Source of the DNA: Polynucleobacter sp. AP-Ainpum-60-G11
GTDB lineage: Bacteria; Pseudomonadota; Gammaproteobacteria; Burkholderiales; Burkholderiaceae
DNA length: 64,000 nucleotides
NCBI RefSeq assembly: GCF_018688375.1
Contig: NZ_CP061318.1
Location: forward strand, 1,612,001-1,676,000
Direction of reading: 5' to 3'
Shown here: positions 1-64,000 of the stretch, in pieces
Position numbering within the stretch: position 1 is the stretch's first letter
Layout: each line of letters starts with the position of its first letter
The notes under the pieces: model-generated
Databases searched by the model: none
Told to the model about the DNA's origin: nothing
What the model saw: the letters and a program-made list of their open reading frames with translations, nothing else
Position numbers and translations under genes: made by a program

Positions 1-227
1 TGGGCGAGTCCCATCAAATTCTTTGCGTGACCCATCTACCCCAAGTAGCCGCGCAAGGTAATCACCATCTGAAAGTCAGCAAATCTCAGGCGGGTGATAA
101 AACTCTGTCCCAAGTCGCACCGCTTGGGAGGTCTGAGCGTGTAGAAGAGGTTGCTCGCATGCTGGGTGGTGCAACCATTACCGACACTACGCGTCGACAT
201 GCTCGAGAACTACTAGAGCAACACTAA
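1..227 (+). CDS. recN: DNA repair protein RecN, C-terminal fragment
   Basis: The reading frame is open from the left edge (frame starting at base 3) and ends at a stop at 227, so only the last roughly 74 residues are present. The motif CVTHLPQVAAQ is the conserved C-terminal ATPase-head segment of RecN, an SMC-like ATPase that acts early in recombinational repair of double-strand breaks. The tail continues with SERVEEVARMLGG, also typical of RecN. The start lies outside the window. The gene converges on glnE with only 5 bp between the two stop codons and no clear terminator there. Confidence 0.9.
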   Translation, partial: GESHQILCVTHLPQVAAQGNHHLKVSKSQAGDKTLSQVAPLGRSERVEEVARMLGGATITDTTRRHARELLEQH

Positions 228-232
228 TTTTT

Positions 233-3049
233 TCAAGCTTCAGAAGGAGCAAGAAAGATTTCTTGCCACAAGGCCAGCACAACCTCTCTTGCTTGAACTA
301 GCTGAGGCTCAAGCTCCAAATTTGCCCGTGTCTTTTCTGCGCCATCTAAACGCAAGCGATGTTGACGCGCCCTGAGCAGTCGATAGGCATCGCCCACCTC
401 TTCTGCCATTGTGGCTTGAATTAGACCCGCCTTTGCAGCAATACGCAGCAAGGCAATATTGCCCAAATTACCGATGAGTTGTGGGTGTGTATTTGAAAAC
501 GCCAAGACTAAAAATTGCACAATGAATTCAATATCCACCATGCCACCGGCATCATGCTTTAAATCAAAGTCAGGGCTCGGATTTGGATGTCCGGCATGAA
601 CCTTGCGCCGCATTTCTAAAATCTCATGGCGCAACTGATCAACATCGCGCTTCTGACCTAAGACCTCAAAACGCACGCCATCAAAAAACTCCCCAACTGT
701 TTTACTTCCCGCGGAAAATCTGGCGCGGGTGAGAGCTTGGTGCTCCCAAACCCATGCGGCGTTATCACCCTCACGCAGTTGGTATTTTTTAAACGCGTCG
801 GCATTCGTTACTAAAAATCCTGCAGAACCATTAGGACGAAGGCGTGTATCGATTTCAAAGAGGCTGCCAGCGGATGTATAGGCAGTTAACCAATTAATCA
901 TCCGCTTAGCGAGTAAGGCATAAATTTCTTGAGCAGCAAAATTAGCTTCTTCAGCTTGATATAAGAAAACGATATCTAAGTCAGAGGCGTAACCCAACTC
1001 TTTGCCGCCCAACTTGCCATAGGAGATCACTGCAAATGGCACTGCTGCATCGGGCGGTAACTCAAACTTCTGAGCGACACTAGGCCAAACACGCTCAAAA
1101 GTAGTCTGCAATATTAAGTCCGCTAAAGCAGATAAATGATCGCTGACCTTTTCAACCGATAGTTCGCAATCAACACCAATACCCAAATCTGCCAACAAAG
1201 TAATAAAGGTTTCAGTGTGGTGAGTGATGCGCAAAATATCCATGGCCTGCTCTGAGCCATCACCATCAGCCATCACATCGTCCAGACGCATATCTAAAGT
1301 CGCCTTTACTTCCCGCCAATATTGCTCCGGATGTTCAATCAGCGCCTTCTCGGTGCGCGAGTTGAGTAAGTAATCCAATAGATGCGGATGCCTGGTTAAA
1401 TACTCCGCACCCCATTGAGAGGCTTTGAGCAAAGCCAATACATTCGACAGCGCCTGTGGATACTCGGCAAGAATCGACAAATAAGCGCTACGGCGGGCAA
1501 CCGCCTCCAATAAATCAAAGAAGCGGAGCAGGGTCTGATCCGAACTCATTCCAACAGGCTGCTCCGCTTGCAAACTATCCGCAGCTTTACGAATGAGGTT
1601 GTTGAAAATGATTCTGCTTTTCTCTGGTAACTGTCTTTGCTTGGAACCATCCGTCCAAGATAGCCAACGTGCTGCAGACTCCGGGAACAGCGTGCTATCT
1701 GGCTCCCACCCAGCAGGCAAGGATGTACTGTCTAGACGCGCAGCATCATCGAGTACAAATGCTTTCTCAAAATACTGGGCCACGGCCGCTTGGTGTCGGT
1801 CAAGCCCAGATAGGAAATTGGACTGCTCTTGAATTTGATTGGGGCCAGCCATGCTTCCCGCTAAACGAGTGCGAGCACCCTCATCTTCAGGCAAATAATG
1901 TGTCTGCTGATCCTCCCATACCTGGATCCGATGCTCTAAGCGACGCAAGTAAACATAGGCTGTCTTGAGGTCATCCACTTCATCGGCCGGCAAAATTCCC
2001 TGCTGCTTTACCAAGTCCAACACCTCTAGAGTAGGTCGAATACGAAAGCGGGGATCCGTACCCCCGCGCATCAATTGAAACATTTGTGCCAAGAACTCAA
2101 TCTCTCGGATACCGCCCCGGCCCAACTTAATATCTCTAGATCGACCATGATGATTGGATGAGCGCTTCTCAGCCTCATGCTGTATCTGTGCATGCAATTC
2201 ACGGATGGAAGCAATCACGCCGTAATCCAAATGACGGCGATAGACAAAGGGACGAATCAGTTGATCGAGCTCGCGTTCACAATAGGCAAAAGCTGGTGAG
2301 TCCGGTAAGGGCGAAATTAATCTACCCTTAATCCAGGCGTAACGCTCCCACTCCCTACCCTGAACCAACAGATATTCTTCGAGCATATCGAGACTGCAAA
2401 CCAGTGGGCCTGAATCTCCATTGGGTCTGAGGCGCATGTCTACCCGAAATACAAACCCGTTTGCATCGTGCTCTGCCAATAACTTAATCAGGCGCTTACC
2501 CATTCGAGTAAACCACTCGTGATAAGACAAGCTCTTAGGACCGCCCCGAGTATCACCTTCGTGCTCGTATAAAAAGATGAGGTCGATATCTGAAGATAGA
2601 TTGAGCTCGAGACCACCTAACTTACCCATGCCCACCACCATCAAGGGCATCTCTGAATCTGTCACGGTACTCCACGGCAAGCCGAAACGACGTCGCAAAT
2701 CTTCGCGGATGTAGGCAATTGATAGAGCCACCACCTCTCCAGCAAAATGACTCAATGCGTGGGTCACCTCACTCAGATCCGCCATCCCATTGAGATCTCG
2801 GTAGGCGATCCAGAGCATCAGACGCTGTCTTGCCAGCCTCAGATCAGCCATAAACTGAGCCTCATCTTGCTCCGGCAAGGCCAAAGCGTCCTGGCAAGGT
2901 CTCAATAAACTCCGAATCCCGGCAATATCCACTTTGGAATCTCTTTTTGACTCGAGCCAATCGACCCATTCAGGGCGAGAATGAAGCCAACGTTGAGCGT
3001 AGCTAGAGTGCTGCTTGAGGAATTCAATTTGGGCAGAAAAACTGGTCAT
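233..3049 (-). CDS. glnE: Bifunctional glutamine synthetase adenylyltransferase / adenylyl-removing enzyme
   Basis: This enzyme adds AMP to glutamine synthetase when nitrogen is plentiful and removes it when nitrogen is short, under PII control. The 938-residue length matches the full two-domain family. Two nucleotidyltransferase cores are visible: GMGKLGGLELNLSSDIDLIF around residues 137-160 (the N-terminal adenylyl-removing half) and SYGKLGGKELGYASDLDIVF around residues 674-695 (the C-terminal adenylylating half). Both keep the paired acidic residues (DID, DLD) that bind metal. It is convergent with recN and divergent from yhdP, with 78 bp between the two starts. Nothing suggests damage. 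Confidence 0.97.
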   Translation of the reverse strand: MTSFSAQIEFLKQHSSYAQRWLHSRPEWVDWLESKRDSKVDIAGIRSLLRPCQDALALPEQDEAQFMADLRLARQRLMLWIAYRDLNGMADLSEVTHALSHFAGEVVALSIAYIREDLRRRFGLPWSTVTDSEMPLMVVGMGKLGGLELNLSSDIDLIFLYEHEGDTRGGPKSLSYHEWFTRMGKRLIKLLAEHDANGFVFRVDMRLRPNGDSGPLVCSLDMLEEYLLVQGREWERYAWIKGRLISPLPDSPAFAYCERELDQLIRPFVYRRHLDYGVIASIRELHAQIQHEAEKRSSNHHGRSRDIKLGRGGIREIEFLAQMFQLMRGGTDPRFRIRPTLEVLDLVKQQGILPADEVDDLKTAYVYLRRLEHRIQVWEDQQTHYLPEDEGARTRLAGSMAGPNQIQEQSNFLSGLDRHQAAVAQYFEKAFVLDDAARLDSTSLPAGWEPDSTLFPESAARWLSWTDGSKQRQLPEKSRIIFNNLIRKAADSLQAEQPVGMSSDQTLLRFFDLLEAVARRSAYLSILAEYPQALSNVLALLKASQWGAEYLTRHPHLLDYLLNSRTEKALIEHPEQYWREVKATLDMRLDDVMADGDGSEQAMDILRITHHTETFITLLADLGIGVDCELSVEKVSDHLSALADLILQTTFERVWPSVAQKFELPPDAAVPFAVISYGKLGGKELGYASDLDIVFLYQAEEANFAAQEIYALLAKRMINWLTAYTSAGSLFEIDTRLRPNGSAGFLVTNADAFKKYQLREGDNAAWVWEHQALTRARFSAGSKTVGEFFDGVRFEVLGQKRDVDQLRHEILEMRRKVHAGHPNPSPDFDLKHDAGGMVDIEFIVQFLVLAFSNTHPQLIGNLGNIALLRIAAKAGLIQATMAEEVGDAYRLLRARQHRLRLDGAEKTRANLELEPQLVQAREVVLALWQEIFLAPSEA

Positions 3050-3127
3050 TTACCCATCTTAATCCGACTCTGGACCCAAATGACAGAAGCTTGAAGATGA
3101 GCCAATAGGTGACGGATAATAGGGCTC

Positions 3128-6100
3128 ATGCTTCGAAACATCATCCGGACTCGCCTGCAGAGCGTGCTTCAAAAACGTCCTCCAGGATCTGGCGGTCGTT
3201 GGCGCAAGCGCGCCCTCATCCTTGCCGGCGTTACGGTGGCATTTTTTGTGCTTGGCCATCTTGGAGTGCGTTTTGTTTTGTGGCCTCAAATTGAGAAATC
3301 AAAACCCACCTTAGAGCGCTTAATGAGTGCTCGCTTAGGCACCAGCGTTACGATGGATGCGGTGCAAGTTTCGTGGACCGGAATTCGTCCCAGCTTTGCG
3401 ATTGAAGGACTGCGCTTTAACAACACAAACGCTGCTACTCCAGCCCTACTCATTAAAAATATCCAGGGGCAACTGAGCTGGCTATCTTTTTATCACCTGG
3501 CACCCTATTTTCACGAGATCACATTTGATCAGGTTCAGCTATACGCTCAACGAAATGCAAAAGGCGTAGTTACGATTGCCGGAATTCCGATTCATGGCAA
3601 TGCAGATAATTTTGCGACCGAAAACTGGCTGCTTGCTCAAAACGATATCCAAATTAACAATGCCACAATTTTTTGGGAAGACCAACAAAGTCGCAAGTTA
3701 AAAACTTCAATTGATATTCTCAGCCTGCAACTGAGTAATGGTATTCGTAGTCATGAAGGACGGCTAATCGCACAAACACCCTGGAGCCCAAAACCAATTA
3801 ACCTCCAAGCTGACTTTGTGCATCATCTTGCTGGGCAAGCAGGCGATTGGCGCGATTGGGTCGGAAATTTTTCATGGGACCTCGCAGAACTTAACCTCGA
3901 TCAAATTTCTCAAGACTTAAGTCTTCCGCTGTATGACCTAGGAGGTAAGCTCAACTCCAAGGCTAGTCTAAAGCTCGACGGCGGCAAGGCCAATGGCGGA
4001 CAAATGTCTTTAGCCGCCGACAATCTACGAGTTCAACTATTCAAAGGTGAGGATCCTGTTGAGTTAGGCAGACTAGAAACTAACCTAGTGCAAGAAACGG
4101 ATGGTGGACTCAATTCCATTACAACCAAAAATCTGGCCTGGCGCAATATTGACAGCCCGAAAACCGCTCCTCTTGAAAAAATAAGCCCAATTACTTTCCG
4201 TTGGCGTCCTCCAAAAGATGGTGGTGAGATCAAAGAGTTCGGCTTCTCCTCACCCAAAATACAAGTAGAAGATATTGCACTCTTCGCGCTCAACCTTCCT
4301 CTTCCAAAAAAGATTCATCAGTGGATCAAGATTTCTGAAGCGGATGGTGAATTGCAGAACTTGGAAATTAATTGGTCTGAGAGCCAATCTGCTTTATCAG
4401 CTTTACCTATTCCAGGGAATTGGTTCTCTGCTAACAAGCTTGATTTCACTATCAGCGCAAGACTCAATGACATTAGCTTTACAGGGGTCAACAAATCGAT
4501 GCCCTCAGCCTCGAATTTATCTGGCAACTTAGTTAGCAATCAGAAGCAAGGTAACTTCACGCTAGATTCAAGCAATCTTGAGTTGGAGATGTATGATTTT
4601 CTATCCGATCCCGAGATTCAATTAGACCGCGCAAAAGGCGATATCAATTGGTCAAAACAAAAAGGGGGGTGGCTGATCAATGCTAAAAAAATGCAGCTCA
4701 GTAACCCTGAAATCACTACCAATTTTGACCTAAGCTATTTCATCGGCGCAGCTCAGCAGCCTGACCAAATGACTCTAGATATGACGTTCGCTAAAGCCAA
4801 GTTAGCGACCGCACATCGCTACCTTCCAGTTGGGATGGATAAAGACAGCCGCCTGTACCTGAGCAAAGCTTTTGAATCCGGCGAGATTCAAAATGGTGTT
4901 TTGCACATTAAAGGGGATCCAAATCAGGCGCCTTACCCAAGCGGAACTCTTGGTGAACTTAGCCTGCACTTACCTTTCTCTAAGGCCAGCTTTAAGCCAG
5001 CACCCTTGCTTCCAAAAAGTCAGGGGGTTTGGCAAGCATTTAGCAATGTCAGCGGCAATATCGACATGAAGCAGTCCACCCTCATGATTGATGTTGATAA
5101 AGCAAGCTACAAGAAGGTAGCCCTTTCGAATGTCAAATCGCAAATTCCCAATCTCAGCGCTAAAAACTTGACCCTACTCATTGATGGCTCGGTTAATGGT
5201 GACGGATCTGAAATCCTGGAATATCTATTTACTTCTCCAGTAGGTGTGCAGCAAGCCAATCTAGCTAAAAATCTCACCTTAAAGGGTCCGGTTAGCGTAG
5301 GTCTTGATTTAAAGGTTCCGCTATCCGGAGTTGGTGATGTCAATTTCGATGCAAAAATTAACCTCCCCGGAAATCAAGCTCAATGGGGGCAAGCTCCCCC
5401 ATTAGACAATCTGCAGGGTAAGGTGCGGATTACCGAAGTCAACCCAGAGTTTGAAAATGTCACCGCAAACTTTTTGGGCGGAGCTTTGAAGATTGCTAGT
5501 GCGCCCTCCACCGCCGGCAACACCAGCTTTAGCATTAGCGGGGATATCAATGCTAGCTTTATCAAGGATTACATTTCGGGAAATTTAAAATCTCAAGCCC
5601 ATTCAGCATTACTGGCTGCGATGAGTGGCTCAGCTAAATATGAAGGCTTTATCAACTTTAATAAGGCGGGGAGTCAAACTAATCTGAAATTTGATTTACG
5701 AAATTGGGCGAGTTCAGCGCCTACGCCAGCTAAGAAAATAGCTGGAAGCCCCATGCTCGGCGAGCTCAACTTCAAAACTTACCCAGCAAGTAAAGGCAAT
5801 TTAGTTCGCGCTGATTGGTCTGGAAAATTGGGTGATCAGTATTTTCTGCAAGGAAACCTAAATTCCTCTAATGATGTAAAAAATGCATTGGGAGTGGGAT
5901 CTCCAACACCTTTGCCCCAACAAGGACTTTCTCTACATGTAGCAAGTAATGAGCTAGATCTCGATCAGTGGGTAGAATTTTTAGGCGCAGGCAAATCAAA
6001 AAATAAGGTGGGTGTCTCTAAAAATTTAGATACCTCTGATGAAGACATCCAAGTCTCTGCCCAAATAAAAAAATTAATTGCCTTTGATCGCGAATGGACT

Positions 6101-7297
6101 GATGTCAATCTGCAGTCTCAGAAAAAAAATATGGCTTGGCAACTGCGTTTGAATGCGCCCCAAATTGCGGGTCAAGTTCAATGGCAGACCAGCAGCAGCG
6201 ATCATCCTAGTGGATTTATTTCCGGAAGACTTGCGCGCCTGAAAGTCCTAGATCAGCGCACGTTTTCAGAATCACAGACTAAGCAAGATGGGTCACAAAA
6301 ACCCTCTCCTCCGAAGACCCCAGTCAGCCCAAATGCTATTCCTAGTCTAGATTTGGTGATTGATGATTTAAGCTGGACAAGGGCGAAACTTGGCGCAGTA
6401 AAGATCAAGTCTAGAACTAGTCAGGACCTCTTGAAGGTCGAGTCTATTCAGATCAACAACCCCCAAGGCAACTCAATCATTAAAGGTCAATGGAGTGGCC
6501 GCACTGCCAATACTGCAGATCAGAGCGCTATCACCGTAAATATGAATATCCAAGATGCCGGCCAAGTTATTGCACACTGGAGCAATACCAAATCCGTAGA
6601 GGGCGGGGAAGGAAAGCTGAACGCCTCACTCTCATGGTCTGGACCACTCTTTTCTCCGGACTACAACTCCCTTGCTGGCGACATCAGTCTTGATCTTGCC
6701 AAAGGTCGCTTACTCGAAGTCAATACCGATGGCGCTAAATTGCTAGATGTTCTGAGTCTACAAAGCTTATTTAGATTTGCAACTCTAGACTTAAAAGGTA
6801 GTCTAGGAAACCTAGCCACTAAAGGCACACCGTTTAACTCTATTAATAGTAATTTTTCAATCTCACAAGGCATTGCACAAACCAAGCAATTCACCATGAT
6901 TCTGGATCAAGCTCGTGTTGCAATGGCGGGCCAGATTAATGTTCCTAAAGAAACTCAAGATTTACGTATCACCATCTTCCCAACTATTGATGCCACAGCC
7001 GGCTCACTGGCAGCATTTGCGATTAATCCCATCATTGGTCTGGGGGCGGTCGTAGGTCAGTACCTCATTACCAATCAAATTAATCGCAGCATGCAAACGG
7101 ATTATTTAATTCAGGGCTCCTGGGACAATCCAGAAGTGATTCCGCTCGATCAAAAGGGTCAACCGCTTGATGCAAAGACGCTAGAGACAATTCGCACTAA
7201 AAATCTTTTAAAAGAACAAACTAAACCCAGTTCACCGAACTCTGCACCGGCAAGCCCACCTGTGAACCAGAATACCTCCACCCAAATATCAGGCTAA
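3128..7297 (+). CDS. yhdP: YhdP-family AsmA-like envelope protein
   Basis: A 1389-residue protein with one N-terminal membrane anchor (about residues 27-50, ending FVLWP) followed by a very long beta-rich periplasmic region and an AsmA-type C-terminal domain. The segment near residue 1310 (AFAINPIIGLGAVVGQYL) is typical of this family's C-terminus. The last 40 residues are rich in Pro, Ser and Thr and probably disordered. Family members (YhdP, TamB, YdbH in E. coli) are thought to bridge the periplasm and carry phospholipid to the outer membrane. It is followed 4 bp later by the nitrilase gene, so the two are probably cotranscribed. Assignment rests on architecture and sequence feel, not on a search. 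Confidence 0.85.
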   Translation: MLRNIIRTRLQSVLQKRPPGSGGRWRKRALILAGVTVAFFVLGHLGVRFVLWPQIEKSKPTLERLMSARLGTSVTMDAVQVSWTGIRPSFAIEGLRFNNTNAATPALLIKNIQGQLSWLSFYHLAPYFHEITFDQVQLYAQRNAKGVVTIAGIPIHGNADNFATENWLLAQNDIQINNATIFWEDQQSRKLKTSIDILSLQLSNGIRSHEGRLIAQTPWSPKPINLQADFVHHLAGQAGDWRDWVGNFSWDLAELNLDQISQDLSLPLYDLGGKLNSKASLKLDGGKANGGQMSLAADNLRVQLFKGEDPVELGRLETNLVQETDGGLNSITTKNLAWRNIDSPKTAPLEKISPITFRWRPPKDGGEIKEFGFSSPKIQVEDIALFALNLPLPKKIHQWIKISEADGELQNLEINWSESQSALSALPIPGNWFSANKLDFTISARLNDISFTGVNKSMPSASNLSGNLVSNQKQGNFTLDSSNLELEMYDFLSDPEIQLDRAKGDINWSKQKGGWLINAKKMQLSNPEITTNFDLSYFIGAAQQPDQMTLDMTFAKAKLATAHRYLPVGMDKDSRLYLSKAFESGEIQNGVLHIKGDPNQAPYPSGTLGELSLHLPFSKASFKPAPLLPKSQGVWQAFSNVSGNIDMKQSTLMIDVDKASYKKVALSNVKSQIPNLSAKNLTLLIDGSVNGDGSEILEYLFTSPVGVQQANLAKNLTLKGPVSVGLDLKVPLSGVGDVNFDAKINLPGNQAQWGQAPPLDNLQGKVRITEVNPEFENVTANFLGGALKIASAPSTAGNTSFSISGDINASFIKDYISGNLKSQAHSALLAAMSGSAKYEGFINFNKAGSQTNLKFDLRNWASSAPTPAKKIAGSPMLGELNFKTYPASKGNLVRADWSGKLGDQYFLQGNLNSSNDVKNALGVGSPTPLPQQGLSLHVASNELDLDQWVEFLGAGKSKNKVGVSKNLDTSDEDIQVSAQIKKLIAFDREWTDVNLQSQKKNMAWQLRLNAPQIAGQVQWQTSSSDHPSGFISGRLARLKVLDQRTFSESQTKQDGSQKPSPPKTPVSPNAIPSLDLVIDDLSWTRAKLGAVKIKSRTSQDLLKVESIQINNPQGNSIIKGQWSGRTANTADQSAITVNMNIQDAGQVIAHWSNTKSVEGGEGKLNASLSWSGPLFSPDYNSLAGDISLDLAKGRLLEVNTDGAKLLDVLSLQSLFRFATLDLKGSLGNLATKGTPFNSINSNFSISQGIAQTKQFTMILDQARVAMAGQINVPKETQDLRITIFPTIDATAGSLAAFAINPIIGLGAVVGQYLITNQINRSMQTDYLIQGSWDNPEVIPLDQKGQPLDAKTLETIRTKNLLKEQTKPSSPNSAPASPPVNQNTSTQISG

Positions 7298-7301
7298 AGA
7301 G

Positions 7302-8135
7302 ATGAATGCATTTAGCGATCCCTCTGAACTCAATTTGGCATCGATACAAATGGTATCGACTCCCAAGCTTAATGAGAATCTAGACGTTGCAGCAAGTTTG
7401 ATAAAAGCCGCTGCGAATAGCGGAGCTCAGCTTGCCGTTCTTCCAGAATATTTTTGTTTGATGGGTCTGAAAGATACCGATAAGGTAAATGCGCGCGAGG
7501 CTCCAGGCTCAGGCCCAATTCAAGAGCGTCTTGCCGCGATTGCTAACGAAAATAATATTTATCTCGTTGCCGGCACCATTCCGTTAGAGGCAAAAGAGTC
7601 CAACAAAGTTCTGAATACCTCTCTGGTGTTTGATCCTCACGGCAAACAAATTGGTCGTTACGACAAAATGCATTTATTTGGCTTTCAAACTGTGACGGAG
7701 CGTTACGAAGAATCAGAAACGATTGCAGCAGGCAATCACCCAGGTCAATTCAAAATTACAGTTAGTGAAATTGAATGGTATTTCGGTTTAAGTATTTGTT
7801 ATGACTTACGTTTTCCAGAGCTGTATCGCGCCCTTGGGTCTGTAGATTGCCACATCATCCCAGCTGCGTTTACCTACACAACCGGCAAGGACCATTGGGA
7901 AATTCTGTTGCGTGCCCGCGCTATTGAAAACCAGTGCTATGTACTATCTTCAGCTCAAGGTGGCTTACACTTAAATCAGCGTCGCACCTGGGGTGAAAGC
8001 ATGCTGATTGACCCTTGGGGTCAAATATTGAGCAATCTTCCTGAGGGGGAGGGTTTTATTCAGGGCACACTCAGCAAAGATAAATTAAAAGAGGTACGCT
8101 CTAAGCTACCTGCACTAAAACATCGCAGGCTTTAA
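7302..8135 (+). CDS. Carbon-nitrogen hydrolase (Nit1/Nit2-like amidase)
   Basis: A 277-residue nitrilase-superfamily enzyme. The Glu-Lys-Cys triad is visible: E49 in LPEYF, K122 in YDKMHLFG and C166 in SICYDLRFPELYR. These motifs and the length fit the Nit branch, whose bacterial members hydrolyse deaminated glutathione and similar omega-amides; the exact substrate here is inferred. It sits 4 bp after yhdP and 24 bp before tldD, an arrangement suggesting one transcript. No signal peptide is seen, so it should be cytoplasmic. Confidence 0.9.
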   Translation: MNAFSDPSELNLASIQMVSTPKLNENLDVAASLIKAAANSGAQLAVLPEYFCLMGLKDTDKVNAREAPGSGPIQERLAAIANENNIYLVAGTIPLEAKESNKVLNTSLVFDPHGKQIGRYDKMHLFGFQTVTERYEESETIAAGNHPGQFKITVSEIEWYFGLSICYDLRFPELYRALGSVDCHIIPAAFTYTTGKDHWEILLRARAIENQCYVLSSAQGGLHLNQRRTWGESMLIDPWGQILSNLPEGEGFIQGTLSKDKLKEVRSKLPALKHRRL

Positions 8136-8159
8136 ACCAGAAAGTTCAGCAAAATCAAG

Positions 8160-9650
8160 ATGAGAGCACCAGAAGCATTATTTCCGAGTGATTGGACTAA
8201 ACCCAAAAAACAGGCCGACCTTCTTAAGCTAGCTAAATCCATTCTGCTCGAGCCAACTGGCCTTTCTGAGCAAGATTTGCATCACACCTTCGGCAATATG
8301 TTTACGCACCAACTAGATGATGCTGACCTTTACTTCCAGCACACTCGTAGCGAAAGTTGGAGTCTTGAAGAAGGTATTGTGAAATCCGGTAGCTTCAGCA
8401 TTGATCAAGGCGTCGGCGTACGCGCGATTTATGGCGACAAAACTGCCTTTGCTTATTCAGATGAAATTAATCTAGAGGCATTAAATAAGGCGGCCAAATC
8501 CACTCGCGTAATTGGCCCCCAAGGCGGCACACGTGCCGTAGCGAGCAAAATTTTTACACCCGTTTCCAATGGGCTCTACTCAGACTTAAATCCCCTGGAT
8601 TCACTAGCGCCCCAAGAAAAGATCGCCTTGCTTGAAGGTATTGAGCGTCGTGCAAAAGCGCGTGATCCTCGGATTATTCAGGTTATGGCTAGCCTAGCTG
8701 GCGAGTTTGATGTGGTGCTTGTAGTTCGTGCGGATGGCTTACTAGCTGCTGACGTTCGTCCGTTGGTACGTGTATCAGTACATGTGATCGCCGAACAAAA
8801 TGGTCGTCGCGAATCTGGATCATCGGGCGGTGGTGCGCGCCATGATTACCACTACTTCAATACCGAACTCGTCAATCAATATGTTGATGAAGCAGTTGAT
8901 GGCGCACTGATTAATCTAGACTCTCGCCCCGCCCCCGCTGGCCCAATGACAGTAGTCATGGGCCCGGGATGGCCTGGAGTGTTGTTACACGAAGCGGTGG
9001 GTCATGGCCTTGAGGGCGACTTCAATCGCAAAGGTTCATCTGCTTTTGCTGGTTGCATTGGACAGCGTGTTGCAGCTAAGGGTGTCACCGTGGTCGACGA
9101 TGGCACACTTTCTGGTCGTCGCGGCTCACTCAATATTGATGATGAAGGTACGCCGACCCAGTGCACCACGCTGATTGAGGATGGTATTTTGAAGGGCTAT
9201 ATTCAAGATAGCTTGAATGCTCGTCTTATGAATATGCCTCTGACCGGAAATGGTCGACGCGAAAGCTTTGCATCTCTACCAATGCCTCGCATGACTAATA
9301 CCTATATGTTGGGCGGCAAAGATGATCCCCAAGAAATCGTGGCCAGCATTAAACGCGGCCTGTATGCAGTCAACTTTGGGGGCGGCCAAGTTGATATTAC
9401 TAGCGGCAAATTTGTGTTTTCAGCCTCAGAAGCCTATTGGGTAGAAAACGGCAAAATTCAATATCCAGTCAAAGGCGCAACCATTATTGGCAGTGGTCCA
9501 GAGTCCTTAAAACAGGTCTCCATGATCGGAAATGACCTGAAATTAGACGGCGGTATTGGGGTTTGTGGCAAAGAAGGTCAGAGCGTTCCGGTGGGCGTTG
9601 GACAGCCAACTTTACGTATCGATAGCCTAACTGTCGGAGGAACTGCTTAA
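8160..9650 (+). CDS. tldD: Metalloprotease TldD
   Basis: A 496-residue member of the TldD/PmbA (U62) family. The metal and catalytic motif HEAVGHGLEGD begins at H277, with E278 and H282 in the expected spacing. TldD works with TldE (PmbA) as a heterodimer that degrades unfolded peptides and processes some ribosomal peptides. The partner gene is not in this window. The protein lacks a signal peptide and should be cytoplasmic. It lies 24 bp after the amidase gene and 19 bp before the DAHP synthase gene. Confidence 0.96.
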   Translation: MRAPEALFPSDWTKPKKQADLLKLAKSILLEPTGLSEQDLHHTFGNMFTHQLDDADLYFQHTRSESWSLEEGIVKSGSFSIDQGVGVRAIYGDKTAFAYSDEINLEALNKAAKSTRVIGPQGGTRAVASKIFTPVSNGLYSDLNPLDSLAPQEKIALLEGIERRAKARDPRIIQVMASLAGEFDVVLVVRADGLLAADVRPLVRVSVHVIAEQNGRRESGSSGGGARHDYHYFNTELVNQYVDEAVDGALINLDSRPAPAGPMTVVMGPGWPGVLLHEAVGHGLEGDFNRKGSSAFAGCIGQRVAAKGVTVVDDGTLSGRRGSLNIDDEGTPTQCTTLIEDGILKGYIQDSLNARLMNMPLTGNGRRESFASLPMPRMTNTYMLGGKDDPQEIVASIKRGLYAVNFGGGQVDITSGKFVFSASEAYWVENGKIQYPVKGATIIGSGPESLKQVSMIGNDLKLDGGIGVCGKEGQSVPVGVGQPTLRIDSLTVGGTA

Positions 9651-9669
9651 TACGGCTTAAAATAGTCGT

Positions 9670-10794
9670 ATGAGCCAACAAAACACCAATCCCGCAAACT
9701 GGTACGCTGCCGTCGACAAAACGTCAGACACAGATGATCAACGCATTCACAACATTACTGTTCTGCCACCGCCAGAGCATTTGATTCGCTTCTTCCCAAT
9801 CTCGGGAACCCCTACTGAAGCACTCATTAGTAAAACGCGTAAAAAGATTCGCGACATTATTCATGGAAAAGATGATCGTCTACTCGTCATCATCGGACCT
9901 TGCTCGATTCATGATCCTCGTGCAGCAGTAGAGTATTGCCAACGATTACTAGCTGAGCGCGCGCGCTTTGCTGGCGAGCTTGAAATTGTGATGCGTGTTT
10001 ATTTTGAAAAACCACGCACGACTGTTGGCTGGAAGGGTTTGATTAACGACCCTTACCTAGATGAGAGCTATCGCATTGAAGAAGGTTTGCGCATTGCCCG
10101 TCAAGTATTGATGGAAATTAATCGCCTAGGTATGCCCGCTGGTAGCGAATTCTTAGATGTGATTTCTCCACAGTACATTGCTGACCTTATTTCTTGGGGC
10201 GCTATCGGAGCTCGCACAACTGAGAGCCAAGTTCATCGCGAACTCGCTTCAGGCCTCTCCGCACCAATCGGCTTTAAGAATGGAACCGACGGCAACATCA
10301 AGATTGCTACCGATGCAATTCAAGCAGCTAGCCGTCCTCACCACTTCTTGTCAGTCCATAAGAATGGTCAAGTTTCTATTGTAGAAACTAAAGGCAACAA
10401 AGACTGTCACGTTATTTTGCGTGGTGGTAAAGAGCCAAACTATGAAGCGCAGTATGTTCAAGTAGCCTGCTCCGAGCTAGAAGCAGCAAAGCTTCCAGCC
10501 AGCCTGATGGTTGACTTGTCGCATGCAAACTCCAGCAAAAAACATGAGCGTCAAATTGTGGTGGCAGAAAATATTGCCGAGCAAATTGAATCTGGTTCAA
10601 ATCAAATTTTTGGTGTGATGATTGAAAGCCACCTTAATGATGGCGCCCAAAAATTCTCACCAGGTAAAGATGATCCAAGCAAATTGGAGTATGGCAAGAG
10701 CATTACTGATGCCTGCATTAACTGGGAAGACTCTGTTAATGTCTTGCAGCGCTTAGCTTTGGCCGTGAAGAATCGCAGAAAAGCAAAGAAGTAA
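9670..10794 (+). CDS. aroG: 3-deoxy-7-phosphoheptulonate (DAHP) synthase, class I
   Basis: Catalyses condensation of phosphoenolpyruvate and erythrose 4-phosphate, the first step of the shikimate pathway. The 374-residue length and motifs GPCSIHDPRAA (from G76), RTTVGWKG, GARTTESQVHRELASG and DLSHANSSK identify the AroFGH type. Which aromatic amino acid controls it cannot be read from sequence alone; the symbol is the usual annotation. It ends a co-directional group with yhdP, the amidase and tldD. It converges on the adenosyltransferase gene; the 47 bp between them contain no strong hairpin. Confidence 0.95.
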   Translation: MSQQNTNPANWYAAVDKTSDTDDQRIHNITVLPPPEHLIRFFPISGTPTEALISKTRKKIRDIIHGKDDRLLVIIGPCSIHDPRAAVEYCQRLLAERARFAGELEIVMRVYFEKPRTTVGWKGLINDPYLDESYRIEEGLRIARQVLMEINRLGMPAGSEFLDVISPQYIADLISWGAIGARTTESQVHRELASGLSAPIGFKNGTDGNIKIATDAIQAASRPHHFLSVHKNGQVSIVETKGNKDCHVILRGGKEPNYEAQYVQVACSELEAAKLPASLMVDLSHANSSKKHERQIVVAENIAEQIESGSNQIFGVMIESHLNDGAQKFSPGKDDPSKLEYGKSITDACINWEDSVNVLQRLALAVKNRRKAKK

Positions 10795-10841
10795 GTTAAA
10801 AGTAAAGCAAGACTTCCCTACCAGCATCAAAAGAGACTAAT

Positions 10842-11411
10842 TTATTTAGCCTCTTTTTTTTCGTGCTTCCAGAGAACGTCTTGACCACCCGCCGCACGAT
10901 TGAGAACGCGTGCTAATACAAACAGCAGATCGGATAAGCGATTAACGTATTGGCGCGGAGCATCGTACAGAGGCTCTTCCCAACCCAAACGCACAATCGA
11001 GCGTTCGGCACGTCGGCAAACAGTGCGACAGACGTGCGCCTGAGCTGCTGCACGAGTACCGCCTGGAAGAATGAATTCAGTTAAAGGGGGTAAAGTCGCA
11101 TTGTATTTTTCCAGCCAAACGTCTAACTGGGCTACATGCTCTGGCTTGAGCAAGGTGTAATTCGGAATACAAAGCTCGCCACCCAAGTCAAATAAGTCAT
11201 GCTGCACTTGCAAAAATAAGACCCTCAACTCCTCTGCCAGACTCTCAGGGATCGATTCAGTCATCAAAACACCGATTTCGGAGTTCAATTCATCGACATC
11301 GCCCATGGCGCAGATGCGCAGATGATCCTTTTCCACTCGGCTACCATCGCCAAGCCCGGTCATGCCTGCATCACCAGTTCTGGTGGCTATTTTTGAAAGT
11401 CGATTTCCCAT
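10842..11411 (-). CDS. PduO-type cob(I)alamin adenosyltransferase
   Basis: Transfers an adenosyl group from ATP to cob(I)alamin, giving coenzyme B12. The motif TRTGDAGMTGLGDGSRV at the N-terminus is the ATP-binding signature of the PduO/MMAB family, and CRTVCRRAERSIV plus YVNRLSDLLFVLARVLN are its conserved C-terminal helices. The frame stays open 129 bp further upstream, but that extension runs over the start of glcD and looks unlike protein, so I chose the ATG at 11411, giving 189 residues, the usual family size. TATAAT lies only 7 bp before this ATG on the minus strand, so the message may have a very short leader. Confidence 0.92.
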   Translation of the reverse strand: MGNRLSKIATRTGDAGMTGLGDGSRVEKDHLRICAMGDVDELNSEIGVLMTESIPESLAEELRVLFLQVQHDLFDLGGELCIPNYTLLKPEHVAQLDVWLEKYNATLPPLTEFILPGGTRAAAQAHVCRTVCRRAERSIVRLGWEEPLYDAPRQYVNRLSDLLFVLARVLNRAAGGQDVLWKHEKKEAK

Positions 11412-11429
11412 AAAACTAATTATAGGTAA

Positions 11430-12944
11430 ATGGCTAAAATGATTCCTATGAATATGGTGACCCCACCCCCCGAGCTTGCGGCAATTACCGCCCTTCAATC
11501 CAAACTGGTATCGGCCTTGCGCCCCATCCTCCCAGAGCATGCCTTGCTATGGGAGCCTGAGGATACGATTCCCTATGAATGTGATGGCTTGGCAGCCTAT
11601 CGACGCATGCCTTTGGCGGTTGCCCTGCCAGAGACTGAGGAGCAGGTTGCCCAGATCCTGAAGATTTGCTTTGCAATGCAGGTGCCCATCGTTCCTCGCG
11701 GATCTGGCACAGGCCTATCTGGCGGTGCCATGCCCATTTCCCAGGGTTTAGTGCTCTCATTGGCAAAGCTCAAAAAGATCATCAGCATTGATCCCTTCAC
11801 CAGAACTGCAGTGGTGCAACCAGGCGTACGAAATTTAGCTATCTCAGAAGCGGTTGCCCATCTCGGCCTGTATTACGCTCCAGACCCCTCTTCACAGATT
11901 GCCTGCTCTATTGGTGGCAATGTGAATGAAAACTCTGGTGGTGTGCACTGCCTCAAATACGGACTCACACTTCACAACGTACTCAAAGTTCGCGGCATTT
12001 TGATGAACGGTGAAATTGTAGAGTTTGGCAGCCTTGCGCCAGATGCTCCAGGACTCGATTTATTAGCAATCGTGATGGGCAGTGAAGGCATGCTCGCAGT
12101 GGTGACTGAAGTCACAGTCAAGCTGATTGCTAAACCAAAATTGGCACGCGTCATCATGGCGAGTTTTGACGATATTGAAAAAGGCGCCGACGCGGTTGCT
12201 GCCATCATTGCCGCAGGTATCATTCCCGCCGGCCTAGAAATGATGGACAAGGCGACTACTCGTGCCGTAGAGGAGTTCGTGCACGCGGGCTATGACCTTG
12301 AGGCTGAGACTATCCTCCTATGCGAGTCTGATGGCACACCTGAAGAGGTTGCAGAAGAAATTGAACGCATGACTAAAGTGTTGGAACAAGCAGGTGCTAG
12401 CGGCATTCAGATTTCTCAAAATGAAGCGGAACGCCTGAAGTTTTGGAGTGGGCGAAAGAATGCCTTCCCTGCAGCCGGAAGATTGGCTCCCGACTACTAC
12501 TGTATGGACGGAACAATTCCACGTAGAAATATTGGCACCTTACTCAGACGTATTCAGGGCATGGAAAAGAAATATGGTCTTGCCTGCTTAAATGTATTTC
12601 ATGCTGGTGATGGCAATATGCATCCCCTCATTTTATTTAACGGCGCCGACCAAGAAGAATGGCATCGTGCTGAAGAATTCGGCACTGCAATCTTAGAAGC
12701 CTGTGTTGAGCTTGATGGCACGATTACTGGCGAGCATGGTGTTGGCATTGAGAAGATCAATTCCATGTGCGTTCAATTCGGCGAAGGTGAACGTGAATCT
12801 TTCTGGGGCGTTAAAGCCGCATTTGACCCAGAAAAACTCCTTAATCCCGATAAAGCGATTCCAACTTTAAATCGCTGCGCTGAATACGGTCGCATGCGTA
12901 TTAGTGGCGGCAACTTACCGCATCCAGAGTTGGAGCGCTTCTAA
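11430..12944 (+). CDS. glcD: Glycolate oxidase subunit GlcD (FAD-linked)
   Basis: FAD-binding catalytic subunit of glycolate oxidase, which oxidises glycolate to glyoxylate. The PCMH-type FAD site is seen as VPRGSGTGLSGGAMP and SSQIACSIGGNVNENSGG; the C-terminal cap has HAGDGNMHPLI and GTITGEHGVGIEK. The 504-residue length is normal. Several ATGs lie in frame at 11430, 11439, 11448 and 11454; 11430 has a weak AGG upstream and was kept, but the true start could be a few codons later. Its stop overlaps the glcE start (TAATG), so the glc genes are translationally coupled. Confidence 0.94.
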   Translation: MAKMIPMNMVTPPPELAAITALQSKLVSALRPILPEHALLWEPEDTIPYECDGLAAYRRMPLAVALPETEEQVAQILKICFAMQVPIVPRGSGTGLSGGAMPISQGLVLSLAKLKKIISIDPFTRTAVVQPGVRNLAISEAVAHLGLYYAPDPSSQIACSIGGNVNENSGGVHCLKYGLTLHNVLKVRGILMNGEIVEFGSLAPDAPGLDLLAIVMGSEGMLAVVTEVTVKLIAKPKLARVIMASFDDIEKGADAVAAIIAAGIIPAGLEMMDKATTRAVEEFVHAGYDLEAETILLCESDGTPEEVAEEIERMTKVLEQAGASGIQISQNEAERLKFWSGRKNAFPAAGRLAPDYYCMDGTIPRRNIGTLLRRIQGMEKKYGLACLNVFHAGDGNMHPLILFNGADQEEWHRAEEFGTAILEACVELDGTITGEHGVGIEKINSMCVQFGEGERESFWGVKAAFDPEKLLNPDKAIPTLNRCAEYGRMRISGGNLPHPELERF

Positions 12945-14092
12945 TGTCTACATCTCACAATACGCACATTGATTTATTTCGCGAACACATTCTGGCGGCA
13001 GCTAAAAATAAAACACCTCTATCAATTGAAGGTGGTGGCACGAAGTCTTGGTATGGCAATGCTAATTCCTTTGACAAGTTAGATACCCGTCCGTACTCTG
13101 GGATCTTGGAGTACCAGCCTGAAGAGTTGGTAATTACGGCTTGTGCTGGTACACCATTAAAAGAAATTGAAGCAGCTCTGGCTGAGAAGAATCAAGTACT
13201 GGCTTTTGAACCACCCCATTTTGGTGATAACGCAACTTTTGGTGGCGCCATTGCTGCAGGCTTAGCAGGGCCCGGCCGAATTAGCGTTGGCAATTTACGT
13301 GACTTTGTTCTTGGTGCACGTATCCTGGACGGCAAAGGGCAAGACTTATCGTTTGGCGGCAAGGTCATGAAGAACGTAGCTGGATATGACGTTTCACGCT
13401 TGCTGCCTGGATCCATGGGAACCTTATCACTACTGCTCGAAGCCTCCGTAAAGGTACTGCCACGACCAGCCGCCACAACATCCCTACGCTGCAACATTAC
13501 TCAGGCACGCGCACTACAACTCTTAAATGAATGGGCAGGACAACCTTTACCACTTTCAGCCAGTTGCTGGATTGGAAACTCAAAAGGCGGTGATGGTGAG
13601 CTCACCATTCGATTGGCTGGTGCAGCTGCTGCCGTTAAGGCAGCAATTCCTTTGATGGGTGCAACAGTCAATGCAATAGAGTTAGACCCAACGGTGGCAA
13701 CGGCATTCTGGAATAATTTACGCGAACAACAATTACCTGCATTCACAAATCTTCAGGCTGATGAAACTTTGTATCGTCTCGCACTTCCTGCGGCCTGCGG
13801 ACCACTCGCTTTAGAAAATGTAAGTGGTGACATTGTTTTGGAATGGCATGGTCAACAACGTTGGTTTGCAGCGCCAAGTGATGATGCTACCTTTGCATCC
13901 ATTAAAGCTTTAGCTAATTCCAATGGTGGACATGCGACACGCTTTAAGCAAGGAAGCAGTGTGGACCAAAGCAAGCAACGCTTTACTCTTCTGAGTGAGC
14001 AAGCGCACTCAACTGCTTTAGAGGCAGTACAAGTACGCCTACGAGCCGCCTTTGATCCAGCAGGCGTATTTGCTACTTCACGCCTACCTTAA
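12944..14092 (+). CDS. glcE: Glycolate oxidase subunit GlcE (FAD-binding)
   Basis: Second flavin-binding subunit of glycolate oxidase, 382 residues. It has the short PCMH FAD domain: IEGGGTKSWYG near the N-terminus and DNATFGGAIAAGLAGPGR, then GGKVMKNVAGYDVSRL. The GlcE family lacks the full C-terminal catalytic cap of GlcD, as here. The start overlaps the glcD stop by one base and glcF begins 17 bp downstream, which fixes the gene as part of glcDEF. The complex acts at the membrane and passes electrons on through GlcF. Confidence 0.94.
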   Translation: MSTSHNTHIDLFREHILAAAKNKTPLSIEGGGTKSWYGNANSFDKLDTRPYSGILEYQPEELVITACAGTPLKEIEAALAEKNQVLAFEPPHFGDNATFGGAIAAGLAGPGRISVGNLRDFVLGARILDGKGQDLSFGGKVMKNVAGYDVSRLLPGSMGTLSLLLEASVKVLPRPAATTSLRCNITQARALQLLNEWAGQPLPLSASCWIGNSKGGDGELTIRLAGAAAAVKAAIPLMGATVNAIELDPTVATAFWNNLREQQLPAFTNLQADETLYRLALPAACGPLALENVSGDIVLEWHGQQRWFAAPSDDATFASIKALANSNGGHATRFKQGSSVDQSKQRFTLLSEQAHSTALEAVQVRLRAAFDPAGVFATSRLP

Positions 14093-14109
14093 GTACTTTA
14101 AGTCTTCCT

Positions 14110-15387
14110 ATGCAAACTCAACTCGCTCCCCAATTCGCCAATACTCCCGAAGGTATAGAAGCTGCTCGGATTCTTGGAAAATGTGTGCACTGTGGTTTCT
14201 GCACCGCAACTTGCCCTACTTATCAAATTCTCGGGGATGAACTCGACGGTCCGCGTGGTCGCATCTATCTAATCAAACAGATAGCAGAAGGCCAAGCTCC
14301 AACTGAAAAAACACGCTTGCATTTAGATCGCTGCCTCACTTGTCGTAATTGCGAGAGCACTTGTCCAAGCGGTGTGCAATACGGCAACTTAGTCGATATC
14401 GGTCGCAAGTGGGCAGAAGAAAATACACCTGAGCGCCCCATTGGTCAGCGCCTCACCCGCTGGGCACTCAAAGAAGGCTTAACTAGTCCTAAATTATTTA
14501 ATTCAGCATTGGCAATTGGTCGCTTAGTTCGCCCACTCATGCCGGCCGGTATCCAACGCAAGATTCCAGAAGCTAAAAATAAAGCGTTAGCTAGCAGCAC
14601 AGATCCCTACGCTAGGCCACAAGTAAGTCACTCTCGCAAGATGCTATTGCTCGAGGGATGTGTCCAACCAGGCATGCTGCCAAATATCAACTCTGCGACA
14701 GCTCGTGTCTTAGACGCACTCAAGATTGAATTGATTAGCGCGCCTAATGCTACTTGCTGTGGCGCATTACGCTACCACCTCAATGATCAAGCTGGCGGCC
14801 TAGATAACGCCAAACAGAATATCGATGCCTGGTGGCCGCAAGTCGAGCAAGGTGTTGAAGCCATTGTGATGACTGCGTCTGGTTGTGGTGTGATGGTCAA
14901 GGACTATGGACATCTCTTTGCTAATGATCCGCAATATGCAAGTAAGGCAAAAAAGATCTCCGATCTCACTAAAGATATTTCAGAAATCTTGCCAGCACTT
15001 GAGGCTGAACTGATTTCTCTAGTAGGAGCAGATCCAAAGCCTGGCGTGGTGTATCACCCGCCCTGCACGCTACAACATGGTCAACAAATTCGAGGCAAAG
15101 TTGAAGGTCTTTTGACTAGCATTGGTATTGGTGTTCGCCTCTGTGCTGATAGTCATCTGTGCTGTGGCTCAGCAGGAACCTATTCGGTCACCCAACCAGA
15201 GCTATCGGAGCAATTACGCAAGAACAAGCTTGCACACCTCAATGCCGCTTGCGAAGAATCGGGTGCCGAGGTAATTGTTTCTGGAAACATTGGTTGCATC
15301 ACCCATCTCCAGCAGCAAGATACTCCGGTCTTGCATTGGATCGAGATCGTTGATCAGCTCGTCAGCCAAGCAGGCCGAACTAAATAA
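14110..15387 (+). CDS. glcF: Glycolate oxidase iron-sulfur subunit GlcF
   Basis: A 425-residue electron-transfer subunit. Two 4Fe-4S ferredoxin motifs lie at the N-terminus (CVHCGFCTATCP and CLTCRNCESTCP). Two CCG-type cysteine domains follow (CCGALRYHLND and CCGSAGTYSVTQPE). This is the architecture of GlcF and of heterodisulfide-reductase-like subunits. It ends in TAATG overlapping the next start, so glcDEF, yggS and proC probably form one transcript. Confidence 0.95.
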   Translation: MQTQLAPQFANTPEGIEAARILGKCVHCGFCTATCPTYQILGDELDGPRGRIYLIKQIAEGQAPTEKTRLHLDRCLTCRNCESTCPSGVQYGNLVDIGRKWAEENTPERPIGQRLTRWALKEGLTSPKLFNSALAIGRLVRPLMPAGIQRKIPEAKNKALASSTDPYARPQVSHSRKMLLLEGCVQPGMLPNINSATARVLDALKIELISAPNATCCGALRYHLNDQAGGLDNAKQNIDAWWPQVEQGVEAIVMTASGCGVMVKDYGHLFANDPQYASKAKKISDLTKDISEILPALEAELISLVGADPKPGVVYHPPCTLQHGQQIRGKVEGLLTSIGIGVRLCADSHLCCGSAGTYSVTQPELSEQLRKNKLAHLNAACEESGAEVIVSGNIGCITHLQQQDTPVLHWIEIVDQLVSQAGRTK

Positions 15388-16112
15388 TGAGTCAAGTTAC
15401 CACCAACCTGATGTTGGTAAAACAGCGCCTTGAATTAGCAGCACTAGCAGCCAAGCGCGAACCCGAAGATATTTTGCTGCTTGCGGTAAGCAAAACCTTT
15501 CCTGCTCTAGCAGTTGAGGAAGCAATGCATGCTGGACAGACTGCTTTTGGCGAGAACTATGTTCAAGAAGGTGTTGAGAAAATTCAGCAACTTGCTAAAT
15601 TACGACCTTGGCTAGAGTGGCACTTCATTGGCCCACTTCAAAGCAATAAAACACGCGATGTTGCAGAACATTTTGACTGGGTACACAGTATTGACCGCCT
15701 CAAAATTGCAGAGCGTCTATCCAGCCAGCGTGGAGAGTTTCCAGACTTGGGTGACTTGCAAGTATGCGTTCAAATCAATGTGAGTGCAGAAGAGTCCAAA
15801 AGTGGTATAGCGCTTGATGAAGTAGAAGAGCTCTGCACCGCCGTTACCAAGTTACCGCACCTTGTACTTCGCGGACTCATGGCCATTCCCGCACCTAGCG
15901 TTAATGTCATTGAACAGCGTCAAGCTTTCGCCGCCGTTCGGGAGTGCTTTGTTGGGATTAAAGCCAAGCATAGCCATGATCTTGGGTATGATTTCTTTGA
16001 TACCCTTTCGATGGGGATGTCGGATGATATGGAGGCTGCAATTGCTGAAGGCAGCACCATGGTACGTATAGGAAGCGCCATTTTTGGGAAGCGCGATAAG
16101 ATAAAAGCATGA
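15387..16112 (+). CDS. yggS: YggS/PROSC-family pyridoxal 5'-phosphate homeostasis protein
   Basis: A 241-residue single-domain alanine-racemase-fold protein. The PLP lysine sits in LLAVSKTFPA near the N-terminus. GENYVQE, WHFIGPLQSNKTR and LSMGMSDDMEAAI, followed by VRIGSAIFG, are family signatures. Members bind PLP without a clear enzymatic activity and keep free PLP and amino-acid pools balanced. It sits between glcF (start and stop share one base) and proC (4 bp ATGA overlap). The yggS-proC pair is common in many bacteria. Confidence 0.95.
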   Translation: MSQVTTNLMLVKQRLELAALAAKREPEDILLLAVSKTFPALAVEEAMHAGQTAFGENYVQEGVEKIQQLAKLRPWLEWHFIGPLQSNKTRDVAEHFDWVHSIDRLKIAERLSSQRGEFPDLGDLQVCVQINVSAEESKSGIALDEVEELCTAVTKLPHLVLRGLMAIPAPSVNVIEQRQAFAAVRECFVGIKAKHSHDLGYDFFDTLSMGMSDDMEAAIAEGSTMVRIGSAIFGKRDKIKA

Positions 16113-16969
16113 GCACACAACAAATGAACCAAAACGCGCACATCACCTTTATTGGTGGTGGCAACATGGGTCGCGCTTTAATTAGCGGATTATTGTCTAA
16201 TGGCTTTGAGGCTAATCAAATTTCCGTAGTGGAAGCCAATGCCAGCACTGGTTTGCAATTGCATCAAGATTTTGGCGTGCAAATCATTGGTGCTCTGGAT
16301 CAAATTGCTTTTAACTTCATCAAGAACAATGTCGTAGTGATGGCTATCAAGCCTCAGGATTTCAATGTAGTTGCCAAATCCTTGAGTACCAAGCTCAAGA
16401 ATGCAACAGCACCGGGTCCATTGATCCTTAGTATTGCCGCAGGTATCCGCCTCAAAGATATGAGTCGTTGGCTTGACCACGAGCGTTGCGTTCGCGCTAT
16501 GCCAAATACCCCTGCCCTCATTGGTAAAGGCATTACCGGTTTATTTGCAGATGCTGCAGTCAACGCATCCGATCGCGCCCTTGCAGAAACGATTTGTAAT
16601 GCAGTAGGACAAGCAGTCTGGGTTAATGAAGAGAAACTGATGGATGCGGTTACTGCTGTTTCTGGAAGTGGTCCTGCCTATGTCTTTGCTTTCTTAGAAG
16701 CATTGCAATCGAGCGGCGAGAAGCTTGGGCTTGATGCGGCTACTGCTCGCAAACTTGCTTATGCAACTTTGGAGGGCGCTACACAGCTTGCCCATAACTC
16801 TGATGAGCATGCAGGTGTATTGCGCGAACGTGTTACCTCAAAGGGTGGCACAACTGCTGCCGCACTAGATACGCTTAAGCAACTCGATTGGCATGGCGCA
16901 CTTGAGAAAGCAATTGATGCTGCCAGCCAACGTGGCAAAGCCATGGGCGATGAACTAGGCAAGAGCTAA
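16109..16969 (+). CDS. proC: Pyrroline-5-carboxylate reductase
   Basis: Last step of proline synthesis: NAD(P)H-dependent reduction of pyrroline-5-carboxylate. The N-terminal dinucleotide motif [12 protein letters not shown] and the family signature [15 protein letters not shown], together with [13 protein letters not shown] near the C-terminus, are clear. The 286-residue length is somewhat above the usual 270 because of a short N-terminal tail ([11 protein letters not shown]). It overlaps the yggS stop by 4 bp and converges on ubiA with a 4 bp overlap of the two ends. Confidence 0.96.
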
Positions 16970-17823
16970 AAGCGAGCCAGGCCCAATAGGATTCCTAGAA
17001 ATAGGAATCCACCCAGCCAGTTATTGTGGCGGAATGCTTTAAAGCACTCTTCGCGCTTGCGAGTAGAAACCAATTTGAGGTGATATACAGCGCAAGCTAG
17101 AGCTAAGAACCAACCTACCCAAAAGTAATTGCTGAGATTTGCCAACTGCGTAACCCAGATCTGACTTAGAAATAGCACGCTGTAACTCAGGGCAATTGCG
17201 ATCACATCAAAGCGTCCAAATGTAATGGCTGAGGTTCTCAAGCCTAAACGCAAATCATCATCACGATCGACCATGGCATAAGCCGTGTCATAGGCGATAG
17301 CCCAGAAAATATTACCGATAAACAAAACCCATGCCTCTAGCGGAATAAAGTCCAATACCGCCGCATAGGCCATCGGAATCCCAAAGCCAAAGGCAATACC
17401 AAGGACCGCCTGTGGGATAGAAAAAAAACGCTTGGTAAAGGGGTAGAGAATCGCAACTGCCAAGGCAAAGAAAGAGAGTTCTTTGGTGAGTGTATTCAGA
17501 GGTTGAATCAGCAGGAAGGCCATTAGAGCAAGAGTGCCGGCCACCATCAACGCCTCTTTCCCAGAAATCTTGCCACTGGTAATGGGGCGATCTTTAGTTC
17601 TCAAGACATGGCGATCAAAATCTTGATCCGCATAATCATTGATAGCGCAGCCCGCGCTACGCATTAAAAAAGTTCCCAAGGTGAAAATAATCAAGAGTTG
17701 CCATTGTGGAAAGCCGCCGCTCGCTAGCCAAAGCGCCCATAATGTTGGCCACAATAGAAGCAAAGTTCCGATCGGCTTATCCAAACGGATCAAGTGGGCA
17801 TAAACAACAATGCGATCACGCAT
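16966..17823 (-). CDS. ubiA: 4-hydroxybenzoate octaprenyltransferase
   Basis: Integral membrane prenyltransferase of ubiquinone synthesis. The first metal-binding motif [12 protein letters not shown] and the second region [12 protein letters not shown] are both intact, and the protein has about eight hydrophobic segments. The 285-residue length is standard. It is the second gene after recG on the minus strand, 41 bp downstream of the recG stop. Its end overlaps the proC end on the opposite strand. Confidence 0.95.
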
Positions 17824-17864
17824 CAGATCAATCGTCTTTCTTAATTACAGTCATGATGTCATTA

Positions 17865-19952
17865 TCAAGCTTTTAGAAATTCTGCACGAGAACCTAACCA
17901 GCGCTCAAGATGTCTTTCCACGAGATCACCATGCTCAGCTAGTAAACGCTCTGCTGCAGTCTGCGCCAACTCAATCAACCAGGCATCGCGCTGAAGATCC
18001 ACAAACCGGAGCATTGCATCACCCGACTGCTTTGCCCCCAATAATTCACCAGGGCCCCGCAACGAGAGATCTCGCTCTGCAATCACAAAGCCATCTGAAG
18101 TTTCTCGCAAGGTTTGCAGGCGCTCCTTAGCAGCCAAAGATAGGGGTTCTGCATACATCAAGATGCAGACCGAATCTGCTGAACCACGCCCTACACGTCC
18201 CCGTAACTGATGAATCTGCGCATAACCAAAACGCTCCGCATGCTCGATCACCATCAGCGCCGCATTGGGTACATCAACCCCGACTTCAATTACCGTTGTT
18301 GCCACTAATAGTTGGATTTCATTGGCTTTGAAGGCCGCCATTACCGCTGCTTTTTCTTCGCTCTTCAAACGGCCATGTACTAAACCCACTTTGAAATTCG
18401 GTAGCGCTTGCGTGAGCTGCTCAAAACTTTCAACCGCTGTTTGCAATTGCAATACTTCAGACTCTTCAATTAAGGGGCAAACCCAATAGGCTTGCAATCC
18501 CTTAGCCAGCCAATCGTGCAGCCCGCTGATCACCTCATCCCTGCGCGCTGCCTTTACCACTTTGGTGGCAATTGGTTTGCGCCCCGGAGGCAACTCATCA
18601 ATCACAGAAACATCTAGGTCAGCGTAGTAGGTCATCGCCAAGGTCCGCGGAATTGGAGTGGCTGACATCATTAATTGGTGACAATAAAATAATTCCGAAC
18701 CAACCCGTTGCTGAATTTCTAAACGCTGTCTCACACCAAAACGATGTTGCTCATCAATCACAGCCAAACCTAATTTAGCGAAACTCACCTTATCCTGAAT
18801 CAGGGCATGAGTACCAATAATGAGTTGAGCTTCACCACTCTCAATCATTTCTTGTGCAAGTCTTTTTTCCTTGGCCTTCAAGCTACCCGAGAGCCATGCA
18901 ATCTTGACCCCTAAAGGCTCAAACCACTCCTGCATTTTGAGATAGTGCTGCTCAGCCAGAATTTCTGTGGGCACCATGATGGCAGCCTGGTAGCCATGAT
19001 CCATCGCACGCGCAGCAGCCAATGCCGCAATCACTGTTTTTCCGCTACCCACATCACCCTGCAATAAGCGGTTCATTGGAAAGGTGTTTGATAGATCAAG
19101 TCCAATCTCAGACCAGACACGAGCTTGGGCACCAGTCAGCTCGAACGGCAGGACTTTCAGTAAGCCATCTTCAATACTGGCATTTGTTTTTTTTGTTTTA
19201 CTTGCTTGCTGATCCCTCGCAAAACTAGGGGCACGCCTCTCTCTCCGAATAGCATGGGCTCGCTTCAAAGAAATCTGCTGTGCGAGCAACTCTTCAAACT
19301 GCACCCGGCGCCACGCAGGATGCGTCCGCTCCAGAAGTGATTGGGTATTAGCATCTGCAGGGGGTTGATGCAAATAGGTAATTGCGTCTTGCAGCGGCGG
19401 CCAATCATTGGTTGGCAAAATTTCTGCCATGAGTTTGGGCGGCAAAAATTCAGCCAAACTCTCTTTCAAACTAGCGTCACGCAAAGCTTGTAATACCGCC
19501 TTACGAATAATGGTTTGTGAGATACCAGCGCTAGCTGGGTATACCGGGGTTAAGCTTGCCGGTAATGGAGAGTCTGGCGTAACCGCACGGACGGTGGGAT
19601 GAACCATCTCAGAACCTTGATAACCCTCGCGAACTTCACCTCGAACCCGCACATGCGCACCGACTGCCATTTGCTTTTGCTGACTGGGGTAGAAATTGAG
19701 GAATCGGAGCTGCAACGAAGCAGTGTCATCTTCAATCGTGACTAAAAGTTGCCTTCTAGGGCGGAACATGACCTGATTGCGAATCACGACACCCTGAGTC
19801 TGAATGGCATGGAATCTTCCAAACCCCAAAGCTTCCTCGATAGTGAAGAGCTCAGTCTCGTCCTCGTAACGGGATGGCAGGTGCAAAGCAAGTGCCATAG
19901 GGCTGTTTAAACCCATCTTTTCGAGTGCAGTTGGCGGTCGCTTAGTCGTCAT
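17865..19952 (-). CDS. recG: ATP-dependent DNA helicase RecG
   Basis: Branch-migration helicase for stalled forks and Holliday junctions. It has the N-terminal wedge/OB region, Walker A GDVGSGKT around residue 297, the DEQH box (VIDEQHRFG) around residue 395, MSATPIPRTLAMTYY, and the C-terminal QLRGRVGRG and RGPGELLG(A)KQSG motifs. The frame opens 36 bp earlier at 19988, but that would overlap queA across the divergent gap; I prefer the ATG at 19952 (MTTKRPPTALEK), giving 695 residues, a normal length. It diverges from queA with about 30 bp between the starts. Confidence 0.95.
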   Translation of the reverse strand: MTTKRPPTALEKMGLNSPMALALHLPSRYEDETELFTIEEALGFGRFHAIQTQGVVIRNQVMFRPRRQLLVTIEDDTASLQLRFLNFYPSQQKQMAVGAHVRVRGEVREGYQGSEMVHPTVRAVTPDSPLPASLTPVYPASAGISQTIIRKAVLQALRDASLKESLAEFLPPKLMAEILPTNDWPPLQDAITYLHQPPADANTQSLLERTHPAWRRVQFEELLAQQISLKRAHAIRRERRAPSFARDQQASKTKKTNASIEDGLLKVLPFELTGAQARVWSEIGLDLSNTFPMNRLLQGDVGSGKTVIAALAAARAMDHGYQAAIMVPTEILAEQHYLKMQEWFEPLGVKIAWLSGSLKAKEKRLAQEMIESGEAQLIIGTHALIQDKVSFAKLGLAVIDEQHRFGVRQRLEIQQRVGSELFYCHQLMMSATPIPRTLAMTYYADLDVSVIDELPPGRKPIATKVVKAARRDEVISGLHDWLAKGLQAYWVCPLIEESEVLQLQTAVESFEQLTQALPNFKVGLVHGRLKSEEKAAVMAAFKANEIQLLVATTVIEVGVDVPNAALMVIEHAERFGYAQIHQLRGRVGRGSADSVCILMYAEPLSLAAKERLQTLRETSDGFVIAERDLSLRGPGELLGAKQSGDAMLRFVDLQRDAWLIELAQTAAERLLAEHGDLVERHLERWLGSRAEFLKA

Positions 19953-19982
19953 CGTTAAAATCCAATACCTGATGGTAATGCT

Positions 19983-22173
<2,191 letters not shown>

Positions 22174-22295
22174 TAGCCTCAGGGCAGTAAATCAGCCCTC
22201 AAACCCCCATACAGTTTAGAATTGCGGGTTTACGGCTTCGCTTTAAAAGCCTAAAACTGAAGCAGTTTCCAATTGGTAATTAATGGAGGTTTTGT

Positions 22296-22622
22296 ATGTG
22301 GATTAGTAACGCTTTTGCCCAGGCTCCAGCCGCGGGTGCAGATTCTGGCGGCTTGATGAGCTTCCTTCCCCTCATTTTAATGTTTGCAGTGTTGTACTTC
22401 ATCATGATTCGCCCACAAATGAAGCGTCAAAAAGAAACTAAAGCAATGCTTGAGTCTCTTGCAGTTGGCGACGAAGTAGTGACTGTTGGCGGCATCATCG
22501 GCAAAGTAACTGCATTGAAAGATCAGGTAGTGACTGTTGAAATTTCTGCTGGTACTGAAGTGCAAATGCAAAAAGGCGCCATCACAACAGTATTGCCAAA
22601 AGGCTCACTGAAGTCCGCTTAA
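22296..22622 (+). CDS. yajC: Sec translocase accessory subunit YajC
   Basis: A 108-residue protein with a single membrane span (about residues 18-38) and the conserved YFIMIRPQMKRQKE stretch just after it. YajC associates with SecDF at the SecYEG translocon. A strong ribosome-binding site (TGGAGG) lies upstream. The 122 bp gap after tgt contains TAGAAT near 22215, a possible -10 box, so yajC-secD-secF may have a promoter of its own as well as read-through from queA-tgt. Confidence 0.96.
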   Translation: MWISNAFAQAPAAGADSGGLMSFLPLILMFAVLYFIMIRPQMKRQKETKAMLESLAVGDEVVTVGGIIGKVTALKDQVVTVEISAGTEVQMQKGAITTVLPKGSLKSA

Positions 22623-22647
22623 TACGTTTGTTTAAAAGTATCTCAAT

Positions 22648-24507
22648 ATGAATCGCTACCCTCTCTGGAAATACATAGTCATCCTATTTGCTTTATTAAT
22701 TGGAGGACTATATTCATTACCCAATTTCTACGGAGAGGCACCAGCGGTTCAAGTCTCGTCCGCCAAACCAACCATCAAGGTTGATTTGGCGACACAGTCT
22801 CGTGTCGAAAAGATTCTGACTGAGGACAACATCAGCAACACCGGGATATTTTTTGAATCTACTGGCAATGTAGGCTCAATCAAAATTCGTTTTAACAATA
22901 CCGATATTCAACTGCGTGCTCGCGACTTGTTGCAGCAGAAATTGAACATCGATCAAAATGAACCCAATTTCACAGTTGCATTAAATTTACTCTCCAATAC
23001 GCCAAGCTGGTTAAATGCACTCAATGCATTACCAATGCCTCTTGGTCTTGATTTGCGTGGCGGGGTTTACTTCTTGCTGCAAGTAGACATGAAGGGCGCC
23101 GTTCAAAAGAAGGTAACTTCCTTGGCAACGGATATTCGTAGTCAGCTTCGTGACAAATCGATTCGCCAACAAGGTATCGAGCGTGGTCAAGACTCCATCA
23201 CCCTGACTTTTGGCAGCACAGAAGATGCTGAAAAGGCGCGCTCCGTCTTGATGACTAGCCAGCCTGATCTGACCTGGCAAATTAAGCCAACTGGCCTATC
23301 CCCAAAACTCATTGGCGAATTTAAACCCACTGCCTTAAAAGAAATTCAAGATAACGCGGTTAAACAAAATATTGTCACGCTCAATAAGCGTGTAAATGAA
23401 TTGGCTGTTAAAGAGCCAGTCATACAACAACAAGGTGCTGAACGGATTGTCGTGCAGTTACCAGGCGTGCAGGATACCGCTCGTGCAAAAGACATTATTG
23501 GCCGCACTGCCACCCTCGAATCTAGACTCGCTGATCCAATCGTTTCCACGATTGCGGTTGGTGAAACTCCACCTCCAGGTATGGATGTTTTCCGTTTTGG
23601 AGAAAATCGTCAGGGCGTGTTCAAAAAATCAGTCATCTTTAGTGGTGATCGCATTACGGATGCGAGCGCCGGCTTTGATCAAAACCAACGCCCTGCTGTC
23701 AACATCTCGTTGGATGCTGCGGGTGGTCGGGTGATGCAAGAAGTTACCCGCGAGAACATCGGCAAACCGATGGGCATGATCTTGTTTGAAAAAGGCAAAG
23801 GTGAGGTTCTCACGATCGCCACCATTCAAGGTGAGTTTGGCTCTAAGTTTCAGATTACTGGCCAGCCAACTACTGAGAGTGCCAATGACTTAGCTCTCTT
23901 GTTGCGCGCAGGCTCATTAGCGGCACCAATGGAAATCATTGAGGAGCGCACGATTGGACCAAGTCTGGGCGCAGAAAATATTGAGAAGGGTTTCAAGTCC
24001 CTCATCATTGGTTTTGCGGCAATCTCTGTCTTCATGATTGCCTATTATTTATTGTTCGGCACGTTCTCCGTAGTAGCTCTAGCAGTGAACTTACTCCTCT
24101 TGATTTCTGTGTTGTCGATGCTGCAAGCCACCTTAACCCTGCCAGGTATCGCTGCGATGGCTTTGGCGCTGGGTATGGCGATTGACTCCAACGTCTTGAT
24201 TAATGAACGTATTCGTGAGGAGCTGCGCAATGGCGCCGCTCCGCAAACAGCTATTGCCGTTGGCTTTGATAAGGCTTGGGCAACCATCTTGGATTCAAAC
24301 GTCACCACCTTAATTGCTGGTCTTGCATTACTTGCATTTGGCTCTGGACCAATTAAAGGCTTCGCTGTAGTGCATTGCCTTGGTATCTTGACCTCCATGT
24401 TTTCAGCAGTCTTTTTCTCACGTGGCCTGGTTAACCTCTGGTACGGCAGAGGTAAAAAAGTTCAGAAACTCGCTATCGGCCAAGTTTGGCGCCCACAGGA
24501 GAAATAG
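22648..24507 (+). CDS. secD: Protein translocase subunit SecD
   Basis: Membrane protein that uses the proton gradient to pull exported proteins through SecYEG. The 619-residue length fits. It has an N-terminal membrane span, a large periplasmic part starting with LGLDLRGGVYFLLQVD, and five C-terminal spans containing ALGMAIDSNVLINERIREE and the preceding GPSLGAENIEKG. It lies 25 bp after yajC and 3 bp before secF. Confidence 0.97.
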   Translation: MNRYPLWKYIVILFALLIGGLYSLPNFYGEAPAVQVSSAKPTIKVDLATQSRVEKILTEDNISNTGIFFESTGNVGSIKIRFNNTDIQLRARDLLQQKLNIDQNEPNFTVALNLLSNTPSWLNALNALPMPLGLDLRGGVYFLLQVDMKGAVQKKVTSLATDIRSQLRDKSIRQQGIERGQDSITLTFGSTEDAEKARSVLMTSQPDLTWQIKPTGLSPKLIGEFKPTALKEIQDNAVKQNIVTLNKRVNELAVKEPVIQQQGAERIVVQLPGVQDTARAKDIIGRTATLESRLADPIVSTIAVGETPPPGMDVFRFGENRQGVFKKSVIFSGDRITDASAGFDQNQRPAVNISLDAAGGRVMQEVTRENIGKPMGMILFEKGKGEVLTIATIQGEFGSKFQITGQPTTESANDLALLLRAGSLAAPMEIIEERTIGPSLGAENIEKGFKSLIIGFAAISVFMIAYYLLFGTFSVVALAVNLLLLISVLSMLQATLTLPGIAAMALALGMAIDSNVLINERIREELRNGAAPQTAIAVGFDKAWATILDSNVTTLIAGLALLAFGSGPIKGFAVVHCLGILTSMFSAVFFSRGLVNLWYGRGKKVQKLAIGQVWRPQEK

Positions 24508-24510
24508 GCC

Positions 24511-25485
24511 ATGGAATTTTTCCGGATCAAAAAAGATATACCTTTTATGCGCCATGCATTGGCGCTCAATGCGGTTTCTCTAATTACCTTCTTAGCAGCG
24601 GTCTTCTTCCTCTGGCATAACGGACTGCATCTTTCGATTGAGTTCACTGGCGGCACGGTAATGGAAGTTACCTATCCACAAACCGCGCCTTTAGACTCGA
24701 TTAGATCGAATGTCGAAAAGTTAGGTTATTCCGATACGCAGATTCAGAATTTTGGTAGCTCACGCGATGTGATGATTCGCTTGCCACTACAAAAAGATGC
24801 CGAAGGCAAAATGATTTCCTCTGCGGATCAGAGTGCCGCAGTGATGCAAGCACTTGAGCCAGCTACTTCTGGCGTAAAGCTACAACGCGTCGAGTTTGTA
24901 GGCCCTCAAGTTGGACGTGAGCTCGCAATTGATGGATTGATGGCATTGCTATTTGTGATTATCGGCATCGTGGTTTACCTCTCCTTCCGCTTTGAGTGGA
25001 AGTTTGCAGTCGCCGGCATCATTGCGAACTTACATGACATTGTCATTATTCTGGGCTTCTTCGCATTCTTCCAGTGGGAGTTTTCACTCTCCGTACTAGC
25101 TGCGGTATTGGCGGTATTGGGTTACTCAGTAAACGAGTCAGTGGTGATCTTTGACCGTATTCGCGAGAATTTCCGCAAGTATCGCAAGATGAACACCCGC
25201 GAGATTATTGATAACGCTATTACCAGCACAATCAGTCGTACCGTGATTACTCACGGCAGTACTGAGATGATGGTTTTGGCGATGTTGATTTTTGGAGGCC
25301 CCACCCTCTTCTACTTTGCTTTAGCCCTCACCATCGGCATTTTGTTTGGCATCTACTCTTCAGTATTCGTAGCAGCGGCATTGGCTATGTGGCTTGGCGT
25401 AACCCGCGAAGACTTGGTGAAGGGTGAGCGTAAGCCGGATGATGCTGCCCGTAACGATGATCCAAACTTTGGTGCGCAGGTCTAA
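24511..25485 (+). CDS. secF: Protein translocase subunit SecF
   Basis: Partner of SecD, 324 residues, six predicted spans. The periplasmic start SIEFTGGTVMEV and the membrane motif GYSVNESVVIFDRIREN, followed by SISRTV-like TISRTVITHGST, are standard. It begins 3 bp after the secD stop, so translation is probably coupled. The final 20 residues are hydrophilic and variable. Confidence 0.97.
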   Translation: MEFFRIKKDIPFMRHALALNAVSLITFLAAVFFLWHNGLHLSIEFTGGTVMEVTYPQTAPLDSIRSNVEKLGYSDTQIQNFGSSRDVMIRLPLQKDAEGKMISSADQSAAVMQALEPATSGVKLQRVEFVGPQVGRELAIDGLMALLFVIIGIVVYLSFRFEWKFAVAGIIANLHDIVIILGFFAFFQWEFSLSVLAAVLAVLGYSVNESVVIFDRIRENFRKYRKMNTREIIDNAITSTISRTVITHGSTEMMVLAMLIFGGPTLFYFALALTIGILFGIYSSVFVAAALAMWLGVTREDLVKGERKPDDAARNDDPNFGAQV

Positions 25486-25512
25486 GTTTTTACTAAGTAG
25501 CTAAATTCGTAG

Positions 25513-28980
<3,468 letters not shown>

Positions 28981-28986
28981 ATCAGG

Positions 28987-29007
28987 AAATTACTCATCAA
29001 GTAATTT
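28987..29007. terminator. Hairpin between GST gene and mnmA
   Basis: AAATTACT / AGTAATTT form an 8 bp stem with a 5 nt loop, placed between the two convergent stop codons. The stem is AT-rich and the downstream run of T or A is weak, so this is only a possible bidirectional terminator. Confidence 0.4.
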
Positions 29008-29014
29008 AGGGAAC

Positions 29015-30133
29015 TTAGGCGGAAATAATTCCACCGCCTAAGCAGATATCTCCGTCATACAAAACCGCAGACTGACCTGGAGTCACTGCCCACTGAGCTT
29101 CCGGAAAAGCCAATTGAAAACTCAATGGCCCTTCCACTCCAACATCAAGAGCACAAGCGGAGTCTGCTTGGCGATAGCGGGTTTTTGCTGAATACTGCCC
29201 CGGAGTAGGAGCTGTACCAGCAACCCAACTGGCATCAATTGCAGTAAGTTGATTAGCTAACAACCAAGGATGCTCATGGCCTTGAGCGACATACAAAGTG
29301 TTGTTAACAATATCCTTACGAGCTACATACCAAGCATCACCATTGCCATCTTGGCTACCTCCTAAACCAATGCCTTTGCGCTGCCCCAAGGTAAAGAAGG
29401 CAAGCCCCATATGCTCTCCCACCGTTTTACCTTCAGGAGTTTTAATGGGCCCTGGGGTGCGAGGCAAGTAACGGTTTAAGAATTCTCGGAAAGGCCGTTC
29501 ACCAATAAAACAAATGCCTGTGGAATCTTTTTTACGCGCATTGTGCAAACCAATTTGCTCAGCAATCTTGCGCACTTCAGTCTTTGGAATTTCACCCAAA
29601 GGAAAAAGTACGTTTGCTAATTGGCTTTGAGTTAAGCGATGCAGGAAGTAACTTTGGTCTTTACTGGCATCCAGGGCCTTTAATAATTGCACTCGACCGC
29701 CTTCATGTCGAACCCGTGCATAGTGGCCAGTTGCAATGGCATCTGCGCCTAGGCTCATGGCGTGATCTAAAAAAGCTTTGAACTTAATTTCCGCATTGCA
29801 CAAGACGTCTGGGTTTGGGGTCCTGCCAGCAGCATATTCCCGTAAAAACTCAGCAAAAACACGTTCACGATATTCCGCAGCAAAATTGACTGCCTCAACA
29901 TCAATGCCAATCATGTCGGCCACAGACACAACATCAAGCCAATCTTGACGTGCTGAGCAGTATTCATCGCTGTCATCGTCTTCCCAGTTTTTCATGAAAA
30001 GGCCAATCACTTCATACCCCTGCTGCTTCAGCATCCAGGCTGCAACAGACGAATCGACACCTCCAGACATCCCAACAACGACTTTAGATGGCTTGGAGGC
30101 GGGTATTGCGGAAGAATTGAGCGGGATCATCAA
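29015..30133 (-). CDS. mnmA: tRNA-specific 2-thiouridylase MnmA
   Basis: Activates and thiolates uridine-34 of tRNA Lys, Glu and Gln. The PP-loop [13 protein letters not shown] lies near the N-terminus; the two catalytic cysteines are in [14 protein letters not shown] and [16 protein letters not shown]. The C-terminal LGGGIISA is normal. The 372-residue length includes about 15 extra N-terminal residues before [10 protein letters not shown]; a later start would also be possible. The last codons lie in a 9 bp inverted repeat (29014-29042). Confidence 0.96.
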
Positions 30134-30294
30134 AAAATGCGAGAATTCAATATAAGCTAAAACCCCATTGTAAAAGCCTTAACTCAAGTTAGCCTCAAGA
30201 GCTGGAATAAACATAAGGGTATCCATATATATGTGTATTGGCGTATATATACCTAAAATAGATTTTTTGAATCATTAGCATTTGGAGACATGCC

Positions 30295-31425
30295 ATGCGC
30301 ATAGGAGTACCGTTGGAAATCAGACCCGGGGAAACTCGGGTTGCCGCCACGCCGGAAACCGTTAAGAAGCTGATTGCTCAGGGCCACACGGTTGTTATTC
30401 AAAAGAGTGCGGGCATTACAGCCAGCCAACCCGATTCTGCATATGAGGCTGTTGGCGCAACAATTGGTAGCGCTGCAGATGCTTTTGGGGCGGAAATCGT
30501 TCTCAAGGTGCGTGCGCCTGAAACTGCAGAGCTCAAACAAATCAAATCTGGCAGCGTACTTCTTGGCATGCTCGATCCATTTGATAGTGACAATATTGCT
30601 GCTATGGCTACTCAAGGCGTGACTGCATTCTCATTGGAGGCTGCCCCACGTACTACTCGCGCTCAAAGCATGGACGTCCTCTCTTCACAAGCCAACATCG
30701 CTGGCTACAAAGCAGTGATGGTCGCCGCAAATGAATATCAGCGCTTTATGCCAATGCTCATGACTGCAGCGGGAACTGTTAAAGCAGCACGTGTGCTCAT
30801 CTTAGGCGCTGGTGTTGCTGGTCTCCAAGCCATTGCTACTGCAAAGCGTTTAGGTGCCGTTATTGAAGCATCAGATGTACGGCCTGCCGCTAAAGAGCAA
30901 ATTGAATCTCTCGGCGCTAAATTTGTTGACGTGCCTTATGAAACTGATGAAGAACGTGAAATCGCTCAAGGTGTTGGTGGCTATGCTCGCCCAATGCCAG
31001 AAGCGTGGATGAAGCGTCAAGCAGCTCTCGTTGCTGAACGCGCCCAACAAGCGGACATCGTCATTACAACAGCTTTAATTCCAGGCCGTAAACCACCAGT
31101 CTTATTGCACAGCGACACCGTTGCCAATATGAAACCCGGCTCTATCGTGATCGACTTAGCAGCTGGTCGTGGTGATAACGGTTCTGGCAACTGCCCACTG
31201 ACAGAAGCAGACAAGATTGTTGAAAAGAATGGCGTGAAGATCATTGGTTACACCAACCTCGCGAGCATGGTAGCTGCGGATGCCTCTGCTTTGTATGCGC
31301 GCAACTTACTCGACTTCATGAAACTCATCGTTGATGCAGAAGCGAAGCTAGTAATCCCAGCTGATGACGACATCGTTACTGCCTGCCTCATGTGTCGTGA
31401 TGGCCAAGCCGTCCGTAAAAACTAA
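30295..31425 (+). CDS. pntA: NAD(P) transhydrogenase subunit alpha, part 1
   Basis: NAD(H)-binding domain I of the proton-translocating transhydrogenase. It starts MRIGVPLEIRPGETRVAATPE and has the Rossmann motif VLILGAGVAGLQAIATAKRLGA and the DVRPAAKEQIESLGAKFVDV segment. At 376 residues it lacks the membrane part, which is encoded separately by the next gene, as in Rhodospirillum-type three-gene transhydrogenases. The three genes pntA-pntAb-pntB follow with gaps of 24 and 32 bp. The 161 bp before the gene are AT-rich, with no promoter I can define firmly. Confidence 0.95.
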   Translation: MRIGVPLEIRPGETRVAATPETVKKLIAQGHTVVIQKSAGITASQPDSAYEAVGATIGSAADAFGAEIVLKVRAPETAELKQIKSGSVLLGMLDPFDSDNIAAMATQGVTAFSLEAAPRTTRAQSMDVLSSQANIAGYKAVMVAANEYQRFMPMLMTAAGTVKAARVLILGAGVAGLQAIATAKRLGAVIEASDVRPAAKEQIESLGAKFVDVPYETDEEREIAQGVGGYARPMPEAWMKRQAALVAERAQQADIVITTALIPGRKPPVLLHSDTVANMKPGSIVIDLAAGRGDNGSGNCPLTEADKIVEKNGVKIIGYTNLASMVAADASALYARNLLDFMKLIVDAEAKLVIPADDDIVTACLMCRDGQAVRKN

Positions 31426-31449
31426 TACAGAATATTCAAAGGAAACATC

Positions 31450-31788
31450 ATGGATCTCGCTGCTTTTCAAAGCATCCTTACAGTCCAAAACATCACCGTG
31501 TTTGTCTTGGCCATTTTCGTTGGCTACCACGTGGTTTGGAACGTCACCCCTGCACTCCACACTCCACTCATGGCGGTTACTAATGCCATTTCTGGAATCA
31601 TTATTGTTGGTGCCCTACTTCAAACCGAAGTGATTGGTGGTGATGAGATCACTCTCACCAGCATCATTGGCGCTGTAGCCGTATTCCTGGCCTCAATCAA
31701 TATTTTTGGTGGCTTTATGGTCACCCGTCGCATGCTTGAAATGTTCAAGAAAAAAGCTCCTAAGGCTGATGCGGCTGGAACCAAATAA
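31450..31788 (+). CDS. pntAb: NAD(P) transhydrogenase subunit alpha, part 2 (membrane)
   Basis: A 112-residue membrane protein with three hydrophobic segments (about residues 14-30, 38-58 and 66-88). It contains [30 protein letters not shown] sequence, the conserved first part of proton-channel domain II. In E. coli this part is fused to PntA. It lies between the other two pnt genes in the same orientation. Confidence 0.94.
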
Positions 31789-31820
31789 AACTAGAACAAG
31801 ATCTTATAGAGACCACAATA

Positions 31821-33188
31821 ATGTCAAACATAACCGCGATTTCCTATCTCATTTCCTCGGTGCTGTTCATCCTCGCCTTGCGTGGATTGTCATCACCAAC
31901 AACATCACGTCAAGGCAATACCTTCGGCATGATCGGCATGTTGCTTGCTGTAATCACCACCTTCATGATTCCGGACTTCAAGCCCGTCTTCTCATTAATT
32001 ATTGGTGCGATTGTTGGCGGTGCCGTCATTGGAACCATTGCTGCTAAGCGTGTGCAGATGACGAAGATGCCTGAGCTCGTAGCACTCATGCACTCCTTTG
32101 TTGGCCTGTCAGCGGTATTGATCGCCATCGCAGCGGTTTACAACCCTGCTCATGACCATACTGGCGCACAAAAGATTGAGCTCTTTATTGGCGCATTTAT
32201 TGGCGCCATTACCTTTACCGCTTCCGTCATCGCTTTCGGAAAACTTTCAGGCAAGGTTAGTGGCAAGCCAGTGACATTTGCTGGGCAACATTTGCTGAAC
32301 CTCATCCTAGCAATTGGCATGGTTGGCGGCGGCGTCATGTACTTCATGACAGGTAGCCACGAAGCATTCTTAGCGATGTGCGCAATTGCATTGGTCTTAG
32401 GCGTGACATTGATCATCCCAATCGGCGGCGCAGATATGCCAGTCGTTGTGTCCATGCTGAACAGTTACTCTGGTTGGGCAGCGGCTGGTATTGGCTTCAC
32501 ATTAAACAACCCCGTATTGATTATTGCTGGTGCTTGCGTAGGATCTTCTGGTGCGATTCTGTCTTACATCATGTGTAAGGCTATGAACCGCTCTATCTTG
32601 GCGGTATTGCTTGGCGGCTTTGGCGCCGAAGCTTCTGCTGGTGGTGCCGATGATGGCGGTCCAAAGAACTACAAAACTGGCTCACCAGAAGATGCGGCTT
32701 TCCTGATGGAGAATGCTGACACGGTTGTGATTGTTCCTGGCTACGGTTTAGCTGTTGCCCGTGCCCAGCACGCTCTAAAAGAATTAACCGAGAAGCTCAC
32801 ACACCACGGTGTAACAGTGAAGTATGCGATTCACCCAGTAGCAGGCCGAATGCCTGGTCACATGAACGTACTCTTGGCTGAAGCTGAAGTTCCATACGAC
32901 CAAGTATTTGAAATGGAAGACATCAACAGCGACTTTGGTCAAGCTGACGTAGTACTAGTACTCGGCGCAAATGACGTGGTTAATCCTGCTGCTCGTACAC
33001 CAGGTAGCCCAATCTTTGGCATGCCAATTTTGGAAGCATTTAAAGCAAAAACCATTATCGTGAACAAGCGCTCTATGGCTGCAGGTTATGCCGGGCTTGA
33101 TAACGAACTCTTCTATATGGACAAAACCATGATGGTCTTCGGCGATGCGAAGAAGGTTGTTGAAGATATGGTGAAGTCAGTTTCTTAA
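31821..33188 (+). CDS. pntB: NAD(P) transhydrogenase subunit beta
   Basis: Membrane domain II plus NADP(H)-binding domain III, 455 residues. About nine hydrophobic segments fill the first 270 residues; the soluble domain follows with VIVPGYGLAVARAQHAL, HPVAGRMPGHMNVLLAEA and VLGANDVVNPAA. The enzyme couples proton entry to NADPH production. The operon ends with a strong intrinsic terminator at 33216-33238. Confidence 0.96.
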   Translation: MSNITAISYLISSVLFILALRGLSSPTTSRQGNTFGMIGMLLAVITTFMIPDFKPVFSLIIGAIVGGAVIGTIAAKRVQMTKMPELVALMHSFVGLSAVLIAIAAVYNPAHDHTGAQKIELFIGAFIGAITFTASVIAFGKLSGKVSGKPVTFAGQHLLNLILAIGMVGGGVMYFMTGSHEAFLAMCAIALVLGVTLIIPIGGADMPVVVSMLNSYSGWAAAGIGFTLNNPVLIIAGACVGSSGAILSYIMCKAMNRSILAVLLGGFGAEASAGGADDGGPKNYKTGSPEDAAFLMENADTVVIVPGYGLAVARAQHALKELTEKLTHHGVTVKYAIHPVAGRMPGHMNVLLAEAEVPYDQVFEMEDINSDFGQADVVLVLGANDVVNPAARTPGSPIFGMPILEAFKAKTIIVNKRSMAAGYAGLDNELFYMDKTMMVFGDAKKVVEDMVKSVS

Positions 33189-33215
33189 AGACCGCACACT
33201 AGCTATGAAATAAAT

Positions 33216-33238
33216 AACCGCCTTCGGGCGGTTTTTTT
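33216..33238 (+). terminator. Intrinsic terminator of pntA-pntAb-pntB
   Basis: AACCGCC, loop TTCG, GGCGGTT, followed by a run of T. The 7 bp GC-rich stem with a UUCG tetraloop lies 28 bp after the pntB stop. Confidence 0.93.
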
Positions 33239-33272
33239 ATTGTCCAAGAATCCAGCCTATCCCGATGCCAAT

Positions 33273-33306
33273 AAAAAAACGCCTGGTCTTTTGAACCAGG
33301 CGTTTT
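33273..33306 (-). terminator. Intrinsic terminator of groES-groEL
   Basis: On the minus strand, AAAACGCCTGGT pairs with ACCAGGCGTTTT (12 bp stem, 7 nt loop) and is followed by a U-run, 39 bp after the groEL stop. The sequence could also act from the other side. Confidence 0.92.
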
Positions 33307-33344
33307 AGTTTCTACAGCCAGATAGCTGAGGAAATATACGGCTA

Positions 33345-35012
<1,668 letters not shown>

Positions 35013-35023
35013 TTAGGTACCGA

Positions 35024-35314
35024 TTACTTCTGTACAACAGCCATGATGTCTTCTTCGCGCATTACGAGAAGCTCGTCGCTGCCGACCTTAACTGTTTGAC
35101 CTGCATATTTGCCAAATAACACGCGATCGCCAACCTTGACGTCTGGTGCATTCAACTTGCCGCTGTCATCACGCTTGCCTGGGCCAACTGCCAATACTTC
35201 GCCTTGATCCGGCTTTTCAGCAGCAGCATCCGGAATGATGATTCCAGAGGCAGTTTTTGATTCTTGATCTAAACGTTTAATGATTACGCGATCATGTAAA
35301 GGACGCAGATTCAT
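35024..35314 (-). CDS. groES: Co-chaperonin GroES (10 kDa)
   Basis: Lid of the GroEL chamber, 96 residues. It begins [18 protein letters not shown] and contains the mobile-loop segment [19 protein letters not shown], which binds GroEL. First gene of the groESL operon. The leader between promoter and start is about 130 bp. Confidence 0.98.
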
Positions 35315-35423
35315 TCCTTCTCCTATGTTAGTAAGTGTTAACTAATTAAAAAACCAATATAAATCATAGTGTTGCAATCTCTTAACACGAGAGTAACAAG
35401 CTTTTAAGCTGAAATAGCCCGTT

Positions 35424-35450
35424 TTAGCACTCGCGCGTAGGGAGTGCTGA
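35424..35450. promoter_or_regulatory. CIRCE operator (HrcA site) upstream of groES
   Basis: TTAGCACTC, 9 bp spacer, GAGTGCTGA. The consensus is TTAGCACTC-N9-GAGTGCTAA, so only one base differs. CIRCE is the binding site of the repressor HrcA, which is not encoded in this window. The element starts right at the -10 box of the promoter listed next, so repressor binding would block RNA polymerase. Confidence 0.93.
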
Positions 35451-35480
35451 TTATATAGGTCTGATTCTATGGATTTCAAG
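35450..35480 (-). promoter_or_regulatory. groESL promoter, overlapping sigma-32 and sigma-70 type boxes
   Basis: On the minus strand CTTGAAA (35480-35474) is followed after 14 nt by CCTATATA, resembling the heat-shock sigma-32 pattern CTTGAAA / CCCCATNT. The same DNA also reads TTGAAA, 18 nt, TATAAT (ending 35450), a good vegetative promoter. The TATAAT touches the CIRCE half-site. I infer dual control by a heat-shock sigma factor and HrcA. Confidence 0.75.
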
Positions 35481-35522
35481 GGTTAAATCACCTTAAATTT
35501 CAAAAGGACATCTTGCACTTTC

Positions 35523-35528
35523 TATAAT
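35523..35528 (+). promoter_or_regulatory. Possible -10 box of the EAL / response regulator / kinase locus
   Basis: A perfect TATAAT, about 100 bp before the first start codon of the signalling locus. No good -35 box lies at the right distance (TCAAAA at 35500-35505), so the promoter is weak evidence or needs an activator. Confidence 0.3.
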
Positions 35529-35583
35529 GGAGGCAGGCAAGTAGGTGGATTCCTACAAATAAATAAGCTTTAAGCCCTTACCC

Positions 35584-35625
35584 CTCCAATCTGTCCTGCC
35601 TAGACTGGCTATTCAATGATTGGAG
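35584..35625 (+). promoter_or_regulatory. Inverted repeat that would cover the ribosome-binding site of the EAL gene
   Basis: CTCCAATC (35584-35591) pairs perfectly with GATTGGAG (35618-35625), and the second arm contains the GGAG Shine-Dalgarno of the ATG at 35633. A small inner stem GCC / GGC (35598-35609) lies in the loop. In RNA this would hide the ribosome site; a regulatory role is inference. Confidence 0.45.
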
Positions 35626-35632
35626 AATGCTG

Positions 35633-36460
35633 ATGAGCCCGAAATCCCGGCTGTACACGCTTGTAAAGGCTTGGAAGAACAAACCCTTCCAAGAAGTGCG
35701 CGATGCCTGTGGCCAGCCTTGGCTTGGTCTTAGCGGCGAAGCGCTCGAAGAACACCAATCCTGGTCCCAGCGACAAGCGATTAGTAACGAACCCATCTTT
35801 AATAACCAAGGAACAAAGCTGACGAGCTCTTTATTTAGACCATAGCTGACTGCTACTGACACACAGCTCCTCAGATTATTCATGGAGGGTTTAGACACCA
35901 TTACGTATTGGTATCGTAGCGGTCGCTTTATTCCGGGCGTCTTGCCACTGCCAGCGGAACACCTGGCTTCTAGCAAATTCATAGATGCTTTAAGCGACCT
36001 GATTCTGAACTCTCGGCTGCCCGTTGGCCTCGTGAGTTTGGGTATTCACAAACTCAATGATGCCGATCGCATGGATTCCTGCATGGAAGGCCTATTGCGC
36101 ATGCGCCGTCTTGGAGTTCTGATTCACCTCTTGCAATTTTCTGGGGCCAACTTACAAATCCAATGGATTGAGAAGATGGAACCCGAGGGTATTCATATTG
36201 AGATGGGGCAATTTCGAGCCGATGGCTTACCCCACCGAATGACTTCCCTGGACGATAAATTCCACACCCAAATCTACGCCAGCAACATCACGCTGGTGAA
36301 GGATTTAGAAAATGTCATGGCAATCGGAGCACACCATAGCTATGGCGGACTGATGATGCCACCAGTAAGTCGACATCAAATCCTACACATCAGTGATAGC
36401 CGCATCGCTAAGGCCATTTTTTCGCTGCACCCTCATAAAACCCAAAACGGAGACAAGTAA
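35633..36460 (+). pseudogene. Degenerate EAL-domain protein gene interrupted by an in-frame TAG
   Basis: One reading frame runs from ATG 35633 (GGAG seven bases upstream) to the stop at 36460, broken only by TAG at 35843-35845. Before it, EPIFNNQGTKLTSSLFRP resembles the start of an EAL domain (QPIFD..G...EALLR); directly after it the frame continues LTATDTQLLRLF and on through a recognisable EAL-like fold. Diagnostic positions are lost: SSLFR for EALLR, LLQFSGA for the DDFGTG loop, HIEMGQF for KIDRSF, GGLMMPP for GYLFSRP. So it should not cut cyclic-di-GMP even if read through. The part after the TAG has an ATG at 35882 but no ribosome site. Its stop overlaps the regulator start (TAATGA). 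Pseudogene, read-through gene or sequencing error are all possible. Confidence 0.7.
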
Positions 36461-37083
36461 TGAGAAAACGCGTGATGTTGGTAGATGACCATCCAGCTAT
36501 GCTGATGGCATTAAAAAGTATGTTTCAGGATCAATTGCTTTTTGAAATAGCGGGGCAGGCACAGCATGGTGAAGAGTGCCTACGCTCAATCAAAGAAGTC
36601 AATCCTAATATGGTGATATTAGATCTGGATATGCCCAAGACGGATGGCTTTGATGTGATTCGTAGGATTGGCTTGATGTACCCAGAAGTCCGCATCCTAG
36701 TGCTGTCCAGCCTGGATGAGGCGGTCTACGGTGGCAGGGTGCGCTCCCTCGGCGCACATGGTTTTGTGAATAAGACTGCAGGGGCAGATGTGATCCTTGC
36801 TGCATGCGTTGCGATCTCGCAGGGATACACCTTCTTTACGCATGGAAAAAACGGAAATACCTCTCTCAGTGACAATGACAAATTGGCACTGATATCCGAT
36901 CGCGAACTGCAGGTCATGAAGTATCTCGGCAAAGGCAATACCAACCAGCAGATATCGGACTTACTTCACATTAGCAACAAAACTGTAGCTACCTACAAGA
37001 CTAGAGTCTTTGACAAACTCGGCATTAATAATATTGCCGATTTGATCTTGTTCTGCCGCATGAACAACATCATCGAAAGCTAA
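36460..37083 (+). CDS. NarL/FixJ-type response regulator (BvgA/EvgA-like)
   Basis: A 207-residue regulator with an N-terminal receiver domain and a C-terminal LuxR-type helix-turn-helix. The receiver has the acidic pair D9-D10, phospho-acceptor D55 in VILDLDMPKTDGF, and the conserved lysine in FVNKTAG. The DNA-binding part is SDRELQVMKYLGKGNTNQQISDLL-like, ending KTRVFDKLGINNIADLI. It starts within the stop of the EAL gene and is followed 7 bp later by the hybrid kinase, whose likely partner it is. Target genes are unknown. Confidence 0.92.
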   Translation: MRKRVMLVDDHPAMLMALKSMFQDQLLFEIAGQAQHGEECLRSIKEVNPNMVILDLDMPKTDGFDVIRRIGLMYPEVRILVLSSLDEAVYGGRVRSLGAHGFVNKTAGADVILAACVAISQGYTFFTHGKNGNTSLSDNDKLALISDRELQVMKYLGKGNTNQQISDLLHISNKTVATYKTRVFDKLGINNIADLILFCRMNNIIES

Positions 37084-37090
37084 AGACGGT

Positions 37091-39520
37091 ATGCATCGGT
37101 TCATATTGAAAAAGTTATTCATGTTCTGCTGTGTCTATGCTGGTCTGGCTGATGCCGGACCCTTCAGCGCTGCTGAGCAATCATGGATCGATGCCCATCC
37201 AGTCGTACGATTTAGCATTCATGAGAAATACGCCCCCTACCTCACCCACTCAAATACAAATGGGGGTTCGGGGCCCTTTAAAGCACTGCTCTCAAAAATT
37301 GAAGAATGCACAAGGCAGCAATATGTAGCAGTATGGAGAAAATCAGACGCAGAAGGTTTAAATCAACTTAGCAAAGGCGAAGTGGATTTCATCATCGATC
37401 CACCAAATATTAATGACCATGTCATGCAATTTGGATCTCTATCTGAAGCCATCTTTTGGGGGCATGATGCAGTCGTTACCAAGAACTCAAGCAAAATAGA
37501 CTCACGTAATCTAAAAATTGGGTATTTCGACCGAGGCCTCGAGAATGCACCCTCTAGTACTGATGCTAGCAGTAAAGGCGAGGAAACAGACTCTCCCAAT
37601 GACTTAATTCAGTCACTTATTAAAAGTGATATTGAGGCACTGGTCATGCCCATTCGCTTGGCTCGGCGATTAATACAAGACACTCAAAATTCAGATCTAA
37701 AAATAGATAGCCTATACAGTCGAGATCCATTTGCGTATCGCTGGTTAATCTCATATCAAGATGCTCCATTGCACGATGTACTGAAGCACTTTCTAAATGA
37801 CTTAGATCCAATTGCCTCAGGTCAGCTTTTTGCCTTAGGCGATGAAGCTCAGTCAAAATCCAGCCTACTTCCTTGGCTCAGTGCGATCTTAGCGCTCACT
37901 ATTGGTGGAGCTATGTTCTACCAACTGCAGAGAAAATATTTTCATCAGAAGCAAGCTGCGGTTGAGCTACTGCAGTCTAAAGAATTGGCCGAAAAAGCCA
38001 ATGCTGCTAAGTCCGCTTTTCTTGCAACTATGAGTCATGAAATTCGCACGCCCATGAATGCCATTCTAGGAGTCCAAGAGCTCCTTCTGGGTAGCGCCCA
38101 ATTTCCCAAAAAAGATAAGTCGCTATTAAAAAGTGCTCAAGCATCTGCTGAGTCTCTTTTAGGCATGCTAAATCAAGTATTGGATATTTCTAAAATTGAG
38201 GCTGGCAAGCTCACCCTCAATCTAGAGCCATGTAATCCACACCAATTGATCATGGATATTCATGCAGCGTTTTCTACTGTAGCTAAAAAGCAGGGACTCT
38301 TGCTCCACACTTCAATTGATCCCAGAATTGCAGCAGTACTCATGATTGACTCCCTACGTCTACGACAAGTTCTCCAGAATTTACTCAGCAATGCAATTAA
38401 ATTCACCAGCGAAGGCGAGGTGTACTTTTCCATCACCGTCCTTGCAGATGATCACGCAGGTCAGCTACTAGAGTTTAGGGTAATTGATACTGGGGTAGGT
38501 ATGGGTGGTGATCAAATCAAATTAGCTCTCCAAGCCTTTGAGCAATTGCCCGCCTCTCAAGAATCCTATCTATGCGAACAACAGAGGGGCACGGGCCTTG
38601 GTCTTACTATCACCAATCATCTAGTGAACTCCATGAATAGCCATCTCTATTTTGAGAGTGCCCCAGGATTTGGAAGCAATGTCCATTTTTCTGTAGCCCT
38701 ACCGAGAACTAGCATTGCCGCACCTCAGGCTAGCAGCTTTGACTCTCGGGCAGCGCCATCTAGGAGCCTGATCTCTAAAAGGGTGGGTCGAAAGAATTGC
38801 GCAATTCAGGCTTTGGTGGTTGAAGATCATCCGGCTAGCCGTCAAATTTTGTCACTACAGTTAGAGGCACTCGGAATTAGCGCCTGTGTTTGCGAGAATG
38901 CCACTATTGCACTAGAGCTTCTGAAGGACCATCATTTTGACCTGATGCTGACAGATCAATCCATGCCCGGCATGCAGGGCTCTGAATTGGCGAAACAAAT
39001 CCGGTCCCTAGGTAATCGTGACTTAATCATTATTGGCGTCACAGCCGACATATACGCTCTAGACTCGCGCCATCAATTTTTATCCTCCGGCATGAACGGA
39101 GTACTCATCAAGCCATTAAGCATAGGCGCCCTTGAGAATGAACTTATGCGCTATTTTGAAACTAGCCAAAATAAGCCCCGTAAAAATGAAGAGTATTCGT
39201 TTGATGCCTTCTCTAGTCTCATCAAAGACGATACCCTTCAAATCATTGTGATTTTGGAGGAAATTGAAAAAGTTCATCTGGATACTCTGAATCAATTGTG
39301 CCTAGAAGGCAATCAAGTCCTCCTAGATGAGGCGCAATTTCGGAGCCTAGTTCATAAAGTAAAAGGTGGGGCGCAACTGATGCAAGCCACCGGATTTATC
39401 GATGCCTGCCAATCTCTTGAAGTTGACGGCCCGCTCTCAGATCGTGTTGAGCAGTTCATCAACCTTCTACAAGAACAAAACCAAATCATCAAGACTTACA
39501 AGAAAAAATACCGTCAGTAA
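37091..39520 (+). CDS. BvgS-like hybrid sensor histidine kinase
   Basis: An 809-residue sensor. Order: signal peptide (1-22); one periplasmic substrate-binding-like domain beginning AEQSWIDAHPVVRFSIHEKYAPY in two pieces, as in BvgS/EvgS; one membrane span (about 259-279); coiled linker; dimerisation and phospho-acceptor domain with H316 in SHEIRTPMNAILG; ATPase domain (NLLSNAIKF, DTGVGMG, RGTGLGL); receiver with D622 in LTDQSMPG; and a C-terminal HPt domain with H755 in HKVKGGAQ. So a His-Asp-His relay to the preceding regulator is likely. BvgS usually has two periplasmic binding domains and a PAS domain; here there is one and no PAS. The ligand is unknown. Confidence 0.92.
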   Translation: MHRFILKKLFMFCCVYAGLADAGPFSAAEQSWIDAHPVVRFSIHEKYAPYLTHSNTNGGSGPFKALLSKIEECTRQQYVAVWRKSDAEGLNQLSKGEVDFIIDPPNINDHVMQFGSLSEAIFWGHDAVVTKNSSKIDSRNLKIGYFDRGLENAPSSTDASSKGEETDSPNDLIQSLIKSDIEALVMPIRLARRLIQDTQNSDLKIDSLYSRDPFAYRWLISYQDAPLHDVLKHFLNDLDPIASGQLFALGDEAQSKSSLLPWLSAILALTIGGAMFYQLQRKYFHQKQAAVELLQSKELAEKANAAKSAFLATMSHEIRTPMNAILGVQELLLGSAQFPKKDKSLLKSAQASAESLLGMLNQVLDISKIEAGKLTLNLEPCNPHQLIMDIHAAFSTVAKKQGLLLHTSIDPRIAAVLMIDSLRLRQVLQNLLSNAIKFTSEGEVYFSITVLADDHAGQLLEFRVIDTGVGMGGDQIKLALQAFEQLPASQESYLCEQQRGTGLGLTITNHLVNSMNSHLYFESAPGFGSNVHFSVALPRTSIAAPQASSFDSRAAPSRSLISKRVGRKNCAIQALVVEDHPASRQILSLQLEALGISACVCENATIALELLKDHHFDLMLTDQSMPGMQGSELAKQIRSLGNRDLIIIGVTADIYALDSRHQFLSSGMNGVLIKPLSIGALENELMRYFETSQNKPRKNEEYSFDAFSSLIKDDTLQIIVILEEIEKVHLDTLNQLCLEGNQVLLDEAQFRSLVHKVKGGAQLMQATGFIDACQSLEVDGPLSDRVEQFINLLQEQNQIIKTYKKKYRQ

Positions 39521-39568
39521 TTTGAGGTGCTCGTGGCATTTTGAGCAGCAAGGTTTATTCTATGGGGA

Positions 39569-41140
39569 ATGCGCACCCAAAATGCTTCGCCCTCTAATAA
39601 GACTCTAGTCAATAGTCTATTGGCCTGCGTCTTCGCCTGCTTATTATTCAGCCCGCAGGCATATTCTGCTGATGCAGCCCCCCAATCGGGAACTCTGAAG
39701 TACATTCCCAAAGCTGTAGCCGCCAGCCTTGAAAAAAATCAGATTCCCAAAGAGGCAATCAGCATTTCAGTAGTTGAAATTAAGCCGGGACAAGGGGGTA
39801 AGGTCACGGCAAAAACAGAAGTCGATTGGCGCTCTCAACAGGCAATGAATCCCGCATCAACCATGAAGCTAGTGACTACACTCACAAGCTTAGATATTTT
39901 GGGGCCTCAGTATCGCTGGCGTACCAATATTTATACCGATGGACTGATTCGTCAAGGGACCCTCAAAGGCAATCTCTATTTGCAAGGCGGCGGTGATCCC
40001 AAGCTGATTCCTGAAGAATTTTCTAAAATGATGAAGGCGTTACAAAATCTGGGCATTCAAAAAATTGATGGCAATCTATTCTTTGATAGAGGTGCCTATG
40101 CTCCCAGCGTCATGGAGCACAACACCATTGATGGAGAATCGCTACGCGCCTATAACGTGCCGCCCGATCCCCTGCTCTACGCTTTTAGAACCCTTTCGTT
40201 TCAGCTAGGAAAATCGCGCACTGCGGACTTTATCGATATCAGCTACACACCACCACTATCCCAGCTTAAAGTGATTAACCAAATGCAGTTAGTTAATCAG
40301 TCTTGCGATAACTGGAAAAGCAATCTTCGATTTAACCTAGATCCTGAGGGCGACGGAGCCCCTACCAACCAACTTCTGACTGCGCAGTTCTCTGGCAGCT
40401 TTCCTAGTGCTTGCAGGGGGGTGAACTATAACGTCGTTGCTTTGGATGCCAATACCTTTCTTACTCAAGGTTTTGCTGCTGCCTGGGAGCTCGCTGGCGG
40501 CACTTGGGCTCAAGCACCTACCGGAAAGTCCGGCACAGTTCCATTGGCATCACGACTACTACTACAGTTTGAAGGCATTCCACTGGTAGACGATGTACAA
40601 GATATTAATAAGTACTCCAATAATGTGATGGCTAGGCAATTGATGTTGACCTTAGCATTAGAGAAGATGGGTAAACCAGCAACTACCGAAAATGGTGAGC
40701 TTGTGATTCAGAGTTGGTTAAAAGGCTTAGGCCTTCAGTTTCCAGAGCTCGTCATTGAGAATGGCTCCGGACTATCCCGCAATGAAGCAATCTCTGCTGA
40801 ACATTTGACACAACTATTAGTTGTCGCTCGCAATCTATCTGCAGCGGATACTTTTTACAACAGCCTACCAATTGCAGGCACTGATGGCACGATGAAAAAC
40901 CGCCTTATGGCACATTTGCGAAAATTTTTGCATTTAAAGAAAAGACCTGAGGCGCGAATCAAAACAGGAGCACTTGTCGACGTCAGGGCAATATCAGGTT
41001 ACGTAATGAGTAAGTCTGGAAGGATGTACGCAGTAAGCTCATTCATAAACCATCCCAATGCCTTAAAGGGCTTAGATGCACATGATCAACTATTAGCGTG
41101 GCTACTAGATGATGGGCCTGAGCCAAAACAGGCACGCTGA
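39569..41140 (+). CDS. dacB: D-alanyl-D-alanine carboxypeptidase/endopeptidase (PBP4 type)
   Basis: Periplasmic S13-family enzyme that trims peptidoglycan peptides. A signal peptide is seen (LLACVFACLLFSPQAYSADA, about residues 18-37). Catalytic motifs are S97-T-M-K100 in NPASTMKLVT, S403-R-N405 in GSGLSRNEA, and K465-T-G467 in RIKTGAL. The 523-residue length is in range for DacB. The ATG at 39569 lacks a well-spaced ribosome site, so the exact start is uncertain. It overlaps the end of the convergent tsaC/Sua5 gene by 55 bp. Confidence 0.93.
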   Translation: MRTQNASPSNKTLVNSLLACVFACLLFSPQAYSADAAPQSGTLKYIPKAVAASLEKNQIPKEAISISVVEIKPGQGGKVTAKTEVDWRSQQAMNPASTMKLVTTLTSLDILGPQYRWRTNIYTDGLIRQGTLKGNLYLQGGGDPKLIPEEFSKMMKALQNLGIQKIDGNLFFDRGAYAPSVMEHNTIDGESLRAYNVPPDPLLYAFRTLSFQLGKSRTADFIDISYTPPLSQLKVINQMQLVNQSCDNWKSNLRFNLDPEGDGAPTNQLLTAQFSGSFPSACRGVNYNVVALDANTFLTQGFAAAWELAGGTWAQAPTGKSGTVPLASRLLLQFEGIPLVDDVQDINKYSNNVMARQLMLTLALEKMGKPATTENGELVIQSWLKGLGLQFPELVIENGSGLSRNEAISAEHLTQLLVVARNLSAADTFYNSLPIAGTDGTMKNRLMAHLRKFLHLKKRPEARIKTGALVDVRAISGYVMSKSGRMYAVSSFINHPNALKGLDAHDQLLAWLLDDGPEPKQAR

Positions 41141-42180
41141 AGTCTATCCCGCACCCCATCCCACTCCTCGCCTGCAGGCGGCTCCGGAAACAGAATCAGA
41201 TCCCAAGCCTGCTGATCTAAATCTCGCAAAGAGCGATACAAGCGACTCGCAAATGTAGCGCTATCACTAGGCACGATGACTTCCTCAAAATGTACTGATG
41301 GATGACCATCCTCGCTTAATGAGGAATCTGAATCCCATACCGCAACCGCTACCCGCGATTTGATATCCGGAAACTCACTGAGTGCATCCAAGACTCTGCC
41401 TGGCGCATACATTCTGAGTGGAGTTGTCGGGGCGTAATGGGCGCGCAGACTGCCAGAGACCCTAGGAATGTCCTTACCCTGCTTTATTGAGTCACTTTCA
41501 CCAGGTAAATAGACTTTGATACCCGTCTTAGAAAGAATTTCTCCAGGAGTAATCAGCCCTGGGCGCAATAACACTGGATGATCACCAGAAGATAAATCAA
41601 TGATGGTTGATTCAATGCCAACTTCGCAATCACCACCATCCAAAATCATGAGGCCCAACATACCTTCAAACTCGTTACGAACATCAGCAGCGCTTGTGGG
41701 GGAGACTTTACCGAAACGATTTGCGGATGGAGCAACAACTCCTCCTTTAAATTTACGGAGTAACTCTTGTGCAATAGGATGTGCGGGTGCACGAATCGCA
41801 ACTGTATCCTGACCACCGGTAAGTTCATTTAAAACACTTTTATCTTTTTTAAAGACCAATGTCAGTGGGCCAGGCCAAAATGCATTAATGAGCTTTAATG
41901 CATCTTCTGACAAATCTCTTACCCATGGTGCTATTACCGGCATCCAGTCAACTTGCTCTTGATCAAACTTATCAGGAGCTGCCAAGTGAACGATTAACGG
42001 GTGATTGGATGGTCTGCCCTTAGCAGTAAAAATTTGCTTGATTGCATCGGGGTTTTTTGCATCCGCCCCTAAGCCGTATACCGTCTCAGTCGGAAAGGCA
42101 ACGAGACCACCATCTCTCAAAGTTTGTACTGCTTCGTTAATTACTGCAGATGATTGCAGGGCACTACTATCGCTGGACAT
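41086..42180 (-). CDS. Threonylcarbamoyl-AMP synthase (Sua5/TsaC, long form)
   Basis: Makes threonylcarbamoyl-AMP for the t6A modification of tRNA. The YrdC domain is seen as GGLVAFPTETVYGLGADA, KGRPSNHPLIVH and APSANRFGKVSPTSA. At 364 residues it has the additional C-terminal Sua5 domain (HYAPTTPLRMY linker), unlike the roughly 190-residue TsaC of E. coli. It follows purK after one base and ends a minus-strand run of seven metabolic genes; its end overlaps dacB. Confidence 0.94.
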   Translation of the reverse strand: MSSDSSALQSSAVINEAVQTLRDGGLVAFPTETVYGLGADAKNPDAIKQIFTAKGRPSNHPLIVHLAAPDKFDQEQVDWMPVIAPWVRDLSEDALKLINAFWPGPLTLVFKKDKSVLNELTGGQDTVAIRAPAHPIAQELLRKFKGGVVAPSANRFGKVSPTSAADVRNEFEGMLGLMILDGGDCEVGIESTIIDLSSGDHPVLLRPGLITPGEILSKTGIKVYLPGESDSIKQGKDIPRVSGSLRAHYAPTTPLRMYAPGRVLDALSEFPDIKSRVAVAVWDSDSSLSEDGHPSVHFEEVIVPSDSATFASRLYRSLRDLDQQAWDLILFPEPPAGEEWDGVRDRLQRACFGSGPSSSSHANS

Positions 42181-42181
42181 T

Positions 42182-43366
42182 CTAGGGCTCGATCCCTAAT
42201 TCAAGGGCAACAGCCATGCAATTTTGGCGTGCTTGATTAAGCGACTCACCCAAACAATTAATATGGCCCATCTTGCGACCCATACGTGGATCAGATTTAC
42301 CGTAGAGATGTAACTTAGCATCTGGATGGGAGAGCACCTTGTCCCAAGCTGGCTCTCTTGCCTTATCTTCACTACCCTCGTACCAAAGATCTCCTAAGAG
42401 ATTGAGCATGGAAACGGGTGCTAGCAAGCGTGTGTCACCCAGAGGTAAGCGAGCCATGCTTCGTACCTGCTGTTCAAACTGACTGCTAACACAAGCATCC
42501 ATGGTGTAGTGGCCTGAGTTGTGTGGACGCGGAGCAATTTCGTTTGCAACAATGTCGCCACTCTTCAGCACGAAGAACTCGACACACAACACACCAACAT
42601 AATCAATCTTACGAATCAGTGCTTTAGCAGCTTCAATAATTTTCTTTTCTTGCGGTGGCTTGAGTGATGGCGCAGGCACAGTAGAAGTATGCAAAATACC
42701 ATCGCGATGAATGTTCTGAGAAACGGGATATGCCACTACCGCATCATCGTATCCACGCACTACTAAAGCAGATACCTCAAAATCTAAATCCATGCGCTTT
42801 TCAAGAACACAAGGCACTTTACTTAATTCAGCCCAAGCAGCGACAAGATTGGCAGAGTCATAAACAGTAATTTGGCCTTTACCGTCGTAACCCATACGAG
42901 CAGTTTTCAAAATACCAGGAAAGAGATCTGCAGGAACGTGTGCAATATCTGCATCACGCTCAACTACACAGTAGGGAGCAGGACCAATATTGGTTTCCGC
43001 TTTCCAAGTCGCTAAGAACTTTTTCTCAGCAACACGGTTTTGAGCCAGAGATACGCAACTGCTGCGAGGCGCCACAAAGACACCCAAAGACTCTAGCTCA
43101 TCTAAAGCTTGTGCAGGAACATTCTCAAATTCCGTACTAACGGATTTGCATAATGACGCCATCTCTTTTAGTGCAGCAGAGTCGGTGTAATCAGCTTGAA
43201 TGAATTTTTCTGCGATGGAGCCAGCAGGACTATCTGATCCAGGATCAAGAACACAGACCTTGTACCCCATAGCTTGAGCGGCCTGCGTAAACATCCGCCC
43301 CAATTGACCACCACCTAAAATTCCTAGATACGAGCCCGGCAAAATGGGCTCTAAACGATCTGCCAT
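42182..43366 (-). CDS. purK: 5-(carboxyamino)imidazole ribonucleotide synthase
   Basis: ATP-grasp enzyme that carboxylates AIR with bicarbonate, feeding PurE. It starts with the PurK signature LGILGGGQLGRMFTQAAQ; KTARMGYDGKGQ and CVEFFVLKSGDIVANEIAPRPHNSGH are also typical. Length 394 residues. It follows purE after 4 bp and precedes the Sua5 gene after 1 bp. Confidence 0.96.
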   Translation of the reverse strand: MADRLEPILPGSYLGILGGGQLGRMFTQAAQAMGYKVCVLDPGSDSPAGSIAEKFIQADYTDSAALKEMASLCKSVSTEFENVPAQALDELESLGVFVAPRSSCVSLAQNRVAEKKFLATWKAETNIGPAPYCVVERDADIAHVPADLFPGILKTARMGYDGKGQITVYDSANLVAAWAELSKVPCVLEKRMDLDFEVSALVVRGYDDAVVAYPVSQNIHRDGILHTSTVPAPSLKPPQEKKIIEAAKALIRKIDYVGVLCVEFFVLKSGDIVANEIAPRPHNSGHYTMDACVSSQFEQQVRSMARLPLGDTRLLAPVSMLNLLGDLWYEGSEDKAREPAWDKVLSHPDAKLHLYGKSDPRMGRKMGHINCLGESLNQARQNCMAVALELGIEP

Positions 43367-43370
43367 CTTC

Positions 43371-43865
43371 TTAATATCCTGGCAAATTCATGGAGCGAGC
43401 TGTATCAGATTGCTTTGCACGAAACTCCTCTAGTCGCTTTGCTAACTCAGGATCATTAACAGCCAAATTAGCAATCACATGTAAAGCTGCATTTGCAGCA
43501 CCCGCTTCACCAATAGCAAATGTCGCTACTGGAATGCCCTTAGGCATTTGCACAATGGAGTAAAGAGAGTCTTCACCACGTAAATACTTGCTGGCAACTG
43601 GAACGCCATAGATTGGCACAATGGTTTTCGATGCCAACATCCCCGGTAAATGCGCAGCACCACCAGCGCCAGCAATAATGGCTTTGAGTCCATTTTTAGA
43701 TGCATTTTCTGCATAGGCAAACATATCGTCAGGCATGCGATGAGCAGAAACTACTTTAGCCTCGTGAGCAATACCGAATTGCTCGAGCATTTGAGCAGCG
43801 TGTTGCATAGTGTCCCAATCAGAATTGGATCCCATCACTAGTCCGACTACTGGCTTTTTGCTCAT
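43371..43865 (-). CDS. purE: N5-carboxyaminoimidazole ribonucleotide mutase
   Basis: Rearranges N5-CAIR to CAIR in purine synthesis. Motifs GLVMGSNSDWDTM, SAHRMPDDMF and AGAGGAAHLPGMLAS identify the class I enzyme; length 164. It works with the adjacent purK. About 80 bp separate it from purC upstream. Confidence 0.97.
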   Translation of the reverse strand: MSKKPVVGLVMGSNSDWDTMQHAAQMLEQFGIAHEAKVVSAHRMPDDMFAYAENASKNGLKAIIAGAGGAAHLPGMLASKTIVPIYGVPVASKYLRGEDSLYSIVQMPKGIPVATFAIGEAGAANAALHVIANLAVNDPELAKRLEEFRAKQSDTARSMNLPGY

Positions 43866-43946
43866 TTACCTCTCCAAATGCCCTGATTTACATCGTTAAT
43901 CTATCTAAGACCTTATTATCCCAGCCTTTTCAGGGCTCCCAGGAAT

Positions 43947-44843
43947 TTAGGCCTTAGTTAAACGAGCAAGGGCTTCACGGTACTTTTCCGCTGTTTTATC
44001 AATTACATCCGCTGGCAAAGCAGGTGCTGGGGCTGTTTTAGGCCAAAGCTTGCCATCGACCACGGCTGTTTCAAGCCAGTCCCGCACAAATTGCTTGTCA
44101 TAAGAAGGAGGATTGGCACCCACATAGTAGGTTTCAGCAGGCCAAAAGCGCGATGAGTCGGCAGTGAGGATCTCATCCATTAAGACCAACTGACCCTCAT
44201 CATCCAAACCAAACTCAAACTTAGTATCAGCAATGATGATTCCGCAAGTCGCAGCATACTCAGAAGCTTCTTTGTACAAACGAATACTGACTTCACGAAT
44301 CTGATTAGCGAGTTTCTCGCCAATCATCTCGATTACTTTATCAAAAGAGATGTTTTCATCATGCTCGCCAACTTCTGCCTTAGCAGCGGGGGTAAAAATA
44401 GGCTCAGGCAACTTCTGCGCATTTTCGAGGCCTGCTGGTAATGCAATACCGCAAACCTTGCCCGTTTCCTTATAGTCTTTCCAACCACTACCAGCCAGGT
44501 AACCACGCACTACCGCTTCGACCAAAATTGGCTTGAGGCGTTTAGCCACTACAGCACGACCCTTAACTTGATCCACTTCTTCAGCAGGAACAACACTTTC
44601 AGGATCAATACCTGTCAAGTGATTCGGAATCACATTAGCCAACTTATCAAACCAAAAGTTGGCCATTTGGTTGAGCACAATACCCTTCTCAGGGATAGGC
44701 TGGCCCATGACAACGTCAAAGGCAGATAAGCGATCAGTAGTGATCATGAGTAGCTTGTCATCGCCTAGTGCGTATACATCGCGCACCTTACCCTTGGAGA
44801 GTAAAGGTAATGACTTAATAGAAGTCGCGTACAAAGCTGGCAT
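43947..44843 (-). CDS. purC: SAICAR synthetase
   Basis: Joins CAIR and aspartate in purine synthesis. It begins with [31 protein letters not shown] sequence and has [14 protein letters not shown] and [17 protein letters not shown]. The 298-residue length is that of the longer bacterial and yeast-like form. It starts 7 bp after the fba stop, so purine genes are joined to glycolytic genes in one run. Confidence 0.96.
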
Positions 44844-44850
44844 TTTTATC

Positions 44851-45915
44851 TCACTTAACGATCTGGGCTAATTTGCCACTCTTGTACAGCTCAGCCATTT
44901 TTTCCAAAGGAATTGGTTTGATTTTCGACGCTTGGCCAGAACTACCAAAAGCATTAAAGCGAGCGATGCACACTTTTTTAGCTGCTTCACGTGCAGGCTT
45001 CAGATAATCACGTGGATCAAACTTGCTTGGGTTCTCAAACATATAACGGCGGATCGCACCAGTCATAGCCAAACGAATATCAGTATCAATATTGATCTTA
45101 CGAACGCCGTTCTTGATGCCCTCTTGAATTTCTTCAACAGGCACGCCATAAGTTTCTTTCATATCACCACCGAATTCACGAATCTCAGCAAGCAATTCTT
45201 GTGGAACACTAGATGAACCATGCATTACTAAGTGGGTATTCGGAATACGTGTGTGAATTTCTTTAATGCGCTCGATAGCCAAGATATCGCCTGTAGGCTT
45301 TTTAGTAAATTTATAAGCGCCGTGACTAGTACCAATCGCAATCGCCAAGGCATCACACTGGGTAGCTTTGACAAAGTCAGCTGCTTGCTCAACATCGGTC
45401 AACAACTGCTCGCGCGTCATCTTGCCGTCGGCACCATGACCATCCTCTTTATCGCCCTGCATAGTCTCCAAAGAACCAAGCACGCCTAGCTCAGCCTCAA
45501 CTGTAACCCCAATAGAGTGGGAGAACTTCACCACCTCTCTAGAGACATCCACGTTGTATTCATAACTAGCAACAGTTTTGCCGTCAGCTTCCAAAGAGCC
45601 GTCCATCATCACACTAGTAAAGCCGCTCTTAATCGCAGCCATGCACACTGCTGGACTTTGGCCATGGTCTTGATGCATCACGACTGGAATATGTGGATAA
45701 GCTTCAACTGCAGCAGAAATTAAATGACGTAAAAAAGATTCGCCAGCATATTTACGAGCCCCAGCAGAGGCTTGCATGATGACTGGGGAATCAGCTTCAT
45801 TAGCCGCCTCCATAATTGCCGTAACTTGCTCTAAATTATTCACATTGAAAGCTGGCAGGCCATAGCCATTTTCAGCGGCGTGATCCAAGAGTTGTCGTAA
45901 AGATACTAAAGCCAT
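44851..45915 (-). CDS. fba: Fructose-bisphosphate aldolase, class II
   Basis: Zinc-dependent aldolase of glycolysis and gluconeogenesis, 354 residues. Metal-site segments are [25 protein letters not shown] and [10 protein letters not shown], with [14 protein letters not shown] binding phosphate. The sequence is of the CbbA/Calvin-type subfamily. A gap of 62 bp separates it from pyk; no terminator is seen there. Confidence 0.96.
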
Positions 45916-45977
45916 GATGGTCTCTTAATTAAAAATGTTAGTAATAAATAGTGTGAATCAATAATATAAAAAGTGAA

Positions 45978-47414
45978 TTACTTCACCTGAATAATCTTGA
46001 GTGAATTTGTTCCACCCGGTTCACCCATGGGCTCACCCGAAGTTAAAACCACTACATCACCCTTCTTTACCGCTCCCAACTTCTTCAGACAGTCCTCTAC
46101 CTCTTGCAAGGCAGTATCTCGCTGCTTGGTGTAATCCAAGCCGATGGGGAAGACGTTGCGATAAGTACTCAAAGCACGCTGAGTTGAAATCTTTGAAGTT
46201 AAGGCAAAAATAGGTAAATGAATATTGTGACGACTCATCCAAACCGCAGTAGATCCTGAATCTGTCAAAGCGGCAATCGCGTTCGCGTTGAGGTGGTGTG
46301 CAGTAAATAGCGCGCCCAAGGCGATTGTCTGATCAATTCGTGAAAAGGTTTGATCTAAGAAATCAGTATCTAACTTCACACGGTCCGACTTTTCCGCTTC
46401 AACACAAATCTCAGCCATCGCCTTGATAGTTTGCACGGGATACATACCAGCAGCAGACTCCGCAGATAGCATGACCGCATCTGTACCGTCCAGGACTGCA
46501 TTGGCCACATCGCTCACTTCAGCCCGTGTAGGCACTGGGGCATTAATCATGGACTCCATCATTTGCGTTGCAGTGATCGTAAATTTATCAGCTTCGAGTG
46601 CCAGTTTGATCATGCGCTTTTGCAAGGCCGGGACGGCTGCATTGCCAACTTCAATCGCCAAGTCACCGCGAGCGACCATAATGCCGTCGCTCTCTGCGAT
46701 GATGCTATTCAATGCAGCTGGCTCAATCGCTTCAGCACGCTCTACTTTTGCAATCGTGCGAACTTTTCCAACGCCATGCTTTGCGCTAGCGGCATCTGCC
46801 AGCTTGCGAGCATAAGCCATGTCTGCGCCATCCTTTGGAAAACTAATCGCCAAAAAATCCACGCCCATTGCAATCGCAGCGTCCAAATCCGCGATATCTT
46901 TTTCTGTCAATGCTGGCGCAGTCAAGCCGCCACCCGCACGATTAATACCTTTGTTATTGGAGAGTGGTCCGCCTTGCTCAACGAGGGTGAAAATTTCCCC
47001 ACCCTTCACACTCTCAACACGAAGTACAACTAAGCCATCATTTAATAAGAGGCGATCGCCAGGCTTGACATCTTGTGGCAGCTCTTTGTAATCCAGACCT
47101 ACGCGCCCTTGATTGCCAAGATCACAAGCAACATCCAAAATAAATTGAGCGCCTTCTTTTAAAAGAATTTTGCTGTCGACAAATTTACCCACGCGAATTT
47201 TTGGACCTTGAAGATCAGCCATGATGCCAACCTCCTTACCAACTTCGGCAGAAATACTGCGCACCAAATCGTGACGCGCTTTGTGGTCAGCAACAGTGCC
47301 GTGAGAAAAGTTCATTCTCACAACATCCACACCTGCACGAATCATCTCGCGCAAAACTTCAGGCTTTTCAGATGCAGGCCCCAAGGTGGCAATGATCTTT
47401 GTTGCTCTCAACAT
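45978..47414 (-). CDS. pyk: Pyruvate kinase
   Basis: Final step of glycolysis. Residues RATKIIATLGPASEKPEVL, VRMNFSHGT, GIMVARGDLAIEVG and ATQMMESMINAPVPTRAEVSDVANAVLDG-type sequence are the standard active-site segments (barrel, B domain and C-terminal allosteric domain). Length 478. It starts 2 bp after the pgk stop. Confidence 0.97.
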   Translation of the reverse strand: MLRATKIIATLGPASEKPEVLREMIRAGVDVVRMNFSHGTVADHKARHDLVRSISAEVGKEVGIMADLQGPKIRVGKFVDSKILLKEGAQFILDVACDLGNQGRVGLDYKELPQDVKPGDRLLLNDGLVVLRVESVKGGEIFTLVEQGGPLSNNKGINRAGGGLTAPALTEKDIADLDAAIAMGVDFLAISFPKDGADMAYARKLADAASAKHGVGKVRTIAKVERAEAIEPAALNSIIAESDGIMVARGDLAIEVGNAAVPALQKRMIKLALEADKFTITATQMMESMINAPVPTRAEVSDVANAVLDGTDAVMLSAESAAGMYPVQTIKAMAEICVEAEKSDRVKLDTDFLDQTFSRIDQTIALGALFTAHHLNANAIAALTDSGSTAVWMSRHNIHLPIFALTSKISTQRALSTYRNVFPIGLDYTKQRDTALQEVEDCLKKLGAVKKGDVVVLTSGEPMGEPGGTNSLKIIQVK

Positions 47415-47416
47415 AT

Positions 47417-48628
47417 TTAGTCTTTCGCTCTTTCAGCCAATACCGCAAAGGCTGGCAAGGTTTTACCTTCCAAAAATTCTAGGAACGCGCCGCCGCCAGT
47501 AGAGATGTAATCCACTTGATTTTCAATACCGTACTTCGCAATTGCAGCCAAGGTGTCGCCACCACCTGCAATTGAGAAAGCTGGTGAATGGGCAATTGCT
47601 GCTGCCAGCATCTTGGTGCCACCACCAAACTGGTCAATCTCAAATACGCCTAATGGTCCATTCCATACAATCGTGCCAGCATGCGCCAACATAATAGATA
47701 AGCGCGCGGCTGTTTTAGGGCCAATATCTAAAATCATGTCATCTTCTGCAACTTGATCCGCAGGCACACGATTTGCACGCGCCAATGGAGAGAGTTCATT
47801 CGCAACCACGACGTCCTCAGGAATGGGAACATGCGCACCACGTTTTTCCATAATCTCCATGATTTCTCGCGCTTCATCAACCAAGTCTGGCTCTGCTAAG
47901 GACTTACCAATAGGCAAACCTTTGGCCAACATAAAGGTGTTTGCAATCCCGCCACCAACAATTAGCTCATCCACCTTGTCAGCCAAGGCCTTGAGGATAG
48001 TAAGCTTAGAGGAAACCTTAGAACCCGCCACAATCGCGACCAATGGACGCTTTGGGCTGGCTAGAGCGCGACTCAAGGCATCCAACTCTGCAGCCATCAA
48101 GGGTCCGGCACAAGCAATCGGCGCAAACTTGGCTACACCATTCGTTGTTGCCTCAGCACGATGGGCGGTACCAAAAGCATCGTTTACATAAACATCGCAA
48201 AGAGCCGCAATCTTTTTAGCCAGCTCATCGTTATTCTTTTTCTCACCTACGTTGAGGCGGCAGTTTTCCAGCAACACCAACTCGCCTGGATTGACTTCAA
48301 AATTTCCGCCTACCCATTCACTGATTAAGGGCACCTTGCGATTGAGGAGCGTGGCAATTCGATCAGCCACCGGCGCCAAACTGTCTTCGGGCTTAAATTC
48401 ACCTTCAGTTGGACGGCCCAAGTGGGAGGTCACCATGACGGCCGCACCAGCATCCAAACACATTTGCACTGCCGGCATGGAGGCTCTAATTCGGGTATCT
48501 TCCGTAATATTGCCAGCCTCATCCTGGGGAACGTTGAGGTCGGCCCGGATGAGAACCCGTTTCCCCTTAAGAAGACCCGCTGCAGCGAGTTCACTAAGAC
48601 GTTTTACTTTAAAGAGTGTTTCCGGCAT
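47417..48628 (-). CDS. pgk: Phosphoglycerate kinase
   Basis: Glycolytic ATP-forming enzyme. [40 protein letters not shown] and the C-terminal [12 protein letters not shown] / [15 protein letters not shown] motifs are complete. The frame opens 90 bp earlier at a GTG (48718), but the family start is the ATG at 48628 ([14 protein letters not shown]), giving 403 residues; this ATG has no clear ribosome-binding site, so the start is less sure than the identity. First gene of the run pgk-pyk-fba-purC-purE-purK-Sua5. Confidence 0.93.
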
Positions 48629-48839
48629 GAGAATAGACAAATTTAGTGGTTTAAAGGGAATGCTCCATTCTAAATCGTCTGGGCTTTCCACCCCAAAGGA
48701 TTTGGGCTGCCTCGCCACGCTCCCTGCTCTACAATAAAGGCTGAGAGGTATTCTAGGCCTTGGGGCTCCCAGGTGGCTTGGGACCCTGTTTTACCGGATT
48801 GAATCACCCAATTTATTACATATTTAAAAGGTAGAGAAA

Positions 48840-49763
48840 ATGTCGATGTCCGACCGCGATGGCTTTATTTGGTCCGATGGGAAGCTCGTTCCCTGGCGTG
48901 AGGCCAATGTTCATGTCCTAACCCATAGCCTCCACTACGGAATGGGTGTATTTGAAGGCATTCGCGCCTACAAAACTCCCCAAGGCACAGCCATTTTCCG
49001 CCTGCAAGAGCACGTAAAGCGCCTATTCAATGGAACCAAGATTTTCCAGATGAATATGCCTTGGACTCCCGACCAGATCACCAGCGGCATTATTGAGGTT
49101 GTTAACAGCAACAAGCTTGAGGCTTGCTATATCCGCCCAATCATCTTTATTGGCTCCCAAAAACTTGGCATCTCTCCAAAAGGCAATAGCATCCATACTG
49201 CGATCGCTGCATGGGAGTGGGGTGCCTATTTGGGTGAAGATGGCCTTAACAAAGGTATCCGCGTTAAAACCTCTTCATTTACGCGCCACTTTGTGAATTC
49301 CTCATTGGTGCGCGCCAAGGCCTCCGGCTACTACATCAACTCTATTTTGGCTAACCAAGAAGTAACAGCTAATGGCTACGATGAAGCCCTCCTACTAGAT
49401 ACAGAAGGCTATGTATCTGAAGGTTCTGGCGAAAATATTTTTATCGTGAATAACGGCATTATTTACACGCCTGATCTAGCCTCTTGTTTAGATGGCATTA
49501 CTCGCAACTCCATCATGCAAATAGCCAAAGACTTAGGCTATGAGCTGCGTGAAAAGCGCATTACTCGTGATGAAGTGTATTCCGCTGATGAGGCTTTCTT
49601 CACCGGTACCGCTGCTGAAGTAACGCCGATTCGTGAGTTAGACGATCGCACCATTGGTGATGGTAAGCGCGGTCCGATTACCGAGAAAATTCAGAAGACT
49701 TACTTTGATGCGGTCTACGGTAGAAGCGATAAGTACAAGTCTTGGTTAACTTACGTTAAGTAA
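48840..49763 (+). CDS. ilvE: Branched-chain amino acid aminotransferase
   Basis: PLP enzyme exchanging amino groups between glutamate and the keto acids of Leu, Ile and Val. The fold-type IV features are HYGMGVFEGIRAYKT, the PLP lysine in LVRAKASGYYINS, and SEGSGENIFIV. The 307-residue length is standard. AAAGGTAGAG before the ATG is a good ribosome site. The 211 bp between the pgk and ilvE starts must hold both promoters; none is clear enough to list. Confidence 0.96.
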   Translation: MSMSDRDGFIWSDGKLVPWREANVHVLTHSLHYGMGVFEGIRAYKTPQGTAIFRLQEHVKRLFNGTKIFQMNMPWTPDQITSGIIEVVNSNKLEACYIRPIIFIGSQKLGISPKGNSIHTAIAAWEWGAYLGEDGLNKGIRVKTSSFTRHFVNSSLVRAKASGYYINSILANQEVTANGYDEALLLDTEGYVSEGSGENIFIVNNGIIYTPDLASCLDGITRNSIMQIAKDLGYELREKRITRDEVYSADEAFFTGTAAEVTPIRELDDRTIGDGKRGPITEKIQKTYFDAVYGRSDKYKSWLTYVK

Positions 49764-49777
49764 TAGGAATTCAGAGA

Positions 49778-49969
49778 ATGAGTGAAGCCCAAATTGTGAT
49801 GGTGAATGGCAATACTGATTTGCCTCTACATTGCCCAACCAATAAAACCCCTAGCTGGAATTCACATCCACGTGTATTTCTAGATGTTGCAAAAACGGGT
49901 GAAGCAAAGTGTCCTTACTGCGGCGCTGAGTACAAACTCATTCCTGGCACCGAACCCCACGGGCACTAA
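49778..49969 (+). CDS. Small zinc-finger protein (CHCC / NDUFS6-like)
   Basis: A 63-residue protein with a Cys-His-Cys-Cys zinc site: C in LHCPTNK, H in NSHPRVFLD and CPYCGAEYKL. This matches the zf-CHCC domain found in mitochondrial complex I subunit NDUFS6 and in small bacterial proteins. Function in bacteria is not settled. It lies 14 bp after ilvE and before waaF, an order I believe is common in Burkholderiales. Confidence 0.88.
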   Translation: MSEAQIVMVNGNTDLPLHCPTNKTPSWNSHPRVFLDVAKTGEAKCPYCGAEYKLIPGTEPHGH

Positions 49970-49975
49970 ACCTCT

Positions 49976-49998
49976 CAGCACCCCAGCAAGGGGTGCTG
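49976..49998. repeat. Hairpin between zinc-finger gene and waaF
   Basis: CAGCACCCC, loop AGCAA, GGGGTGCTG: a perfect 9 bp GC-rich stem just after the zinc-finger gene stop and 17 bp before the waaF start. No T-run follows on either strand, so it may stabilise RNA ends or pause polymerase and need not terminate. Confidence 0.6.
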
Positions 49999-50014
49999 TG
50001 TCGGGATACCTCAT

Positions 50015-51052
50015 ATGAATCGTATTCTGATCATTGCCCCCAACTGGATTGGGGATGCCGTAATGTCCCAGCCGCTGCTGGCCAGTCTCAAAGCGATTTA
50101 CCCACATTCTCAGATTGATGTTTTAGCGAGCACTTGGGTTGCACCCATTTACCGTGCTTGCACTGAGGTTCATCAAGTTATTGAGGCGCGGCTAGAGCAC
50201 AAGCAATTGCAATGGAGCACACGCAAGCAACTTGCTAAGCAATTGGAATTGAATCTCTACAACGCTTGCTTTGTACTTCCCAATAGCCTGAAGTCTGCAC
50301 TGATTCCTTGGCTTGCCAACATTCCGCTACGTATTGGCTATCGCGGAGAGATGCGTTTTGGACTTATTAATTTCGCTTTAGATAATCCGAGTAAAACCAA
50401 TCGCCCGCCGATGGTCAATCATTACCTTGCGTTATCCAATGCAATGGACTATTCGCAAGATATGGATACCAATCAGTCTGCGAGTCCCCAGCTCAACATC
50501 TCACCAAAAGCTAAACAGTCTGTCAGCACTAAGTTACAAGCAGCAGGAATTTATACAAAATTAATCTATGTGCTTTGCCCAGGTGCTGAGTACGGAGTAA
50601 GCAAACGCTGGCCCACCGAACACTTCACCACCCTTGCTCAGCAGTTAATTCTGAACCAGCCAGAAGCTCATGTCATTCTTTTAGGCAGCAAGGGGGATCA
50701 GGTATTGGGCGAGGACATTCAAACCAAAGCTGGTCATGCCCAGCAAATACATAATTGGTGCGGCAATACTTCACTCGATGAGGCAATAGCACTCATCGGC
50801 ATGAGTACGGCGCTGGTTAGCAATGACTCTGGCTTAATGCATATCGGCGCAGCACTGAAAGTTCCGCAAGTAGCGATCTTTGGCTCAAGCGATCCGCAGC
50901 ACACGCCACCGCTATCCGATAAGGCTCAGGTCATTTGGCTTAACTTGCCATGTAGTCCTTGCCATAAAAGAGAGTGCCCACTGGGGCATCTCAAATGCTT
51001 GAAGGATATTTTTCCTGCCACCGTTTTGAGCACGATTCAGAAGCAAACTTAA
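50015..51052 (+). CDS. waaF: Lipopolysaccharide heptosyltransferase II
   Basis: Glycosyltransferase family 9 enzyme adding the second heptose to the LPS inner core. It starts ILIIAPNWIGDAVMSQPLLASL and has PGAEYGVSKRWPTEHF and SNDSGLMHIGAALKVPQVAIFG, the ADP-heptose binding region, followed by SSDPQHTPP. Length 345. It fits with waaA elsewhere in the window. Confidence 0.95.
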   Translation: MNRILIIAPNWIGDAVMSQPLLASLKAIYPHSQIDVLASTWVAPIYRACTEVHQVIEARLEHKQLQWSTRKQLAKQLELNLYNACFVLPNSLKSALIPWLANIPLRIGYRGEMRFGLINFALDNPSKTNRPPMVNHYLALSNAMDYSQDMDTNQSASPQLNISPKAKQSVSTKLQAAGIYTKLIYVLCPGAEYGVSKRWPTEHFTTLAQQLILNQPEAHVILLGSKGDQVLGEDIQTKAGHAQQIHNWCGNTSLDEAIALIGMSTALVSNDSGLMHIGAALKVPQVAIFGSSDPQHTPPLSDKAQVIWLNLPCSPCHKRECPLGHLKCLKDIFPATVLSTIQKQT

Positions 51053-51086
51053 TTTCTCCTCAACATCAGCTATTAGGAAGTAAGCC

Positions 51087-51521
51087 ATGACAAAACTAGC
51101 CAGACTTTTTCAAAATGCCGATGAGGTAGTGGATGCATGGCGTGATGCTCTAAAACATCGTGACGTGAAAGGTGCTCTGGCAATCTGGCTAGATGACGAC
51201 TCCATTACTTGCGTCCTACCTGAAGGCCAGCGCCTAAGTGGTCACGCAGAAATTCGGGAGGGCTTAGAGCGTCTACTGGCTAAACAGGCTTTATTTCTTG
51301 AGCCGATTGCCTGTATCGGCCACTCTGTCTTAGGCGCAGCTGTATATGACACCACTGAAGCAGTCCATCTGCGCGCCGATCAAATTGAGGCGGAGTTCTT
51401 TCTCAACATTACCCTGGTGCTACTGCAAGATAGCCAGGGCTGGCGGATTGCGCACCTGCATGCAAGTCACTCGACTGAAGAAACCTTTGATACACCCTCC
51501 ACCCCACATGGACTCCATTAA
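51087..51521 (+). CDS. NTF2/SnoaL-like small protein
   Basis: A 144-residue protein that looks like the SnoaL/NTF2 fold: a helical start (ADEVVDAWRDALKHRDVKGALAIWLDDDSITCVLP) broken by short loops, then GQRLSGHAEIREGLERLL and a C-terminal strand ending DSQGWRIAHLHAS. The family includes enzymes and binding proteins with very different ligands, so no role can be given. It sits between waaF and an uncharacterised conserved gene. Confidence 0.8.
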   Translation: MTKLARLFQNADEVVDAWRDALKHRDVKGALAIWLDDDSITCVLPEGQRLSGHAEIREGLERLLAKQALFLEPIACIGHSVLGAAVYDTTEAVHLRADQIEAEFFLNITLVLLQDSQGWRIAHLHASHSTEETFDTPSTPHGLH

Positions 51522-51549
51522 TTAGTCATGGCACAAAGATGGCCGTCTC

Positions 51550-52164
51550 ATGGATGAGCAGGTTCTTCGGTCTCTGATCAAGTGGCCTAATGTTCCACAC
51601 TGCTTTGGCTGGCTAGCACTAGATCGTCGAGGTCAATGGCGCATGCGTGATGAATTCGCTCAAGCCAATCAATTAGCTGGAAGTGTTATTCAGCACGTAG
51701 CTCTCAATGAATTTATCTCCAGAAATTACGCCTGTGACTCTTTGGGGAGGTATTTTTTCCAGAACGGACCCCAAAGGGTTTTTATCACACTAGATGCGAC
51801 CCCATTCATTGCCAGAATCATTCCTAGTCAAAGTGGTCCTCAACTATTAACCCAAGGCGGCACAGAGATAAAACCGCATGGCGCCCTGAGTGATGAAAAA
51901 GGTAATATCTATATCACTGGATTGGTTACGCAATCACTCTCGGATCAAATCGATAGCGCTGCATTTACCAAGACAGAATCCCCGTCAGTCGCTCTTTTAC
52001 ACGACCATGACTTAGATCTCTTCTCAGAACAATCCAAAGTTCAGGAAGATGCTTGCAGTTTTAGGGGCTCTTGGCTGTGGGATGGCAAAGAGCTACCAAT
52101 TGAGCCCATTCACTCAATTGAACTAAGCAAACGCTTTCACTTCATAAAGTCGCCAAGTCATTAA
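51550..52164 (+). CDS. Conserved protein of unknown function (proteobacterial DUF)
   Basis: A 204-residue soluble protein without signal peptide or membrane span. It starts with WPNVPHCFGWLALDRRGQW and has RNYACDSLGRYFFQNGPQRVFI, segments I recognise from a conserved betaproteobacterial family of unknown function (probably DUF2944 or a relative; not checked). The C-terminus [10 protein letters not shown] is also typical. It lies 28 bp after the NTF2-like gene and overlaps the end of the convergent protease gene by 4 bp. Confidence 0.75.
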   Translation: MDEQVLRSLIKWPNVPHCFGWLALDRRGQWRMRDEFAQANQLAGSVIQHVALNEFISRNYACDSLGRYFFQNGPQRVFITLDATPFIARIIPSQSGPQLLTQGGTEIKPHGALSDEKGNIYITGLVTQSLSDQIDSAAFTKTESPSVALLHDHDLDLFSEQSKVQEDACSFRGSWLWDGKELPIEPIHSIELSKRFHFIKSPSH

Positions 52165-53879
52165 CTCGGCATATTTTTACCCTGCTCTTTCAACTCTTCT
52201 TGATATTGCTTTTGCATTTCACGCAGGCGAGCATCAATACTAGAGGCCTGATAAAAGTCTGCGCCACCAGAGGATCTCGCAATCTTAAGTTGCTCAATGG
52301 CGGATGGCCAAGCACCCTCAAGCGCATACTTTTCTCCAAGGGCGTAATGGCGCATCGGCACGTTCTTTGCCTGGTCATAGGCATTCGATAGCATGGTCCA
52401 CCACACCACCTCATTGGGCTGTAATCTCGTGCGTGCCTTTAACCAGCTAATTGCGTCGTTAGTTCGACCTAGTTTCAAATAGGCATTCATCATCGCTGCA
52501 CCAGCTGCATAGGACTGCGGATAAGCTTTTAAGGTTGTTTGGGCTATTTGTAGAGCCTCCTCAGCCTTTCCTTTTGCTAAGGCCAACTCTGAGGATGTAA
52601 TGTCTAAAGAGAGACTTTGCCGCACGATGGGGGAACCTGGCGCACTAGCGCTGTTGGCTAGATTACGTGCTTGCTGTAGGTAAGTCGAAGCCTGATCAAA
52701 CTTTCCTTGTTTTTGAGCTACAAGCGCAAGCCCATAAAAACCTTCCATTTGTTTACCGGGGGCTGACTGTTTACTCAAACCCACAAAGGTATTTTTTAAG
52801 TCGTACATCTGACTGGAACTTCCAGATTGCTCCATGCGAGCACGTGCCTTAATGAAATAAAACTCCACTGCCGTTGGTACATTTCTATTGGCGATATTAC
52901 GAGCACGATCTTGCATATCTGCAATACGGTCAGTGGTTAAAGGGTGGGTACGTACATAGGAAGGAACACCGCTATCCATAATGCCGGTTGCCTTTTGTAA
53001 GCGCTGAAAAAAGCCCGGGGCGCCATTAACGTCATAACCACTCGCCGCTAGAATCTGAAATCCAATACGATCTGCCTCGCGCTCAGCATCTCTTGAGTAA
53101 GAGAGCTGGTTATTTACCGCTACTGCCTGGCCGCCTTGCATCAAACCAGAAGCAGCGCCTGGATTGCGTGAAGCGGCTAAGGCGCCCAGCAATATACCAG
53201 CTAAAGCAATCATCGTATTGGTAGTTTGCTTATCCATTTGACGCGCTAAGTGGCGTTGCAACACATGACCGGTCTCATGCCCCATGACCGAGGCTACCTC
53301 TGAATCTGTTTCAGCACTAACCAATAACCCCGTATGAAATCCAATAAACCCACCTGGTAATGCAAACGCATTAATACTGCTGTCTCTAACAGCAAATACC
53401 TCAAAGTTATAGGCACCACTGCCTTGCTCGTTGGCTCCACCCAATTGCAAACGTTTTGCAGCTTGCAACAGTCGTCGCTCCATTTGATTCAAAAAATCAT
53501 AAATTGGTAAGTCGTTGGAATAATCCACATCTGGACGAATCTGGCGCATGATCATCTCACCATACTTTTTCTCATCCATGCGGCTCAAACTATCGCCACC
53601 AGGGTCGCCCATATCTGGAAGTACAAAGCTTGCTTGTGTTTGGGGTGTATTTCTAGATGGTAGATTCGAAGAGCGGGCATCGGGTGACTGGACTGCTCTA
53701 CCCAAATTTTGTAAAGCCGCAGATTCACCCTGGACTGATACATCCCCCGTTACGCCTGAAGGAGTAGGTCCAGCAGCATAGACGAAGCCTGCACTTGGCC
53801 AAGCCAAGGCCAGAATGAGCTGGCCAGCCAAAATTCGCTTAAATATCGATGATTTTTGTGATGTCTTTATGACTTGCAT
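52161..53879 (-). CDS. M48 metalloprotease with TPR domain (BepA-like)
   Basis: A 572-residue periplasmic protein with signal peptide (about residues 15-36, [20 protein letters not shown]). The zinc motif H201-E-T-G-H205 lies in [15 protein letters not shown]; the third ligand region is [13 protein letters not shown]. The second half carries tetratricopeptide repeats (for example [19 protein letters not shown]). This is the architecture of BepA (YfgC), which degrades or helps fold outer-membrane proteins such as LptD. It diverges from moaC with 23 bp between the starts. Confidence 0.92.
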
Positions 53880-53902
53880 CCCTATATGGTAAAACTTATC
53901 CC

Positions 53903-54379
53903 ATGAACAAACTAACTCATTTTGATGCCAGCGGCCAAGCCCATATGGTCAACGTTGGAGACAAGCCCAATACCCATCGGATTGCCATTGCTACAGGCAG
54001 AATCACCATGCTACCCGAGACTTTCAGCATGATTGAGGCAGGCACCCATAAAAAAGGCGATGTTCTGGAAATTGCCCGAATTGCCGGTATTCAAGCATCG
54101 AAAAAAACATCAGATTTAATTCCCCTTTGTCACCCATTAGCGCTGACGCACGTCAGCCTCGAATTTTCTCTCAATAAAGATAGCAGCAGCATTTCCTGCC
54201 AAGTCAGAGCTGAAACTACCGGCCCCACTGGTGTAGAAATGGAAGCCCTCACCGCAGTTCAGGTTGCCTTACTCACAATCTACGATATGGCGAAAGCGGT
54301 TGATAGAGGCATGGTGATGGGCGATGTCCACCTGCTAGAGAAGAGTGGCGGCAAAAGTGGGGAATGGAAGGCGGCCTAG
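53903..54379 (+). CDS. moaC: Cyclic pyranopterin monophosphate synthase MoaC
   Basis: Molybdenum cofactor synthesis, converting 3',8-cyclo-GTP to c[21 protein letters not shown] at the start, [13 protein letters not shown] and [24 protein letters not shown], with the catalytic Asp and Lys, are all present. The 158-residue protein is full length, but its last 40 codons (54248 onward) are the copy at the left end of an integrated element. It ends GEWKAA, whereas the copy at 60106-60230 ends GEWKA. Integration therefore left a working gene. No terminator follows; the integrase gene begins 74 bp later on the same strand. Confidence 0.96.
54248..54372 (+). repeat. attL: left 125 bp direct repeat inside the moaC 3' end
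   Basis: The 125 bases starting CTCACCGCAGTTCAGG and ending GGAATGGAAGGC occur again at 60106-60230 in the same orientation with a single difference (C at 54310, T at 60168). A shorter, more diverged copy is at 57512-57614. This is the pattern left by site-specific integration into the 3' end of a gene. The exact crossover point inside the repeat cannot be read. Confidence 0.9.
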
Positions 54380-54423
54380 TAGTCACTAACTCACTCCGAC
54401 AATGACAAACAACTAAATCCTTC

Positions 54424-54441
54424 TTGCTCGTCCCTTGCTCG
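54424..54441 (+). repeat. Paired TTGCTCG heptamers next to attL (candidate recombinase arm site)
   Basis: TTGCTCG at 54424-54430 and again at 54435-54441, 11 bp apart, about one helical turn. Similar pairs occur near the other two junctions (57437-57453, 59983-60000). A role in integrase or excisionase binding is inference. Confidence 0.5.
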
Positions 54442-54453
54442 AGTGAGGGATGT

Positions 54454-55437
54454 ATGGCAACAATCAGATTGCATGGCAAGAAGTGGCAAGCTAGGGTTTA
54501 TAAAAAAGGTTATCCAACTGCAATACGCTCATTCTTAGTCCGCAAGGATGCCGAGAAGTGGGCTAGACAAATAGAAGCTGACATGGATAAGGGGAGCTAT
54601 ATCAACAGCATCTTGTCCGAGAAAACTACCTTTGGTGAACTTATAGAGAGATATCTTAGGGAAGTCACGCCACTGATGCGTGGAGCCAAGGCAGACTCGA
54701 TTCGCCTCAAAGCAATCATGAGAAAGCCGATTGCCAAAGAGAATATGGCAACTCTGACATCAAGCAAGATTGCCAAGTATCGAGATGAGCGATTAACTGA
54801 GATTGCACCCAGCACAGTAGTGAGAGAGTTAGCTTACTTTTCATCCATCATTAATCACGCTCGTAGGGAATGGGGAATCAATACACCCAACCCTGTACTC
54901 TCAGTAAGAAAACCAACCCAACCCCAGGGAAGAAGTCGTGTGCTCTCATTTGATGAGGAACGACTGCTTCTTCAAGCCTGCGAACCTAAAGCAAATCGAA
55001 ACATCTACACCCGTCCTTTTGTCATCCTTGCAATTGAAACCGCAATGCGTAGAGGAGAAATATTAAGTCTTCGTTGGGAGAATATTGATTACTCAAAACG
55101 TACGGCCTTTCTGCAATTAACCAAGAACGGAGAATCTCGAACCGTACCACTATCTACAAGAGCCATAGAAACTCTACAAGCCCTCCCCATGAGTATTGAT
55201 GGCCGAGTATTCACTATTAACTTTGCAGCCCTAGAAACCAACTTTAAACGAGCTATAAAGCGAGCAGGGTTACTTGACTTGCGTATACATGACCTACGGC
55301 ATACAGCGGCCACCCGCCTTTCTGAAAAGCTACCCAACCTACTTGAATTAAGTGCGGTTACAGGACATAAAAATTTATCGATGCTCAAAAGGTATTACCA
55401 TCCAAATCCACAAGAATTAGCGAAGAAAATTGCTTAA
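54454..55437 (+). CDS. Tyrosine recombinase / integrase
   Basis: A 327-residue site-specific recombinase. Catalytic residues visible: R199 in ETAMRRGEILSLRW, H279 and R282 in HDLRHTAATRL, H305 in VTGHKNLSM and Y314 (or Y315) in LKRYYHP. The N-terminal part has an AP2-like or arm-binding strand region (ATIRLHGKKWQARVYKKGYP) and a core-binding domain from about residue 60. The frame opens 30 bp earlier, but ATG 54454 has AGTGAGGG upstream and a family-like start. It lies beside attL and is read in the same direction as moaC, so it is the likely enzyme for the moaC att sites. Confidence 0.92.
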   Translation: MATIRLHGKKWQARVYKKGYPTAIRSFLVRKDAEKWARQIEADMDKGSYINSILSEKTTFGELIERYLREVTPLMRGAKADSIRLKAIMRKPIAKENMATLTSSKIAKYRDERLTEIAPSTVVRELAYFSSIINHARREWGINTPNPVLSVRKPTQPQGRSRVLSFDEERLLLQACEPKANRNIYTRPFVILAIETAMRRGEILSLRWENIDYSKRTAFLQLTKNGESRTVPLSTRAIETLQALPMSIDGRVFTINFAALETNFKRAIKRAGLLDLRIHDLRHTAATRLSEKLPNLLELSAVTGHKNLSMLKRYYHPNPQELAKKIA

Positions 55438-55700
55438 AAATAACACATACATTTCAAAGATTTATGTTCGTCTTTCACAAAAGTATTTTGTAATTTCTTA
55501 CAAATAAATTTATATATAGATATAAAAATTTAGATAAATATTTATTTAATTTTAAGTATTGTGTTTTGTATTTCAGGTCTGTAGGATGTTAAGTGTAGGT
55601 TGAGGCTATCAATACCAATAAACCTTCATGAGGAAAAAATTTGGTCTTATCAGCAATGCAGCGGATAAGTATTTTTTGTTTTCCTTATGGAGATTTTGCA
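55438..55700. other. AT-rich intergenic region with palindromes before the HUH protein gene
   Basis: These 263 bp are strongly AT-rich. They contain the inverted repeat TTTATAT-ATAG-ATATAAA (55509-55526) and the perfect palindrome ATAAATATTTAT (55534-55545). Given the rolling-circle-like gene directly downstream, this is a candidate replication or nicking region; that is inference only. I see no convincing gene here. Confidence 0.4.
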
Positions 55701-56189
55701 ATGAGTTTATTGGTCAGCACAAAACACGATAGACCCGAAGATTGGCGTGGACAACAACAGCTAATTGAATATCTAACCTCGTTAGGTCAACTAACCCATT
55801 CAATTACAATTAGCCTAAAGCCAGTCTATCTTCGCTCCCATATCTGGGAAAGATATGAATATGAAAAAGCTGCAATCTATTTCGTAAGAAGGCTTAATAG
55901 CCTCTTTTTTGGCAAGAAATTTAATCGTAGGAAAAAAGCTCTTCCTTTAATCACCAGCTTTGAAGCCAAGCGTGACTTTGAAAATCCTCATCTACACATT
56001 GCTGTTGGCTGCCCAGAGAGCTCTAGTAACGAAGAATTTGAGAGAGCAATACGAGATGCTCATAGAAAAGTAAGGCTATTTAATCAACAAATACATATAC
56101 AACCATATCGCTCTTCTGGTTGGATTGGGTATTTGAGTAAAGAAGGGCAAGATTCACTAGTTTTAAGTTGCTGTTATAGCGGTAAGTAG
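55701..56189 (+). CDS. HUH-motif replication-initiator-like protein (inovirus Gp2-like)
   Basis: A 162-residue protein. Motif H97-L-H99 in ENPHLHIAVG is an HUH metal site flanked by hydrophobic residues, and Y144-L-S-K147 in IGYLSKEG matches the YxxK nicking motif of rolling-circle initiators, in the expected order and about 45 residues apart. The overall pattern is like the YagK/YfjJ or inovirus Gp2 proteins, but shorter than most. I chose ATG 55701 (GGAG upstream) over an earlier ATG at 55641. It lies in element A, 263 bp after the integrase. Function is inferred from motifs; no search was possible. Confidence 0.65.
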   Translation: MSLLVSTKHDRPEDWRGQQQLIEYLTSLGQLTHSITISLKPVYLRSHIWERYEYEKAAIYFVRRLNSLFFGKKFNRRKKALPLITSFEAKRDFENPHLHIAVGCPESSSNEEFERAIRDAHRKVRLFNQQIHIQPYRSSGWIGYLSKEGQDSLVLSCCYSGK

Positions 56190-56465
56190 GTTTTCATCCA
56201 GGCAGGTGATTACTGAGCAGTAGATAGGTATCCATGTGATTGCCTTGTTTACTCCATTCCCAAACAGAATGTATCAACTATGCCTCCACTCATTACCTTA
56301 TACATACCTACTTGAGTCTTATCTCCTACCTCTACTAGTGTTATTACTCTGTATGTATGATGCTCTGAGATTATTTGTATAAGTCTTATTTCGGCCGCTT
56401 GATACAGTCCAATATACTGAACGATAACTAATTAAAAAATAGAACCATACAGCCAAGGAATGAAG
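56190..56465. other. Intergenic stretch of element A without a supported gene
   Basis: 276 bp between the HUH gene and the first lipoprotein gene. It contains no open frame of note and no terminator with a clear U-tract. TATACTGAACGATAACTA near 56411 could include a promoter for the lipoprotein gene but lacks a good -35 box. Confidence 0.4.
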
Positions 56466-56885
56466 ATGAACGCTAAGCTAGTTTTTGCAACTTTATTTTT
56501 TACGCTATTTATCACCGCTTGCTCAGATGACAGCACATATCTCAGCTGTCAAATTGAGGGGAAAACCGACTACCTTAATGAAACATTTAGAGAAATTCAA
56601 TTTATTTCAATAACAAAAGGCCCTGTCAGCGACCTGCTTGAATTTAGTAACCCAGGAAAATTTCCGCCCTCACTAGGGATAACAACGACACCAGAACAAT
56701 ACTTTGGGGCGGCCCATAATTATGGGGAATACAAGAAAATTACTTATGATGAATTCTTTAGGTTAAATATTAATCGAAAAACTGGTGCACTAATAGCTAT
56801 ACAGACTGTTAAGTATGCCGATGGATTTCAAGATGGATTTACCGCTTCTGGCAATTGCGAACGAACTAAGAAGAGACAACTTTAA
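56466..56885 (+). CDS. Putative lipoprotein, unknown function (element A cargo)
   Basis: A 139-residue protein with a lipoprotein signal: a hydrophobic stretch LVFATLFFTLF then ITAC with the lipid cysteine C19. I do not recognise the mature part; it has two or three further cysteines (SCQIEGK, GNCERTKK) and many aromatic residues. The second ATG (56466) was chosen because AAGGA lies six bases before it; ATG 56460 is too close. It ends 4 bp into the convergent lipoprotein gene. AT-rich relative to flanking core genes. Confidence 0.7.
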   Translation: MNAKLVFATLFFTLFITACSDDSTYLSCQIEGKTDYLNETFREIQFISITKGPVSDLLEFSNPGKFPPSLGITTTPEQYFGAAHNYGEYKKITYDEFFRLNINRKTGALIAIQTVKYADGFQDGFTASGNCERTKKRQL

Positions 56886-57268
56886 CTCCTATCATATGCC
56901 TTGCAGTCGTTTCCTTTATATTCATAGCTTATTACAACTTTATTCTCAATTTTAAAAATTGTTGTGCAAGCATTTGTATATCCAATTGAGGGTGTGCCAC
57001 CCACTAAAGTCGTATAAGCCTTACCATTGATATAAGTTGTATTGGCTCTGGGTTGCTGACCAGGAATAACGCCTGATTCTGAGCGTGAATAAGTTAAATA
57101 CCGAATGCCTTCATTCTCATAACTACCCTGAGGGATGCCCCATACTGCGACAAGCTCCTTTTCTGTTTTGCCGATAGTTGTTTTTAGTATCTTTTCGTAG
57201 TTAGCTGTAGTGGCACAGCCAACCAATAAAGCAACAAAAGCAAATAAAGAAAATTTTATATTTGTCAT
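56882..57268 (-). CDS. Putative lipoprotein with BamE/SmpA-like domain
   Basis: A 128-residue protein. The signal ends in ALLVGC with the lipid cysteine at C18. The mature part KTTIGKTEKELVAVWGIPQG followed by YLTYSRS and CTTIFKIENKVVISYEYKGNDC resembles the small BamE/OmlA fold (helix pair then strands) seen in many lipoproteins. No specific role can be stated. It overlaps the neighbouring lipoprotein gene end to end by 4 bp. Confidence 0.7.
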   Translation of the reverse strand: MTNIKFSLFAFVALLVGCATTANYEKILKTTIGKTEKELVAVWGIPQGSYENEGIRYLTYSRSESGVIPGQQPRANTTYINGKAYTTLVGGTPSIGYTNACTTIFKIENKVVISYEYKGNDCKAYDRS

Positions 57269-57436
57269 GTTTAGATATTAATGACTCACATTTCGAATAT
57301 TAGATAATCTATCACGATGAAATTTCCTAAAGCGGAAAAATTTAGAAGCAACTAAAGCACTCATTTATTTATATTACTTTCTATGAGTTTCCCCCCCTAC
57401 CCCCTATAAACCTTATTTCAATTTGACCTTGAACTT

Positions 57437-57453
57437 TTGCTCGACTCTTGCTC
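57437..57453 (+). repeat. Paired TTGCTC heptamers next to the internal att site
   Basis: TTGCTCG at 57437-57443 and TTGCTC at 57448-57453, again 11 bp apart, 58 bp before the internal moaC copy. Same layout as at 54424-54441. A 7 bp inverted repeat CTTAACT / AGTTAAG (57466-57472 and 57489-57495) lies between it and the att copy. Confidence 0.5.
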
Positions 57454-57511
57454 TAATTAAACCTTCTTAACTGGGATAGATGTAAGAAAGTTAAGTTGTA
57501 AGTCATTGATT

Positions 57512-57614
57512 TCACCGCAGTTCAAGTTACCTTACTCACCATCTACGATATGGCGAAAGCGGTTGATAGAGGCATGGTGATGGGCGATATTCACCTGCTA
57601 GAGAAGAGTGGCGG
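57512..57614 (+). repeat. Internal att: diverged moaC 3'-end copy between elements A and B
   Basis: About 103 bp matching 54250-54352 with five differences, starting TCACCGCAGTTCAAG. It matches the other copies until GAGAAGAGTGGCGG and then diverges, so it lacks the final GKSGEWKA codons. Its position between two gene sets, flanked on both sides by the near-identical copies, points to a tandem of two insertions. Confidence 0.85.
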
Positions 57615-57984
57615 GAAGATACGTTGTCGGCGCTGTAAAGCCCAATCATCCAGAACAAAACTACAGTGCTCTAAACCAGCTTTAAAAGGCAAGGCGGCAT
57701 GTCAATTTCATGGTGGATTGAGTACTGGTCCAAAAAGTAAAGAAGGTAAAGGCCGTATTCGAGCTACACACTTCAAGCATGGTGAAGAAACTGTAGAAGC
57801 CAAAGCCGAGCGCAACGCAAAGAGTCTGATGTTCCGATACCTGACAGACATAGGTAACCACTGTGATATGTTCTACAAGCAAATTAAGGCACGGGGCCGA
57901 CCCCCTTCGGGATATATACAGCTAGACCTAGCAGACCCAGAACAATTAGCTATGGCGGTACTTAAAACACAGTTAGGCAAATAA
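57550..57984 (+). CDS. Cysteine-rich HGG..GP protein, frame fused to a moaC tail copy
   Basis: A 144-codon frame whose first 24 codons ([23 protein letters not shown]) are the moaC C-terminal sequence carried by the internal att site. The rest is a different protein: two CxxC-like pairs ([26 protein letters not shown]) and [16 protein letters not shown], a pattern I know from short phage and island proteins of unknown function. Real translation could start at one of the in-frame ATGs in the att copy, or, if element B were alone in moaC, as a C-terminal extension of MoaC. It converges on the TPR gene with 28 bp between. Confidence 0.6.
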
Positions 57985-58012
57985 CCAAGCTAAGCGGCAA
58001 AGGATGTGCACA

Positions 58013-59791
58013 CTACAAAATCTTAGTACCGCTTAAATCTGATTTCATCTTATCCAATACGCTATTCCAATCACCAATAGAGGTTTGTCTATAGAGCTTC
58101 ATAGCTGAATACCACGGACTATCGTCTCTATCTAAAAGCCACCTCCAATCTGGCACATAAGGCAGCAGTAATAATGTTTTCTTTCCAAGAGCTCCGCCTA
58201 AATGTGCCACGCTTGTATCTACACTAATGACCAAATCTAAGTTATCAATTAATGCAGCGGTATCAAGAAAATCATGTAAATAACTAGCAAAATTTAGAAT
58301 GTGGGGATTTGAGTCAAGCGTTAATTTATCAATTTCTCGAACTTCTTTTTGTAGGCTCACATATTCAAATTGATTGGGAAGAAATGGAAGAATATCCCTC
58401 AATAATATGCTGCGGTTATGGTCATTTTTATGGCGTGGATTTCCACTCCAAACCAAACCAACTCGTGGCTTTAACTTTGAGCCCAGTTTTGCCTTCCAAT
58501 TGATGATTTTATTGGGGTAGTTATCGAGGTTGATATATCGACTCGGATTCGGAATAGTATCTAGATTGGTTTTACATGCCAACGGAAGGCTTAAGAGTGG
58601 GCATTGATAATCAAAGAATGGCAATTCTTCACCCTCAATGACCAATTCTGAAACACCTTCTAAATTCCCCAGCAAACCGGCAAGAGCCTGAGGAGTTTCC
58701 AAAATAACTTTTGCACCTAAATCTGAAACTAGTTTTACATATCGACAGAATTGAATAAAATCACCTAACCCCTGCTCCCCATAAATCAAGATTGTTTTAC
58801 CCGCAAGAGAATCAACCCCAAGCCAAGTCGGCTTGTCAAAAATGCGCTTACCTGCGCTTTCACTAACCTTCTCTGAAACCCATCGGCTCTCATAAAGCGG
58901 TAAGCCGCTCTCAAAACAACCCTGCAAGAGTAGTGTGAGGCTTTTATTCCAAGAAGCCTCGTGATAATTAGGATTCAGGCTAAGCGCCTTATCGTAGTGG
59001 TCTATAGCTTCATCAAAGCGCTTAAGTTCATTTAATACATTACCCTTATTGGACCAGGCCTCTGCATAGTCAGGTTTTAGGCTCAGCGCCTTATCGTAGT
59101 GAGCAATTGCCTCTTCATAATGCTTGAGTTTGTTTAATACATTGCCCTTATTGGACCAAGCTTCGGCAAATTCAGGGGCGAGATTTAATGCATTATCATA
59201 GTGAGTAATTGCATCTTTATAGCGTTTTAATTCATACAAGCTCATCCCTTTATTGGACCAAGCTCCAGCAAATTCAGGGTCGAGGCTTAACGCTTTATCG
59301 AAGTGAGCAATAGCATCGTCATAACATCTAAGTTCATTTAATATATCGCCCTTATTGGACCAAGCTCCAGCAAATTCAGGGTCGAGGCTTAACGCTTTAT
59401 CGTAGTGAGCAATAGCATCATCATAACGCTTTAGGCACTGGAGTGACTTACCACAACCAAGCCAAACCTTATGATTATTGGGGGATAAAAAAATCGCTTT
59501 TTCGTGATACTTTAATGAATCTGAATGCCTTCCAATCGCCTGTAGTGCTTTAGCACAATTAATATTTACTTCTAAATCATCAGGTTTAATTTTTAGAGCT
59601 CTTAATGAATAATTAAAAGCTTCCTGGTGATTATTTTCAATTCCACAAATAAATCCCATTGCATGTAAAGCATCAAAATTTTTTGGCTGTATCTTTAGAA
59701 TATACTCAAAAAGGGGTTTAGCTCGGCCAAAGTTTGCCTTCTGAGTGTATGTAAAAGCTTGTTGAATAATTGATTGTAGTTGGGTGCTCAT
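58013..59791 (-). CDS. TPR protein with glycosyltransferase-like C-terminal domain
   Basis: A 592-residue protein. Residues about 1-300 are tetratricopeptide repeats of 34 residues with consensus YDDAIAHYDKALSLDPEFA..WSNKG. From about residue 330 comes a GT9/GT41-like domain: KTILIYGEQGLGDFIQFCRY, RVGLVWSGNPRHKND, SVDTSVAHLGGALGKKTLLL and PYVPDWRWLLDRDDSPWY. Similar proteins are common in freshwater Burkholderiaceae and are thought to glycosylate or bind surface components; the substrate is unknown. Neighbouring repeats are nearly identical in DNA (102 bp period), showing recent amplification. It is the main cargo of element B. Confidence 0.85.
   Translation of the reverse strand: MSTQLQSIIQQAFTYTQKANFGRAKPLFEYILKIQPKNFDALHAMGFICGIENNHQEAFNYSLRALKIKPDDLEVNINCAKALQAIGRHSDSLKYHEKAIFLSPNNHKVWLGCGKSLQCLKRYDDAIAHYDKALSLDPEFAGAWSNKGDILNELRCYDDAIAHFDKALSLDPEFAGAWSNKGMSLYELKRYKDAITHYDNALNLAPEFAEAWSNKGNVLNKLKHYEEAIAHYDKALSLKPDYAEAWSNKGNVLNELKRFDEAIDHYDKALSLNPNYHEASWNKSLTLLLQGCFESGLPLYESRWVSEKVSESAGKRIFDKPTWLGVDSLAGKTILIYGEQGLGDFIQFCRYVKLVSDLGAKVILETPQALAGLLGNLEGVSELVIEGEELPFFDYQCPLLSLPLACKTNLDTIPNPSRYINLDNYPNKIINWKAKLGSKLKPRVGLVWSGNPRHKNDHNRSILLRDILPFLPNQFEYVSLQKEVREIDKLTLDSNPHILNFASYLHDFLDTAALIDNLDLVISVDTSVAHLGGALGKKTLLLLPYVPDWRWLLDRDDSPWYSAMKLYRQTSIGDWNSVLDKMKSDLSGTKIL
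59206..59450 (-). repeat. 102 bp tandem DNA repeats in the TPR gene
   Basis: The block beginning TATTGGACCAAGCTCCAGC at 59251 recurs at 59353, exactly 102 bp (34 codons) later, with only a few differences over about 90 bp. Less similar units continue on both sides (towards 59045 and 59149). Confidence 0.85.
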
Positions 59792-60105
59792 GCCACTATT
59801 CTATAGGTAAAGATTAGTCTATAAAGTAATAAAAAATAGCTGGTCGGCTGTGCAAAATAAGGTGAAGAGTCTACCTATATGGGACCCTTTTTAAAAAATG
59901 GAGGAGTGGGTATGGTGGGGTCAATTTCTAGAGAATCGACCGAGGCACTCCCGCTTTATCTAGTATGCGCATGGATTCGGTCTTGCACGACTCTTGTGCT
60001 ATTCTTTTTTGTGGCCTAACACTGTCCTTATTGGCCTAACTTTTAACCCGATGGGTTTAGGTTTAGTTGTTTTAGTTTTTCTTAGTTCGTTGTTTTTACT
60101 GGGCT
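59792..60105. other. Right-end non-coding region of element B
   Basis: 314 bp between the TPR gene start and attR, within a gene-free stretch reaching the pilin gene (59792-60306) that also holds attR and the probable moaC terminator. It has a direct repeat TGGCCTAAC at 60012-60020 and 60032-60040 (20 bp apart, two helical turns), the inverted repeat AACCC-GAT-GGGTT (60045-60057), and the heptamer pair listed separately. This layout suits a protein-binding end region of a mobile element. The TPR gene promoter should be near 59800-59850, but I cannot define it. Confidence 0.5.
59983..60000 (+). repeat. Paired TTGCACG / TTGTGCT heptamers near attR
   Basis: TTGCACG at 59983-59989 and TTGTGCT at 59994-60000, with the same 11 bp step and the same spacer start (ACTC) as the pair at 57437-57453, 105 bp before attR. 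More diverged than the other two pairs. Confidence 0.4.
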
Positions 60106-60230
60106 CTCACCGCAGTTCAGGTTGCCTTACTCACAATCTACGATATGGCGAAAGCGGTTGATAGAGGTATGGTGATGGGCGATGTCCACCTGCTAGAGAA
60201 GAGTGGCGGCAAAAGTGGGGAATGGAAGGC
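60106..60230 (+). repeat. attR: right 125 bp direct repeat, holding the displaced original moaC end
   Basis: Matches 54248-54372 with one difference. It continues into codons for GEWKA and TAA, which I take to be the original end of moaC, followed 30 bp later by a strong terminator. The frame is cut off from any moaC start, so it is not translated as MoaC. Confidence 0.9.
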
Positions 60231-60260
60231 ATAACAACTAACACTCGACATGCACGTCAT

Positions 60261-60282
60261 TAAGCCACCCAAGGGTGGCTTA
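60261..60282 (+). terminator. Probable original moaC terminator, now beyond attR
   Basis: TAAGCCACCC-AA-GGGTGGCTTA: a perfect 10 bp stem followed by ATTTGTTTT on the plus strand. It also lies 25 bp after the pilin stop on the other strand, where the sequence following the stem is not T-rich, so it fits better as the terminator of a plus-strand gene, i.e. moaC before the insertion. Confidence 0.75.
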
Positions 60283-60306
60283 ATTTGTTTTGAGGCTAGA
60301 AATTCT

Positions 60307-60804
60307 TTATTTAGTAATGCGGCACTCTGAAGGGAGCAACTGAGGCAAGAGATTGGTTTCGGTAGAGCGGCAAGACCAACCGCCGGCCCAAGTTGATCCC
60401 TCTGGCTTGGATAAATCAATTGCTTTAGGGACATTCGCATCCGGGTCGTTCGTTGGGATGAGGTGTAGTGTGTTTTTATTTTCTGGTGCAACGTTATTCT
60501 GAAAATCGATAGCAATAGCACCAGAGGGTGTAATTTCAATTAACTTCACGCTTCGAGTAGGCACAAAAGTAAATGAACCATGGGTTGCCTCATCCATTGC
60601 TACTGTACCTCTGCTTGCAAAGGCTTCTGTCACCGCAAGCTTTGCACTTGAGGAGAGGTTCATACCCTCTACGATGCGACTGCGGGCGATGTAATCTTGG
60701 TATTGTGGAACCGCCACGGCAACCAAAATGCCAATGATGGCAACAACTACCATCACTTCAATTAAGGTGAATCCAGACTCTTGATGCTGATCTTGCTTGG
60801 GCAT
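60307..60804 (-). CDS. Type IV pilin / pseudopilin (PilA-like)
   Basis: A 165-residue prepilin. The type III leader ends in ESG, followed by [22 protein letters not shown], split here as [14 protein letters not shown] and [18 protein letters not shown]: phenylalanine at +1 and glutamate at +5 as required for PilD cleavage and methylation. Two cysteines near the C-terminus ([14 protein letters not shown]) would form the pilin disulfide loop. TAGGAG precedes the ATG. No other pilus genes are near. It lies directly outside attR. Confidence 0.92.
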
Positions 60805-60878
60805 TATTTTTGACTCCTAAGGTTAAATACCTCATCATCCAGTCTATACCCAACGTACTCAAGACGCCCAAATGTAAG

Positions 60879-60905
60879 AAAAGCCGGCTTTAAAGGCCGG
60901 CTTTT
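60879..60905 (-). terminator. Terminator of the TerC-family gene
   Basis: AAAAGCCGG / CCGGCTTTT, 9 bp stem with a 9 nt loop, 20 bp after the TerC stop. T-runs are present on both strands, so it could work in either direction. Confidence 0.85.
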
Positions 60906-60925
60906 CTGATTAACGCGGAAGAAAA

Positions 60926-61633
60926 TTAGTGAGCTTCTTTAGCTTCATTTTTTTTCTTTAAATAACTACCAACCAAAATCACGATCACAATACCAACCAC
61001 TTCAAAGGCCAGCTTTGCATCGCCTAGCGCAGCTTGAATGCTATCTTTAATTGCAGGGTCATCAACCAACATGCCACCGGCTAAGAAGCCTAAAAGGCCT
61101 GCACCAATAGTGATGATGATTGGGAAACGCTCCATTACTTTGAGCAACATTGCGCTACCAAAAATAATCAGCGGAATAGACATTGCCAAACCAATGATCA
61201 GGAGCAAGAGACGAGTTTCTTCTGGGCCTTTTTGAGCTGCTGCTGCAACTGCTAAAACGTTATCTAGGCTCATCACCAAGTCGGCAATCAAGATTGTGCG
61301 AATGGCTGCCCAAATACTAGTCTTTGCCTCCATGTGCTCTTCGCCGCCGCTATCAGACAAAAGCTGAATACCGATATAAAGCAAGAGTAAGCCGCCAATG
61401 AGTTTTAAGTATGGCAAGGTTAATAAAGCAACTGCGGTGATCGTAAGTACAACACGCAAGATGATGGCTGCAGCGCTACCCCAAAAAATGGCTTTCTTTT
61501 GTTGGGCAGGCGGTAAATTGCGTGATGCTAAGGCAATCACAACGGCGTTGTCACCAGATAACAAAATATTGGCAACGATGATTGAGAGTAATGCCGCCCA
61601 AAAAGCTGCATCTGAAAATGCTGAAAAATCCAT
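60926..61633 (-). CDS. TerC-family integral membrane protein
   Basis: A 235-residue protein with seven or so hydrophobic segments. The family motifs are LLSGDNAVVIALASRNLP (acidic residue in the first span) and LIADLVMSLDNVLAVAAAA in the fourth. TerC proteins have been linked to tellurite resistance and, more recently, to manganese export that supports secreted enzymes; which applies here is not known. It is followed by its own terminator and preceded by sucD at a distance of 81 bp. Confidence 0.93.
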   Translation of the reverse strand: MDFSAFSDAAFWAALLSIIVANILLSGDNAVVIALASRNLPPAQQKKAIFWGSAAAIILRVVLTITAVALLTLPYLKLIGGLLLLYIGIQLLSDSGGEEHMEAKTSIWAAIRTILIADLVMSLDNVLAVAAAAQKGPEETRLLLLIIGLAMSIPLIIFGSAMLLKVMERFPIIITIGAGLLGFLAGGMLVDDPAIKDSIQAALGDAKLAFEVVGIVIVILVGSYLKKKNEAKEAH

Positions 61634-61679
61634 AATGTCTCCGTACTTTTATATTTTAGTTTTAACTACAAGGTGCTAC

Positions 61680-61712
61680 AAAAAGCATGCCGACGAATCG
61701 GCATGCTTTTTT
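61680..61712 (-). terminator. Terminator of sucC-sucD
   Basis: AAAAAGCATGCCGA, loop CGAA, TCGGCATGCTTTTT: a 14 bp perfect stem, 2 bp after the sucD stop on the minus strand, ending in a T-run on that strand. It separates sucCD from the TerC gene. Confidence 0.92.
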
Positions 61713-61714
61713 GA

Positions 61715-62608
61715 TTACAACATGGCTTTGAGCAAAGCAGCCATTTCTGAAGGATTTCTTGTTACTTTAAAGCCACACTCTTCCATAACCGCGAGTTTGG
61801 CATCAGCTGTATCTGCACCACCAGAAATCAATGCGCCAGCGTGACCCATACGTTTTCCAGGAGGCGCTGTAACACCAGCGATAAAGCCAACAACCGGCTT
61901 CTTCATGTTGGCTTTACACCAGCGAGCAGCTTCAGCTTCATCCGGACCACCGATTTCGCCGATCATGATGACTGCATCAGTTTCGGGATCTTCGTTGAAC
62001 ATGCGCATCACATCAATATGCTTCAAGCCATTGATTGGATCACCACCAATACCGACTGCAGTGGACTGACCTAGGCCAATTGCTGTCAATTGACCAACAG
62101 CTTCATAAGTCAAAGTACCAGAACGGCTAACTACACCGATACGGCCTTTCTTATGAATATGGCCAGGCATGATGCCGATTTTGATTTCGTCTGGAGTAAT
62201 AATTCCAGGACAATTTGGGCCAAGCAACAAAGTCTTTTTGCCACCAGCAGCTTCTTTCGCATGCATTTTGTTCCGCACTTCCAACATATCCTTAACCGGA
62301 ATGCCTTCAGTAATACAGATCACAAAATCGAGGTCAGCCTCTACAGCTTCCCAGATTGCAGCTGCTGCTCCAGGAGGCGGAACATAAATAACTGAAGTGG
62401 TTGCACCAGTTTGCTGAGCTGCTTCTTTAACAGTTCCGTAAATTGGAATATTAAAAATAGACTCGCCCGCTTTTTTAGGATTTACACCGGCTACAAAACA
62501 GTTTTTACCGTTTGCGTATTCTTGGCACTTCTCAGTGTGGAATTGCCCAGTCTTACCAGTAATACCTTGAGTAATTACTTTAGTATTTTTATTTACCAAA
62601 ATAGACAT
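61715..62608 (-). CDS. sucD: Succinyl-CoA synthetase subunit alpha
   Basis: CoA-binding subunit of the TCA-cycle enzyme. It has [20 protein letters not shown] at the start, [12 protein letters not shown], and the phosphohistidine in [14 protein letters not shown] at about residue 256. Length 297. It begins 15 bp after the sucC stop. Confidence 0.97.
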
Positions 62609-62623
62609 ATTGAAGTTCCTTGA

Positions 62624-63793
62624 TTATTTGTTTTTCGCAACAGCAGCAACTACCTTAGTAGCAGCTTCTGCCATTGAATCGGCGCTAATGATTGGTAAAC
62701 CAGAGTCTGCAAGAATCTTCTTGCCCAACTCCTCATTGGTACCCTTCATGCGAACAACCAAAGGTACAGTCAAGTTCACCGCTTTACAAGCTGTCACTAC
62801 GCCATCAGCAATCACGTCACAACGCATAATGCCGCCGAAAATATTGACCAAAATGGCTTCAACGCTCTTGTTCTTGAGCATGATCTTGAATGCTTCTGTT
62901 ACTTTCTCTGCAGTTGCGCCACCGCCAACGTCCAAGAAGTTTGCTGGCTCGCCACCAAATAACTTAATGGTATCCATTGTGGCCATTGCTAAGCCGGCAC
63001 CGTTCACTAAACAACCGATATTACCGTCGAGTGAAATGTAAGCCAAGTCAAATTTAGAAGCCTCGATTTCAGCTGCATCTTCTTCATCGATATCGCGATA
63101 AGCCACGATTTCTGGATGACGATACAAGGCATTTGGATCGAAATTGAATTTAGCGTCAAGCGCCTTAATCTTGCCGTTACCCTCAAGAATCAATGGGTTG
63201 ATCTCAACTAATGAAGCATCAGTTTCCCAATAGGTCTTGTACAAATTCTTGAACACATCGCCTGCCATTGGAATTGAGGCATCTGGAACCCCAATACCTT
63301 TTGCAATGATCTGGCAATCAGCATCTGTCAAACCAATCAATGGATCAACAAATACTTTAATAATTTTTTCTGGGTGAGATTCTGCAACCTCTTCAATGTC
63401 CATACCACCTTCGCTTGAGGCCATGATCACATTCTTTTGTGTGCCACGGTCGGTAACGATACTGAAGTAGTACTCTTTTTTAATGTCAGCGCCGTCTTCA
63501 ATCAAGAGACGATTTACTTTTTGACCTTCTGGGCCAGTCTGGTGAGTCTTTAACTGCATGCCCAAAATTTCAGAAGCATACTTTTTTACTTCATCCATGC
63601 TGCGCGCTAATTTCACGCCGCCGCCTTTACCGCGACCACCAGCATGAATCTGAGCTTTCACAACCCATACTGGGCCGCCTAGCTTTTCGGCAGCTTTAAT
63701 TGCCTCATCAACACTAAATGCAGGGATGCCATTTGGAACTGGCACATTAAATTGGCGTAGTAATTCTTTGCCTTGGTACTCGTGAATTTTCAT
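62624..63793 (-). CDS. sucC: Succinyl-CoA synthetase subunit beta
   Basis: ATP-grasp, nucleotide-binding subunit, 389 residues. [40 protein letters not shown] and [16 protein letters not shown] with [13 protein letters not shown] are standard. It is the first gene of sucCD. Its promoter should lie in 63794-63970. Confidence 0.97.
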
Positions 63794-64000
63794 TATTACT
63801 CCCGAAACGGTATCTTTTTTAGCAAGCGATGAGGATTAGTAAAACCAGCTTTACCTTAATCACCTATTTACTATATGGACAACCTAAAGGAGTTCATTTA
63901 AATAAATGGGAGCGGTTTGGGCCGACTCCATAAGTCTATCATGCTGCAATGCGGCAACATAGCGTATTTACTCCGTAATTGCCCTAGTCAGGACGCCCGG
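63794..64000. other. Region upstream of sucC, no supported gene
   Basis: 207 bp. On the minus strand a frame from the right edge ends at a stop at 63968-63970 after PGVLTRAITE; this could be the tail of a gene outside the window, but ten residues are too few to name it. TTGCCG followed by TTATGG-like DNA around 63930-63960 (minus) could hold the sucCD promoter; weak. Confidence 0.35.

Follow-up and report, generated by a model that had tools for sequence, protein, structure and literature searches.

The stretch of the genome of Polynucleobacter sp. AP-Ainpum-60-G11 analyzed here (the window, 64,000 nucleotides) carries the end of moaC three times in close succession, which raises the question of how these copies arose and what lies between them. 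A first-pass annotation had read the locus as two integrative elements in tandem at the 3′ end of moaC, and the empty sites and single insertions that we found in related genomes support this reading. In our best explanation, which we consider very probable, two elements of different descent, A (left) and B (right), were inserted successively by tyrosine integrases at a core sequence within moaC, B being a remnant and A the younger of the two.

The moaC tails and the insertion site

The intact gene, the three copies of its tail, their cores, and the hairpin behind them are located as follows.
53903 to 54379, plus strand: moaC, intact, encoding cyclic pyranopterin monophosphate synthase (TIGR00581/PRK09364; Pfam MoaC, E = 5e-57)
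54248 to 54372, plus strand: left moaC tail copy, attL of element A; 5′ arm of the host, 3′ arm of A
54284 to 54303, plus strand: left core, GATATGGCGAAAGCGGTTGA; crossover TATGG probably at 54286 to 54290
57512 to 57617, plus strand: middle tail copy, attR of A and attL of B; 5′ arm of A, 3′ arm of B, cut at GGK
57547 to 57566, plus strand: middle core, GATATGGCGAAAGCGGTTGA, intact
60106 to 60230, plus strand: right tail copy, attR; 5′ arm of B, 3′ arm the native end of host moaC
60142 to 60161, plus strand: right core, GATATGGCGAAAGCGGTTGA, intact
60262 to 60293, plus strand: native moaC terminator-like hairpin, parted from moaC by the insertions; a similar hairpin stands directly behind moaC in aligned empty relatives

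The repeat map agrees with the repeats reported in the annotation. The left and right tails match over 125 bp with one mismatch (C at 54310, T at 60168), and the middle tail (57512-57614) differs from the left one at five of 103 positions. Identity stops at the last moaC codons (AAGGC), beyond which the copies diverge, and repeats of such length are not due to chance. The sizes given earlier, about 3.1 kb for A and 2.5 kb for B, hold as repeat-to-repeat lengths; from core to core, A measures 3263 bp and B 2595 bp. The G+C content is 38.5% in A and 40.2% in B compared to 46.6% in the window. The integrase gene, which had been placed just inside the left copy, begins 82 bp past the end of that copy.

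A gene end in three copies might also stem from a segmental duplication of moaC or be the trace of a degraded paralogue. Across the whole genome (1,906,556 bp), we found three moaC tails and a single full moaC, and a protein search of the genome revealed no second moaC, which excludes a paralogue as the source of the tails. The copied part is the tail alone, empty sites exist, and integrases lie behind moaC in the closest relatives. Segmental duplication and paralogy, to which we assign a negligible probability, were rejected on the basis of the empty sites, the lack of a second moaC, and the tail-only copies. The annotation had named two findings that would speak against two insertions, namely relatives without any insertion difference and an intact moaC paralogue; the relatives do differ in their insertions, and no paralogue is present.

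In a search of the genus, the moaC tail was matched in 161 of 186 genomes. With up to four tail candidates scored per genome, at least 31 of the 186 genomes, this one included, have two or more tail matches, a lower bound for second copies. From the 160 other matching genomes we fetched part of the loci, 98 with a usable moaC match, of which one (L122) was then dropped and another (L060) corrected by hand. The comparison of insertions was made between species of the genus. As the annotation had anticipated in proposing this check, both empty sites and single integrase insertions are found. The pilin gene that follows moaC is in reach at 91 loci, 37 of which are empty (33-172 bp from moaC to pilin), while the distance is 200-1000 bp at 10 and longer at 44. 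Twelve of the 98 fetched loci have a related, intact integrase immediately after moaC. A second tail follows 3.4-11.3 kb downstream in 11 of these (the 12th reaches the contig end first) and precedes the pilin gene at all 10 loci where the latter is in reach. Across the genus, the stretch from moaC to pilin is a hotspot. A hairpin like that of the relatives and then the pilin gene come after the right tail of the window, as in six aligned empty relatives. Since these relatives run from moaC through the hairpin to pilin, the 3′ part of the right tail is the old moaC end, with the island lying in between.

The three cores of the window (starts 54284, 57547, and 60142) are identical, with 0 mismatches. 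Genome-wide, the core pattern retrieves the three moaC copies without mismatch, and the next match has two mismatches and is not pntB. In total, the pattern gives 20 matches compared to 12 for the reversed pattern, with the three-mismatch matches near the control level. The single mismatch between the outer tails of the window is too little to place the crossover alone. The crossover could be located in a relative (G017), in which no insertion follows moaC (79 bp to pilin) and another place harbours an element whose integrase is 79% identical. The left junction of this element reads ...CTGTG/TATGG/CTAAAGC and continues as moaC tail to the stop codon; the right junction consists of moaC sequence, ...CTACGA/TATGG/TTGATG, with foreign sequence after it. 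The outer flanks of this ectopic element form one open frame, the gene being in two pieces in G017, and its homologue is uninterrupted in another genome (G020, 80% identity; matched in 6 of 186 genomes). This insertion locates strand exchange in TATGG, which falls inside the moaC codons Asp-Met, and demonstrates an attP with moaC sequence on both sides. It also demonstrates, in a relative, element-borne sequence that completes the target gene, as the ectopic element brings the moaC tail up to its stop.

These data support a mechanism in which tyrosine integrases use the core GATATGGCGAAAGCGGTTGA inside moaC, with the crossover in TATGG. Each attP would comprise moaC sequence on both sides of the crossover, its 3′ part reaching the stop codon, and integration would swap the host tail for the element tail so that moaC remains whole. 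The moaC codons from the core onward are accordingly probably element-borne in the window.

Two elements of different descent

Apart from the tails and cores, elements A and B comprise the following features.
54424 to 54441, plus strand: putative arm-type integrase sites read from the sequence, TTGCTCG twice, 11 bp apart
54454 to 55437, plus strand: tyrosine integrase of A, 327 aa (Phage_integrase, E = 1e-28; Int_N domain)
55701 to 56189, plus strand: small protein with invariant H97-x-H99 and Y144-L-S-K
56460 to 56885, plus strand: hypothetical protein with a lipoprotein-like N-terminus (signal read by eye), cargo
56882 to 57268, minus strand: hypothetical protein, phrog_3716-like, with a lipoprotein-like N-terminus (signal read by eye), cargo
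57437 to 57453, plus strand: putative right-end arm-type sites of A, TTGCTCG and TTGCTC, 11 bp apart
57550 to 57984, plus strand: HGGxSTG-domain gene (NF041373, E = 2e-11), with moaC tail codons in place of its natural 5′ end
57609 to 57622, plus strand: GGK join, at which ..GGK of the moaC tail is in frame with ..GGKIRCRRC of the HGGxSTG gene
58013 to 59791, minus strand: TPR protein, 592 aa, with a glycosyltransferase-9 match below the Pfam cut-off
59992 to 60104, plus strand: right end of element B, matching the right ends of integrase-bearing elements in G090 and G146

An intact tyrosine recombinase next to one end is present in A only. Seven residues of this integrase (R199, K224, H279, R282, H305, Y314, and Y315) are invariant in an alignment of 15 sequences, and we presume that they are catalytic. 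Pairs of the TTGTCCAA type, 11 bp apart, were found at element ends in many relatives. The small protein behind the integrase may adopt a HUH-endonuclease-like fold, a low-confidence assignment; a PDB sequence search with it returned no match, and a role in replication or mobilization is a guess. It is the only candidate for a relaxase or mobilization gene in A, while the element of one relative (L075) has Mob_Pre. Domain searches of A and B gave no AlpA- or primase-type family match; AlpA and AAA_25 are present in related elements. Ten proteins scanned from second-tail intervals had AlpA, a DnaG-type zinc ribbon, AAA_25, PriCT_2, a D5-type domain, and Mob_Pre among their matches, and two of the ten were without any match. 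The right end of A has no clear match among the other fetched elements (best score 31, shuffle maximum 30).

Sequence comparison shows element B to be a patchwork. Against the right ends of the elements in G090 and G146, its own right end reaches scores of 159 and 147 (shuffles at most 36), while its HGGxSTG protein is nearer to the versions of G180 and G125 (71 and 68%) than to those of G090 and G146. No other protein cluster is as common between moaC and pilin in the genus as that of the TPR protein of B. The HGGxSTG gene lies 1-4 kb past the integrase in several elements, both of the moaC type and of others. Fetched full-length homologues begin with MIx... or similar and have 12 extra N-terminal residues before the same GGK; a structure model of the protein (mean pLDDT 52) was not used. 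B most probably represents the remains of an element from a lineage other than that of A, a reading favoured by a right end typical of complete integrase-bearing elements together with the deletion-type junction inside the HGGxSTG gene.

For an element B without integrase, the first-pass annotation had offered dependence on A or a remnant. The integrase is indeed absent and the remnant is favoured; dependence is the less favoured option, even though the cores of B are intact. In its strongest form, this option would make B non-autonomous but functional, with A-like elements supplying the integrase in trans, which we regard as unlikely. The intact cores at both ends are in line with it, and integrase-less intervals with a second moaC tail recur: among the 23 loci for which such a tail was listed, several of them short or weak, 12 are without an intact related integrase, one of these (L049) having integrase fragments. 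However, B combines a deletion-type junction within a gene with the right end of integrase-bearing elements, and no non-autonomous unit of conserved structure was seen among the listed intervals. Decayed HGGxSTG ends also follow moaC tails at two other loci (L041 and L049), which gives the impression that such decay has occurred repeatedly.

Pilin accessory islands provide a precedent for the exchange of genes next to pilin. The TPR gene and the right tail might thus have been acquired by homologous exchange of pilin-neighbour genes, leaving A as the only truly integrative element. Counting the window, 19 of 59 filled intervals of the hotspot contain TPR genes of the cluster, 30 genes in total, each on the same strand as the pilin gene; an intact related integrase is missing from all 18 intervals other than that of the window. 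Nevertheless, both the right end of B and an HGGxSTG gene are components of integrase-bearing elements, and the TPR gene is separated from pilin by a moaC tail, which plain exchange of flanks would not create. We consider this exchange somewhat less probable still than mobility of B in trans.

Under the preferred explanation of two successive insertions, the older element B would descend from integrase-bearing elements, and two related species have the right end of this lineage in complete form. B would then have lost everything between its moaC tail and the HGGxSTG gene, with the join at the shared GGK run, and the younger A would have entered at the left core and retained its integrase. We infer that A arrived after B from the mosaic of arms and from the position of the integrase beside moaC in relatives. 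As for the GGK join itself, a date before and one after the arrival of A both fit. Since all three cores are identical, the integrase of A is predicted to excise A, A and B together, or, acting in trans, B.

Integrase family, target genes, and arms

At 59% identity or more, we found 19 distinct integrases (that of the window and 18 fetched relatives), and all 19 have a moaC tail directly upstream; the G017 integrase has it solely because its element brings it, and two others at contig edges have part of it. Between 50 and 59% identity, 11 of 28 proteins are at moaC, 16 at pntB, and one at neither. The 36 proteins at 40-50% comprise four at moaC, one at pntB, and 31 at neither (nine of these at a tRNA gene), and below 40%, moaC or pntB was found for none of 40. 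The target of the window integrase is moaC and not dusA. In a contig scan sampled as the best 80 of 468 loci, moaC-type integrases come from records of Methylotenera, Limnohabitans, Comamonas, Ottowia, Roseateles, Thiomonas, Ramlibacter, and Formivibrio. One further record is named Chitinophaga, a label that we doubt. Among viral contigs, the best 80 of 380 integrase loci, several of which start at the integrase with the upstream side outside view, revealed neither moaC nor pntB (best identity 48%). For annotated phages and plasmids, the best listed integrase identities are 39.8% and 46.5%, respectively.

The integrase tree comprises 106 rows, after omission of identical rows, fragments below 300 aa, and rows below 36% identity without a recognised target. 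One clade (94/94) unites 33 moaC rows with 17 pntB rows and one other. Within it, pntB is a single nested clade (98/96), while the moaC label needs three changes; the branch uniting pntB with its nearest moaC rows has 88/95. Given the nesting of the pntB clade among moaC users, moaC looks ancestral, with one change to pntB.

The two targets share a core. At corresponding positions with respect to the integrase, the consensus is GAYATGGTSAARGCNGTNGA in pntB and GAYATGKSNAARGCNGYNGA in moaC, the former having most of the 20-bp moaC core. The core was located by pattern in 33 of 37 moaC-labelled and 20 of 21 pntB-labelled loci, the positions fixed by the pattern being constant by construction. 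Compared to the moaC consensus, the 20 pntB cores agree at 10-17 of 20 positions, and for 17 cores the agreement reaches at least 14. In a ranking of 1356 gene ends, drawn from the window and from 77 fetched loci, five moaC and four pntB ends occupy the top nine places, followed by one at 14/20 and others at 13/20 or less. The 77 loci were chosen by their integrase, which over-represents moaC and pntB, and it is the rank that counts. In the window, the pntB end (33165-33184, GATATGGTGAAGTCAGTTTC) has three mismatches to a slightly wider pattern, and there is no insertion behind it. As pntB in this genome is a poor core match, support for the shared core comes from the family cores and the gene-end comparison.

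The arms of the elements were compared, in fixed register, at the 12 loci, that of the window among them, that have an integrase and both tails. The 3′ arm agrees with its own host at a median of 100% over 72 nt, compared to 76% between hosts of different species; for the 5′ arm, for which some figures overrun the repeat start, the medians are 91% and 82%. The own host ranks first, ties included, in 10 of 12 loci for each arm, among 94 hosts (5′) and 59 hosts (3′), the exceptions being L050 (both arms), L044 (5′), and L106 (3′). Eight loci from other genera gave lower agreement, with the 3′ arm at 76-100%. Arms kept with an element are expected to resemble the donor; a match to the own host is observed instead. 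We propose gene conversion between the two tails for this matching. Movement within a species would yield host-matched arms too.

Taken together, we give about even odds to the view that a betaproteobacterial-leaning lineage is fixed on a 20-bp run encoding Asp-Met-x-Lys-Ala-Val in both MoaC and PntB, the products of two metabolic genes without relationship to each other, with moaC ancestral and one change to pntB via the core, and that both attP arms are re-tailored to the moaC of the host after arrival, probably by gene conversion. If this holds, a foreign element soon ceases to alter the host protein. The family offers a natural case of an integrase changing its target gene, with two targets that share a core, a direction on the tree, and a crossover that is placed, and it draws attention to integrases whose sites lie at defined positions in conserved genes. 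With arms that match the host, the question arises of how islands spare the gene they enter.

Relation to known systems

Coding genes as integration targets are exemplified by e14, a prophage at icd of E. coli. The annotation had held that integrases usually choose tRNA genes and that a coding target with such a long duplication is less usual. Published work indicates that this is less rare than implied. In one database, 56.6% of islands occupy tRNA, tmRNA, or intergenic sites and many others coding genes (PMC12884075), and blocks of attL/attR identity of up to about 250 bp, with replacement sequences in attP, are described, for example at icd (PMC10111431). SGI1 is known to form tandem arrays at a coding gene, and the 5′ end of pntB is a secondary site of SXT (PMC2297512). 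An integrase island with a gene-restoring attP and tandem accretion are thus already known. In the open-licence papers searched, which make for a weak absence, we did not find moaC as a target, the change to pntB, or host-matched arms; combining moaC with attB and integrase, or Polynucleobacter with moaC, likewise gave nothing in that literature, again a weak absence. The excerpt of PMC10872708, retrieved for Polynucleobacter with genomic island and integrase, contains no moaC.

Four systems come close. Prophages and islands at icd (61icd, PMC10111431) share with A and B a tyrosine integrase site well inside a coding gene, a replacement end in attP, and long attL/attR identity; they differ in the gene and in format, a 50-kb prophage containing a nested satellite as compared to elements of a few kb here. 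The dusA-associated integrases (PMC4482086) resemble the moaC family in using one coding-gene target over many proteobacteria, replacing part of the gene, and carrying mosaic cargo, although they use the 5′ end of dusA, have 21-bp repeats, and belong to islands of 42.6 kb on average. In the fis/late-gene PICI clade (PMC10111431), as here, integrases of one clade have several coding-gene targets and form tandems with internal att sites, but these are phage satellites tied to helper prophages, and neither A nor B showed such a tie. SGI1 at the 3′ end of thdF/trmE (PMC2297512) shares the coding-gene 3′ end, the tandem arrays, and a secondary site with the present case, yet it has an 18-bp repeat and its arrays are tandem copies of one island after conjugation, whereas two lineages are joined at moaC.

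Gene content between moaC and the pilin gene

Across the genus, the interval from moaC to the pilin gene was found to be a general hotspot (for example, loci L034, L038, L066, L069, L111 and L130). TPR/glycosyltransferase-like genes are present in 19 of the 59 filled intervals among the genus loci, the window included, and filled intervals also carry, among others, acyltransferase-like genes, which were assigned by eye. The genes of this interval are possibly accessory genes for pilin modification.

Tail-bearing units and a probable merged element in relatives

At L041 (genome G071, 108-122 kb), several TPR genes lie distant from moaC, at about 6.7-12.2 kb of the locus read in reversed orientation. 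Each is preceded by a decayed moaC tail, accompanied in two cases by a decayed end of an HGGxSTG gene, and the tail-bearing units were therefore copied or moved as one block. In genome G125 (L051), a single 11.5-kb moaC element contains two HGGxSTG genes (4881-5300 and 8730-9149) with identical protein sequences, between which transposase-like genes, named by eye, and a D5-type gene are located. This element is probably a merger of two elements.

Other integrases and target genes

The second target gene of the element A integrase family, pntB, is also located inside the window; its 3' end (33165-33188) is empty, with a weak core match. The integrase of L226, from a Rhodocyclales MAG, falls within the moaC/pntB clade, and neither moaC nor pntB was found upstream of it. 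A second, distant integrase in the window's genome (G000:C1:825430-826437, L199; 30% identity to that of element A) adjoins a tRNA-Arg (TCT) gene, an arrangement also present in several relatives. Among the best 80 of 380 IMG/VR loci, three viral-contig integrases (L304, L305 and L306; 45-48% identity) are preceded by the apparent first codons of a ferredoxin-like gene, named by eye (MAL.ITDDCIN or MAL.ITDECIN). The 5' end of this gene is perhaps a further coding-gene target.
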